40,906 nt of DNA, taken from positions 1-40,906 of the IMG/VR virus record IMGVR_UViG_3300037635_005395. One strand, 5' to 3'. This stretch comes from a virus. The translations under genes were made by a program, and so were the position numbers. The notes beneath the pieces are model-generated. The model made no database searches. It was given only the letters and a program-made list of their open reading frames with translations, and was not told the origin of the DNA. Shown piece by piece: positions 1 through 40,906 of the stretch (position 1 is the first letter of the stretch; each line of letters starts with the position of its first letter).

Positions 1-410
1 TTCGCGAGACAACCGAAACAGTATCTCAAAATTATGGCTACAAGTTTGGGCAAGAAGAAGAAACGTATAACATTGTGGCTGCTCATGGCTACTTTGGTCG
101 CCTTATCTTTCAGTACGCTTCCTTTAATAACAGCCGTAGCCTGCACTTCTTTCTCGCTGCCTGGCCTGTGGTTGGTATCTGGTTTGCTGCTTTAGGAGTA
201 AGCACAATGGCGTTTAACCTTAATGGATTTAACTTCAATCAATCAATCGTCGAATCACAAGGACATGTTGTTAGCACCTGGGCAGACATTCTTAACCGAG
301 CAGGACTCGGAATGGAAGTCATGCACGAAAGAAACGCGCACAACTTCCCGCTGGATCTTGCAGCAGCTAGCACCACATCTGTGGCCTTAACTGCGCCTTT
401 GATCGGATGA
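1..410 (+). CDS. psbA: Photosystem II D1 protein, 3' part (5' end outside window)
   Basis: The frame is open from base 3 with no start, so only the C-terminal ~135 residues are present. They match D1, the photosystem II reaction-centre subunit of the thylakoid membrane: a transmembrane stretch with [16 protein letters not shown], then the lumenal part with [20 protein letters not shown], which contains the histidine and acidic ligands of the manganese cluster and the C-terminal processing site. Phage copies keep D1 turnover going during infection. The stop overlaps the next start by 4 bp (ATGA), implying co-translation with the hli gene. Confidence 0.98.
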
Positions 411-625
411 CTATTATCAAAGAAGATGGTGGAAGGTTAAACACTTACGCTGTCGAACCTATCATGTATTATGACCAAGCAACTAAGGACGAACTTATGA
501 GCAACAACTATGAAAGCCACAACACCAAAGCAGAACGCCTTAATGGTCGACTAGCTATGCTGGGATTTATCGCAGCCATTGGAGCTTATGCCCTCACTGG
601 CCAAATTATTCCAGGAGTTTTCTAA
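407..625 (+). CDS. hli: High-light-inducible protein (Hlip)
   Basis: A 72-residue protein whose C-terminal half carries the chlorophyll-binding helix signature [20 protein letters not shown] (E43, N46 and R48 of the ExxNGRxAMxG motif) followed by LTGQIIPG. Hlips are single-helix relatives of light-harvesting proteins that bind pigment at photosystem II and quench excess energy. The start overlaps the psbA stop by 4 bp, so the two form one translational unit, a common pairing in cyanophages. The first ~38 residues are variable and unrecognised. Confidence 0.96.
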
Positions 626-636
626 GGTGCGTAGCC

Positions 637-674
637 AATAACTCTGAATTCCCTACAAGAACTTTGGAGTTATT
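637..674 (+). other. Inverted repeat after hli
   Basis: AATAACTC (637-644) and GAGTTATT (667-674) are perfect 8-bp inverted repeats separated by 22 nt. There is no T-tract after them, so this is a weak terminator candidate at best. It lies between the photosynthesis pair and the terminase genes. Confidence 0.45.
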
Positions 675-698
675 AACTACCGATTTACTCATCAGACG

Positions 699-725
699 CC
701 TCCTGATTGCTTCCCAGTCAGGAGG
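699..725 (+). other. CCTCCTGA/TCAGGAGG hairpin before terS
   Basis: A perfect 8-bp stem (699-706 with 718-725) and an 11-nt loop. The 3' arm contains AGGAGG, an ideal ribosome binding sequence, but it lies 32 nt upstream of the first ATG (757), so it either serves an upstream non-ATG start or is purely structural. No U-tract follows. Confidence 0.5.
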
Positions 726-756
726 TATAAACAAGTTAAGTTACATTAGGTTTCTC

Positions 757-1407
757 ATGGCTCGGCATACTACAGCGACGAGATGTCAGGCTATGACTCA
801 AGAGTGGCGTGAAGCCAAAGCAAAAGTCAATCCTGGTCCCATCTGGAATTATCAGAGGGGTTACAGGGTCCGCGAAGCCGGAAGGCACGAGGACGAAAAA
901 GCGTATCGAGCTTTTCAGTTTTACTTGAATTCTGGCAGTAGTAGAGCGCTGTCTCACACTGCTGAGGCGTGTGGCAATAGTGCTACGACTGTGGCTAAAT
1001 GGTACGACACCTATGGCTGGGCTAAGCGTTGCGCGGCCTACGACAAACAGCAAATGGCGATTACTTTTAAGGAGGCAAATGCTGTCGAACGTAAACGTCA
1101 TCGTCGAAATATTCAAGAGTTTCGGCAGGCCAACGAAGATCAAGCTCGAATGATGATGGATGTCAGCTCTGACTTGATGGACGTCGTTCAGAAGCGAATA
1201 GAGAAGGCAAGAGAAGAGGATGAGAATATTCCCATGGGCTTGCTCTCTGGTCTTATGAGAGCGGCGGCAAACCTCTCTGACGCTGGTAGGCAGTCTTGGG
1301 CCACGTCTCTCGGCGTATCCGAATTAATGCAGGTGGTAGATCAGGAGCTAGAAGAAGCGGCTCAGATAGAAGACGTTGATGTTTACGAAATTCCCATCGA
1401 CGAATAA
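757..1407 (+). CDS. terS: Terminase small subunit
   Basis: 216 residues from the first ATG; the frame is open back to a TTG at 664, but that would put both leader hairpins inside the gene. The N-terminal half has a helix-turn-helix-like stretch (GSSRALSHTAEACGNSATTV) and the rest is charged and helical, as in small terminase subunits that recognise the packaging site and load DNA to the large subunit. It sits 3 bp before an unmistakable large subunit. The call rests on position and helix-turn-helix character rather than strong sequence identity. Confidence 0.75.
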   Translation: MARHTTATRCQAMTQEWREAKAKVNPGPIWNYQRGYRVREAGRHEDEKAYRAFQFYLNSGSSRALSHTAEACGNSATTVAKWYDTYGWAKRCAAYDKQQMAITFKEANAVERKRHRRNIQEFRQANEDQARMMMDVSSDLMDVVQKRIEKAREEDENIPMGLLSGLMRAAANLSDAGRQSWATSLGVSELMQVVDQELEEAAQIEDVDVYEIPIDE

Positions 1408-1410
1408 TTT

Positions 1411-2931
1411 ATGGCAGTCAAGAAAGGTAACGACTACCTCGAAAGAGCGTCCTTAGGTCAAGGCCTCGTAAAAGAGATCAAACACAAGAAAGCTGAGAAA
1501 GGACCGGGAAAAAATGTCGTCTTGTGGAAATTTATTCGCAAAGTATTTCCTCAGTATAAATTTTACAAATTTCATGCTAAAGTCATCGAACAACTGCAGA
1601 GAGTCATTGACGGAGAATGCAATCGACTTATACTTCAGGTCCCGCCGAGACATGGAAAGAGCCTCCTTGCATCGCAATTACTTCCTGCTGCTTATCTTCT
1701 TGCTCATCCCGACCGTCATGTGGGTATCAGCTCTTACTCCGCAGAGCTTGCCGAAGGGTTCTCCCGTAAGGCAAGGGGCTATTTCAAGGAAGGCGGTGGT
1801 CTGCTAAGCGAGGAAAGCAAAGCTGTCAATGCTTGGGGAACAGAAGGAGGAGGCGGTTTGTGGGCGGCAGGTGTTGGCGGTGCCGTAACTGGCCGATCTG
1901 GACATCTTCTCATCGTTGACGATCCTGTAAAAAACAGAGAAGATGCTGAGTCTTCTAGGATAATGGAAAAACTTAATGACTGGTACACTTCAACGCTCTA
2001 CACAAGACTGGAGCCTCACGTTGGCGCGATCGTCATTATTCAGACGAGATGGTCCGAGAATGACATGATTGGCCAATTATTGGACAATGAAAAGAATGTT
2101 TCCGAGAAAGGCCGAGAAGGATGGACGATCGTTGATCTTCCAGCATTATATGAAGACAAAGATGATCGACCAAAGCTGCCTGAACACTGTCCTGTCATAG
2201 AAGATTGGCGATCGGAGATAGGAGAAGCCTTGTGTCCCCAGCGATATGATACAGACGCATTAGAGAGAATCAGAGAAGCTATTGGATCAAGAGATTTCGC
2301 TTCTCTGTATCAGCAAAGGCCAGCCCCAGAAGGCGGAAACCTGTTCGCTCCTGAATGGTGGCAATATTACAGCTGGGATAGTAATCTGCCCGATTTTCAA
2401 AGAGTGATGCTTTCAGTTGACTGTACTTTTACGAACGCTAAAAACAGTGACTATGTCGTAGGCACAGTCGTTGGGCAAGCTGGAAATTCTTTTTATGTTC
2501 TGGACTTAGTAAGGGAGAAGCTTGACGTAGTGGGAACGATGGCAATGATTGCCAGGATGTACAAAAGGCATGCTCTGTCTGGTTGTGTTATTGAGCTCGC
2601 TGCGTCGGGTTATGCTGTTTATCAAATGATGCAAAAACGAATACCAGGCCTGATTGGCTTTAAGCCTGAGAAAAGCAAAGAGGCAAGGGCTTCTGGAATC
2701 GTGCCTTTAGTGGAAGCAGGTAATGTTTATTTACCTGTCAGCGCAACTTGGCTGGATGCTTTTTTAAATGAGTTTGCTTTGTTTCCAGCATCTAAGAACG
2801 ACGACATGGTCGATAGCTTGACGATGGCTTTGAATTATTGTGCTCAGCGATCAGCCCCTCAGGCAACTTCGGTGACCTGGGGTAGAGGAGATCGCGTATT
2901 ACCAAACGCTTCAAAATATAACGCATGGTAA
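1411..2931 (+). CDS. terL: Terminase large subunit (DNA packaging ATPase/nuclease)
   Basis: 506 residues. The Walker A-like motif VPPRHGKS (residues ~77-84), Walker B LLIVDDP (~166-172) and coupling motif QTRWSEND (~211-218) form the packaging ATPase. The C-terminal RNase H-like nuclease has SVDCTF (D337), an acidic residue near 395 (VIELAASG) and NDDMVDSL (~463-470). It cuts concatemers and pumps DNA through the portal into the prohead. Length and motif order are normal. Its gene follows terS directly. Confidence 0.97.
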   Translation: MAVKKGNDYLERASLGQGLVKEIKHKKAEKGPGKNVVLWKFIRKVFPQYKFYKFHAKVIEQLQRVIDGECNRLILQVPPRHGKSLLASQLLPAAYLLAHPDRHVGISSYSAELAEGFSRKARGYFKEGGGLLSEESKAVNAWGTEGGGGLWAAGVGGAVTGRSGHLLIVDDPVKNREDAESSRIMEKLNDWYTSTLYTRLEPHVGAIVIIQTRWSENDMIGQLLDNEKNVSEKGREGWTIVDLPALYEDKDDRPKLPEHCPVIEDWRSEIGEALCPQRYDTDALERIREAIGSRDFASLYQQRPAPEGGNLFAPEWWQYYSWDSNLPDFQRVMLSVDCTFTNAKNSDYVVGTVVGQAGNSFYVLDLVREKLDVVGTMAMIARMYKRHALSGCVIELAASGYAVYQMMQKRIPGLIGFKPEKSKEARASGIVPLVEAGNVYLPVSATWLDAFLNEFALFPASKNDDMVDSLTMALNYCAQRSAPQATSVTWGRGDRVLPNASKYNAW

Positions 2932-2936
2932 ACTGA
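2927..2936 (+). promoter_or_regulatory. GGTAAACTGA: putative phage promoter before the sigma gene
   Basis: A weaker match to the recurring motif GGWATMCTAG. It overlaps the terL stop codon, and the last T of TAAACT is 20 nt before the sigma-factor ATG. Confidence 0.35.
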
Positions 2937-2953
2937 AGATAAAGAAGGTTTAC

Positions 2954-3685
2954 ATGGCACGTCGCCCTGCTAAGTTTACAATGAATAACGAGCAGCGTAA
3001 GCTTGCTGCAGACAATCTAAACCTAGCAAGGAGAGAAGCTTGGAGACTTCAAAGAACTACTGAGATCGATTATCACACCTTGGAATCAGTAGCATTCGAG
3101 GGGTTATGCAAAGCGGCTTATCGTTATGACGCCTCAAGGCCTCATCCTATTACGGGAAAGAGCATGAAGTTCTCCAGTCTGGCGACACCAACAATTCGCG
3201 GGGAGTTACTTCATTGGATAAGAGATAGGACTTACGCACTTAGACTGTCGCATAAAATGAGAGAGCGATGGGTCAAGGGGCGAAAGCTCCTTTACAGAGG
3301 AGCAAGTGATATCGAGGTGGCTGAAGAGCTTGGGATCGATCGTCAGGAGTGGCAAGAAATCCGCAAGGTTTGTTCTGGTCCTCCCCTTGAGCTAAAGGAG
3401 CAGGCGAAGCCCTCAGAGCCTTTGACGGCTAGTGAAATCGATTTCGGTGCCATGTATCTAGAGTTAGCGTCGTCAGCCATGGAAGAGCTAGAGGATCAAT
3501 CTGAGGTCCTTGATCGATTGGAGATATATCTAAGCGGAACAGGATCTCGTCTCCCTACAGAAGCTATCGACAGGTTGCTTTCCATCGCAGGCTGCAGAGA
3601 GACTGATTGGTCCGAAGCAGGGATCGAACTGATTGATGGCTGTCAGAAACTGGCCAACAACCGCTATCAGCCAAATCTTTTCTGA
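2954..3685 (+). CDS. Sigma-70-family RNA polymerase sigma factor, apparently without region 4
   Basis: 243 residues. The N-terminal half looks like sigma region 2: paired helices around LARREAW, an acidic ESVAFEGLCKAAYRYD stretch (~45-60), and FSSLATPTIRGELLHWIRD followed by a basic helix (~75-105), the -10-recognition part. GASDIEVAEELGID (~116-129) resembles region 3. The C-terminal ~100 residues show no region 4 helix-turn-helix, the part that binds a -35 box. It should bind host core polymerase and redirect it to phage promoters. It lies between terminase and primase genes. Sigma family fairly certain; absence of region 4 judged by eye. Confidence 0.82.
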   Translation: MARRPAKFTMNNEQRKLAADNLNLARREAWRLQRTTEIDYHTLESVAFEGLCKAAYRYDASRPHPITGKSMKFSSLATPTIRGELLHWIRDRTYALRLSHKMRERWVKGRKLLYRGASDIEVAEELGIDRQEWQEIRKVCSGPPLELKEQAKPSEPLTASEIDFGAMYLELASSAMEELEDQSEVLDRLEIYLSGTGSRLPTEAIDRLLSIAGCRETDWSEAGIELIDGCQKLANNRYQPNLF

Positions 3686-3694
3686 TACACTGGC
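3683..3694 (+). promoter_or_regulatory. TGATACACTGGC: putative phage promoter before primase
   Basis: TACACT with an upstream TG and a downstream GG, a variant of the recurring motif. It overlaps the stop of the sigma gene and ends 27 nt before the primase ATG. No -35 box is visible. Confidence 0.45.
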
Positions 3695-3717
3695 TAGAGC
3701 CTTGCGGGCAATGGTCT

Positions 3718-5310
3718 ATGGCAATTACTCAAAAGACGCTTCAGGCTATAAAAGCAGCGCCATTGTCTACCGTTGTGGAAGCGACAGGAGGCTTGCTGAA
3801 GAAGGTAGGGCATGAATTCGTGACTCAATGCCTCTGGCATGAAGATACCAACCCCTCGTTGACGATTAGTGATCAAAAGGGGTTTTGTTTCTGTCATGTT
3901 TGCAGGGGGGGCGGAGATGTTCTTGACTATGTACAGAAAAGGAAAGGGCTAAATCTGAGGGACGCCGCTGAGCTAGTCGCTAGCGTTCATGGCATAGCTT
4001 TTGAAACGGATGACGAAGATTCGGAGCATGCAAGAGCAAGACGTGCCGCTTTTGCTCAGAATCTTGCGAAGATTGGCAGCATCCAAGAAACGTTTAGAAG
4101 TAACTGGACGGATCCTAGGGCGAGTAGAGTCCATGAGATATGGCTCGCGAGAGGATTGACTAAAGAGGCTTCTAAAGAGTTTGAAATAGGATACGCGCCT
4201 AATGGAGAATTTGCCGGAAGGATTACTATCCCGATCTATGATTACAAAAACCGACTTGTTGGATGGACTGGTCGAGCCACGAAAGAGGGCCAAAGCGCGA
4301 AATACAAGAACAGTGCAGATAGTGACATCTTTCACAAAAAGCTTCTTGTATTTAACGAACCACGGGGACTGGAAGCAGCTAGAGAAGCGGGATGTCTTAT
4401 TTTTGTTGAGGGACATCTAGATGTTCTTAGTATGTGGCAGGCTGGAATTCGCAACGTGGTTGCCATGCAAGGCACTGGAGCTCCTGACGTTTCGGTTCTA
4501 AAAAGGTTGTCTCGTAGTGTAAAGAATTTTGTGTTATGTTTTGATGGAGACGCCGGAGGTAGAAAAGCGGCTGAGCAGTTCCTTTCTGTAGGTGGCCCTA
4601 TGGCTATGTCTGGTGAGATAAATATCAACATATCAACTTTGCCAGAAAAGAAAGATCCCGACGATATACTTAAAGAAGGTGGAGACTTGTACAGCTTAAT
4701 AGCTAGCGCTCCGTCATGGCTTGATTGGGTCATAGATACTTGGGCCGTAGATCTGGACAAAGAGAATACGTCTATGGTTACAGAAGTAGAAAAGAGATTA
4801 AGGCAATTGATAAATGGATTACATTCCAAAGCGCTTCGAACTCATTACATAGACAAAGCCTCACGGATTTTATCTATTAACGAAAAAGAAGCAGAAAAGA
4901 TCAGCAAAGAATGGGGCAGTGCAGAGTATCGTCAACAAGTAAAGGCTTGGGAGCCAAGAGCTCCACATGAGATTCGATTAGCAGCAGAGCGTCGACTGTT
5001 GAGGATCTTCATTCACTGCGAAGACCAACGGGTAAGACTAGCTCCACTAGTTGAGCAAATAACAAACCCAGCTTTGCGGTGGCTCTGGGAGCGTCTTAAA
5101 GAGCTGGACAATTGTTCTTCGATAGATCTTACTCCTCATAGTGCAATGGCTGTTGTCGCTGTAGCCGAGCCGCACTACATGCAGCAACTACGGGCTTTGA
5201 TTAGGCCGAATGTTTTTGTCGATACTAGTGAAGGAGTGATAGAGCATCTTAATGATATACTGGAAAGGGAAGCTCTGATCAAAGAAAGGAATGAGTCTGA
5301 CACCGATTAG
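3718..5310 (+). CDS. dnaG: DNA primase, DnaG type
   Basis: 530 residues. A CHC2-type zinc finger is visible (C38, H41, C59, C62) followed by GGGDVLDYV, then the catalytic core and a TOPRIM fold with FVEGHLDVLSMWQAG (~230-244) and LCFDGDAGGRKAAEQF (~273-288), the acidic metal-binding signatures. It makes RNA primers on the lagging strand. The C-terminal ~170 residues would contact the helicase. The gene overlaps the next by 20 bp. No helicase or polymerase is in this window, so those must lie elsewhere in the genome. Confidence 0.95.
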   Translation: MAITQKTLQAIKAAPLSTVVEATGGLLKKVGHEFVTQCLWHEDTNPSLTISDQKGFCFCHVCRGGGDVLDYVQKRKGLNLRDAAELVASVHGIAFETDDEDSEHARARRAAFAQNLAKIGSIQETFRSNWTDPRASRVHEIWLARGLTKEASKEFEIGYAPNGEFAGRITIPIYDYKNRLVGWTGRATKEGQSAKYKNSADSDIFHKKLLVFNEPRGLEAAREAGCLIFVEGHLDVLSMWQAGIRNVVAMQGTGAPDVSVLKRLSRSVKNFVLCFDGDAGGRKAAEQFLSVGGPMAMSGEININISTLPEKKDPDDILKEGGDLYSLIASAPSWLDWVIDTWAVDLDKENTSMVTEVEKRLRQLINGLHSKALRTHYIDKASRILSINEKEAEKISKEWGSAEYRQQVKAWEPRAPHEIRLAAERRLLRIFIHCEDQRVRLAPLVEQITNPALRWLWERLKELDNCSSIDLTPHSAMAVVAVAEPHYMQQLRALIRPNVFVDTSEGVIEHLNDILEREALIKERNESDTD

Positions 5311-6559
5311 TCACCTAAGAGAAGAAATCCTTGACCTTTACGAAGTCCATGGGTCCTATCTCGGAGCAGCAACTGCTCTTTACGAGAAATATCCATATTT
5401 GGCAAAGCCCAACCAATTAAGGTCTTATATAAAAACAGAGATTCAAGCTATCGAGCCTGATGTCGAGATGCTTACGGAGACAGTCCGATTAGCAAAAAAG
5501 AATCAAGAACTACAAGACTTGAGTCGCATTCAAAACAAATCATTCAGAGATTATGCTCGAATCGAAAACTCGGTCCATGCTTACAGTGAGTCAATCCTTG
5601 CCGAGCTTCAGCTCCATGGTTCTAGGCTTAGTGATCTCCCTCGGCGTAATGGGCCTCTTGACCCTTCCTCTGCTGTTATCGTCGTCCATCTCTCAGACAA
5701 CCACTGGAACGAATTAGTTAATCTACCTAGTAATCAGTTTGACTTCGAGATTGGATCTAAACGATTGCAATTATTTGCTCAAAAGATAAAGCTTCAGGGC
5801 AAAGCGTATGGAGCACAGCGGATCGTGGTGTTTTTTGGGGGAGATCTCATGAATAGCGATCGTCGGCTAGACGAACTACTTGCTATGAGCACAAACCGTG
5901 CTCGTGCAACGCTGTTAGCTGTACACCTTTACAAACAGTTTTTAATGGACTTACGAGCAGATTTTTTCGTCGACTGTTTTGGAGTTACAGGCAATGAGTC
6001 ACGAGCAAAAGAAGATCTAGGATGGGTCGATATTGTCGCTACCGATAGTTATGATTTCACGATTTACAGTATGCTTCAAGCTGTTTTTGATGCAACAAAG
6101 GATAGGGGAATGAGATTTCACGATTTTCAAGCTAACGAAGTTGTTTTTCAAATTCACAATCAAACGTTCTTAGGTCTTCACGGGCATCAAATCTCTGCAA
6201 CAGATCAGAAGAAAGTTCAAGCCATGATTGGGAAATATGCAGCCAAGGGCATTAATGTTACTCACATTCTCTGCGGTCACATCCATAGCACTATCGTTTC
6301 GGACTACGTTTCTCGAAACGCCAGTCTCGTGGGTTCTAACGCCTATTCTGAGGAGGCACTGGGATTTGTCTCGAAAGCCGCGCAAAATTGTCATGTTGTC
6401 ACGCCTCAGGGGCTTGACGGAATCAAATGTGACCTGCAAAAAGTCGAGAATATTGAGGGTTATGAAATTATTGACAAGCTTGTTGAGTACAATGCTAAGT
6501 CAGCCGGAAAAACGGGAGAAGCTGTTCTCAACGCTAGACCTGTGGTTCGAGTGATTTAA
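5291..6559 (+). CDS. Calcineurin-like metallophosphoesterase
   Basis: 422 residues. The metal-binding motifs of the family appear in order: HLSDNHW (~133), GGDLMNSDR (~183), TGNESR (~235), HGHQ (~297) and CGHIHS (~329), giving a two-metal phosphoesterase. About 120 N-terminal residues precede the domain and begin with a region (EILDLYEVHGSYLGAATALY) that could bind nucleic acid. Start overlaps primase by 20 bp, which suggests a job in DNA metabolism, for example an SbcD/Mre11-like nuclease. The substrate is inferred only from context. Confidence 0.85.
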   Translation: MSLTPISHLREEILDLYEVHGSYLGAATALYEKYPYLAKPNQLRSYIKTEIQAIEPDVEMLTETVRLAKKNQELQDLSRIQNKSFRDYARIENSVHAYSESILAELQLHGSRLSDLPRRNGPLDPSSAVIVVHLSDNHWNELVNLPSNQFDFEIGSKRLQLFAQKIKLQGKAYGAQRIVVFFGGDLMNSDRRLDELLAMSTNRARATLLAVHLYKQFLMDLRADFFVDCFGVTGNESRAKEDLGWVDIVATDSYDFTIYSMLQAVFDATKDRGMRFHDFQANEVVFQIHNQTFLGLHGHQISATDQKKVQAMIGKYAAKGINVTHILCGHIHSTIVSDYVSRNASLVGSNAYSEEALGFVSKAAQNCHVVTPQGLDGIKCDLQKVENIEGYEIIDKLVEYNAKSAGKTGEAVLNARPVVRVI

Positions 6560-6577
6560 GAGATGCCAAGGTACTGT

Positions 6578-6588
6578 GCTTAATCCTG
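6578..6588 (+). promoter_or_regulatory. GCTTAATCCTG: weak phage-promoter-like motif before glutaredoxin
   Basis: AATCCT followed by G, as in stronger copies of the motif further on. Its last T is 20 nt before the glutaredoxin ATG. The usual upstream GG is missing. Confidence 0.3.
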
Positions 6589-6606
6589 CGAAATTGCTAA
6601 CGAACT

Positions 6607-6804
6607 ATGAAAAACGTCACCATCTATACTCTTTCGAACTGTAAGTGGTGTCTTAAGGCTAAGAGGCTTCTTGAACTCCTCAAGGTATCCTACACAGAAG
6701 TCAATGAAAAATTTGACGGTTACCCTACCGTTCCTTATATTGTCGTAGACGGTAAGCCCATAGGTGGCTTTACCGAATTCGCGGCTTATTGTCGTAAGCT
6801 TTAA
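6607..6804 (+). CDS. Glutaredoxin
   Basis: 65 residues with the redox motif C12-K-W-C15 after a beta strand (VTIYTLSNC), the cis-proline signature TVPYIVVDGKPIGG and a short C-terminal helix: a minimal glutaredoxin fold. It reduces protein disulfides using glutathione. In phages carrying ribonucleotide reductase it is a likely electron donor, and such a reductase is encoded about 3 kb downstream. The next gene begins 6 bp later. Confidence 0.93.
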   Translation: MKNVTIYTLSNCKWCLKAKRLLELLKVSYTEVNEKFDGYPTVPYIVVDGKPIGGFTEFAAYCRKL

Positions 6805-6810
6805 ATTACT

Positions 6811-7446
6811 ATGAATTTCCGATCTATCTTGACCCCTGCCCTTTTCGCTTCTTTAGCTTTTGGGGGGCTGGGGTCTTTTCCTGTTCAGGCAGCAAGTTCC
6901 AAAAACTTTTGCCTAAATCCTCACCACAGAACTGTCCGCGACCGTCTAAAGCCTTTGGCAGACCTAATCGCAAGAGGAGAAGGAAACTACAACTCTGTGA
7001 ATCGTGGGTATGCTGGCGACACCCCTGGAGGTATTCAGTCTTTAACTGGGATGACCTTCGAGAACTACACAGTTGGTCAGATAGTATCGTATCAGCACAG
7101 TTGGCTTCATGCTGTTGGTCGCTATCAGTTGATTCCTTCTACATTTCGTTTTGCTGTAGCCAATTCAGACGTCAGCCCTCTGGACATGTTCACTCCCGAG
7201 GTTCAGGACAAGCTGATGGTGGCCTTGGTCCTGAACAAGAGACCTGCTGTTGGTGATTACCTTAAGGACCGACACGACTCACTGGGACTAGCCATGGATG
7301 AAATGGCTAGAGAGTGGGCTTCTATTGAATACAGAAGCGGGAGAGGCTACTATGATCACACTGGAGGAAATCGCGCTCACATTTCCAGGTCTCACCTTGC
7401 AAAAGTATTACGCAAAATTAAAACTGATTGGTACTTCATTACTTAG
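6811..7446 (+). CDS. Exported lysozyme-like muralytic protein
   Basis: 211 residues. The N-terminus is a good signal peptide: basic start, hydrophobic stretch ~7-23, and an A-x-A-like site near FPVQA (~23-27). The body has a lysozyme/transglycosylase layout: ADLIARGEGNYNSVN with E57 as candidate catalytic acid, then GRYQLIPSTF (~103-112), a signature of goose-type-like lysozymes. It would cut peptidoglycan in the periplasm for lysis; a signal-anchor-release endolysin is possible. No separate holin was recognised beside it. The enzyme class is secure; the exact subfamily is not. Confidence 0.8.
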   Translation: MNFRSILTPALFASLAFGGLGSFPVQAASSKNFCLNPHHRTVRDRLKPLADLIARGEGNYNSVNRGYAGDTPGGIQSLTGMTFENYTVGQIVSYQHSWLHAVGRYQLIPSTFRFAVANSDVSPLDMFTPEVQDKLMVALVLNKRPAVGDYLKDRHDSLGLAMDEMAREWASIEYRSGRGYYDHTGGNRAHISRSHLAKVLRKIKTDWYFIT

Positions 7447-7479
7447 TTTTGAACTAAATCATTATCAAAAGGATACTCC

Positions 7480-7641
7480 ATGATTTCTAACTACACAGTC
7501 ATCTACGAGGATGGAGCTGGACACAGAAGAGAGTTCTACCTTAAAGCTAAATCAATAGCTCATGCTACTGTTTCGGCTAGAGAATTACTACCTGATTGTG
7601 TCACCATTGTCCGCGCTTATCACAATCCGTCTTGGGATTAA
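7480..7641 (+). CDS. Mini-protein of a phage paralogue family (member A)
   Basis: 53 residues starting MISNYTVIYEDGAG, with an AAAGGA ribosome binding site 6-11 nt upstream. It shows the plan NYTVIY (strand), a second strand, then A-x-S-x-x-x-A (helix) and a last strand (TIVRAY). ORFs at 8245, 16458 and 18223 share this layout. No function is known to me. It lies just after the lysozyme-like gene. Confidence 0.65.
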   Translation: MISNYTVIYEDGAGHRREFYLKAKSIAHATVSARELLPDCVTIVRAYHNPSWD

Positions 7642-7644
7642 TCC

Positions 7645-7884
7645 ATGCAAATAACTTATTCTTTTTTAGTCGTTTTAGTTTGTTGCTTTTACCTGTGGCC
7701 ACAAGAAACAAGTAATAGTATTGCAGCTGTCTCCCTAAAACTTCAGATTTATTACATAAATTACAGAACGAAATGGATGGCGTGGAAAATGTACTGTCAG
7801 TTAAAGAAACTATGCAAAGAGTCTGGGTTCCCAGATCCCGGCCCGTTTACATTTGTAAACATATGGGAAAGAGATGTACGGTAA
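7645..7884 (+). CDS. Small membrane protein, unknown
   Basis: 79 residues beginning MQITYSFLVVLVCCFYLW, a single hydrophobic segment (~4-18), followed by a basic region with aromatic residues. Three bp separate it from the upstream stop. A small membrane protein next to an exported lysozyme-like enzyme could be a holin or spanin component, but nothing specific supports that. No good ribosome binding site is visible. Confidence 0.45.
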   Translation: MQITYSFLVVLVCCFYLWPQETSNSIAAVSLKLQIYYINYRTKWMAWKMYCQLKKLCKESGFPDPGPFTFVNIWERDVR

Positions 7885-7885
7885 C

Positions 7886-7898
7886 CTGATATACTTGC
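7886..7898 (+). promoter_or_regulatory. CTGATATACTTGC: putative phage promoter
   Basis: TATACT (7890-7895) with the downstream TGC of the recurring motif. It ends 29 nt before the ATG of the 44-residue basic protein at 7924. This argues that the gene starts there rather than at an ATG at 7874 in another frame. Confidence 0.45.
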
Positions 7899-7923
7899 AA
7901 AGTCTCCAGTTAGACTGCTTACG

Positions 7924-8058
7924 ATGGCCTTTTTCGTCAAAACAAACTCTCAAAAGCCTGGACCCAAGAAACGCACTTCTATTGGAAACGGCTTACGCAA
8001 ACTTGGTAGCTACAAAAAGAAAAGCCAAAAGCCTTCAAGGGGCCAAGGCAGAAAATGA
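7924..8058 (+). CDS. Small basic protein, unknown
   Basis: 44 residues, rich in Lys, Arg, Gly and Ser (MAFFVKTNSQKPGPKKRTSI, ending RGQGRK). The composition suggests binding to nucleic acid or ribosome and natural disorder. A motif-type promoter ends 29 nt upstream. A longer overlapping frame (from 7874) reads through here but has less natural composition in this part. Confidence 0.55.
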   Translation: MAFFVKTNSQKPGPKKRTSIGNGLRKLGSYKKKSQKPSRGQGRK

Positions 8059-8098
8059 TTCAGCCCTTGCTTTGCACAGACCAAACTCTTTATGCCTT

Positions 8099-8245
8099 AT
8101 GACTTGCGAACCACCCTGCAAGAAATGCCAATGCGTCAAAGTCTGCGATCACTTAGAGCTCGACGACGACTTCTACTTTGAGTATGACTACAGTGCCTTA
8201 GCATCTGAAACACTTAGGTTCTTCAAAAAACAAGGTTACGACTAA
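8099..8245 (+). CDS. Small cysteine-rich protein, unknown
   Basis: 48 residues. The N-terminal part MTCEPPCKKCQCVKVCDHLE has five cysteines and a histidine, a likely zinc-binding knuckle, followed by an acidic, aromatic tail (DDDFYFEYDYSAL). The frame is open upstream to 7874, but the composition becomes sensible only from here. The stop TAA shares its last base with the next ATG (TAATG). Confidence 0.55.
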   Translation: MTCEPPCKKCQCVKVCDHLELDDDFYFEYDYSALASETLRFFKKQGYD

Positions 8246-8454
8246 TGTTTAATCTTTTCCGTAAACAGAACTATTTTCATTACGAAGTAATTTATCGTTA
8301 CGGCAGTCGTCCATTTTTCTCTCGCGCAGTAATTAAGGCTTCAAGTCGTCACAAAGCTCATCGAAGCTTTGACACTGATCCTAATTTCGAGGGGTGTACT
8401 CGCGTCTGTGACGCCATCATCCTTGACAGTCGGCGTTTAGCAGAGAGAGGCTAA
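8245..8454 (+). CDS. Mini-protein of a phage paralogue family (member B)
   Basis: 69 residues. After a short basic N-terminus it follows the family plan: HYEVIYRYGS (strand), RAVIKASSRHKAH (strand, then A-x-S-x-x-x-A helix start) and CDAIIL (strand). It is translationally coupled to the previous gene by TAATG. After its stop the same frame stays open to a TAG at 8509-8511, ending in SLACR, which matters for the repeat described there. Confidence 0.65.
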   Translation: MFNLFRKQNYFHYEVIYRYGSRPFFSRAVIKASSRHKAHRSFDTDPNFEGCTRVCDAIILDSRRLAERG

Positions 8455-8499
8455 GTCGCTTGTGTATTATCGCGTGCGAATTTTGACCAACCCTCTCTT

Positions 8500-8510
8500 G
8501 CCTGCAGGTA
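8500..8510 (+). repeat. Left copy of GCCTGCAGGTA direct repeat
   Basis: The 11-bp sequence recurs exactly 350 bp downstream at 8850-8860. In frame 1 it encodes ACR then stop, preceded by SL; the right copy encodes ACR then stop, preceded by HL. The pair brackets a promoter and a GC-rich gene. Confidence 0.6.
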
Positions 8511-8539
8511 GTGACAAAACGGCATCGATGGTGCATAAT
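8511..8539 (+). promoter_or_regulatory. Sigma-70-type promoter GTGACA-N17-CATAAT
   Basis: GTGACA (8511-8516) and CATAAT (8534-8539) each match the consensus at five of six positions with ideal 17-bp spacing. The ATG of the GC-rich gene follows 26 nt after the -10 box. It begins directly after the left direct repeat, so repeat, promoter and gene look like one cassette. Confidence 0.6.
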
Positions 8540-8564
8540 GAAGAGGCAGAGGCAGACAACCCCC

Positions 8565-8861
8565 ATGACCGGCTTCAACTACACAACCCGCCAGGATGTC
8601 CTTGACACCGTCACTGTTCACACCCTGATTGACGTCGAGGGCTCCATCAAGAGCTTCAAGCGCAGCTGCCGCCCCGCTGGCCGTGGCCGCCCCACTCGCC
8701 GTGGCACTCGTCTCATCAACTTTGACGGCCTGACCATCGAGGTCAAGATAGGCGAATCCTGCCTGGGTGCTGGCGGCTTCGGAATGACCACCACCCTCCT
8801 CCTGAACGGGAAGCGCACCACGATCCAGAAGATCGCCAAGGCCCACCTCGCCTGCAGGTAA
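8565..8861 (+). CDS. GC-rich moron-like gene, unknown product
   Basis: 98 residues from the ATG at 8565 (MTGFNYTTRQDVLDTVTVHT); in-frame ATGs further up overlap the promoter. A Thr-rich N-terminus is followed by a strongly basic stretch (KRSCRPAGRGRPTRRGTR) and a Gly-rich segment. A 60-base line counted by hand (8641-8700) is 73% G+C, far above the genes around it, with C or G in most third codon positions. The gene has its own promoter and hairpin terminator. Not recognised; probably acquired from a GC-rich marine Synechococcus. Confidence 0.65.
   Translation: MTGFNYTTRQDVLDTVTVHTLIDVEGSIKSFKRSCRPAGRGRPTRRGTRLINFDGLTIEVKIGESCLGAGGFGMTTTLLLNGKRTTIQKIAKAHLACR
8850..8860 (+). repeat. Right copy of GCCTGCAGGTA direct repeat
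   Basis: Identical to 8500-8510. Here it forms the last codons of the GC-rich gene (ACR, then TAA). The core CCTGCAGG is an 8-bp palindrome. Confidence 0.6.
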
Positions 8862-8868
8862 TTTCCTC

Positions 8869-8890
8869 GGCCCTTCGGGGCCCTTCTCCT
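8869..8890 (+). terminator. UUCG-loop hairpin terminator
   Basis: GGCCC and GGGCC enclose TTCG, an extra-stable C(UUCG)G tetraloop. The following tract is only pyrimidine-rich (CTTCTCCTGT). Closely similar to the hairpin at 19665-19680, which also follows a GC-rich small gene. Confidence 0.6.
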
Positions 8891-8912
8891 GTCCTGATTA
8901 GAACCCTGACCA

Positions 8913-9368
8913 ATGAGATCCTCCCATCCCACCGGGCTCCACTTCCATCGCCGCAACCCAGACCCCCGCAGGGGGAGCCATGGCGACTGCGTGGTCCGCG
9001 CCATCACCCTGGCCACTGGCGACCCCTACGACTACGTGTTCCAGCAGCTCCACCGGCTGATGGAGGGCTTCAACCGCTCAGGCACGCCAAACGGCGGAGT
9101 CCCGAACAGCATCTCGAGGCATTGGATGCGCCGCCAGGGCTGGGAGTGGTATCCCCTTCCGGCGGGAACCATCTTCAAGGCTGCGAACATGCCGGAGCTG
9201 TGCATCGCCTCCCAAGCGACTCATCTTGTGCTGGTCGCTAACGGTTCCATCTGGGACACCTGGGACAGCCGGGGCAAGCGCCAGAAAAAACTCGAGGGTT
9301 ACCTTGCGCCCCTTGGTGCCGGAGCGACGATCGCCGAGTGGATTAAAACAGAATGTTGCATCGCTTGA
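8913..9368 (+). CDS. Papain-like/C39-like cysteine peptidase-fold protein
   Basis: 151 residues. GDCVVRAITLATG (C26) resembles the active-site cysteine helix of a widespread phage and bacterial papain-like family; ATHLVLVANGSIWDTWDS supplies H104 and an Asp (D115 or D118), completing a Cys-His-Asp arrangement. Such proteins may cleave peptides or only bind them. The gene is GC-rich (43 of 60 bases in 8941-9000) and belongs to the same island as its upstream neighbour. Fold assignment moderate, substrate unknown. Confidence 0.65.
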   Translation: MRSSHPTGLHFHRRNPDPRRGSHGDCVVRAITLATGDPYDYVFQQLHRLMEGFNRSGTPNGGVPNSISRHWMRRQGWEWYPLPAGTIFKAANMPELCIASQATHLVLVANGSIWDTWDSRGKRQKKLEGYLAPLGAGATIAEWIKTECCIA

Positions 9369-9393
9369 CAGCCTCGGGTAGCTGATTTAGAAC
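9365..9393 (+). promoter_or_regulatory. Promoter TTGACA-N17-TAGAAC
   Basis: A perfect -35 box (9365-9370), 17-bp spacer and TAGAAC at 9388-9393. It overlaps the end of the peptidase-fold gene and points to the ORF starting at 9439. Confidence 0.5.
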
Positions 9394-9438
9394 AGGGACA
9401 TCAGCAACCCAGACAGACGACCACCCGCACCCAACACC

Positions 9439-9675
9439 ATGACTACCACCACCTACAGCCCTCAGGCGATCAACCTCGCAAACTTTGAAATAGGAGTTCA
9501 GTTTCACCTTCCTACAGATGACCTTCATTGGATCCCTAACGGATTCGAGACAGTCACTTTAGTAGTCGACAGGCAAGACCTGGAAGACGACAAGTACGAC
9601 ACCTTGAGCTGTGCCGCCGAAGCGTGGTGCGACTCAAAAGGATACTCCTTCTTTCAATTGATCGAAGAGCCATAG
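9439..9675 (+). CDS. Small acidic protein, unknown
   Basis: 78 residues, starting MTTTTYSPQAINLANFEIGV, acidic overall, with alternating strands and a C-terminal CAAEAWCDSKGYSFFQL helix-like part. It has its own promoter candidate upstream and a clear terminator 28 bp downstream, so it is a single-gene unit. Base composition falls back toward the phage average in its second half. No family recognised. Confidence 0.6.
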   Translation: MTTTTYSPQAINLANFEIGVQFHLPTDDLHWIPNGFETVTLVVDRQDLEDDKYDTLSCAAEAWCDSKGYSFFQLIEEP

Positions 9676-9702
9676 CCAACGAACGAATAACAACCTGCTG
9701 AG

Positions 9703-9729
9703 AAGCCCTCAACCCATCGGGGGCTTTTT
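9703..9729 (+). terminator. Rho-independent terminator
   Basis: AAGCCC (9703-9708) pairs with GGGCTT (9721-9726), followed by a T-tract ending at 9729. It isolates the island from the ribonucleotide reductase gene. Confidence 0.8.
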
Positions 9730-9744
9730 AGTGTATGATCTCCT

Positions 9745-9754
9745 GGTAGACTAC
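9745..9754 (+). promoter_or_regulatory. GGTAGACTAC: putative phage promoter before RNR
   Basis: TAGACT with the upstream GG and downstream A of the recurring motif. The last T of the box is 26 nt before the reductase ATG. It stands right after a terminator, where a new promoter is needed. Confidence 0.5.
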
Positions 9755-9777
9755 CTTCACGCAAAAAAAAACATCAC

Positions 9778-12078
9778 ATGTCAGAATTCCGGTCAGAAGC
9801 TCCATCAGCAGAAACAGTCTTCTATCGCACTTATAGTCGCAGGAAAGCAGACGGCACTAGGGAAAACTTCCAAGAGGCTATGACCCGCACGGTCAAAGAC
9901 CTCGCTCGAATTGGCAACTTCACCGAGCAAGAGACCGCGCACGTTACAGAGCAAGCTTTGTCTCAGCACGCTTTTCCTTCTGGTCGTGCTTTCTGGGTGG
10001 CCGGTACTGACTGGAGTAAAAAGGCTGAAAATTTTAGCGGTTACTATAACTGTACCTCCACTCATATTGAAGACCTTGAGGCTTTTGGCTTGCTCGTCGA
10101 CTTGGCCATGCAAGGGTCTGGGACTGGAGCTGTTTTAGAGGAAAACGTTGTTTCAAAATTGCCTCCAATTCTTCGAACATTGCATTTAGAAAGTGTTTCA
10201 GAGATAGGAACCGGACTTGGACTAGAAGAAACCAAGATTATTTGGGATAACAAGAACGTTCATATTCGCGTAGGAGATTCCCGAAAAGGTTGGAAGGATG
10301 CGTATATGGCTCTTCTTTCTCAGGCGACTAGAAACTTAGCCGACAAAGATTGTTACGTTTATATAGACCTAGGACAAGTCAGGCCTAGTGGCAGGAGACT
10401 AAAAGGGTTCGGAGGAACCGCCAATCCGATTAAGCTCCCTAGTTTATTCGGTAAGGTCATCGATGTCTTGAATGGAGCCACTGGCCGTCAACTGACGACC
10501 ATTGAAGCCTGCCTTCTAATTGATGAGGCAGCTACTTGTATTGTGGCTGGCAACATTCGTCGTTCTGCTGGCATGCGTCAGTTTTCGGAAGGTGATTCGG
10601 AAGCAGCTACTGCAAAGCTAGGACTTTACTCTCAGGACGAATCAGGTAATTGGCGGGTGGATCCGAAGAAAGAAGCTCTTCGCATGGCTAACCACACCAG
10701 ATGCTATCATCGCAAACCCTCTTACGAGGAGGTCGAGGCTGCGGTTCGCATGCAATTCGAGTCTGGAGAAGGCGCTATTCAGTACGTTCCTGAGGCTATC
10801 GCTAGAGCTAATGCTGATCTCCTGAATACAAACACTCGCAAGAACACTTTCCTGAGGGCTTATGCGCTTGAGGGAGGTCGTCGCAGCTATGCTGAGAACG
10901 TGCTCAGGACCTACTCCGCTATCGACGGTCTTAAGTTGACTGATCGCGAGTTTTCACATCGGATGGATCGCTATGGTCTTAATCCCTGTGGAGAGATTAT
11001 CGGTCGCGATTTCCACTGCAATTTGGCTGAAGTTCACCTCAACACTATCGATCCTAACGACCATGAAGCACAAGACGCCGCTTTTTATGCCGCTGGACTT
11101 CAGGTCGCTGCGTTATTACAGCATGAGTTCGTCCATGAAAGGTATCGGTACAGTCGGGAGATCGATCCAATCGTTGGTGTTTCTTTCACTGGCTTTTTTG
11201 ATTTCATGGTGCATTCTTGCGGCTACGACTGGCTGAAGTGGATGATGGAAGGCCGCGAAGGCAAGAGAGCAACGGACATGTATGAGTCTACTGAGCGTCG
11301 CTTCCTAAAACGCTGGCGCAAGGCAGCACATAAGGGAGTTTGCGATTATTGTGAGAAGCACGATATCCGACTGCCTAACCGAATCACCACTGTCCAGCCT
11401 GCAGGAACCAAGAGCTTGCTTACAGGTGCTAGTAGTGGCTGGCATCCTCCCAAGGCTCAAAGGTTTATTCGTCGCATCACTTTGGGTGTTAAAGACCCGC
11501 TTGTTCCGGCTTTGATCGAAAAAGGATTTAGTATTATTCCAGCACAATCGGCCCGAGACGAAGAAGGAAATCTCCTTGACGATATTGCCGATCCTCGTGT
11601 GCAAGAGGTATTGGTAGAAATACCTACCGAAGTAAGCTGGGCGAATGTCCCAGGGTGTGACTCATTCGATTTGGCTCAATTGCCAGTAAAGGCTCAATAC
11701 GGTCTCTATATGCAAGTACAGCGTCACTACACGGATCACAACACTTCTGCCACTATCGAGCTAAGGGAGAACGAAATTGAGTCCTTAGCTAAGCTCATTC
11801 ATGACGACGTCAAAAACGACAATGGCTACATATCTGCCGCTCTTTTAGCAAGGTTCGACGTTGATGGAGGGACGTTCCCTCGGCTCCCCTTCGAACCAAT
11901 CGATAAAGAGACTTATCAACGACTCGTCGCCATTCAACAAGCAACAGAGTCTGAAGAGCCTTTCCTTGATATACTGAATAAGTATGACTCAGAGGAATGG
12001 TCAATCGAATCAGTAGCTGGTTGCACGAACGCAAGCTGTATAGCCAAAGCAGAAGCGGATGAACGGCAAGGCAAATGA
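9778..12078 (+). CDS. nrdJ: Ribonucleotide reductase, class II (adenosylcobalamin-dependent, monomeric type)
   Basis: 766 residues. NPCGEI (402-407) carries the thiyl-radical cysteine C404; C92 (YYNC) and C414 (FHC) fit the active-site disulfide pair, and a C-terminal C749-x4-C754 pair fits the shuttle cysteines of the monomeric B12-dependent enzyme. PAGTKSLLTGASSGWHPP is another conserved segment. It makes deoxynucleotides using host cobalamin and needs no oxygen or second subunit. The upstream glutaredoxin is a possible reductant. The stop overlaps the next ATG (ATGA). Confidence 0.95.
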   Translation: MSEFRSEAPSAETVFYRTYSRRKADGTRENFQEAMTRTVKDLARIGNFTEQETAHVTEQALSQHAFPSGRAFWVAGTDWSKKAENFSGYYNCTSTHIEDLEAFGLLVDLAMQGSGTGAVLEENVVSKLPPILRTLHLESVSEIGTGLGLEETKIIWDNKNVHIRVGDSRKGWKDAYMALLSQATRNLADKDCYVYIDLGQVRPSGRRLKGFGGTANPIKLPSLFGKVIDVLNGATGRQLTTIEACLLIDEAATCIVAGNIRRSAGMRQFSEGDSEAATAKLGLYSQDESGNWRVDPKKEALRMANHTRCYHRKPSYEEVEAAVRMQFESGEGAIQYVPEAIARANADLLNTNTRKNTFLRAYALEGGRRSYAENVLRTYSAIDGLKLTDREFSHRMDRYGLNPCGEIIGRDFHCNLAEVHLNTIDPNDHEAQDAAFYAAGLQVAALLQHEFVHERYRYSREIDPIVGVSFTGFFDFMVHSCGYDWLKWMMEGREGKRATDMYESTERRFLKRWRKAAHKGVCDYCEKHDIRLPNRITTVQPAGTKSLLTGASSGWHPPKAQRFIRRITLGVKDPLVPALIEKGFSIIPAQSARDEEGNLLDDIADPRVQEVLVEIPTEVSWANVPGCDSFDLAQLPVKAQYGLYMQVQRHYTDHNTSATIELRENEIESLAKLIHDDVKNDNGYISAALLARFDVDGGTFPRLPFEPIDKETYQRLVAIQQATESEEPFLDILNKYDSEEWSIESVAGCTNASCIAKAEADERQGK

Positions 12079-12278
12079 GTTGGAACAACGCTCATGTCAA
12101 CAAGGTCACGTATCCAGATCATCCCGATCTGGAGCAGGCTTTGGGTAATTTCAGGAACCAATACATTTGGTATCAACAGCAGATCAAGTATCGCAAAACG
12201 AGAGGGGTCGATTCGGCTCCAGTCGAAAGCGCTTGGTCTTCTTTTCTTAAGCTTCGCAAAAAGTACTTCTCCGTTTAA
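12075..12278 (+). CDS. Small basic protein between RNR and dCTP deaminase, unknown
   Basis: 67 residues, helical and basic, with HPDLEQALGNFRNQYIWYQQ and FLKLRKKY. The 4-bp ATGA overlap with the reductase gene shows translational coupling, so it may act in nucleotide metabolism, but no motif supports a function. Confidence 0.7.
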   Translation: MSWNNAHVNKVTYPDHPDLEQALGNFRNQYIWYQQQIKYRKTRGVDSAPVESAWSSFLKLRKKYFSV

Positions 12279-12287
12279 GGTAAAACC

Positions 12288-12788
12288 GTGGCAACCATTG
12301 TTGACTATCAGATCAGAAGACTTTGTCGCACACATGGCATCGTTGAACCTTTTGATCCAGAAATGGTAAATCCAGCTTCAATAGATGTAGTCCTTGGCCC
12401 TATTGTCAAGGTTGAAAACGACAGCGGAGAGTTTACTCCATTCAACATCGAAAAAGAAACTTTCTACATGCCCCCTGGATCATTTGTTCTCGCAAGTACT
12501 GCTGAATGGATAAGAGTTCCTAATCACATGGAATGTATCTTTCATCTCAAGTCATCTCGTGCCAGAGAAGGTTATGAGCACGCTTTCGCTGGCTACTGTG
12601 ACGCAGGGTTCCAAGGAAATGTCACACTCGAACTCAGCAATTTGCGACGTTTTAAAGAGCTCCCATTGAGAGCGGGGATGAGAATGGGACAGCTTCGGTT
12701 TATGAAGCTAGATAGTACTCCCTTACGCCCTTATTCTCTCACTGGCCGTTACCAGAACGACGAGGGAGTGCAGGAGAGTAAGGGTTAA
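12288..12788 (+). CDS. dcd: dCTP deaminase / dUTPase-superfamily protein
   Basis: 166 residues from a GTG, with AAGG eight nt upstream. The trimeric dCTP deaminase fold shows in PGSFVLASTAEWIRVP (~63-78), the substrate-binding KSSRAREG (~86-93) and GFQGNVTLELSN with E115 as the proposed catalytic residue, then MRMGQLRFMKL. It converts dCTP to dUTP, the route to dTTP, and fits beside ribonucleotide reductase. A dUTPase-only activity cannot be excluded by eye. Confidence 0.88.
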   Translation: MATIVDYQIRRLCRTHGIVEPFDPEMVNPASIDVVLGPIVKVENDSGEFTPFNIEKETFYMPPGSFVLASTAEWIRVPNHMECIFHLKSSRAREGYEHAFAGYCDAGFQGNVTLELSNLRRFKELPLRAGMRMGQLRFMKLDSTPLRPYSLTGRYQNDEGVQESKG

Positions 12789-12871
12789 GGAATCCTAGTA
12801 AGGCTAGGTAGCGAGACGCGCCTGGGTTAAACATCACTTATGGCGCGACGCCTACCATCGCAGCGATTGCT
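12789..12871 (+). promoter_or_regulatory. Motif promoter and structured leader of the portal gene
   Basis: GGAATCCTAG (12789-12798) is a strong copy of the recurring motif, but here the start codon is 76 nt downstream instead of ~20. The leader can fold: GGTAG (12807-12811) with CTACC (12852-12856), an internal loop, then CGCGCC (12817-12822) with GGCGCG (12842-12847). ATCG-CAG-CGAT lies just before the ATG and no ribosome binding site is evident. Confidence 0.5.
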
Positions 12872-14359
12872 ATGTCTCACGGAATCCAACATCCCATCAA
12901 TGATCCATCACTGGTCAGTTATCATCGTCCAGAACTTGTCAAGCTGCTTCCTCAACTAGAACAGGCCCATGACTGCTGGACACTTCTCAATGCGGATGGA
13001 CTCGGAAAATCAAAAGAAAAATACTTGCAACGAGAGCCAGCAGAACCCAATGCCGCTTATTTGGCTCGCTTGGATCGATCTACCTACACTCCGATCTATC
13101 GTGATTCTATCCGTTCTTATGCTGGTTTGCTGAGTCGCTTCCAAATCATCGACGCTCCCCCTAGTATGGAGGCGAATGACGACAACGTTGACCTGCAAGG
13201 CTCCAGCATGCAGAGCTTTCTCACTATGGTTGACGAGGCCGTACTTCGTGACGGAGGCAGCTTTGTCATGGTGGACATTATGCCAGAAGGCGAGGCTGAA
13301 AACTTCTTTGATCAGATGAGCGATGGCCGTCATCCTTATCTCGTAAGCATTAAACGTGCTGATGTAATTAATTGGAGTATTAGTTATGAGCGAGGATCCG
13401 AATCGGTAAATCATGCAACCATTCGACAATTGAGATCCATCCCAGACCCCGAGGGTCGCTTTGGCTCAAGGATCGAACCTGTTTACTATGTCCTGACGCC
13501 TGGAAAAGTAGAGACTTACAAGCTTGTCAAGACTGACGTCAATCGCTGGGCCAATCAAAAGATAGACGAAGTGTCTACGAGTCTGCCTATTGTCCCTGTC
13601 GTTTGGTACGGAGCCACAACTAATAGATTTGCTCAAGGGGATCTGCCCATGGATGGCTTAGCTGATCTCAGCATTCAACACTTTCAGATGCGCTCCGATC
13701 TGGCCGAGTTGCTTCATAAGTGCGCTATGCCTGTTCCTGTAAGGAAAGGTGCTCCTATAGGCCCTGACGGCAGGCCTGCGCCACTGGTTCTTGGGCCGAA
13801 CACTGCCGTTGACTTGAACACCGAAGGTGGTGACTTTAGCTTCGCCGAACCTACAGGCAAATCGCTTGAGCGTCACCAGTCAGAGATTAGACATGTAGAA
13901 GAGCTTATGGATCGCAGTTCCTTGAACTTTCTCTATGGGGCTAATGTCAAGACAGCCACTGAAGCGTCCCTGAGGGCCTCTCAGGTCACTTCTAGCGTTG
14001 CTGCTCTGGTACGGAACAAAAGTGCCATCTTCGGCGTCATCATGAGGCTCTGGGCGTGGTATGCGGGGGAACGTTCAGCCATTACGAACGAGTCAGGACT
14101 TGCTATTAACGACTCTCTGATTAGCAAGCCCCTGGAAGCCTCTGAAATGGCACAACTTGTAAATCTTTATTCGAATCAATTGCTTTGCAGAAAGACAGTT
14201 CTTGACGAATTGCAGCGTGGTGGAGTCCTTGATCCCGACCTAGTTATTGACGAAGAGATTCAGCGTATCGAAAATGATCAGGAAGACGTGGCCAATCGTG
14301 TGGTTAAAACCGAACCACAGGAGCCTGAACCTCTTTCTCCAGATGGTATACTGGCATAG
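12872..14359 (+). CDS. Portal protein (DUF4055-like)
   Basis: 495 residues. The pattern SIRSYAGLLSRF, then VDEAVLRDGGSFVMVDI, a middle domain, and a helical stretch FLYGANVKTATEASLRASQV with VIMRLWAWYAGE near residue 390-400 is that of the portal family including DUF4055. The dodecameric ring sits at a head vertex, is docked by terminase and later holds the tail. It is separated from the other head genes by some 8.7 kb of small ORFs and regulatory DNA, an unusual break. Confidence 0.8.
   Translation: MSHGIQHPINDPSLVSYHRPELVKLLPQLEQAHDCWTLLNADGLGKSKEKYLQREPAEPNAAYLARLDRSTYTPIYRDSIRSYAGLLSRFQIIDAPPSMEANDDNVDLQGSSMQSFLTMVDEAVLRDGGSFVMVDIMPEGEAENFFDQMSDGRHPYLVSIKRADVINWSISYERGSESVNHATIRQLRSIPDPEGRFGSRIEPVYYVLTPGKVETYKLVKTDVNRWANQKIDEVSTSLPIVPVVWYGATTNRFAQGDLPMDGLADLSIQHFQMRSDLAELLHKCAMPVPVRKGAPIGPDGRPAPLVLGPNTAVDLNTEGGDFSFAEPTGKSLERHQSEIRHVEELMDRSSLNFLYGANVKTATEASLRASQVTSSVAALVRNKSAIFGVIMRLWAWYAGERSAITNESGLAINDSLISKPLEASEMAQLVNLYSNQLLCRKTVLDELQRGGVLDPDLVIDEEIQRIENDQEDVANRVVKTEPQEPEPLSPDGILA
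14345..14355 (+). promoter_or_regulatory. GGTATACTGGC: phage promoter motif
   Basis: A strong copy of the recurring motif overlapping the end of the portal gene. The last T of TATACT is 26 nt before the ATG at 14378. Confidence 0.6.
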
Positions 14360-14377
14360 GCTAGTAAAGACTCGAAG

Positions 14378-14626
14378 ATGAAAGGACCTGAAACACCAGA
14401 AGTTGTAGCTCGTTTTTCTTTCAAAAAAGATCGAGCTCACGAATTTAATGAAGATGGTCGCCAAGTAGTAGAAATGGATAATCTCACTATTGAGGAAGTC
14501 ATAAAATTCAGCAAAGAGTTCTGTGATTCCCTTGATAACATATGCATCTTGATTGATGGCAGCGAGGTTGTTTACATGACAGACTATTTATATGAAAGTT
14601 CTCAGGAAGGCCTTGAAGGAGTTTAG
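14378..14626 (+). CDS. Small acidic protein, unknown
   Basis: 82 residues, with KKDRAHEFNEDGRQVVEM and a helix-strand region (TIEEVIKFSKEFCDSLDNIC, then ILIDGSEVVYMTDYLYESS). First of the run of small genes behind the portal and led by a motif promoter. No family recognised. Confidence 0.65.
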   Translation: MKGPETPEVVARFSFKKDRAHEFNEDGRQVVEMDNLTIEEVIKFSKEFCDSLDNICILIDGSEVVYMTDYLYESSQEGLEGV

Positions 14627-14628
14627 CT

Positions 14629-14640
14629 GCTACAATCCTG
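14629..14640 (+). promoter_or_regulatory. GCTACAATCCTG: putative phage promoter
   Basis: TACAAT (14631-14636) lies 21 nt before the ATG at 14657 and overlaps AATCCTG, another form of the motif. A similar GCTACAGTCTG precedes the ORF at 19932. Confidence 0.4.
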
Positions 14641-14656
14641 CTGACTCATCCTTGCT

Positions 14657-15001
14657 ATGCTTAAAATCAGTAAAAAAGTGCGCTCTCATGGGGGTAGCTT
14701 CGTTTACGAAATAATGGCCCCTGTCTGTGTACTTTATGACAGAGAGGAGCTTCCATGGCCTTCCTGTTCCTTGAGATGGAAAGGGAAACAGCCTTCTTGG
14801 AACAGACAAGGTCGGCGATTTGTCCCTGATCTTGCGGCTTCAAGGTGTCCAGCTTACGCTGTTAAAGCGACTGACTTATGGGGATGTTGCTGGGAGCAAA
14901 TCCTGATTATGTACGATCAAAGGCTAAGCCGTCAGGAAAAAGATTTTTGGTACTGGCGGTACAAACCAAACCAACAACCACCCAATTATGTTGAATTATA
15001 A
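14657..15001 (+). CDS. Unknown protein rich in Trp, Cys and Pro
   Basis: 114 residues. It contains PWPSCSLRWKGKQPSWNRQG, DLAASRCPAYAVKATDLWGCCWEQ and an aromatic basic C-terminus. Four scattered cysteines suggest metal or disulfide bonding. It overlaps the next small ORF by 14 bp. Not recognised. Confidence 0.6.
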   Translation: MLKISKKVRSHGGSFVYEIMAPVCVLYDREELPWPSCSLRWKGKQPSWNRQGRRFVPDLAASRCPAYAVKATDLWGCCWEQILIMYDQRLSRQEKDFWYWRYKPNQQPPNYVEL

Positions 15002-15125
15002 CAAGCCTCTTAGAGGGATTGACTGGTCTGCTATCTTTAAGAAGAGGCCAAGCCTCAATCCTCCAGGCTACAATCAACTACTAGAACAAATCCGACAGGA
15101 AAAGTCCAATGGAAAAGATGTTTAA
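14988..15125 (+). CDS. DUF4278-like small protein (single RGID repeat)
   Basis: 45 residues. LRGIDWSAIFKKRPSLNPPG resembles the [YL]RG(I/V)-x-[YW] motif of DUF4278, a small family common in cyanobacteria with no known function. A second member at 15869 has two such motifs. Overlaps its neighbours by 14 and 17 bp. Confidence 0.55.
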   Translation: MLNYNKPLRGIDWSAIFKKRPSLNPPGYNQLLEQIRQEKSNGKDV

Positions 15126-15291
15126 CGCTTGCAGGCTTTTGGCTGATTACATTCAGCAGCTTGAATTGGATGAAGATCTTTACAAAGAGCTAGAATTTCT
15201 TCGCAATGAATTCGTGGTCATGCTAAGAGAAGAAGGTAATCAGCAGGAACTTTTCTCTGATTTCAATCAATCAAATGATTTTACGGCTTGA
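15109..15291 (+). CDS. Small acidic helical protein, unknown
   Basis: 60 residues, mostly helix (LLADYIQQLELDEDLYKELE), ending in an acidic polar tail. It overlaps the previous ORF. Not recognised. Confidence 0.55.
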   Translation: MEKMFNACRLLADYIQQLELDEDLYKELEFLRNEFVVMLREEGNQQELFSDFNQSNDFTA

Positions 15292-15315
15292 CGAAAACTT
15301 TTTTTTACAACCGAG

Positions 15316-15765
15316 ATGACACGTTCCAATCGCGCCCTCACTCAATTCGCTGTGGATAAGCTTATTGAGTTCAATAACAATCCAAAGCCCGAGCCTTTTA
15401 CCGAGACCCAAGGCAATACTACTGTTTCGGTACACATTGACAGGTTCAATGACGAAGTGACTTTTCAAGTCTTTTTATTCGGTCTTTCAATGTTTGAAGT
15501 TTCAGAGCAATGTTTAATTGTACGAAATGGTGGATTCTTTGACTCAAAAGGTCGTCCGTCTAGAACGACTCGTGAGCGACTAAATGGGCTGCTCGACGCT
15601 GCGGGCACTCTTGGGCTTATCCCAGAGGGTGTCCGTGCCTTCTTGGCTAACAACGGTCAAAAAGACACATGCCTGGTAGGCAAGGCCAGCAATGTTGGCG
15701 TCTTAGATGCTCAGTCATCCGATCGAGTGATTGCTCGAAACAAAGATCAGCTTTTGATTTTTTAG
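15316..15765 (+). CDS. Unknown protein, 149 residues
   Basis: Starts MTRSNRALTQFAVDKLIEFN; the middle is beta-rich (TTVSVHIDRFNDEVTFQVFL) and the part around residues 80-110 (SRTTRERLNGLLDAAGTLGL) is helical. A central S-K-G-R-P-S-R-T-T-R run is basic. It is one of the larger of the small genes after the portal gene, but no family is recognised. Confidence 0.7.
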   Translation: MTRSNRALTQFAVDKLIEFNNNPKPEPFTETQGNTTVSVHIDRFNDEVTFQVFLFGLSMFEVSEQCLIVRNGGFFDSKGRPSRTTRERLNGLLDAAGTLGLIPEGVRAFLANNGQKDTCLVGKASNVGVLDAQSSDRVIARNKDQLLIF

Positions 15766-15771
15766 TAATCA

Positions 15772-15780
15772 GGTATCCTG
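15772..15780 (+). promoter_or_regulatory. GGTATCCTG: putative phage promoter
   Basis: A good copy of the motif just after the stop of the upstream gene. The next convincing ATG (15869) is 90 nt away, so it would imply a long leader. Confidence 0.4.
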
Positions 15781-15868
15781 AAGGTAAGCGTTGAGCTGTA
15801 GTGCATACTATTGCTGCAGACCGATCTGGAGGGAGCAACGGACCTTTAGACACTGTGGAGTAATCCCG

Positions 15869-16042
15869 ATGAACACTTTAAATTTGATTCGTAACGGTCT
15901 CAAAAAGAAAATTCGCTTAAACCAAGCTCAGTTTTATTTGAGCAAGGCCTATCGCGGAATCGACTACACGTCAGCCCATCAAGCTCCAACTTTAGACAAT
16001 CCGGCTGGCTACAAATACAGGGGGATTGATTATAAAAAGTAG
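15869..16042 (+). CDS. DUF4278-like small protein (two YRGID repeats)
   Basis: 57 residues with AYRGIDYTSAHQAP and, at the end, GYKYRGIDYKK: two copies of the DUF4278-type YRG(V/I)-x-Y motif separated by ~25 residues, the usual layout of this cyanobacterial family. An earlier in-frame start (15791) gives an implausible Cys- and Arg-rich leader. Function unknown. Confidence 0.65.
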   Translation: MNTLNLIRNGLKKKIRLNQAQFYLSKAYRGIDYTSAHQAPTLDNPAGYKYRGIDYKK

Positions 16043-16108
16043 GAACCCTGTCCGGTATTGCTAACAAGTGATCCGAAGCACCCAATCAAGAGGCAAACTG
16101 AATAGAGA

Positions 16109-16195
16109 ATGATTCGTCTTATGATTCTTTGTTCTGTCGTTTACCTCTTGATCTGTCTCGCAATCGTCCAAACCTATTGGCTTTTTTATGTCTGA
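16109..16195 (+). CDS. Very small membrane peptide
   Basis: 28 residues, MIRLMILCSVVYLLICLAIV and on, almost entirely one transmembrane helix. The start of the next gene (16188) lies inside its last codons, which suggests coupling. Cyanophages often carry such peptides; the target membrane is unknown. Confidence 0.45.
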   Translation: MIRLMILCSVVYLLICLAIVQTYWLFYV

Positions 16196-16454
16196 ATCAA
16201 CCATGAACAACTGCTCTATTACTGTCGAGGCCTACCGAAATGGTCGGGTGACTAGGGGCTTATTTGCTTTGGAAGATCACTGGTCTCTCGATGAAGGTTT
16301 CATTGTCAACCCTAGAAAAAACAGTTATGATACCGTTGTGTGTACATTAAAGAATCTAGACTTCGGTTTGTACGATGCTCAAGGAATTGATTACATTGCT
16401 AGTCTTCTCAATTGCCTCTCTAGCGATATTATTTCCGCCTACTTAGAGGAATGA
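16188..16454 (+). CDS. Unknown protein, 88 residues
   Basis: Starts MSESTMNNCSITVEAYRNGR; a later start at 16203 (MNNCSIT) is possible. Beta-rich first half, helical C-terminus (LDFGLYDAQGIDYIASLL). No family recognised. Confidence 0.65.
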   Translation: MSESTMNNCSITVEAYRNGRVTRGLFALEDHWSLDEGFIVNPRKNSYDTVVCTLKNLDFGLYDAQGIDYIASLLNCLSSDIISAYLEE

Positions 16455-16457
16455 TCA

Positions 16458-16622
16458 ATGAATAGTATTTATAACGTTACTTACCTTACGAAGCAAGGAA
16501 AACGTGACTCTATGCACATTATAGCTAATGATGCTAATGACGCTAAAGACAAAGTCTCAAAACTTCCTGAACGTTATGCTCCGGTAAAAGTTGTACTGAC
16601 TTATGGTATTGATCATGAATGA
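16458..16622 (+). CDS. Mini-protein of a phage paralogue family (member C)
   Basis: 54 residues. IYNVTYLTKQG (strand), MHIIANDANDAKDKV (strand then helix, with A-x-D-x-x-x-A in place of A-x-S-x-x-x-A) and VKVVLTYG (strand) follow the same plan as the ORFs at 7480, 8245 and 18223. Overlaps the next gene by 8 bp. Confidence 0.6.
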   Translation: MNSIYNVTYLTKQGKRDSMHIIANDANDAKDKVSKLPERYAPVKVVLTYGIDHE

Positions 16623-16797
16623 AGGCATCAATGAAAGCTGGACGACTTATTTAGGTCGTTCTCTTAATGAGATGCAGTCAAGCCAGGCTCCCGAAGGCCA
16701 TGTTTTAAGGGTCGAAGGAGCTCTTATTGAAGCCATTCAAAATGTGCGGCACATCCGCCGATGCTACAACAAGTCCAATAAAAAAGAAAATCAATGA
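16615..16797 (+). CDS. Small helical protein, unknown
   Basis: 60 residues from ATG 16615 (MNEGINESWTTYLGRSLNEM); an upstream in-frame ATG at 16603 is less likely because it lies deeper in the previous gene. Largely helical with a basic C-terminus (VRHIRRCYNKSNKKENQ). Overlaps the next ORF by 4 bp. Confidence 0.6.
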   Translation: MNEGINESWTTYLGRSLNEMQSSQAPEGHVLRVEGALIEAIQNVRHIRRCYNKSNKKENQ

Positions 16798-16955
16798 ACT
16801 TCACTCTTGACATCGAAGATTTCACCATCTTATTGAATGCTCTTCATTACTACAAGCGAATAGAAAAATGTGGGAACTTTCAAGCTTACGACGAAAAGCG
16901 AATAAACGATCTTCGTGACAAGATGTCACAACAGCTTACAAATCAAAACCTATGA
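16794..16955 (+). CDS. Small helical protein, tandem paralogue 1
   Basis: 53 residues. NFTLDIEDFTILLNALHYYK is matched in layout by FEVSLDSIGLRILLDAVTYR of the next gene: a short strand, then a helix with ILL-x-A-x-x-Y, then a second helix. The ATGA overlap couples the two. Function unknown. Confidence 0.6.
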   Translation: MNFTLDIEDFTILLNALHYYKRIEKCGNFQAYDEKRINDLRDKMSQQLTNQNL

Positions 16956-17146
16956 CATCCCAAGAAAGCGATTATTCACGTTTTGAAGTGTCCTTAGACT
17001 CCATAGGCTTGAGAATACTTCTCGATGCTGTAACTTACAGGCTTGAACGTTGGCCAGGAGGAGATCCTCAAGAGCAAGAGAACCTGCACAGGATGAGGAC
17101 CGTCTTGCAAGCCATTGTCTTAGAGGCGCACTTTGACTCTTCTTAG
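16952..17146 (+). CDS. Small helical protein, tandem paralogue 2
   Basis: 64 residues with RFEVSLDSIGLRILLDAVTY, then an acidic loop (GGDPQEQENLHRMR) and a closing helix. It looks like a diverged duplicate of the gene just upstream, with an N-terminal extension of about 10 residues. Confidence 0.6.
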   Translation: MTSQESDYSRFEVSLDSIGLRILLDAVTYRLERWPGGDPQEQENLHRMRTVLQAIVLEAHFDSS

Positions 17147-17156
17147 CCGATAGCAC

Positions 17157-17185
17157 TTGACAATTCGCTTCAAAGCCTTTACTGT
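17157..17185 (+). promoter_or_regulatory. Promoter TTGACA-N17-TACTGT
   Basis: Perfect -35 box (17157-17162), 17-bp spacer, and TACTGT at 17180-17185, which fits the relaxed TAnnnT -10 box of cyanobacteria. It precedes the gene at 17212. Confidence 0.5.
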
Positions 17186-17200
17186 TGGGCATACCCAACA
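17183..17200 (+). promoter_or_regulatory. TGTTGGG-CATA-CCCAACA palindrome (operator or leader hairpin)
   Basis: A perfect 7-bp inverted repeat with a 4-nt centre overlapping the -10 box and likely transcription start. It could be an operator or, if transcribed, a small hairpin just ahead of the AAAGG ribosome binding site (17201-17205). Confidence 0.55.
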
Positions 17201-17211
17201 AAGGTCTCACA

Positions 17212-17487
17212 GTGAACAACCACGAGCTCGTCAGTCAAATCTTGAATACAGCTGGTTCTCAATTCGTTTCCGTCGTTTTCGAAAAAATTAACGGCGAAAA
17301 ACGTCAATTAACGTTTAATCCAAAGCACATTGGAGAAATCAAAGGTACAGGTTCAAAATGCCAAGACCCTAACATCTTTCGTATTATGGACATTAATTTA
17401 AAGCAGTGGCGTAGTTTTGACGCTCGCCGTGTTATCTCCATTAAGGTCTCAGGTCAACTGACAGAGCTTAATAAAGAAGCTGCGTAA
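17212..17487 (+). CDS. WYL_2-like / SH3 beta-barrel-fold protein
   Basis: 91 residues from GTG 17212 with AAAGG seven nt upstream. FVSVVFEKINGEKRQLTFNP, a middle loop, IMDINLKQWRSFDARRVISI and on match the small WYL_2-type proteins found across marine phages: a K-x-[DN]G-x-x-R strand pair, then [DN]-x-x-x-x-x-WRSF and a V-I-S-[IV] strand. They may bind nucleic acid or a ligand; the role is unknown. The gene has its own promoter and operator-like palindrome. Confidence 0.7.
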   Translation: MNNHELVSQILNTAGSQFVSVVFEKINGEKRQLTFNPKHIGEIKGTGSKCQDPNIFRIMDINLKQWRSFDARRVISIKVSGQLTELNKEAA

Positions 17488-17520
17488 GCTGTCCTTTAGC
17501 TTTTTACACGGATTTCTACT

Positions 17521-17622
17521 ATGAGTCTTATTGCCTTACTGGTTGGCTCGATTGGAGTCGGCCTATTGTTTACAGTCATACCCTTAAGTCTTCATTTTTT
17601 GTCCGAGAAAGAAAAAGAATGA
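17521..17622 (+). CDS. Small membrane peptide, possibly PsbX-like
   Basis: 33 residues, MSLIALLVGSIGVGLLFTVI followed by PLSLHFLSEKEKE. One transmembrane helix with GS, then VIP, ending F-L-S-x-K-x-K. Photosystem II PsbX proteins, as I remember them, have a helix with an internal IP and an F-[IV]-S-Q-K-D tail. The match is short and recalled, not aligned, so any small membrane peptide remains possible. The next ORF overlaps by 4 bp. Confidence 0.45.
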   Translation: MSLIALLVGSIGVGLLFTVIPLSLHFLSEKEKE

Positions 17623-17756
17623 ATAGAATATCCTTGTTTACACTGATTCTTTTTCTTGTAGTGTTTGACGTTTTATTCCTTACGGGTAAAGTTACTCCAG
17701 AGAAAGAGCGACCGCCTTCTTGCTGGAAAGCTTCTCCAGAATTGGTAACATTCTAA
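17619..17756 (+). CDS. Small membrane protein, unknown
   Basis: 45 residues: a hydrophobic N-terminal helix (MNRISLFTLILFLVVFDVLF) and a polar tail rich in Pro, Lys and Glu. Coupled by ATGA to the preceding membrane peptide. The CpeS-like gene follows 19 bp later. Confidence 0.5.
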   Translation: MNRISLFTLILFLVVFDVLFLTGKVTPEKERPPSCWKASPELVTF

Positions 17757-17775
17757 CAAACAAACCTTGTCAAAA

Positions 17776-18216
17776 ATGAAAGACCATGCCAACTCAACAG
17801 CCTTGCAATGGTTCCGTCGCAGCTTAGGGGATTGGAAGAGTGATCGACGTTATCTTTTTGCTCCCTCTTTGAAACCTGCAAACATGGTAACTAATTTCAC
17901 TGTTAGTGAGGGGTCTAACGGCAATCAGTTCGTCATTCAATGGGAAGGACAGACTTCTGGCACTATGGAAACAGAACTCAACGGACTCGTGCTCAGCAGG
18001 TCGAGGGACTACTTTGGAGAAGAAAACCATTCCAGCACAGTAGAAGTCGTTGATAACGATTGCATCGTGCTCCGCACCGCTTATGATGGCATGAAGATTC
18101 GGGAAGAGATTAGGCTCCTTGTAGAAGACACAGTGCGCCTCAGGCAGACTATCGGCATTGACGAAAAGACTGGAAATGTTCGATTATGTGGTCAGTACTT
18201 CGAGCAAAGGGTTTAA
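17776..18216 (+). CDS. CpeS/CpcS-like phycobiliprotein lyase
   Basis: 146 residues from ATG 17776 (a TTG nine nt earlier is possible). The S-type bilin lyase pattern is visible: ALQWFRRSLGDWKSDRRYLF at the start, FVIQWEGQTSGTMETEL, LSRSRDYFGEENHSS, a VVDND strand, LRTAYDGMKIREEIRLL, and RLRQTIGI, ending LCGQYFEQRV. This lipocalin-like family attaches bilin chromophores to phycobiliproteins of the antenna. It is shorter than CpcS-I, as are some marine picocyanobacterial members. Cys substrate and activity cannot be read from sequence. It suggests antenna remodelling during infection. Confidence 0.7.
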   Translation: MKDHANSTALQWFRRSLGDWKSDRRYLFAPSLKPANMVTNFTVSEGSNGNQFVIQWEGQTSGTMETELNGLVLSRSRDYFGEENHSSTVEVVDNDCIVLRTAYDGMKIREEIRLLVEDTVRLRQTIGIDEKTGNVRLCGQYFEQRV

Positions 18217-18222
18217 TAAGCC

Positions 18223-18405
18223 ATGAGTTTATTAAAGGATTCAACCTTTTCCGTTCATTACCGAGGAGACAACAATCAGGAACTTGTTTACAAGGTTTCA
18301 GCTCGATCTAAAACTCATGCCATGATTCTTGCTATGGAAGATCTCGAAAGCTTACGGTTCAATCCACATAACATTGACATTGTAATCAGAGAGGATTTAG
18401 TCTAA
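18223..18405 (+). CDS. Mini-protein of a phage paralogue family (member D)
   Basis: 60 residues. TFSVHYRGDN (strand), LVYKVSARSKTHAMI (strand, A-x-S-x-x-x-A helix) and IDIVIRE (strand) give the same plan as the ORFs at 7480, 8245 and 16458. It is coupled to the next gene by a TAATG overlap. Confidence 0.65.
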   Translation: MSLLKDSTFSVHYRGDNNQELVYKVSARSKTHAMILAMEDLESLRFNPHNIDIVIREDLV

Positions 18406-18683
18406 TGAAACAAAGTGTAGTAACTGTTTTTGAAAACACCACGGAGCAGGAAATCCTTGAGCTGAACAAAGATCTGCCTACAGATTTACATTTGATTGAA
18501 TATGAAGAAAACAATCAATTCTTTCTGGATGCTGTAAGAGCATACAAGAAATCTGATGTTTTTGACATCTATTATGATCGCCTCAACGAAAAGGCGAAAA
18601 ACAATGAGATCACAAGTTTTTCTATCCTTTCAATAAGAAACGGATATGGATCCATATTACCTAGGACCTGGGAGGTATCATGA
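18405..18683 (+). CDS. Unknown acidic protein, 92 residues
   Basis: Starts MKQSVVTVFENTTEQEILEL. Mixed alpha/beta, acidic, with FFLDAVRAYKKSDVFDIYYD in the middle. Overlaps the genes on both sides by 1 and 4 bp, so it belongs to a tightly packed operon (18223-19315). Not recognised. Confidence 0.65.
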   Translation: MKQSVVTVFENTTEQEILELNKDLPTDLHLIEYEENNQFFLDAVRAYKKSDVFDIYYDRLNEKAKNNEITSFSILSIRNGYGSILPRTWEVS

Positions 18684-18892
18684 CAGACTCTTCTGATGAT
18701 TTACAATTGACACACTTTAGTTCGATTGATCTTGGGCTGACAACTCCTAAGATCACTTATGTCGAAACAGATGATTTTTCTGGTTTTCAGTGGGACCATG
18801 AAGATCCTGAACTAATTGCTGCGGGTATCAACGAGATAACTGCAGAAGAATGGGCTGAAATTGTTGATCGTTATCTTTTTGAATATGGGTAA
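18680..18892 (+). CDS. Unknown acidic protein, 70 residues
   Basis: Strongly acidic, with GFQWDHEDPELIAAGINEIT and a C-terminal helix (AEEWAEIVDRYLFEYG). ATGA overlap with the upstream gene and 8-bp overlap with the next. Charge is compatible with a DNA mimic or inhibitor, but that is speculation. Confidence 0.65.
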   Translation: MTDSSDDLQLTHFSSIDLGLTTPKITYVETDDFSGFQWDHEDPELIAAGINEITAEEWAEIVDRYLFEYG

Positions 18893-19082
18893 GTATGATT
18901 TCGGTGGCCTCGAAAAGCATCCTGCTAACATTTTGAGGCTAATCAGTGAGCTAGAAGGAGCTTATCAGCTTTGTAAGTACATGGGCTTCAAAGAAGACAT
19001 GGAGATTCTTGACGGTATGAAAAAGCCGTATTATAAGCTTTATTTTAAACTCAACAAAAAACAATCACAGAAACTAAAATGA
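18885..19082 (+). CDS. Small basic protein, unknown
   Basis: 65 residues from ATG 18885 (MGKYDFGGLEKHPANILRLI), helical, with a Lys-rich C-terminus (KLYFKLNKKQSQKLK). ATGA overlap with the following gene. Confidence 0.6.
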   Translation: MGKYDFGGLEKHPANILRLISELEGAYQLCKYMGFKEDMEILDGMKKPYYKLYFKLNKKQSQKLK

Positions 19083-19315
19083 TTTTTGATATTAATTCAG
19101 ATGGAGGGGTTATGGCTATTGGTAACTGCTCTATCTATTGGGGGAACTCTGAAGACCCATTCTTTGGAACTGAGAGGTTGGAAGGTTTCTTCTCTATTAA
19201 CTTAGGGAATGTTTCTTTGGAACTGGGATGTATCGATCAAGACCGCCCAGGCATCTATATTACAAAATATAAAGATGGAGACATTGAGTCCTCAACGCCT
19301 GTGCTAAAGTTCTGA
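19079..19315 (+). CDS. Unknown beta-rich protein, 78 residues
   Basis: Alternating strands and Gly/Asp turns (GGVMAIGNCSIYWGNSEDPF, NLGNVSLELGCIDQDRPGIY) suggest a small beta-barrel. Last gene of the overlapping run that starts at 18223. Not recognised. Confidence 0.6.
   Translation: MIFDINSDGGVMAIGNCSIYWGNSEDPFFGTERLEGFFSINLGNVSLELGCIDQDRPGIYITKYKDGDIESSTPVLKF
19302..19310 (+). promoter_or_regulatory. Extended -10 promoter TGCTAAAGT
   Basis: TG-N-TAAAGT, with TTGAGT 15 bp upstream at 19284-19289. It overlaps the end of the upstream gene and lies 37 nt before ATG 19348. Confidence 0.35.
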
Positions 19316-19347
19316 CATCAACCAAACGGACATTGCTCCCAGGACTC

Positions 19348-19659
19348 ATGACCACCAAAGCTCACAAGATCACTGCCACTGCCGAAAACGGCGAGATCTT
19401 CACCCGAAAAACAGCACGCACCTACAGCCACGCCGTCTATCTGGAGTTCACTTACAGCGATGGCACCGTCAAAAATGGAAAGCCCAGCTGGGCTGGCCGT
19501 CCCGATCTCGCAGGCAAGAGCCTTAAGGACACTGCCAAGGTCGCCGCAAAATACCAAGGCACCAAAGTTCACCGCTGGAATCAGGAAGTAGGCAAGTTTA
19601 TCTTCACCGGCATCTTCTACGACAAGGTTCGTGCCATTTGCGTCCCCGTTAACGCCTGA
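19348..19659 (+). CDS. Unknown basic protein in a one-gene unit
   Basis: 103 residues from ATG 19348 (MTTKAHKITATAENGEIFTR), Lys- and Thr-rich, beta-rich, with KSLKDTAKVAAKYQGTKVHR. Its third positions are GC-rich compared with the AT-rich operon before it, and a UUCG hairpin follows at once, so it resembles the cassette at 8511-8890 in build. Probably acquired separately. No family recognised. Confidence 0.65.
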   Translation: MTTKAHKITATAENGEIFTRKTARTYSHAVYLEFTYSDGTVKNGKPSWAGRPDLAGKSLKDTAKVAAKYQGTKVHRWNQEVGKFIFTGIFYDKVRAICVPVNA

Positions 19660-19664
19660 TCGCC

Positions 19665-19682
19665 AGGGGCTTCGGCCCCTTG
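19665..19682 (+). terminator. UUCG-loop hairpin terminator
   Basis: AGGGGC (19665-19670), TTCG loop, GCCCCT (19675-19680), then TT. Near twin of the hairpin at 8869-8890; ten to thirty bases after each comes CCTGRCCAATG. Confidence 0.7.
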
Positions 19683-19743
19683 CCAAATCCTGGCCAATGG
19701 CCTACCATTAACGCAAGCCCGAGAGGGCACCGCAAACAAGACA

Positions 19744-19899
19744 ATGAACATTCTTCAAAACCCCTCTATTGCTGAGTTGAATCAAGACTTGGCTGATTTT
19801 CGTGAAATCTTCTGGCAACCTGTTTCCTCTGAACAAAAAGGCTGGGCGTTACAGATGATTAAGTCTATCGAGCACGAGCTTGATCAACTTCAGGCCTGA
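19744..19899 (+). CDS. Small helical protein, unknown
   Basis: 51 residues starting MNILQNPSIAELNQDLADFR, two predicted helices. Preceded by GAGAGGG, a modest ribosome binding site, 15-20 nt upstream. Not recognised. Confidence 0.5.
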   Translation: MNILQNPSIAELNQDLADFREIFWQPVSSEQKGWALQMIKSIEHELDQLQA

Positions 19900-19931
19900 G
19901 CTACAGTCTGAATATACAAAAGGAAAGCCTC

Positions 19932-20141
19932 ATGACCACAGCTGAACTTTTTTGCGCCGACGATCACGCTACTCAATTCTGTATCGAAATGAATATGACT
20001 AAACAGCAAGCTATCGGGGTCCGTATGTTAATCCTGCAAAACAAAGGAGCCAATCACAAGCAAGCCTTTGACAAGGTCTTAGGTGAAGGTGCCTTTGATG
20101 CCATGGCCGACCAGCTCTTTGACGAGTTCAACGCGGTCTGA
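19932..20141 (+). CDS. Small helical acidic protein, unknown
   Basis: 69 residues (MTTAELFCADDHATQFCIEM and on), helical, with a strong AAAGGAAAG ribosome binding site and TACAGT 25 nt upstream of the ATG as a possible -10 box. Last rightward gene before the regulatory hub. Confidence 0.6.
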   Translation: MTTAELFCADDHATQFCIEMNMTKQQAIGVRMLILQNKGANHKQAFDKVLGEGAFDAMADQLFDEFNAV

Positions 20142-20160
20142 GCTTATTGAAGATGGTCTG

Positions 20161-20201
20161 CGATCTGGTATGACAGGGGTATAGAACGCCATGCCAGATC
20201 G
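20161..20201 (+). other. Strong hairpin after the small-gene block
   Basis: CGATCTGGTATG (20161-20172) pairs with CATGCCAGATCG (20190-20201) over 12 positions with one G-U pair and a 17-nt loop. AAAGGCCTTTTT follows at 20210-20220. It could end the rightward operon, be a small RNA, or mark the left edge of an origin. Confidence 0.6.
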
Positions 20202-20235
20202 ACGACGCAAAGGCCTTTTTGAATTCTGTAATTTG

Positions 20236-20275
20236 AAAACTTTTTTTCTAAAACTTTTTTTTGTAAAACTTTTTT
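20236..20275 (+). repeat. Three AAAAC-T(6-8) repeats
   Basis: AAAAC followed by 7, 8 and 6 T residues begins at 20236, 20250 and 20265, a spacing of 14-15 bp. Such tracts bend or unwind DNA. They lie directly before the palindromes at 20298. Confidence 0.6.
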
Positions 20276-20297
20276 CTTTGCCATCAGCGGTGAATCA

Positions 20298-20390
20298 TCT
20301 TCAATTTGAAGACCTTATAGTAAAAAAATCATCTTCAATTTGAAGACCAAACATCTTCATGGTGAAGAACATCGATCTTCAATTTGAAGA
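20298..20390. repeat. Four palindromic iterons, TCTTCAATTTGAAGA
   Basis: Three identical 15-bp palindromes at 20298-20312, 20332-20346 and 20376-20390 and one variant, TCTTCATGGTGAAGA, at 20354-20368. The last three are spaced 22 bp apart, about two helical turns, so bound dimers would sit on one face. AT-rich DNA follows (20391-20435). Reads as a replication origin or an operator array. Confidence 0.75.
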
Positions 20391-20790
20391 ACTATACTTA
20401 TATATAAAGATTCTAATACAACTACAAATATATGGGTAGTAGAATTTGAGGCTAAATCCGTAAGAATTGACCACTGAAAGCTTTGGATTGCTCTGATGGC
20501 CATAAAGCTTATATCGCACGTCAGAGGCGTCTGTAAGGCTCTGTGTCATGCTCGATGGCCTTGTGTGGTGGAATGTATCATACATATAAGTATAGACGTG
20601 TTGTGGGCGATTTTTAAGGGGTGTGTTTTTGTAGTGTTGTGGGCGGGGGGACGGGCTTCGCCCTTCCGATTTGTCAATTCCTTGTAACAATTCTTCACGC
20701 CACAAGTCTTAACATTACGAATTGTTGCGGCCCCAGGCCTGGTGGCTGGCTTCACAAAAAGTTGCAAAAAGTGTAAAAAATTCACATATG
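20391..20790. other. Gene-free stretch
   Basis: No convincing gene on either strand; the overlapping frames here have unnatural composition. It holds AT-rich DNA at the left, a GGGC-TTC-GCCC hairpin at 20654-20664, G-rich segments around 20600-20660, and a possible -10 box TATGAT at 20787-20792. Confidence 0.5.
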
Positions 20791-20793
20791 ATA

Positions 20794-20808
20794 GTGAACG
20801 GAGTTCAC
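20794..20808. promoter_or_regulatory. GTGAACGGAGTTCAC palindrome
   Basis: A perfect 6-3-6 inverted repeat just after TATGAT (20787-20792), a typical place for a repressor site. It is unrelated in sequence to the arrays on either side. Confidence 0.55.
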
Positions 20809-20854
20809 TTGTACTAGGTATAAATACCTAGAACAAATGTACTACTCTCAGAAG

Positions 20855-20869
20855 TGAGAATGATTCTCA
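20855..20869. promoter_or_regulatory. Fur-box-like palindrome TGAGAATGATTCTCA
   Basis: A perfect 15-bp 7-1-7 palindrome matching the Fur site core TGATAATNATTATCA at all but the symmetric fourth positions. AA and TT flank it. Its left arm also pairs with TCTCA at 20846-20850, so two structures compete if transcribed. Fur is the iron-sensing repressor of cyanobacterial hosts. Confidence 0.45.
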
Positions 20870-20875
20870 TTTCGA

Positions 20876-20891
20876 TAGTACACCTGTACTA
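20876..20891. promoter_or_regulatory. TAGTACACCTGTACTA palindrome
   Basis: 6-4-6 perfect inverted repeat, seven bases after the Fur-like site. TGTACTA also ends the three ~30-bp repeats of the array, so this may be a further regulator half-site pair. Confidence 0.5.
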
Positions 20892-21039
20892 CTTTAGGTA
20901 TAAATACCTAGGCAAATATACCTAGGTAAAAATACCTATGCCAATTCTGAACTGTCATAGGTATAAATACCTAGAACAAATGTACTAGGCAAAAATACCT
21001 AGGTATAAATACCTAGAACAAATGTACTAGTCAAATAGC

Positions 21040-21072
21040 AAAAAAAATAGCCCAGTTGATTAACAACTAGGC
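21040..21072 (-). terminator. Terminator of the leftward cluster
   Basis: Read leftward: GCC-T-AGTTG, loop, CAACT-G-GGC, then TATTTTTTTT. It lies just beyond the stop of the minus-strand gene at 21091. Confidence 0.75.
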
Positions 21073-21090
21073 ATTTCTACTAAATGTAAC

Positions 21091-21390
21091 TTAGGAGGTG
21101 ATCAAGTAAGCCTCAATTAGTGCGGTTTTAGTTAGCCTCTTTTTAATGCCCGTAATTTCGCGGAGATTCTTAACAGTTAAGGTTTCAAGTTGATTGTGAA
21201 GATCTAGTAGAGGACTAATGTAAGGTTTAGGTAATTCTACTAAATGTAATTTAGTGGCTGAACTTGAGAGTGAGTCAATTATTTCAAAATAGATGACATA
21301 AAGTAACACGAAAGGGAACGCTACTGATTTTAGAATAGTGGCGAGGTTGAAGGTGTGAATTAGTGAGCAGATTTGGAAGAAAAGTTTCAT
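21091..21390 (-). CDS. Membrane protein with LTVKNLRE (SAP/Rho-N-like) C-terminus
   Basis: 99 residues. The N-terminal part has a hydrophobic segment (ILKSVAFPFVLLYVIYF, ~20-36); the C-terminal part ETLTVKNLREITGIKKRLTK resembles the short SAP or Rho N-terminal-like helix pair that often binds DNA or RNA. A membrane-anchored nucleic-acid binder is therefore suggested. TTCTACTAAATGTAA occurs both inside the gene and near its 3' end. It has its own terminator downstream and another upstream. Confidence 0.65.
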   Translation of the reverse strand: MKLFFQICSLIHTFNLATILKSVAFPFVLLYVIYFEIIDSLSSSATKLHLVELPKPYISPLLDLHNQLETLTVKNLREITGIKKRLTKTALIEAYLITS

Positions 21391-21417
21391 TTTGGGTTGT
21401 GGGGTTAAATAACATTT

Positions 21418-21436
21418 AGCGAGTGTTTTTCTCGCT
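21418..21436 (-). other. AGCGAG/CTCGCT hairpin in a leader
   Basis: 6-bp perfect stem with a 7-nt loop, 28 nt before the start of the minus-strand membrane protein. TATATT further upstream could be its -10 box. No U-tract. Confidence 0.4.
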
Positions 21437-21450
21437 GAACCTAATATAAC

Positions 21451-21475
21451 AAAAATCCGGCAGTTAAACCGGATT
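21451..21475 (-). terminator. Intrinsic terminator, leftward
   Basis: AATCCGG and CCGGATT enclose an 8-nt loop and, read leftward, are followed by TTTTT. It ends the transcript of the genes between 21487 and 22810. Confidence 0.8.
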
Positions 21476-21486
21476 ATTGATATATC

Positions 21487-21702
21487 TTAATGTTTCATTC
21501 TGTTACGATTGTGGCGGTTTGGCTTGGTTCGTATCCCGTCAGGACCTCGGTAAGCTTTCTTACTAGGTGGCGGTGGTGATACGAATTTTGATCGTGTTTG
21601 TCTAAGTGATGGATGCTGATAAGGTTCAATTGTTGATCCGAATCCTGATCGCTTGATTGCCAGGATCAGAAGAATAATCGCCAGCAAGAATAATTCAGCC
21701 AT
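21487..21702 (-). CDS. Small membrane-anchored basic protein, unknown
   Basis: 71 residues from the ATG at 21702 (MAELFLLAIILLILAIKRSG): one transmembrane helix then a basic, Pro-rich tail (KFVSPPPPSKKAYRGPDG). It starts 4 bp after the stop of the next gene upstream on this strand. An earlier TTG start would overlap that gene. Confidence 0.6.
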   Translation of the reverse strand: MAELFLLAIILLILAIKRSGFGSTIEPYQHPSLRQTRSKFVSPPPPSKKAYRGPDGIRTKPNRHNRNRMKH

Positions 21703-21706
21703 CGTA

Positions 21707-22303
21707 TCAAACAACGTTATGGATACGACGCCATGTCACCCACGTTATCGCTTGAAGCTCAGATCCTCGGATATTGAGATCTGTTGCGACTGACGCGTAG
21801 TCATTCTTGATCTCTCTTCTCAACTTGATGCCTATTGACGGAATCTTGGCCAGCGTGATTCGCCCACCATCCCATAGCGAGAAAGCATGCCCATCTATGC
21901 AGATCTCAGGTATGCCCATAATGCAGCTATAGAATTCTTTAAGTTTTGGCCCGCTCAGGATCTCCAGGACCCGCTCAGACTTAATTGGATTCTCTGTTAA
22001 AATTCTTAACGCTTTCTTTTTATTAGCTCCAAATGTGCAGGCCTTGTAGGCAGCTGCCGATTCAGGATCTGCCTTGAAAAGGCTTAACATTGCTTCACAA
22101 TCCGTGCAGTTCCGCGCCCATTTATTCCTAGGGCTCAAAGCAGCCAGGACGCCAGCTGAACATTCCAGAGAGACGTAATACCGAGCAGCCAAGCCACGAG
22201 CGATTCGGAGGGCTTGCGGATACCATAGGCGGCCATCTTCTCTCTCTTTGATTGTCGCGAGATCGTAGATCGATTTGATGTTGAGTCGATTCTGATAAGA
22301 CAT
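21707..22303 (-). CDS. Conserved phage/plasmid protein with AALSPRNKW and IDGHAFSLW motifs
   Basis: 198 residues. VLAALSPRNKWARNCTDCEA (~51-70), a FGANKKKALRIL helix, LKEFYSCIMGIPEICIDGHA (~121-140) and SELQAITWVTWRR at the end resemble a widespread phage and plasmid family (DUF7178-like, from memory) whose helices recall HhH-type DNA glycosylases. A role in DNA metabolism or base repair is only a guess. AAAGGA lies 7-12 nt before its start. Confidence 0.65.
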   Translation of the reverse strand: MSYQNRLNIKSIYDLATIKEREDGRLWYPQALRIARGLAARYYVSLECSAGVLAALSPRNKWARNCTDCEAMLSLFKADPESAAAYKACTFGANKKKALRILTENPIKSERVLEILSGPKLKEFYSCIMGIPEICIDGHAFSLWDGGRITLAKIPSIGIKLRREIKNDYASVATDLNIRGSELQAITWVTWRRIHNVV

Positions 22304-22376
22304 GGATAGAATCCTTTGAGTGTTCGGTTTGAATCTAGTTGATGATCGGGGCCAGAATCCGGCCCGTTAACATTTC

Positions 22377-22541
22377 TCAATCGTTGGCCATATCGTCACC
22401 GATGCATTTGATCGCGAGATTGTAGACCTGCTCATTGTCCATTTCAGTAATGCCCTCGAGGCCTGCTAGGTCTAACTGCTCCCTGATCTCGTCAAAGGTC
22501 AGTTGCGCGAGGATGGCGGCGGCTTTCGAAAATGAGTGCAT
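22377..22541 (-). CDS. Small acidic helical protein, unknown
   Basis: 54 residues (MHSFSKAAAILAQLTFDEIR and on), helical, acidic. Preceded by AGGAAC, a usable ribosome binding site. Member of the leftward cluster. Confidence 0.55.
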   Translation of the reverse strand: MHSFSKAAAILAQLTFDEIREQLDLAGLEGITEMDNEQVYNLAIKCIGDDMAND

Positions 22542-22612
22542 GGCTGGTTCCTGTTGATGTCTTGGTCAATATAGAAAGAAACGGGATCGATTAGCGACCC
22601 CGTCAACAAGGC

Positions 22613-22810
22613 TTAATACTCGGTTTGATGTGAGCGGTGATGCATTGCGCGATGGATCTGGTCGATCTGCGCGGCCTTATTGTTGTAACCGGTAGCAGGG
22701 AGGCCTTGACCCTTCAGGACGCGAACCGCAAGAGCACAGCGCTCGACGGCATTTGATCCGCAGAGCAGCACGGTGGCGAAATCTGAAGCAGACTGACGAT
22801 AGGTGAACAT
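22613..22810 (-). CDS. Small protein, unknown, first of the leftward cluster
   Basis: 65 residues (MFTYRQSASDFATVLLCGSN and on) with a His-rich basic C-terminus (IHRAMHHRSHQTEY). An AAAGGAA site stands 8-14 nt upstream. It is the promoter-proximal gene of the cluster. Confidence 0.6.
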   Translation of the reverse strand: MFTYRQSASDFATVLLCGSNAVERCALAVRVLKGQGLPATGYNNKAAQIDQIHRAMHHRSHQTEY

Positions 22811-23004
22811 TGGATTGATTCCTTTTGGACTCCCTAATCCTACAAAGGAGGGCTGGCCTCTTGCGACTCAGCATGGTCGATTGTTATATAACTTAACATT
22901 GAGTAGGATTGCCTAGGTATAAATACCTACCCACCCCCACCCCGATTTCTGCGAAAGCCCCGGCAGGCACACCCCTCAGAAAATCTGTAGAAAATTCCAA
23001 AACA
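22811..23004. promoter_or_regulatory. Divergent control region with one CTAGGTAT palindrome
   Basis: Lies between the leftward cluster and the rightward structural genes. It holds a near-perfect array palindrome at 22913-22930, GTTATATAAC at 22882-22891 as a possible leftward -10 region, and a C-rich stretch (22930-22980). The palindrome is well placed to control either direction. Confidence 0.5.
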
Positions 23005-23015
23005 GGTATACTAGC
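23005..23015 (+). promoter_or_regulatory. GGTATACTAGC: phage promoter motif
   Basis: An exact match to the consensus of the recurring motif. The last T of TATACT is 19 nt before GTG 23031 and 28 nt before ATG 23040. No -35 box. Confidence 0.65.
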
Positions 23016-23030
23016 TGGACATAGGGTTTA

Positions 23031-23942
23031 GTGGTTTCAATGACCTGGAGTTTAACGTATACGCAAGCTGCAGATGCGACTTACGGGTCGTCTGTGGATG
23101 CATTCACGACGTATTTTTTCGATACATATTTAAGTGGGAAGACAGGGTTTACGGTTGGAGCTGGTAGTGATTCATATGAGAGGGTATTAAAGTTAACGTT
23201 TAATGACATCAAGGGCAGTACATCGAGTAGTTATTTATGGTATAACTGGTCATCTTCAAGTAGCGCGACTTGTATTCAGTATGAGAACGAGAGATATTCA
23301 ACAACACCTGGGGACAGTGGAGATTTAAGTACAGGTAACGCTATGGGGCAAAGTACTGCTCCAACTCTAGGTAGTTGGAGGATATGGGAGAGTGATGAGA
23401 AGGCTGATGCATTTCTTGTTACGAAAGGAAAGGTTGGCCAATGGTTTTGGCCTGGTGTAGGTAGTGGGAAGTGGAATTTATATCGTGGGCTATCATGGGC
23501 AGCTGGGGCAGACAATCCGAATACGTGTGTAGGATTTGCAACTCAGTCTTCTGACGGGATACCTTTTTGTAATGCTCCGCTTGCTACTGCCGGCAGTTCT
23601 GCCGAGTATAGTTTATTTCCTAATATTAGTAACGTTGGAGACGCTACTTACGGAGGATTAGAGGGTTCGTTTCTTTTCGAGGGAGCAGGATTTAACTATA
23701 GTAGGACTGGCTATGGTAGTTCTGGTATAGCTTATCCTACGCCTTGTATTCCCGGTGGAGCGAGTGATCAAGGAGTGATAATGCCATCCAACGGCACTGT
23801 TGATTCCGCAAACTGTGACATAGGAAATGGTCAATTAATTCAGAATAGTACTGATAATAAGTATTATTATTACATGTCAGGGAGCTTAGTCAAACCTACT
23901 TTTGTGCTTGACTTTGGCACTACCGAACCTATTTTTACTTGA
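23031..23942 (+). CDS. Structural protein of unknown class, first late virion gene
   Basis: 303 residues from GTG 23031, or 300 from ATG 23040. It is rich in Ser, Gly, Thr and aromatic residues and looks entirely beta (LTYTQAADATYGSSVDAFTT; WFWPGVGSGKWNLYRGLSWA), like a fibre, spike or decoration protein. It occupies the place where many siphoviruses have the major capsid protein, but lacks any visible HK97-fold features such as a long N-terminal helix region. Controlled by a perfect motif promoter. Function not assigned. Confidence 0.7.
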   Translation: MVSMTWSLTYTQAADATYGSSVDAFTTYFFDTYLSGKTGFTVGAGSDSYERVLKLTFNDIKGSTSSSYLWYNWSSSSSATCIQYENERYSTTPGDSGDLSTGNAMGQSTAPTLGSWRIWESDEKADAFLVTKGKVGQWFWPGVGSGKWNLYRGLSWAAGADNPNTCVGFATQSSDGIPFCNAPLATAGSSAEYSLFPNISNVGDATYGGLEGSFLFEGAGFNYSRTGYGSSGIAYPTPCIPGGASDQGVIMPSNGTVDSANCDIGNGQLIQNSTDNKYYYYMSGSLVKPTFVLDFGTTEPIFT

Positions 23943-23943
23943 T

Positions 23944-24144
23944 ATGGCAGCCGACAACACTTTGACTTTCACGAATATTTCACTTGCAGGCGTGAATATG
24001 GATTCAAGTGCCTTCACTGTAACGTCAGTAGCCGCAATTAAGATTGGCTCTTCGGTTCTCAGTCAGAGTGAATGGGCTGGAGGAGGGGGAGGAGGATCTA
24101 GCAGGCCAAGTACTGGATTTTTGTATCCAAGGGGGCAGGGATAA
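23944..24144 (+). CDS. Small Gly/Ser-rich protein
   Basis: 66 residues from ATG 23944, one base after the previous stop. ADNTLTFTNISLAGVNMDSS suggests strands; a G6 run and a Ser/Arg/Pro tail follow. Likely a minor virion component or fibre accessory. An upstream in-frame start overlaps the larger gene and is less likely. Confidence 0.55.
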   Translation: MAADNTLTFTNISLAGVNMDSSAFTVTSVAAIKIGSSVLSQSEWAGGGGGGSSRPSTGFLYPRGQG

Positions 24145-24150
24145 ATAAAA

Positions 24151-24366
24151 TCAAGCTAAATCCCTTAACCAATCTCGTTCTTGTGGTTCAAGGAGGTAAA
24201 TAAGTCGATTCATAGTATTTTTTGCTTGATCCTCTTCCATAAAATGATAGATTTTAGTTAGTATTTGCAATACTGCGTCTTTTTGTCGGCATCTAACAGC
24301 TAACAGTAATCCTAATGAAAGATTTAGCACGGTTTTAGAATTTAGCGCAGGTCCCGTTTGCTTCAT
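24151..24366 (-). CDS. Small helical protein on the opposite strand, unknown
   Basis: 71 residues, helical (MKQTGPALNSKTVLNLSLGL, LEPQERDWLRDLA). It fills the only gap between two rightward genes, so a real leftward gene is plausible. TATAAT sits at its own start codon, too close to be its promoter. Confidence 0.45.
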   Translation of the reverse strand: MKQTGPALNSKTVLNLSLGLLLAVRCRQKDAVLQILTKIYHFMEEDQAKNTMNRLIYLLEPQERDWLRDLA

Positions 24367-24375
24367 TATACCGCT

Positions 24376-24386
24376 GGAACCCTAGC
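24376..24386 (+). promoter_or_regulatory. GGAACCCTAGC: phage promoter motif
   Basis: Good copy of the motif, 25 nt before ATG 24408 (16 nt before GTG 24399). Confidence 0.55.
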
Positions 24387-24407
24387 TTTGACCGCATAGT
24401 GTGCCAA

Positions 24408-24812
24408 ATGGCTGTTCTTGATACGACCGGACTTTGGAGTTCTGGTGATGATTATAAAGTTATCAAGGCTTTAGGTCTTCCTTTTGGCAGTTATGTTCAG
24501 GATTGCACTATTACGTGTATGAATGACCTGCAAACGATGTCTACGCAGGCACAACAGGATGTTATAGACCTTTTAGTTGATTATGACGCAGCCGATGCGG
24601 CTCAAAGTACTCAAAATCTTAGTAATACCGAAGGTAAAACCCTTATTGAAGCCGATGTCCTTAAGTGGGAGGTTACTAGTAGTGGATTGACCGGTCCAGA
24701 GTCAGAGAAGAATCGTGTTCAATATGAATTATCTCAAATCTTTGCATTCTGCACTTGTTTGAGTGCCTATCTGGGTGGCGTAGGATCGACTACAGCCTTG
24801 ATTCGCTCTTAA
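24408..24812 (+). CDS. Probable head-tail adaptor-region protein
   Basis: 134 residues from ATG 24408. Helical N-terminus and C-terminus around KTLIEADVLKWEVTSSGLTG and QYELSQIFAFCTCLSAYLGG. Its place before the neck genes suggests a head-completion (adaptor) protein, but no sequence signature confirms this. Confidence 0.55.
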   Translation: MAVLDTTGLWSSGDDYKVIKALGLPFGSYVQDCTITCMNDLQTMSTQAQQDVIDLLVDYDAADAAQSTQNLSNTEGKTLIEADVLKWEVTSSGLTGPESEKNRVQYELSQIFAFCTCLSAYLGGVGSTTALIRS

Positions 24813-24822
24813 ATGGCTCTCT

Positions 24823-24832
24823 GGTAACCTGT
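24823..24832 (+). promoter_or_regulatory. GGTAACCTGT: putative phage promoter
   Basis: Moderate motif copy; the last T of TAACCT is 23 nt before ATG 24853. Confidence 0.4.
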
Positions 24833-24852
24833 AATCAACTTAGATCTTCCCT

Positions 24853-25032
24853 ATGGACATTCACCCTGAGATGAACGAAGGTCCCATAGGAGAGCTTATG
24901 CGATCAGTTGGAAAAACTGACACTGTTGACGCTTGGTGTACGGGTTGCAATAGTTTTACTAAGATGAATGCAGCTTATGCTGTGTATCTTCAAGGCGAAA
25001 TCAGTTCGTGTTCAAAATGTAGAAAACAATAA
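24853..25032 (+). CDS. Small zinc-ribbon protein
   Basis: 59 residues. Two CxxC knuckles, C29-T-G-C32 and C53-S-K-C56, should bind one zinc ion, with a Tyr/Leu-containing stretch between. Motif promoter 23 nt upstream. It sits among head-tail genes, so it may be an assembly factor or a transcription-related protein; unknown. Confidence 0.65.
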   Translation: MDIHPEMNEGPIGELMRSVGKTDTVDAWCTGCNSFTKMNAAYAVYLQGEISSCSKCRKQ

Positions 25033-25040
25033 TTAACGGA

Positions 25041-25050
25041 GTTATACTGG
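25041..25050 (+). promoter_or_regulatory. GTTATACTGG: phage promoter motif
   Basis: TATACT at 25043-25048, 31 nt before ATG 25079. GACTAGG follows at 25053. Confidence 0.5.
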
Positions 25051-25078
25051 AAGACTAGGTGGACTAAGTCAGAGACGC

Positions 25079-25588
25079 ATGGCATCCCCGCTATTGGTTT
25101 ATGAGAACGGGCGGCTGCTGGTCCCAGATGAGGGCACAGTCACGCAAGTCGGTGGCCGGTGGGTAACTTCCCAAGCGAACGCCTACTTAGTCAAACTATT
25201 TATCAAAAGGTCTCAGGGGACTGGCGTCTCGTCAGGAGGTAAAAAGTTACCACTGGAGTCTCAGTTAAATGGTGAGATGTTACCGGGAGCAAGTGGAGAT
25301 TCTTTCTTTTATCGTGGGTATGCCCTTGAATATGCTCCGGTGGCTGCAGACTGGGATCTGACAACATCAGACGAGACTGGGTTAGCATGGGCTCAAGTGA
25401 CGACACAGTTTCCATGGCTTTCTGCAGGCCGTAGCTGCCAGTTTCGCTTTGGACAGGACCAAATTATGCCCAGCACGAAGATTCAACGCTCTAGCGGCGT
25501 TTTTGGAGGAGAAGGCGTCGATCAAATAATCTATCAAGAGATTGGCGGCGTTCAGATACAGTTAACAGGTGGAGAGGTACAAAACTAA
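25079..25588 (+). CDS. Probable head-tail stopper/connector
   Basis: 169 residues, mostly beta, with LLVYENGRLLVPDEGTVTQV at the start and a long internal loop region. Size and position between adaptor-like and gp10-like genes are those of a head-tail stopper. It shares one base with the next gene (TAATG). No direct family match by eye. Confidence 0.55.
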   Translation: MASPLLVYENGRLLVPDEGTVTQVGGRWVTSQANAYLVKLFIKRSQGTGVSSGGKKLPLESQLNGEMLPGASGDSFFYRGYALEYAPVAADWDLTTSDETGLAWAQVTTQFPWLSAGRSCQFRFGQDQIMPSTKIQRSSGVFGGEGVDQIIYQEIGGVQIQLTGGEVQN

Positions 25589-26100
25589 TGGATGGATTTA
25601 AAGCTTCTCTTCAACTTTTGCCTCCTAAGGTAAAAGTCAGTTGGAAAAACCCTGTGCTGAGAGCTAAGGCTGACATGGCATTACTAAAAGGCATGCGCCA
25701 GGGAGCTAGGGCCGTAACCACTAAGCTAGAAATAGCTTTAGACCAAGCGATGGATTCAAGGATTTGGAACTGGACTGGAATGACCTTAAGAGATAATGGT
25801 TCGCAAGTATTTACTCCGCGTAATATTGTAGACATGGGAGACTTGAAAGCTTCTAGAGATGTCAGGTATGCTCATTACCCTAACATGACAGCTTGGACTA
25901 TTAAGTACAATTCTCCCTATGCTAATATGACTCATTACGGAGGATATATACAGCCTTATGGTAATAAAAGTGCAAGAGCTGTTTATCTTCCTCCTAGACC
26001 ATGGATTGAGTCAGTACTAAAAGGCGGAAACGGTATAACAAAAGTAGATCTCCGTACTCCGTATGGAGAAGCCATTAGAGATGCTTGGGCCAGTATGTAG
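25588..26100 (+). CDS. HK97 gp10-like head-tail joining protein
   Basis: 170 residues. A basic helical N-terminus (RAKADMALLKGMRQGARAVT) precedes NSPYANMTHYGGYIQPYGNK and RAVYLPPRPWIESVL, the Y-A-x-x-x-H-[YF]-G and R-P-[FW] signatures of HK97 gp10-like tail completion proteins. It works at the interface of neck and tail. Confidence 0.75.
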   Translation: MDGFKASLQLLPPKVKVSWKNPVLRAKADMALLKGMRQGARAVTTKLEIALDQAMDSRIWNWTGMTLRDNGSQVFTPRNIVDMGDLKASRDVRYAHYPNMTAWTIKYNSPYANMTHYGGYIQPYGNKSARAVYLPPRPWIESVLKGGNGITKVDLRTPYGEAIRDAWASM

Positions 26101-26107
26101 GTGAGTA

Positions 26108-26116
26108 GGTACAATA
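26108..26116 (+). promoter_or_regulatory. GGTACAATA: putative phage promoter
   Basis: TACAAT (26110-26115) with upstream GG, exactly 21 nt before ATG 26136, and CATCAGAC downstream as at other copies. Confidence 0.5.
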
Positions 26117-26135
26117 CATCAGACTTAAAAGAAAG

Positions 26136-26657
26136 ATGGCCAAAAAGAAAGTTACGCTGCCTTTTCTTGTTGCTCCTCGGCGTGCTCCTGTTTTGGAGAC
26201 CTTAGGTGATGAAGACTCAGGCCAGATTGAAATTGAACGAAAAGGTTACTTAACTGTAGCAGAAAAAAGTTTCATGCAACAGGCTGGCGCTTCTGACGAG
26301 ACAGTAGGTCGTTTGCAGCGATTATCTGGCAAAATTTCAAGAGAAAACGGAGTCCAAGCTCAAGAGGTTATTCAAAAACTCGGCGAGGGAGACCTCGGTG
26401 CAGATTGTTTTATTGGTTATGAGGAAGAAGTAGACGAACTTATCAGTGTCTTAAGCGTATATGAGCAACGCCGCAAGGCGATTGCTGCTAGCTGCTTGAT
26501 CTTGTTTCGTCTCTCTCAAGACTGGACTATCGATCAAACAATGAATTTACATCCTGATCTAGTCGAAGAATTGTATGACCTTTTTTTAGACGAAGACAAT
26601 AGATCGACGGAAGCTTTTGAGAAAAACGAAGAGGAGCTCGTTACTGAGGGAAAATAG
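26136..26657 (+). CDS. Tail assembly chaperone, short product (gpG-like)
   Basis: 173 residues, acidic and helical after a basic N-terminus (MAKKKVTLPFLVAPRRAPVL). The end NEEELVTEGK is encoded across a slippery G GGA AAA (26648-26654) directly before the TAG. Such chaperones coat the tape measure during tail assembly and are made in short and frameshifted forms. The usual place is just before the tape measure gene; here tail terminator and tail tube genes lie between. Confidence 0.8.
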   Translation: MAKKKVTLPFLVAPRRAPVLETLGDEDSGQIEIERKGYLTVAEKSFMQQAGASDETVGRLQRLSGKISRENGVQAQEVIQKLGEGDLGADCFIGYEEEVDELISVLSVYEQRRKAIAASCLILFRLSQDWTIDQTMNLHPDLVEELYDLFLDEDNRSTEAFEKNEEELVTEGK

Positions 26658-26710
26658 CAGCGGGAGAGCAAAATATTCCATTTGAAACGTTCTACTGGCG
26701 TCTCAAATGG
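26648..26710 (+). promoter_or_regulatory. -1 ribosomal frameshift site
   Basis: GGGAAAA fits X XXY YYZ in the reading frame (G GGA AAA), followed at once by TAG. A downstream 8-bp perfect stem, CCATTTGA (26678-26685) with TCAAATGG (26703-26710), may stimulate slipping, though it starts 23 nt after the slippery site, farther than usual. Confidence 0.8.
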
Positions 26711-27274
26711 CTCTTTCCTGGTGATCCAGACTTTACAGTAGGTAAATATGGAGAGCTCTCATATGGCTATGTCCTGAATGCTATCAAAAGAGGCATGGAA
26801 ATGCATCAGACTGGTCTGTATGAGAGCGAACTCCCCGTCGCTCAGCAGACCGTCTTACTGGCCAATCAGCAAAGGGATCCGAAGAAGAAAGCGGAAGCGT
26901 ACAAGATAGAAGACTTTTCTTTCTTCAAACCAAAAGATTCAAGCAAATTACCTTCTTCTAAGTACGGTTCAGCTGCACTTGCTATGGTCAAAGATGGGAG
27001 TTTCCCCCCGTGGGCTTTGTTCTGCTTTAAAGAGCTTTCTTCAATAGCTGATCCTGGGTACGTTCCTGGGATCTCTGGATTCGTATCAGAAGATGCTATC
27101 TTGCTGCATCCAGTCAAAGCCGAGGCAGGATATAAAGGCCTTCTGATTGCAAAAGAAAGCGCGAGCAATCAAGTAAGGCGATTTAACGATGGGAGAGGAA
27201 GCAGCTTAATGCTGAGTGTGCCCTTTATTCACACTAAAATTATAGCAGAAGAAGATATTACTCTTTACCCGTAG
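26654..27274 (+). CDS. Tail assembly chaperone, frameshift extension (gpT-like)
   Basis: After a -1 shift at 26648-26654 translation continues for 206 codons, giving a 379-residue fusion. The first 46 codons of this frame have no ATG but read as normal protein (NIPFETFYWRLKWLFPGDPD; GKYGELSYGYVLNAI), which shows that they are translated by frameshifting rather than from ATG 26795. The C-terminal region contains FSFFKPKDSSKLPSSKYGSA. The last 17 bp overlap an opposite-strand HNH gene. Confidence 0.78.
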   Translation: MAAGEQNIPFETFYWRLKWLFPGDPDFTVGKYGELSYGYVLNAIKRGMEMHQTGLYESELPVAQQTVLLANQQRDPKKKAEAYKIEDFSFFKPKDSSKLPSSKYGSAALAMVKDGSFPPWALFCFKELSSIADPGYVPGISGFVSEDAILLHPVKAEAGYKGLLIAKESASNQVRRFNDGRGSSLMLSVPFIHTKIIAEEDITLYP

Positions 27275-27722
27275 GCCATGACCCCATTATCTTATTAGCA
27301 TAATCATCGACAATACGAGAGTCTTCTTCATCGTATGGACCAAAGTCAGACAGCCCGCGAGAAAGCCATTGCTTGATTCTCCATTCTCCTGCAATAGAAT
27401 AGAAGGGTTGCATTTTGTACCATGCTATCCACTCCTGACTCGATTTATTCTGGTTGCATTCCATACAAGCGGGGATACAATTACTGGTGCGGTCTTCACC
27501 GCCTGCCGACTTAGGCCTTACATGATCTACGGTTAGGCTTTCGTCGTCGATAGGAGTTCGACCACAGTAGGCACACCGATTGTTCCAGCATTCTTTGATA
27601 GCATTGCGCCATTGATGACGCGCCTCTCTTCGGGTTAAAGCAGACATGTTGAATAAGTAATCTGACATTCGCTCATAAACGGGAGCGTGATCCTGCGGAT
27701 GAAACATCAGATTATTATCCAA
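27258..27722 (-). CDS. HNH endonuclease, free-standing
   Basis: About 154 residues; the start is uncertain (TTG 27722 or ATG 27707). CAYCG (C50, C53), TVDHVRPKSAGGEDRTSNC (D66, H67) and CMEC (C86, C89) form a zinc-bound HNH nuclease core, with an Asn after it. On the opposite strand between two tail genes, it is a typical homing endonuclease that spreads into phages lacking it. A packaging-associated HNH would normally sit beside terminase, so homing is preferred. Confidence 0.88.
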   Translation of the reverse strand: MDNNLMFHPQDHAPVYERMSDYLFNMSALTRREARHQWRNAIKECWNNRCAYCGRTPIDDESLTVDHVRPKSAGGEDRTSNCIPACMECNQNKSSQEWIAWYKMQPFYSIAGEWRIKQWLSRGLSDFGPYDEEDSRIVDDYANKIMGSWPTGKE

Positions 27723-27805
27723 ACATAGCCACTGAGAACGAGTTCTTTAATCTTTGGCTGCACGGGGCCTCCAGTGGTATGTCTTGCCTTTATTCTACCG
27801 GTAGC

Positions 27806-27816
27806 GGCATACTAGG
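27806..27816 (+). promoter_or_regulatory. GGCATACTAGG: phage promoter motif
   Basis: Strong copy, 23 nt before ATG 27836. A 10-bp palindrome CTACCGGTAG (27795-27804) lies immediately before it. Confidence 0.6.
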
Positions 27817-27835
27817 AACGACGATTACAAGCTCT

Positions 27836-28273
27836 ATGACTCAGCAATTTCCCGTTACGGCTCAGGTTGTTTATGATGCGCTGGCTGCTGATTCAGTTTT
27901 CACAAGTCTTCTTGGCACCTATAACTTTGAATCAGGCAGTGGTACAACTACGGCATTATCTGTCGTAAGCGCTGGAGAAGACTTGCCAGAGATTAGAAAT
28001 GTACAAGGAATAGAATGCGTTATTCAAGATGCCGGAACAGCAGTTCTGCAGTCTTACCTCACAGATGTCTCAGATATAGTTATTACTTGGAACGTTTTTT
28101 TGATTGCTTGGGAACCTTCGAAGGGCAGAGATTTGCAAGAGGCTTCAAATAGAATAATGAGTCGCTTTGTTGGATCTGAAGCTGTTCAAACAGTCGCCAC
28201 TCCTGATGGATTGGGTTCTCTTGTGCAAACAAAAATCTTCATCAAGTCAAATATGCCTATCAATCCACTCTGA
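27836..28273 (+). CDS. Probable tail terminator / tail completion protein
   Basis: 145 residues from ATG 27836; an in-frame ATG at 27779 would place the promoter motif inside the gene. N-terminal helix (TAQVVYDALAADSVFTSLLG), then strands with IECVIQDAG and DIVITWNVFLIAWEPSKGRD, then a helix: the alpha/beta order of gpU-type tail terminators, which cap the finished tail tube. Position just before the tail tube gene agrees. Confidence 0.65.
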   Translation: MTQQFPVTAQVVYDALAADSVFTSLLGTYNFESGSGTTTALSVVSAGEDLPEIRNVQGIECVIQDAGTAVLQSYLTDVSDIVITWNVFLIAWEPSKGRDLQEASNRIMSRFVGSEAVQTVATPDGLGSLVQTKIFIKSNMPINPL

Positions 28274-28301
28274 AAAATGTTTTGATTGGAAATATAAGAT
28301 A

Positions 28302-28346
28302 ACGGGCCGAGAAGGTCCGAGCTACCTTCACTCGGGCTAAGCCCGT
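28302..28346 (+). promoter_or_regulatory. Structured leader of the tail tube gene
   Basis: ACGGGC (28302-28307) with GCCCGT (28341-28346), CGAG with CTCG (28308-28311/28331-28334) and AAGGT with ACCTT (28312-28316/28324-28328) form a three-part hairpin. A shorter alternative, CGGGC-TAA-GCCCG (28333-28345), uses the same 3' arm, so the two exclude each other. It ends 9 nt before the ATG, over the ribosome binding zone. Confidence 0.6.
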
Positions 28347-28355
28347 TCCCTATAT

Positions 28356-28949
28356 ATGGCAAATTTTTCTGCTGCCTTCGGGTACGATTTCTTCATTGTT
28401 CCTTTGGCCTCAGCTTCTATTGATGTAACTTTCGCTGGAATCACATCTGCTGATTCACCTACAAACGGTTTTATCGACACTACCACTTTGGCCTCTGGGG
28501 CCGTCACCTATTCCGCCGGTGTTTTTACAGTAGGAGGCACTACTTTTGCTATGGACGGAACAGACGATCCCGTCCGTCTGGCTGGTTTGACTGCCGCATC
28601 TTTGGAAACCGACACGGGCTCTGAAGACATCTATACTTATGATAACAGCACTAAAGGTTTCAATCAGGCTGTTGCTACCACCAAGAGCTTCTCTATCTCC
28701 CTTTCTGGTGTTGCTGATTTCAAAGATGTAGGATATCAAATCCTTCGCTTGACCGAAGCTAATACCGTGGCTGACAGTCTTCGAGTTAAGCTCGTGCGCA
28801 AGGGCCCTACGGGAACCGTTGAAACCGTTTACGGTTACGGCACCCTTTCGGGCTACACAGAAAGCAACGAGGTTTCGTCAATCGTTTCCTGGGAATGCTC
28901 TATCACAGGATATGCAGCTTACCAGCTTGAGCTTGACCCGATCTCTTGA
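28356..28949 (+). CDS. Probable major tail tube protein
   Basis: 197 residues, beta-rich with Thr, Ser and Gly (MANFSAAFGYDFFIVPLASA; VAGITS-like turns), and SFSISLSGVADFKDVGYQIL followed by LRVKLVRKGPTGTVETVYGY. This is the profile of siphoviral tail tube proteins. The gene precedes the tape measure gene and ends in a strong terminator, giving it a separate abundant transcript. Confidence 0.7.
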   Translation: MANFSAAFGYDFFIVPLASASIDVTFAGITSADSPTNGFIDTTTLASGAVTYSAGVFTVGGTTFAMDGTDDPVRLAGLTAASLETDTGSEDIYTYDNSTKGFNQAVATTKSFSISLSGVADFKDVGYQILRLTEANTVADSLRVKLVRKGPTGTVETVYGYGTLSGYTESNEVSSIVSWECSITGYAAYQLELDPIS

Positions 28950-28976
28950 TCGGCTTAAAGCTTCTTTTTATCATAC

Positions 28977-28999
28977 AAGACCCCATTTGGGGTCTTTTT
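28977..28999 (+). terminator. Rho-independent terminator after tail tube gene
   Basis: AAGACCCC (28977-28984), ATTT loop, GGGGTCTT (28989-28996) and a T-run to 28999. Confidence 0.9.
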
Positions 29000-29003
29000 A
29001 TTG

Positions 29004-29014
29004 GGAAGACTAGG
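29004..29014 (+). promoter_or_regulatory. GGAAGACTAGG: phage promoter motif
   Basis: Copy of the motif directly after the terminator, with CCAGC downstream. The last T of the box is 21 nt before GTG 29032. Confidence 0.5.
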
Positions 29015-29031
29015 CCAGCTCTGGGTTCGAC

Positions 29032-31848
29032 GTGGCTGAAAATTTAGTATTTAACCTTGACGTCGACAATAGTAAGGCTGTAGAAGCTGTAAATAACTTT
29101 TTTGAAAGTTTCGATAAAGGTTCGCTGCAAGCGAAGTCAAAATTAAATGCGGCTTTTAACCAGAAACTTGAAACTCAAGTTAAGGTAGAATTTAAAAATG
29201 GCAAACTCGTAACAAAAGAAATACAGAAGATCAGACAAGAATCAAACAGGCTAGGTGAGATACATAAAGCCGTGAATGGCGAGTTGGGCAAAACTCCAAA
29301 TCAACTTAAAAAACAAAGTCAAATTCTTAAAGCACTTTTAGGTGATACTCAAAAGTTCAAGAATGGAACAAAACAAGTTACGGAAGAATTTAAGACTTTA
29401 ACGGCCAGGATCAAGAAAGTTGGCAAGGAGATGGAAAAGGTTGGACAGTCTTCTGGAGTGATTGACAAGATTGGTGCCAGGTTTGCTCTTATTCAGACTG
29501 CCGCAAATTTGGCTACTACCGGCGTCTTGAAGATCGTTCAAGGTATTGGTCAGTTTGCGGCGTCAGCCGTGGAAATGGAGACATTGACTCTTCAGTTAGA
29601 AGGTTTTACGGGAGGCGCAAAACAAGCCGACGCAGCATTTGCTCAATTCATTGAGATCGCAGCAGCTAGCCCGTTTGACCTTAAGCAGGTAGCCAATGCA
29701 GCCAAGATCATGATGGCTTTCGGTATGTCGACTGAAGAAGCCGTACAGGCAACAGAGCAGCTGGCTGTTGTCTCAGCGGCTACTGGTGGAGATATTAATT
29801 TACTGGGAAGAAACATGGGGCAAATTGTGGCTCAGGGTCGAGCTTATACTCGTGACTTGACTCAATTTGCTATCCAGGGTGTTCCTATCTGGGACTCACT
29901 TGCTGACGTAACAGGAAAAAGTGTTGTAGCACTCAAGGAGATGGCTGCAGAAGGAAAAATAACTGGAACAGAAGTTACAGCTGCCCTTAAAAGCATGACA
30001 GCAGAAGGCACAAGCTTTCGTGAAATTGCCGACAGAATGCAAGAGACTTTTGCTGGTCGTTTAGCCAAAATTGCTGCTTCTTTCCAAGCTCTGGCCAAAG
30101 AAATTATCGATGCTTTTAACGAAATAGATGATTCTATGGGTGGAGCTCTTTCGGAACCTATGGAGGCTTTTTCAGAATTAATATTCGATCTGAGTGATGG
30201 AATAAAAAAAATGGCTAAAGATATAACTGACAATATGGTTGTGATCAAAGGAGCCATAGAAGGGGCTGCATTAGCTTTGGGAGGGCTTATTACGGCCACA
30301 GGAATATATTATGGCCTTCAGAATGCGGGCGCGATTTTGGCAATCGTAAAAGCTCTTGGCGGGATTAGGCATGTAATGAAGCTAATAACAATGCAAACTT
30401 GGTTTGCTGTTAAGGCTAAAGCGGCCCTATTGGGGCTTAGCGGCCCGAAGGGCTGGGCCATCCTGGCGGTAGGAGTAGGCGCGGCAGCTGGAGCGATGGC
30501 TGCGCTCAAGGCTAAGACGGACGAGGAAACAGCGGCGGCAAAAGAACTAGAGGGAAGCGTTGATGGAGTAAAGGAAGGCTTCGAAGAGGCTAACGAAGCA
30601 GCCTCTCAGGGCGGCATGAAAGAGGCCTTGAAAGCGTCTCGAGATGCAGCTCAAGGCGCTAAAGAGGCTCTTGATCAAGGTGTCGAAACTCTAAAAAGCC
30701 AAAAGGAAGCTATCAAGGAGCGATATGAAAAGGAAAGGACAGAGATCCAATCAACCAGGGAAAAAGTAAAAGAAAGGATGGATGGCGAAAAGGCTGCCTA
30801 CGATACAGCCGTAGCTAATGTGAACGCACGCTACGACGCCGAGGATTCTCGCCTTAACAGTATTCTCGCAAAAGTAAGAGAACGTTATGACTTAGAGATT
30901 GGACAGCTAAGTCAGAGAGGGCCCGCCGAGCAACAACTTTATAACTTTCAAAAACAACAGCTTGCGCAAAAAATAAGTAGTGGGAAGCTTGATAACGAAG
31001 CGTTGCTAAGTGCTAGAGCGCGTTTAGAAAGAATGAATAGGCAAGAACAGATTGAGCGATTAAGGATCGAAAAGAAAAAAGAGGAGAGCGTAATAATGGA
31101 TCGACAGAAGAGACTAGAGAAGGACAGAGAAGATATTTTAACTAGGACAAAAAAAATGCATGAGGACATGATGGCAAAGCTTCAAGAAGATTACGACAGC
31201 CTGTCGAAAAAATTAAAGAGAAACAAAAAGGAACAGGCCGAAGTAGTCGACGAGATAGACAACGCTATGAAGGGAGCTAAAAGGCTCGGGGTTACTGTAG
31301 ATATTACCAACTCGGCGGTTAGCACACAGATAAGCCTGGTAAACAATCTTGCAGACAGTTACGCCACTGCAGCAGAGCAGGCTGAAAGGCTAGCAAGGGC
31401 TGCGCAAAATGCATCCGCATTAGAGGGTGACGGAACGCAAGCATTTAATAATGCATTGAATAGCAGGTTTGCAGGAGGGCCTGTATCGGGCGGAAGCTCT
31501 TACACTGTCAACGAATTAGGCAAAGAAGCATTTCTGTCCGCCAGTGGTCGGCTAAGCATGATCAACGCTCCTTCTTACGGGAAATGGAAAGCTCCTTCGT
31601 CAGGGACAGTCATCCCGGCTCACATGACAAGAAGGCTTAACGTGCCAAGTGGCGGCGTCAATTTAAACAAGGTTTCAAGCACGCCTAGCGGTGGAACAAG
31701 CACGAACAGACTGATTTCCGCACTTCTGGGAGCTGTAGGCGGAGACACTGTTACTAACAATGTCACGATAGAGTCAGCTAATACTACACAAGCTGCCAGC
31801 GACATAATGGTTCAACTGGCTAAACTCAAGAGACTTCGGTATAATTGA
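29032..31848 (+). CDS. Tail tape measure protein
   Basis: 938 residues from a GTG. A coiled N-terminus is followed by a conserved tape-measure domain (~150-365) including GFTGGAKQADAAFAQFIEIA and FGMSTEEAVQATEQLAVVSA. Hydrophobic segments follow at ~405-445 (ALALGGLITATGIYYGL) and ~475-495 (GWAILAVGVGAAAGAMAAL), then a long charged coiled coil (~540-760). It sets tail length and enters the cell envelope during DNA ejection. The last codons carry the promoter-like GGTATAAT of the next gene. Confidence 0.93.
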   Translation: MAENLVFNLDVDNSKAVEAVNNFFESFDKGSLQAKSKLNAAFNQKLETQVKVEFKNGKLVTKEIQKIRQESNRLGEIHKAVNGELGKTPNQLKKQSQILKALLGDTQKFKNGTKQVTEEFKTLTARIKKVGKEMEKVGQSSGVIDKIGARFALIQTAANLATTGVLKIVQGIGQFAASAVEMETLTLQLEGFTGGAKQADAAFAQFIEIAAASPFDLKQVANAAKIMMAFGMSTEEAVQATEQLAVVSAATGGDINLLGRNMGQIVAQGRAYTRDLTQFAIQGVPIWDSLADVTGKSVVALKEMAAEGKITGTEVTAALKSMTAEGTSFREIADRMQETFAGRLAKIAASFQALAKEIIDAFNEIDDSMGGALSEPMEAFSELIFDLSDGIKKMAKDITDNMVVIKGAIEGAALALGGLITATGIYYGLQNAGAILAIVKALGGIRHVMKLITMQTWFAVKAKAALLGLSGPKGWAILAVGVGAAAGAMAALKAKTDEETAAAKELEGSVDGVKEGFEEANEAASQGGMKEALKASRDAAQGAKEALDQGVETLKSQKEAIKERYEKERTEIQSTREKVKERMDGEKAAYDTAVANVNARYDAEDSRLNSILAKVRERYDLEIGQLSQRGPAEQQLYNFQKQQLAQKISSGKLDNEALLSARARLERMNRQEQIERLRIEKKKEESVIMDRQKRLEKDREDILTRTKKMHEDMMAKLQEDYDSLSKKLKRNKKEQAEVVDEIDNAMKGAKRLGVTVDITNSAVSTQISLVNNLADSYATAAEQAERLARAAQNASALEGDGTQAFNNALNSRFAGGPVSGGSSYTVNELGKEAFLSASGRLSMINAPSYGKWKAPSSGTVIPAHMTRRLNVPSGGVNLNKVSSTPSGGTSTNRLISALLGAVGGDTVTNNVTIESANTTQAASDIMVQLAKLKRLRYN
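31838..31847 (+). promoter_or_regulatory. CGGTATAATT: phage promoter motif
   Basis: TATAAT (31840-31845) preceded by GG and followed by TGATCAGAC. 21 nt before ATG 31866; within the last codons of the tape measure gene. Confidence 0.5.
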
Positions 31849-31865
31849 TCAGACAGGGACCTTTT

Positions 31866-32222
31866 ATGTTTGACTTTGGCAAGCCAGAAGACACTGCTAC
31901 TCTATTTCGTGAAAGTGCTCTCAGGATGAAAGGCCCTGCCTTGCCGGACTGTTCCTTGAATGAAATGGAAGAGCAAGACTTGCGAAATACATTGACTTAT
32001 CTGTATTCAGCCGTCAGGAACGCCCTTGAAGAGGGTATTGAAGAGGAAGCCCTTGAAATACTCGTAGCAGAGTACGACGAGGTCTTCGTGGCTCTAGCAG
32101 AGGCCTCTGACAGGTTTAGGAGCATGGTAAAGAATGGCAAGCATCAGGTTGTCTTGGGCGTGACAAGAGAAAACGTTGACAAATATAGGAAGCTAGCTGG
32201 CGTCTGGAGTTCGGAATCCTAG
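31866..32222 (+). CDS. Small acidic tail protein, unknown
   Basis: 118 residues from ATG 31866. An in-frame TTG at 31845 overlaps the promoter motif. Acidic and helical (MEEQDLRNTLTYLYSAVRNA; EALEILVAEYDEVFVALAEA). It lies between tape measure and tail-tip genes. No family recognised. Confidence 0.65.
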   Translation: MFDFGKPEDTATLFRESALRMKGPALPDCSLNEMEEQDLRNTLTYLYSAVRNALEEGIEEEALEILVAEYDEVFVALAEASDRFRSMVKNGKHQVVLGVTRENVDKYRKLAGVWSSES

Positions 32223-32223
32223 C
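32213..32223 (+). promoter_or_regulatory. GGAATCCTAGC: phage promoter motif
   Basis: Strong copy across the stop of the previous gene, 22 nt before ATG 32242. CCTAGC-ACCA-GCTAGG (32218-32233) also forms a 6-bp hairpin. Confidence 0.6.
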
Positions 32224-32241
32224 ACCAGCTAGGCCCCTGAG

Positions 32242-32643
32242 ATGTCGCAGATCGGAGTATCGTACACGCCATCGGGTGGGACGCCCGTTTATAGCTTTAC
32301 TTTTGAGAATTTTACAGACAATGCGTTGCCAAGGACCTATCAAGCAAACGCTTCTTTTAGCCAGTCTGCGAATGGAACATCTATAATTTCAGGTCCGGCA
32401 TACAGACAGAAATACATTTGGGCTATTTCTGCCCTAGTCCCTACGGCTGAAGCTACCTCATTCGATACTATGTTCCAAGCTTGGGACACAGACCGCTCCA
32501 ATGGGTTAGCGGCGGCCTGTGGGGTCACTGATGAGACTTTCGGTTCAACTGTTAGCAGTAGCGCTGTTTTCTCAACTCCACCTTCTTATCTAAGGATGGG
32601 TCCCGGATTCACTTTGGTCGCTTTCGGATTAACGGAGGTTTGA
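32242..32643 (+). CDS. Probable distal tail region protein
   Basis: 133 residues, beta-rich (VSYTPSGGTPVYSFTFENFT; RQKYIWAISALVPTAEATSF), resembling small tail-tip barrels. The gene ends one base before the next ATG, so the two are coupled. Assigned by position and secondary structure only. Confidence 0.55.
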   Translation: MSQIGVSYTPSGGTPVYSFTFENFTDNALPRTYQANASFSQSANGTSIISGPAYRQKYIWAISALVPTAEATSFDTMFQAWDTDRSNGLAAACGVTDETFGSTVSSSAVFSTPPSYLRMGPGFTLVAFGLTEV

Positions 32644-32644
32644 T

Positions 32645-34915
32645 ATGTCATTTTTAGCTAATAACACTAGAGTATCTTCCTTAACTATTAATGGAGTTGA
32701 TTATACTTCAGCGTTCTTAGAGTGGCAGGTATCTGATCTGAGCGCCTATAAAAACGGATGTATTCAGACGACTGGCAGATTGACATTAGGAACTTATCGC
32801 GGAGGTCCGATCATTGAGGATTATGATCGGGATAATTTTCGCAGAGGTGTTCCAGTTGTCTTAGACCTAGTAGAGCCAGGAGGTTCTACTTATAGGCATC
32901 CGCGTGGATACTTGCACGTTATTTCAGTTAATTATGACGTAGAATCAGAACAGCTTCAGGTCGAGCTCGGATGTCGCCTTGTTCTAATGGCATTGACGGA
33001 AAGGATTGATGACTTGCTGTCAATTGTTCCTATACCTTTAGATGTCGCTCAGGAAACTTATCCGAATTGTTCAGCGGCCTTCGCTTCTGCCGGTAAATAC
33101 GTTTATCAGACAAACACTGGAACGCTGGCTATTGGGACTCTCTTTGATGGTGATAGCTATAACAGCTTCGCGAGTGGAGAGTGGATATCCGTTCTTGGCG
33201 TCACAACAGAAAGCGTCGCTCCTCTAGCTGGAACAGAAGCGATACCAGATGAGATTAAACTTTCATATCAAGTTCCAGAAGGGTTGGCGAACACAGATAA
33301 CAGAGGACAAGTAGATACTGTTGAGGAGACGTCTTATTACTTTGTTCGATATCCTGCCACTATATATGTTCGGAAAAACAGTGATGCTACTTCTGCGAAC
33401 CCGAATGGAACTCTTGGCAATATTACTACAGTAGCCACTGGCTCGGCAACTGGCAGCGGTGATAACGCTTGTGGAAACAGTCCTGACCAGCCTGCAGACA
33501 ACGGAAGTGACGGGACTACTAACGACTCTTGCAACGACGGATATCGATTAACGCAAGAGTCTCTCTATCTTCCTGCGACAAGAACAACAACCACTGTGAC
33601 TACTTACGATGCTCCAGGAGCTCAAGTCTCTAAAGTACAGTCCGAGTTGAGGGGCCCTGCTGTTGAAGCGAACAATCAGTATTTCGCTGACAAGTTTGCT
33701 TATTGTCGAAGTGTCTGGGCTACTGCTTGTCAGCCAAACGCTAGCTGTCCATATGAAGGGATGAACGAAATATTACTGGGTTACCAAAGTGTCAATAATT
33801 ACTATGGAGAAGCTAACGAGTTAGTCAAAACTGTTTTAGAGCAGTGGGTTCCAACTCTTTCGGCAGCACAGCCCAGTAACTGGAGGTCTGGGGTTAGTAA
33901 TGGAGTTCCCCAAGATTTCAATCAAAATGTTAGCCTTACTGATATGTACAGAGACAGTAGGGTCGAAACGACTTATTATCGTGAGAACAATGTTAATGTT
34001 CAAAAAGTAGAGACTTATAGAAGCATCGCCTCTAGAGGGTCTGGCATATCAACTTCGATAGATGCACTTCAGGGAATAAAGACCACAAACATCAGAAAGT
34101 CATCATCAAACACCACCGTTGACTCGGCTCCTGACAGGGTCAATGGAGCGACAACAAGTTTAAAAGAAAAAGAAGCTTCTTTGCCACTTTTTTCAGGAAG
34201 ATACAGGACTCCTCCTACTGAATCTGGTCCTTACATTTTAAAAGAGCAAATTCCAATCCCTCTCCTTTTGGGCTCTGACACTGAGATCAGTGCAGCGTTA
34301 GCTACATATGAAAACTATATCGAAAGATGCGTTAAAGGAGATGCTTTTGGATTGCAGCTGGGCGAATCTCTTAGATCTGAGATAGTAACAAACTGGAGGC
34401 CGGGAATGCCTTTTCGTTACTGCGATCCCTCTAAGAACAAGATCGTAGCAATGCGCATGGATGCTACAACTTGGGGGGTTAGCAGAGATGAATCTGCTTT
34501 TGTTACGAACGGTTTGTGGATAGGCTTCTCTAACGGAACATTAACGATTCCCAGTAACCTTGTTGGGGACTCGCGGCCAGACATGGGCAGTGGTACTCAG
34601 CCACCGGTTGCGCCAGTCTCTTCAGCGATAGTCAATGAAACATCCATTGACAGCGGAAGCTTTTCTTGGAATGTTGATGTTGAGCTTCAATTCAGTTGTG
34701 AGTTGAAGGCTTATGGGAATGATGGAATTGTTCCTGTCATACCTTTAGACCTTTCTTACAATGCATACGCCACCATGACCTGTTTTGCAGAGGGAGCTGT
34801 TGTAGCAGCTGGAGATCTTCTTGCGACAGACGGAACAGGTAGTGTTCCCTTGGAATATGCTGGAAGCCTTGTCGTAACAGACGCTACGGTAGTAGATGCT
34901 GACTTGTTTAGTTGA
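32645..34915 (+). CDS. Large tail-tip/baseplate hub protein
   Basis: 756 residues. The N-terminal ~130 residues (LTINGVDYTSAFLEWQVSDL; LHVISVNYDVESEQLQVELG) resemble the hub domains of tail-associated proteins; the middle has a Cys-containing segment (ACQPNASCPYEGMNEILLGY) and the end is beta-rich (~670-756). It should form the tail tip that holds the fibres. Exact class is uncertain. Confidence 0.65.
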   Translation: MSFLANNTRVSSLTINGVDYTSAFLEWQVSDLSAYKNGCIQTTGRLTLGTYRGGPIIEDYDRDNFRRGVPVVLDLVEPGGSTYRHPRGYLHVISVNYDVESEQLQVELGCRLVLMALTERIDDLLSIVPIPLDVAQETYPNCSAAFASAGKYVYQTNTGTLAIGTLFDGDSYNSFASGEWISVLGVTTESVAPLAGTEAIPDEIKLSYQVPEGLANTDNRGQVDTVEETSYYFVRYPATIYVRKNSDATSANPNGTLGNITTVATGSATGSGDNACGNSPDQPADNGSDGTTNDSCNDGYRLTQESLYLPATRTTTTVTTYDAPGAQVSKVQSELRGPAVEANNQYFADKFAYCRSVWATACQPNASCPYEGMNEILLGYQSVNNYYGEANELVKTVLEQWVPTLSAAQPSNWRSGVSNGVPQDFNQNVSLTDMYRDSRVETTYYRENNVNVQKVETYRSIASRGSGISTSIDALQGIKTTNIRKSSSNTTVDSAPDRVNGATTSLKEKEASLPLFSGRYRTPPTESGPYILKEQIPIPLLLGSDTEISAALATYENYIERCVKGDAFGLQLGESLRSEIVTNWRPGMPFRYCDPSKNKIVAMRMDATTWGVSRDESAFVTNGLWIGFSNGTLTIPSNLVGDSRPDMGSGTQPPVAPVSSAIVNETSIDSGSFSWNVDVELQFSCELKAYGNDGIVPVIPLDLSYNAYATMTCFAEGAVVAAGDLLATDGTGSVPLEYAGSLVVTDATVVDADLFS

Positions 34916-34917
34916 TA

Positions 34918-34926
34918 GGAATCCTA
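34918..34926 (+). promoter_or_regulatory. GGAATCCTA: phage promoter motif
   Basis: Strong copy right after the hub gene's stop. The last T of AATCCT is 23 nt before ATG 34948. Confidence 0.6.
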
Positions 34927-34947
34927 CATCGATTCTACTGATGTGCC

Positions 34948-35685
34948 ATGGCAATCGCGGCTAAGATATCAAGCACTGAACTCACGGCTCAGGTTACTGA
35001 TCGATTTTCAGGCAAATACCTAGAGGCTCGCTTGATTGATGCCAGCGGCACTACTTACGAGCCAGGGATCACAGTTGACGCAACCTTCTTGGGTTTCGAG
35101 GTAACGGCTGGCACTGGTGGATATAAACGTAAGGTTATAAATTACATCCCAAGCGATGTTAGTAACTATTCTGATGACGGAGTAGGACTGACGACAAAGG
35201 CTACTATTTTTGCTCATGATGGAGGTAGTACAAGTATTGACTTTTCTCATGCGGCACTCGTGTGGAGCCTTGGCAACGTTCTAACCCTTGGGTCTGTTGG
35301 AACTGCTCCTTCTGCTGGAGTCGACGGCACTTATACGAATATACCCATTGACACAACTGACAACTCTGGGATTGGGCTGACTGTAGACTTGACGATTACG
35401 AATAGTGGTGCAAGTGCTTCTGATTACGCATTGACAGTGAATTATCCCGGATACAATTATGCAGCCGCTGATGTCCTGACTATATTAGAGGGCACCTTGA
35501 GCGGACTCGGAGCAGTCGTAGCAGGAGCAGGCAATCTTGCCCTTACCGTTGCGACTGCCAACACTCCCACCAACGCCGGAAATATTCTCGCCGTAGCGCA
35601 AACATCTTCTGACGTTGTTCTTACAGCTGGAAACGAAGCTGTCTTTTACTGGAATTTAAAACAATTCGGATATTACTCTGTGTAA
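34948..35685 (+). CDS. Tail protein, unknown
   Basis: 245 residues, Thr-, Gly- and Ala-rich beta protein (ATFLGFEVTAGTGGYKRKVI; LTVNYPGYNYAAADVLTILE, a segment seen in repeat-type fibre domains). First gene of a compact run (34948-36507). Probably a tail-tip or fibre base component. Confidence 0.6.
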   Translation: MAIAAKISSTELTAQVTDRFSGKYLEARLIDASGTTYEPGITVDATFLGFEVTAGTGGYKRKVINYIPSDVSNYSDDGVGLTTKATIFAHDGGSTSIDFSHAALVWSLGNVLTLGSVGTAPSAGVDGTYTNIPIDTTDNSGIGLTVDLTITNSGASASDYALTVNYPGYNYAAADVLTILEGTLSGLGAVVAGAGNLALTVATANTPTNAGNILAVAQTSSDVVLTAGNEAVFYWNLKQFGYYSV

Positions 35686-35687
35686 TA

Positions 35688-35951
35688 ATGGCACTACTCG
35701 ATTCTCTAAAACAAACCAATCTGGCCAGCAGGATGGCGGAACTTGAGTTCCGCGCTTCTGACATCACGATTGTCGGTGATTTTCTTGGTAGTGTGACCGG
35801 TTTTTGGTTAAAGCTGGGTGACAGAGGAGAAGGATTGGTATTGTATAACAATAAAACTTACATTACGAAGCCTATCGGATTCACATCAGTTCCTAGAGGG
35901 ACAGAGGTTGAGCTTAGCTATGCTAACGGTATTTACTACAGCAAATTTTAA
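35688..35951 (+). CDS. Small tail-region protein, unknown
   Basis: 87 residues (MALLDSLKQTNLASRMAELE and on), with a helical start, then strands (DFLGSVTGFWLKLGDRGEGL). Two bp separate it from each neighbour, so it is part of one translational unit. Not recognised. Confidence 0.6.
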   Translation: MALLDSLKQTNLASRMAELEFRASDITIVGDFLGSVTGFWLKLGDRGEGLVLYNNKTYITKPIGFTSVPRGTEVELSYANGIYYSKF

Positions 35952-35953
35952 TT

Positions 35954-36166
35954 ATGGCAATCAATCGACTATCAATATCATCACAGTCAATCAAGACCAA
36001 CACAGAGGCTGTTATAGAGGTTCTTTACACAGAGCCTCCGGCTGCAGATGAACTCCTTAGTCCAGCTCAAACGCCGGGCAAACTTGTAGCCTACTACAAT
36101 GGCAGCAATGATACGACGAAGCTTTATATCGTAAGCCGTTCTGGACTTCGAATGCTTCCAATGTAA
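35954..36166 (+). CDS. Small tail-region protein, unknown
   Basis: 70 residues (MAINRLSISSQSIKTNTEAV and on), ending TTKLYIVSRSGLRMLPM. Short strands, as in linker or fibre-foot proteins. Its stop overlaps the next ATG (TAATG). The N-terminus resembles that of the following gene. Confidence 0.6.
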   Translation: MAINRLSISSQSIKTNTEAVIEVLYTEPPAADELLSPAQTPGKLVAYYNGSNDTTKLYIVSRSGLRMLPM

Positions 36167-36507
36167 TGGCCATAAACAACCCTATAATTGCAGCTAATTC
36201 TACGGTCTCAAGGGCCGAGGTAAAAACAGTTATTGGCTTACTATCGCCTGTTGCGCCTCCCGAACCTTTTACCACTGTCGTAGATGGGACTATCACGACA
36301 GTAACATTTGAAGGTGCGGTAGAAGGACAAATGGTTTTTGTGTTATCAGGTGATCAGCTTTACACAACTCCCTATGTATTCGTCAATACAACTAGTGGGA
36401 CTGGCGTTGATACTCTTGAATGGAAGAGAGTGTTTACATCAGGAGTAATTGAAGACCCAAGGACAGGACAGCCTAAAGATTCCCTGTCTGGTTTCTATAC
36501 AAACTAG
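36166..36507 (+). CDS. Small tail-region protein, unknown
   Basis: 113 residues (MAINNPIIAANSTVSRAEVK and on), beta-rich with GTITTVTFEGAVEGQMVFVL. Start coupled to the upstream gene. The same MAIN start and Ser/Ile pattern suggest a duplicated small fibre-associated protein. Confidence 0.6.
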   Translation: MAINNPIIAANSTVSRAEVKTVIGLLSPVAPPEPFTTVVDGTITTVTFEGAVEGQMVFVLSGDQLYTTPYVFVNTTSGTGVDTLEWKRVFTSGVIEDPRTGQPKDSLSGFYTN

Positions 36508-36516
36508 GTATACTAT
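36507..36516 (+). promoter_or_regulatory. GGTATACTAT: phage promoter motif
   Basis: Strong copy, overlapping the stop of the previous gene and 21 nt before ATG 36535. CGCAG follows, as in other copies. Confidence 0.65.
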
Positions 36517-36534
36517 CGCAGTTCAGGATTCGAA

Positions 36535-38268
36535 ATGTCGGATTCTTTTTATAGCAAAAGTAATAATAACAAACGTCAAGATGCTGCTTGGGATTTTATA
36601 AATGGTGGCAACGTAGGTAATCGGCTTCAGATAGTAGGATCCAATCATCAGGGCTGCATAGATAGCAGTGACTGTGGATCGGGGTGGCGATGTAGCGGCG
36701 GAATCTGTCGGCAGAAAGGCGCTAGCGCTGGCTCTCGTAGTTATGGAGACGATACGGGTTGCGGAACCGGTAGCAGCGGAGGTAGTTCTGGAGGGGGTGG
36801 AGGGCTTTGTGGGACTGGAACGGATCAATATATTTTTACAGGAGAAGAAGAGTTTATTGAATTTTACAACGAGCTCACAGTAGATCAAAATGATCCTTCC
36901 TCTGGACAAGTAAGAGCCGGAGATGTTGTCAAGCGCGAGCTTTTGAAAAAGGCTGAGGGCAATTCCGGATGGGGACTCTGGGGAGTATCTCTTAACGGCA
37001 AATGCTTGAAGACTGGATGCGGAGGTTATGGAAAAATCGGAAACAACGATCCTGATATTTGTTGTGGTCAGGGGCGCTGTTGCAGGTTCGGGGGAGGAGG
37101 ATTTGTTCAATGTTTTTGCGGAGACTGTCCTCCTCCTCCTGGCGATTGCAACAAATGGTGTGCTGATTATTTATCTGCTAATGGTGAACTAGGCGCAGGG
37201 TGCCATGACGGAAACAGTTGTAGTGAATGTGAAGATTGTCGCGAGGGTGACAACGGAGCATACAATTGTAAAAAATCATATGATGCTCCTTGTCATTGCG
37301 AAGGAAATCGATGCCATCTAAAGTGTGACGTATGTGGTGACGACGGAGTTTGTAGAGATGACTGCAGTTCGTGTCAGACTTGTTACACAACATTTGCACC
37401 TTGCGATTGTGGCACTATTAAGGTAGTATGCTGCTATTCTGCGTGTGATCAAACAAAAGGATTTACCGAATGTCGCGATAGCGTAGATTGTGCCAAGGAA
37501 TGTGGAACTCCGCCAGGAGCTGATCCTTGTGAAGGGAAATGTACAGGCGTTACTTGGTGCGAAGGTGATCAGCCAGAGCCGCCTTGTCCAGCTAAAAGTA
37601 CTTGTACGGGTAATGGATTTATCACGGCAGGAGGCAAGACCTGCCACATCAGGACAGACTGTGATAAGTCAGGTGTTCCTGATACCTGTGGATTCTGTGA
37701 TTGCAACTGCGACAACGATTGCCCCGATTGCCAGATCTGTAATGAAACTACAGGAAAGTGTGTTCCTGATCCAAAATGCAATAAATACTATCGCGCAATT
37801 TTGGTGCAATTGGTTTTGGAAGCCACCTCAAATCCATCGGCCATAGGTGGGTGCTCTATCGGGCCAATCACTAAAGGCAGTACCATACCTGGGCAATGGA
37901 GTGGAAATTTAGCGGACCCGAACGACCTTGGGCTGGCTTATCAATGGGTGAAAGCAGGATCTAATGGCCCTTGGAGTCAGTGTTCTTCGTATTATGCCGG
38001 TTGTGAGCCTGCTCTCGGCTGTTTTAACGACGCAGGCTACGATTTTTTTAATCCGCTCAGAAGAGATGGTAGCCCTATTGGAGGTAGGCACGGGCGGCAA
38101 AGATTCGAAGGAAGCTACAGCTATAGTAGACAACATGACAACTCAATAAGGACTACCGTACCTCTCGGAACTTTTCTCATTGTCGGGTATGGAGATACCT
38201 CCTCCGATGCAGCCGCTGACGCCAACGCGAAGTTGGTTGCATTTAAAGCAGCTGAGGGTCACACTTGA
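36535..38268 (+). CDS. Very cysteine-rich tail/fibre protein
   Basis: 577 residues with, by hand count, nearly 60 cysteines, mostly between residues ~40 and ~420. Segments such as CIDSSDCGSGWRCSGGIC, CCGQGRCCRFGGG and CPDCQICNETTGKC look like small disulfide- or metal-bound modules. A Gly-rich linker separates the first module, and the C-terminal ~150 residues have a different, low-Cys composition that may be the folded end domain. It lies among the tail-tip and fibre genes. Disulfides would need to form outside the cytoplasm or after lysis. No known family recognised. Confidence 0.75.
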   Translation: MSDSFYSKSNNNKRQDAAWDFINGGNVGNRLQIVGSNHQGCIDSSDCGSGWRCSGGICRQKGASAGSRSYGDDTGCGTGSSGGSSGGGGGLCGTGTDQYIFTGEEEFIEFYNELTVDQNDPSSGQVRAGDVVKRELLKKAEGNSGWGLWGVSLNGKCLKTGCGGYGKIGNNDPDICCGQGRCCRFGGGGFVQCFCGDCPPPPGDCNKWCADYLSANGELGAGCHDGNSCSECEDCREGDNGAYNCKKSYDAPCHCEGNRCHLKCDVCGDDGVCRDDCSSCQTCYTTFAPCDCGTIKVVCCYSACDQTKGFTECRDSVDCAKECGTPPGADPCEGKCTGVTWCEGDQPEPPCPAKSTCTGNGFITAGGKTCHIRTDCDKSGVPDTCGFCDCNCDNDCPDCQICNETTGKCVPDPKCNKYYRAILVQLVLEATSNPSAIGGCSIGPITKGSTIPGQWSGNLADPNDLGLAYQWVKAGSNGPWSQCSSYYAGCEPALGCFNDAGYDFFNPLRRDGSPIGGRHGRQRFEGSYSYSRQHDNSIRTTVPLGTFLIVGYGDTSSDAAADANAKLVAFKAAEGHT

Positions 38269-38299
38269 CGTAGTCAGGTAGCTAATGCCTGCATTTTTT

Positions 38300-38310
38300 G
38301 GAATCCTAGC
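38300..38310 (+). promoter_or_regulatory. GGAATCCTAGC: phage promoter motif
   Basis: Strong copy, 21 nt before GTG 38328. Preceded by a short T-run (38294-38299). Confidence 0.6.
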
Positions 38311-38327
38311 CTAGTTTTAGTTCTGCT

Positions 38328-38609
38328 GTGGCTGTATTTCCTGATCGCATAGTACTAAAGAATTCCAGCGACGCTGCAGCTGATATTGTTTCAGCTATTG
38401 AAAACGGAGGAACTGACGAGATCACTCAGGGAGAGATCGTTTTAGGTCTTGAAGCTTCTGTTGTAAGCCTGTACACACTCGACTCTCTCGGAAATATTGT
38501 AACAATTAGCGGTGGAGGAGGTTCTGGCGGATTGGTCTTTTGGGGTGGCGGTGACTTTACCACTGGAACATCTGATGGAGCCGTACCTGATGGTGGTGAA
38601 TTCACGTAG
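38328..38609 (+). CDS. Short tail-fibre-type protein
   Basis: 93 residues from a GTG. FPDRIVLKNSSDAAADIVSA and EITQGEIVLGLEA resemble the start of cyanophage fibre proteins; the C-terminus is Gly-rich (SGGGGSGGLVFWGGGDFT). Perhaps an accessory fibre subunit or assembly protein. Own motif promoter. Confidence 0.65.
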   Translation: MAVFPDRIVLKNSSDAAADIVSAIENGGTDEITQGEIVLGLEASVVSLYTLDSLGNIVTISGGGGSGGLVFWGGGDFTTGTSDGAVPDGGEFT

Positions 38610-38614
38610 TCTTC

Positions 38615-38624
38615 GGCATTCTAG
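38615..38624 (+). promoter_or_regulatory. GGCATTCTAG: phage promoter motif
   Basis: Good copy with TCCAGG downstream, 21 nt before ATG 38643. Confidence 0.55.
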
Positions 38625-38642
38625 TCCAGGCAGAATCTTGTT

Positions 38643-39806
38643 ATGACAGTCCCTTCTTATCGCGTACCTGTACGAGTAGCTCGCGGTACGTTGTCTGCTC
38701 TGACGGCGGGATTAGCGAGTCTTGAAGAAGGTGAGCTGTGTTACGCGACAGACCTTGACGTATTATACATAATAGAAGGTGGAGCTCTTACCGCAACAGT
38801 AACTCAAGTTAATTTAGTAAGTGATACAAGTCCTCAGCTTGGTGGTTCTTTAGACACTAATAGTTTTGAAATTATAACTACCAGTGCAGGCAACGTTCAA
38901 ATAGCACCTGACACTACAGGTGTTCTTGAACTAAGAGGGAACACTGGTAATGATGCGGCCATTCAGTTAAACTGCGAAGCAAATACTCACGGCGTTAAGA
39001 TTAAAGCGCCTCCTCATAGTGCTGGCGCAACATACACTCTTGTTCTTCCTGGCGATACTGGGTCAAGTGGACAAGCCCTTACTACAGACGGCAGTGGAGG
39101 CTTGTCGTGGGCAACTCCAAGCACGGTTGGCTCTATTGGTGATCTGTCCGATGTAGACACTACTACAAATCCGCCTACAGACGGGCAAGTTCTGACCTGG
39201 GTTAATGCGGATTCAGAGTGGCAACCGATCAATTCGGCTGGAGGTGGAGGTTACACTGATCCACTAACGACTAATGGCGATGTCGTAATAAGGTCTGGAG
39301 GATCAACAATAAGGCTGGGCATCGGGAATGAGTCTCAAGTATTGACATGTTCTAGTGGGCTCCCTGTATGGGCTGACGCTACTGGTGGCGGTGGCGGTGG
39401 ATCTACAACTACTCGACTAACAGAGACTCAAACGGCTTCTTCTGGTGTAGCTACTTTTGTCGGGCTCGGACACTCTGGGACTATCTTAAAAGTTACATCA
39501 TCTTTAGACGCTTGGATTGTTCTTTACGGTTCTGCTGCAGAAAGAACATCAGACTCCAGTAGATCTTATTCTGCTGATCCTTCTACAGGTTCTGGTGTTT
39601 TGGCGGAATTTTATATTACTGCTGGGAGCACTTTAGTAGCGACTCCAAGTACTTCCTATTTTAATAATGACACTTCCGTTACTGAGGCTATTTACGCAGC
39701 GGTCAGGAGTCAGGCTGGGAATGATGTAAATTCAGCTATAGGCATTACAACCTATGGGAATCAAGCAATCACTTCTGTTTCTGGGGGGACCTTTGGCAGC
39801 GGCTAG
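38643..39806 (+). CDS. Tail fibre protein
   Basis: 387 residues. The N-terminus has SLEEGELCYATDLDVLYIIE, the anchor-like motif common to cyanophage fibres. Then come Gly/Thr/Asp-rich strands and two linker motifs, GSIGDLSDVDTTTNPPTDGQ and a poly-Gly segment, typical of fibre shafts. The C-terminal beta domain may contact the host. Receptor unknown. Confidence 0.8.
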   Translation: MTVPSYRVPVRVARGTLSALTAGLASLEEGELCYATDLDVLYIIEGGALTATVTQVNLVSDTSPQLGGSLDTNSFEIITTSAGNVQIAPDTTGVLELRGNTGNDAAIQLNCEANTHGVKIKAPPHSAGATYTLVLPGDTGSSGQALTTDGSGGLSWATPSTVGSIGDLSDVDTTTNPPTDGQVLTWVNADSEWQPINSAGGGGYTDPLTTNGDVVIRSGGSTIRLGIGNESQVLTCSSGLPVWADATGGGGGGSTTTRLTETQTASSGVATFVGLGHSGTILKVTSSLDAWIVLYGSAAERTSDSSRSYSADPSTGSGVLAEFYITAGSTLVATPSTSYFNNDTSVTEAIYAAVRSQAGNDVNSAIGITTYGNQAITSVSGGTFGSG

Positions 39807-39815
39807 GAATACTAG
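39806..39815 (+). promoter_or_regulatory. GGAATACTAG: phage promoter motif
   Basis: Strong copy overlapping the stop of the previous gene, with CCCAGA downstream. The last T of AATACT is 22 nt before ATG 39835. Confidence 0.65.
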
Positions 39816-39834
39816 CCCAGACTAAATTACTCGA

Positions 39835-40906
39835 ATGGCTGATCTTACTGCTCCCATCAAGCCCAAGAAAAGCAGTGTAGCTAGTGAGGTTCCATCGTCC
39901 TCTGATCTTGAAGTTGCAGAACTTGCTGTAAATACAGCCGATGGAAAACTTTTTGTTAAGCATACTGATAATTCCATAAGAGAGATTAGTGGTGGTGGTG
40001 GCGCTGCCACTCTAGGCGCTCTAAATGACGTCAATACAACAAATCCCTCGCCAGCTTTCTCGGCTGATTTCGAGGGGCTTTACCCGTATGTTACAAAAAC
40101 AGGCAGCGCGAGCACAGATCAAGCCAAGACTGGTACTACTTCATTCAAAGGAACCGATTCTTATGGGTCCCTAGATTTTGGAACAGTTCTTCAGTCTACT
40201 ACGAAACGATATGACTGTTGGTCCTTTTGGGTCTATAACACCAATGCTCTTGATTCAACCTATAGAGTTTCACTAGGCGGCACGTTGCCATCTCTTAGTT
40301 CCGGTGCTGGCTACAGTATTTATACTAGAGATACTGGCTTTGGCCTATACAGTAACAATACTTTTAATGAAGTCGGAACTCGCCCTACCATAGCAGCAAA
40401 CCAGTGGCATCATTTTGCAGTGCAAGTTGACTTTGGGTCATCGAGTGGATTGACTAGAGTTCCGGCCTCGGTGTCTGTTTGGGTTGACGGCAGTATTGCT
40501 GTGATCAACGAGACGTGGCCTCAAGCATTGGCTGCTTATTCAACAGAGTCTCAGGTCTTGAAATATGCTTGGGCTAGTTCGAGCTCGGGTACGAGTCACA
40601 ACAAATACTATGACGATTTAAGGATTTGCCAGACAGATAGTCCGATTACTTCGATGACTACTTCAACAATTGTAGAAGCAGATTATGACGCAGCTGTTGA
40701 CGCAGTCCAAGTAGATCTTCTTCCTCTTATGGGGTTAGTATATAATGGGAACAAATGGGTGCCTGGATGGCCAAGATTCTATCCTCCAGCCGATGGAAGT
40801 CTTGCCTATAGCGTACTCGAAGGAACAAGTTATTCTTCGGGATCTCTTGAAATTACTGATTTAGATCAGATTCCTTTTTCTAGTGCAGACGTCCCATCGG
40901 GAGAAG
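39835..40906 (+). CDS. Tail fibre/adhesin with LamG-like domain, 3' end outside window
   Basis: 357 codons are present with no stop before the edge. The N-terminus DLEVAELAVNTADGKLFVKH matches fibre anchors; LGALNDVNTTNPSP repeats the LxDVxTT linker of the previous fibre. Residues ~75-280 look like a concanavalin/LamG sandwich (SFKGTDSYGSLDFG; NQWHHFAVQVDFG; VSVWVDGSIAVINE), a fold that binds sugars. It may be the host-recognition fibre. Confidence 0.85.
   Translation, partial: MADLTAPIKPKKSSVASEVPSSSDLEVAELAVNTADGKLFVKHTDNSIREISGGGGAATLGALNDVNTTNPSPAFSADFEGLYPYVTKTGSASTDQAKTGTTSFKGTDSYGSLDFGTVLQSTTKRYDCWSFWVYNTNALDSTYRVSLGGTLPSLSSGAGYSIYTRDTGFGLYSNNTFNEVGTRPTIAANQWHHFAVQVDFGSSSGLTRVPASVSVWVDGSIAVINETWPQALAAYSTESQVLKYAWASSSSGTSHNKYYDDLRICQTDSPITSMTTSTIVEADYDAAVDAVQVDLLPLMGLVYNGNKWVPGWPRFYPPADGSLAYSVLEGTSYSSGSLEITDLDQIPFSSADVPSGE

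Follow-up and report, generated by a model that had tools for sequence, protein, structure and literature searches.

A phage sigma factor in which no -35-reading helix can be recognized raises the question of which promoters it might serve. Such a protein is encoded near one end of the DNA stretch analyzed here (the window, 40.9 kb), a fragment of an S-CBS2-like cyanosiphovirus, that is, of a marine cyanobacterial virus. The original prediction, made from the letters alone, proposed that this sigma factor shows regions 2 and 3 with no visible region 4, and that it would direct the host polymerase to repeated phage promoters consisting of a -10 element only. The first 8 kb of the window, which hold genes for terminase, sigma, primase and phosphoesterase, are matched over 37–61% by S-CBS2 and S-CRES1-3, at 68–70% identity (blastn). 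Upstream of terS, positions 1–625 carry the 3' end of psbA followed by a high-light-inducible gene, in a siphovirus; psbA annotation is absent from S-CBS2, S-CRES1 and S-CRES3. Gene starts in the window and in the metagenomic loci were taken from simple ORF calling. The gene in question is the following:

2954–3685, plus strand: sigma-1 gene, phage group-3 sigma factor (ATG start, ORF of 243 aa)

The identity of the gene was confirmed, as the protein (sigma-1 from here on) matches PHROG 36098, "RNA polymerase sigma factor", with E = 1.9e-94, and its regions 2–3 match those of FliA, SigB and SigA. Its orthologues are the "SigF" genes of S-CBS2 and the S-CRES phages (69–71%), while residues 2–163 are orthologous to the "type III" (group 3) sigma of P-SS2, ORF003 (47%), and all of these share a position after terL. 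Sigma-1 is, hence, a member of an already known kind of phage group-3 sigma. Scans of viral contigs yielded 79 relatives, and a scan of bacterial genomes gave a single one (L090, a metagenome-assembled genome, 60%), ending in QSSLF. The domains of sigma-1 were delimited as follows:

2987–3232, plus strand: sigma region 2 (residues 12–93), -10 recognition and core binding (Pfam Sigma70_r2 over residues 19–92; AF2 helices 12–93)
3245–3373, plus strand: sigma region 3 domain (residues 98–140; FliA/SigA regions 2–3 profile match to about residue 145; helices 100–140)
3443–3586, plus strand: probable region 4.1 remnant (residues 164–211), lacking the 4.2 recognition helix (hhalign of related C-termini; AF2 helices 164–178, 182–193 and 202–211)

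The Sigma70_r2 match of the window's own sigma-1 is weak (Pfam, E = 0.003), and the same model is matched by all 63 aligned family members, the best with E = 6.8e-12. When compared with solved sigma factors (FliA, SigB and SigA), the family profile matched regions 2–3 only, with region 3 covered both by the match to FliA (7–145) and by the AF2 helices at 100–140. None of the 63 members gave a convincing match to region 4, the only hit to Sigma70_r4_2 (1/63) having E = 0.16, and no region 4.2 helix-turn-helix was found by profile or in the AF2 model. This model, of moderate confidence (mean pLDDT 76, pTM 0.40), places region 2 at residues 12–93 and region 3 at 100–140, followed by three short helices within 164–211 and a disordered tail at 222–243. 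A PDB fold search matched sigma factors broadly, at low TM-scores, and left the C-terminus unplaced.

The C-termini of the sister clades (s1, s2 and all together) aligned with region 4.1 in a single register, with hhalign scores of 17.5–21.9, whereas 20 column shuffles scored 12.2 at most; one hhalign shuffle that reached 128 on 3 aligned columns is an artefact. The clade-A C-terminal alignment by itself did not reach region 4.1 in hhalign, the signal being carried by the sister clades, whose proteins stop soon past the region 4.1 stretch and are too short to hold a recognition helix. Because profile, model, hhalign and the short sister C-termini concur, the -35-reading helix-turn-helix is missing from sigma-1 and a flap-docking remnant of region 4.1 is probably kept. 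The HMM and structure predictions that had been suggested for the C-terminus thus uphold the absence of a helix-turn-helix, while the broader statement that there is no region 4 has to be qualified in view of the three short helices and the probable 4.1 remnant.

The second element of the proposal was the promoter motif. An unsupervised search over 394 upstream regions drawn from the window, S-CBS2, S-CRES3 and S-CRES1 recovered TnGGnATACTAG de novo, with a log-likelihood (LL) of 306 versus 35–44 in shuffles, and the motif was recovered separately in S-CBS2, S-CRES3 and S-CRES1; on the window alone its discovery was marginal (LL 51 versus 42), so that the relatives were required. The motif displays A-11, C-8, T-7 and GG at -14/-13, lies ~33 nt before start codons (69/138 sites begin 30–34 nt before) and is followed by a purine at +1 in 76% of the sites. 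In agreement with what had been claimed, no -35 accompanies it: the 45 nt upstream show no clear conserved column (all at or below ~0.1 bit). A TTGACA box at variable spacing was considered and rejected, given that at a spacing of 15–19 nt at least 4/6 matching positions occur in 19.6% of the cases versus 17.3% in shuffled sequences, that is, at shuffle level. A weak T-rich signal in the -35 zone probably corresponds to the T-runs of terminators, and terminator-like hairpins lie 5' of 13% of the motif sites versus 5% of control positions.

Each sigma clade has its own form of the motif (TnGGnATACTAG, GGAAggCTa, G[GA]TAgAcT and GnTATAaTG), all ~32 nt before the starts. The form GGAAggCTa is that of P-SS2, in which 90% of the sites have a purine at +1 and the early and lysogeny genes retain TTGACA promoters. 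The pairing of a sigma that has no -35 reader with promoters that have no -35 extends in this way to S-CBS2, S-CRES1, S-CRES3, P-SS2 and related metagenomic phages. Among spaced genes (those with an upstream gap of 15 nt or more), the motif precedes ~80% of the virion genes (24/29, 22/28 and 26/32); the figures are 0/9, 2/13 and 0/7 for the portal-hypothetical blocks and about half for the replication blocks. Judged by the motif, the -35 test and the virion-gene counts, the sigma-1 phages show the trait of -10-only late promoters. A matrix trained without the window identified 25 plus-strand sites in it, 14 of which lie 24–41 nt before a start (0.65 expected, p = 2e-16). The copies of the putative late promoter in the window are these:

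2925–2936, plus strand: copy at sigma-1's own start, ATGGTAAACTGA, 29 nt before the ATG
9743–9754, plus strand: before 9778, a ribonucleotide reductase-like ORF (synteny with S-CBS2)
14343–14354, plus strand: before 14378
15770–15781, plus strand: before 15791, start codon uncertain
23003–23014, plus strand: CAGGTATACTAG, before 23031
24374–24385, plus strand: before 24399
24821–24832, plus strand: before 24853
25047–25058, plus strand: before 25079
26106–26117, plus strand: weaker copy, before 26136
29002–29013, plus strand: before the tape-measure-like ORF 29032, directly 3' of a terminator-like hairpin
32211–32222, plus strand: before 32242
34916–34927, plus strand: before 34948
36505–36516, plus strand: before 36535
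38298–38309, plus strand: TTGGAATCCTAG, before 38328
38613–38624, plus strand: before 38643
39804–39815, plus strand: best copy, TAGGAATACTAG, before 39835

The original prediction also pointed to a weak copy at the start of the sigma gene itself. This copy is present and conserved in relatives, although its score is moderate rather than very weak (10.6 bits with the full matrix and 9.3 with the independent matrix; scores this high occur in 1.5% of 30-nt segments). Copies upstream of the own gene exceed the 95% null in 29/36 clade-A, 12/13 s2 and 5/11 s1 upstream regions, which makes positive feedback on the sigma-1 gene plausible.

The assignment of the motif to sigma-1 had to take into account a fact that corrects the initial picture, namely that these genomes hold two phage sigma factors. 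The second one, sigma-2, lies outside the window, ~7 kb from sigma-1 in the relatives with enough flanking sequence, and it adjoins ssb in S-CBS2 and P-SS2. In locus L042 (11804–12589) and in relatives, it is a group-2-like sigma whose region 4 is complete although diverged; some members also have region 1.2. Viral contigs often encode related sigmas (at least 599 matches). That sigma-2, and not sigma-1, reads the motif, leaving another role for sigma-1, could be argued from its presence in relatives whose flanks are long enough. Both proteins occur in every sigma-1 phage for which the flanking DNA suffices, so that their co-occurrence does not separate them and the assignment to sigma-1 rests on controls that have sigma-2 only. 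S-CBS3, with a sigma-2 orthologue (E = 4e-39) and without a sigma-1 orthologue, has the motif at 1/38 ORFs (2.6%), versus 23–27% of ORFs in four clade-A sigma-1 carriers; likewise, across 80 loci with sigma-2 only, most of which belong to different phage groups and perhaps to different hosts, with few close relatives among them, 1.2% of the 1237 ORFs have the motif, versus 9.8% in clade-A loci. In sigma-2, region 4 is complete (hhalign probability 94.6, E = 7e-8), and P-SS2 ORF113 was assigned to canonical sigma-70 promoters by Sullivan 2009 (PMC2784084). With these data against it, sigma-2 as the reader appears improbable, and the proposal of a minimal sigma matched to the motif gains support.

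A similarly small probability is given to a reading in which the host SigA recognizes the motif as a usual extended -10 promoter and no phage sigma is required. A-11 and T-7 are indeed the core of any -10, and the variant of the s1 clade comes near TATAAT; nevertheless, C-8 and a frequent non-T at -12 fit a normal -10 poorly, and Synechococcus phages without sigma-1 (S-CBS3, S-CBS4 and S-SBP1) lack the motif. In the last two it precedes 0% of the ORFs, and neither sigma was found in the parts that were searched (for S-CBS4, 49 of its 69 kb). Marginally less probable still is that the motif is not a promoter but an element acting at the RNA level or as an operator (translation, processing or a repressor), as its tight spacing to the starts would allow: the -10 geometry, the purine at the expected +1, the placement of sites after terminator-like hairpins and the association with a sigma factor all speak for a promoter. 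We therefore retain sigma-1 as the reader, since the controls argue for a strong computational link between it and the motif, and it very probably steers the host RNA polymerase to a short promoter of the virus late genes.

The most prominent feature of sigma-1, which had been missed, is located at its very end:

3668–3682, plus strand: C-terminal QPNLF (residues 239–243), beta-clamp-binding signature QxxLF (orthologue conservation)

In an alignment of 30 orthologues, Q, L and F are invariant and the other C-terminal positions vary. Relatives end in QGSLF (the commonest in orthologues), QASLF, QPSLF and similar sequences, and the codons of the signature vary synonymously across 35 distinct tails. 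All complete clade-A tails carry QxxLF or QxxVF, with the sole exception of the S-CBS2 deposit; the signature is also found in L033, L059, L090 and in L089, whose tail is unalignable, and is absent from P-SS2 and the sister-clade sigmas. In the S-CBS2 deposit (L042:21430–21560, GU936714) the sigma, gp077, is cut by a frameshift and consequently has no clamp-like tail, while the shifted frame runs to GDGRLQGSLF. The bacterial clamp-binding pentapeptide is QL(S/D)LF, typically C-terminal (PMC9690074, PMC4549789), and these tails conform to Q-x-[S/D]-L-F, with the window's own QPNLF having N at the third place. As in the bacterial beta-clamp-binding proteins with QLxLF (PMC4549789, PMC9690074), the signature of sigma-1 is C-terminal and has a free hydrophobic end. 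No sigma factor outside the T4 family was found among clamp-binding proteins in the open-access literature retrieved, and the tail on sigma-1 is a new observation. A further possible clamp-binding tail, QEPLF, ends the RusA-like nuclease of S-CBS2 (L042:16103–16474). The genomes of S-CBS2, S-CRES1, S-CRES3 and P-SS2 gave no match to the clamp domain PF02768 (the sole clamp model used), nor to Pol III alpha, Pol A or Pol B; for this reason, these phages presumably rely on the replisome and clamp of the host for replication. From these features, the tail of sigma-1 probably binds the host beta sliding clamp.

A short C-terminal motif such as QxxLF can, however, arise by chance or serve another partner. 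Sigma-1 might read the -35-less late promoters by itself, while its tail binds a partner different from the clamp, such as core polymerase or a further phage protein, or does no more than stabilize sigma-1. In line with this, P-SS2 and the sister clades carry a related motif at the same place and do without the tail, which means that clamp binding cannot be a general need for motif reading. Even so, the tail is disordered in the model and yet its Q, L and F are invariant despite synonymous codon change, it fits the published clamp-binding consensus, and it is found again in L089, where the rest of the tail is different, so that we regard a non-clamp role as unlikely, if deserving some weight.

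The reading we favor, with a probability of about 0.72, is that sigma-1 is a late-gene sigma for an extended -10 devoid of a -35, with a tail probably placed on the host clamp and a T4-like coupling. Sigma-1 would dock to the host RNA polymerase via region 2, and its region 4.1 remnant would probably contact the polymerase flap. Regions 2 and 3 would then read the extended -10 GGnAnnCT(A/G), ~33 nt before the starts, making no -35 contact, and switch the polymerase to the virion genes and to the sigma-1 gene itself. In the window's lineage, the lost -35 grip would probably have been replaced by the disordered QxxLF tail on the host beta clamp, and a clamp-bound tail would tether the polymerase to replicating phage DNA, thus coupling late transcription to replication.

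This arrangement recalls phage T4, in which gp55, devoid of region 4, serves promoters made up of a -10 alone and has a clamp motif at its C-terminus, attached by a flexible linker, and gp33 is a sigma-4-like flap binder (PMC2988020, PMC7892883). Like the gp55/gp33/gp45 system, sigma-1 combines a region-2 domain, the lack of a -35 reader and -10-only late promoters, and, by sequence, a putative clamp-binding motif on a flexible tail as in gp55; its 4.1 remnant could play the coactivator part of gp33, binding the flap as a sigma-4-like element with no reading of the -35. In contrast to gp55, sigma-1 is a group-3 sigma with region 3 and the region 4.1 remnant in one chain, and its -10 is GGnAnnCT instead of the TATAAATA-like late promoters of T4. 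A PDB profile search with the sigma-1 family gave FliA, SigB and SigA, and no gp55 chain at E ≤ 0.01. The tail motif is of the host beta-clamp type, and a phage clamp as in T4 was not found in the four genomes (no PF02768 match). Sigma-1 looks like a one-chain counterpart of the gp55 system that evolved independently. More tentative, at somewhat less than even odds, is that this constitutes a second, independently evolved case of replication-coupled late transcription, in which a group-3 sigma lost its -35 helix and gained a host-clamp tail, as a natural gp55–gp33 fusion working with the bacterial replisome and not with a phage clamp.

GG-type -10 elements are known for SigB and SigF. These and other bacterial group 3 sigmas (FliA, WhiG), whose profiles are matched over regions 2–3, differ from sigma-1 in that they keep region 4 and need a -35, whereas sigma-1 has no 4.2 helix-turn-helix. 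P-SS2 ORF003 differs in its lack of the QxxLF tail; the P-SS2 paper proposes for it only the reading of "a particular regulon", and a search of its main text turned up neither a motif nor the loss of region 4 nor a clamp tail (PMC2784084). If the favored reading is true, marine cyanophages would couple late transcription to replication via the host clamp, a trick resembling the link between late expression and replication in T4, as if reached independently. The putative late promoter of the P-SS2/S-CBS2 cyanosiphoviruses can now be named and assigned to one of their two sigmas, and the clade-specific variants offer material on how a sigma with no -35 reader may read DNA.

Some other repeated elements were noted. 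The palindrome TAGGTATAAATACCTA was initially weighed as a promoter motif because TATAAATA lies inside it, and was rejected, as it clusters in one non-coding stretch and not before genes. Palindromic 16-mers of this kind and their variants occupy positions 20813–21015 and 22912–22929, non-coding and between the early and virion modules, with no exact match in the other fetched loci, and they are candidate operators or a candidate replication origin. Beside the cluster, at positions 20293–20392, a 22-nt unit occurs four times in nearly identical form, with ATCTTCAATTTGAAGA as its palindromic core. Finally, TTGACA-N(2-4)-CGCC is common to the early P-SS2 promoters (L047–L049), which thus have an extra conserved CGCC just 3' of the -35.
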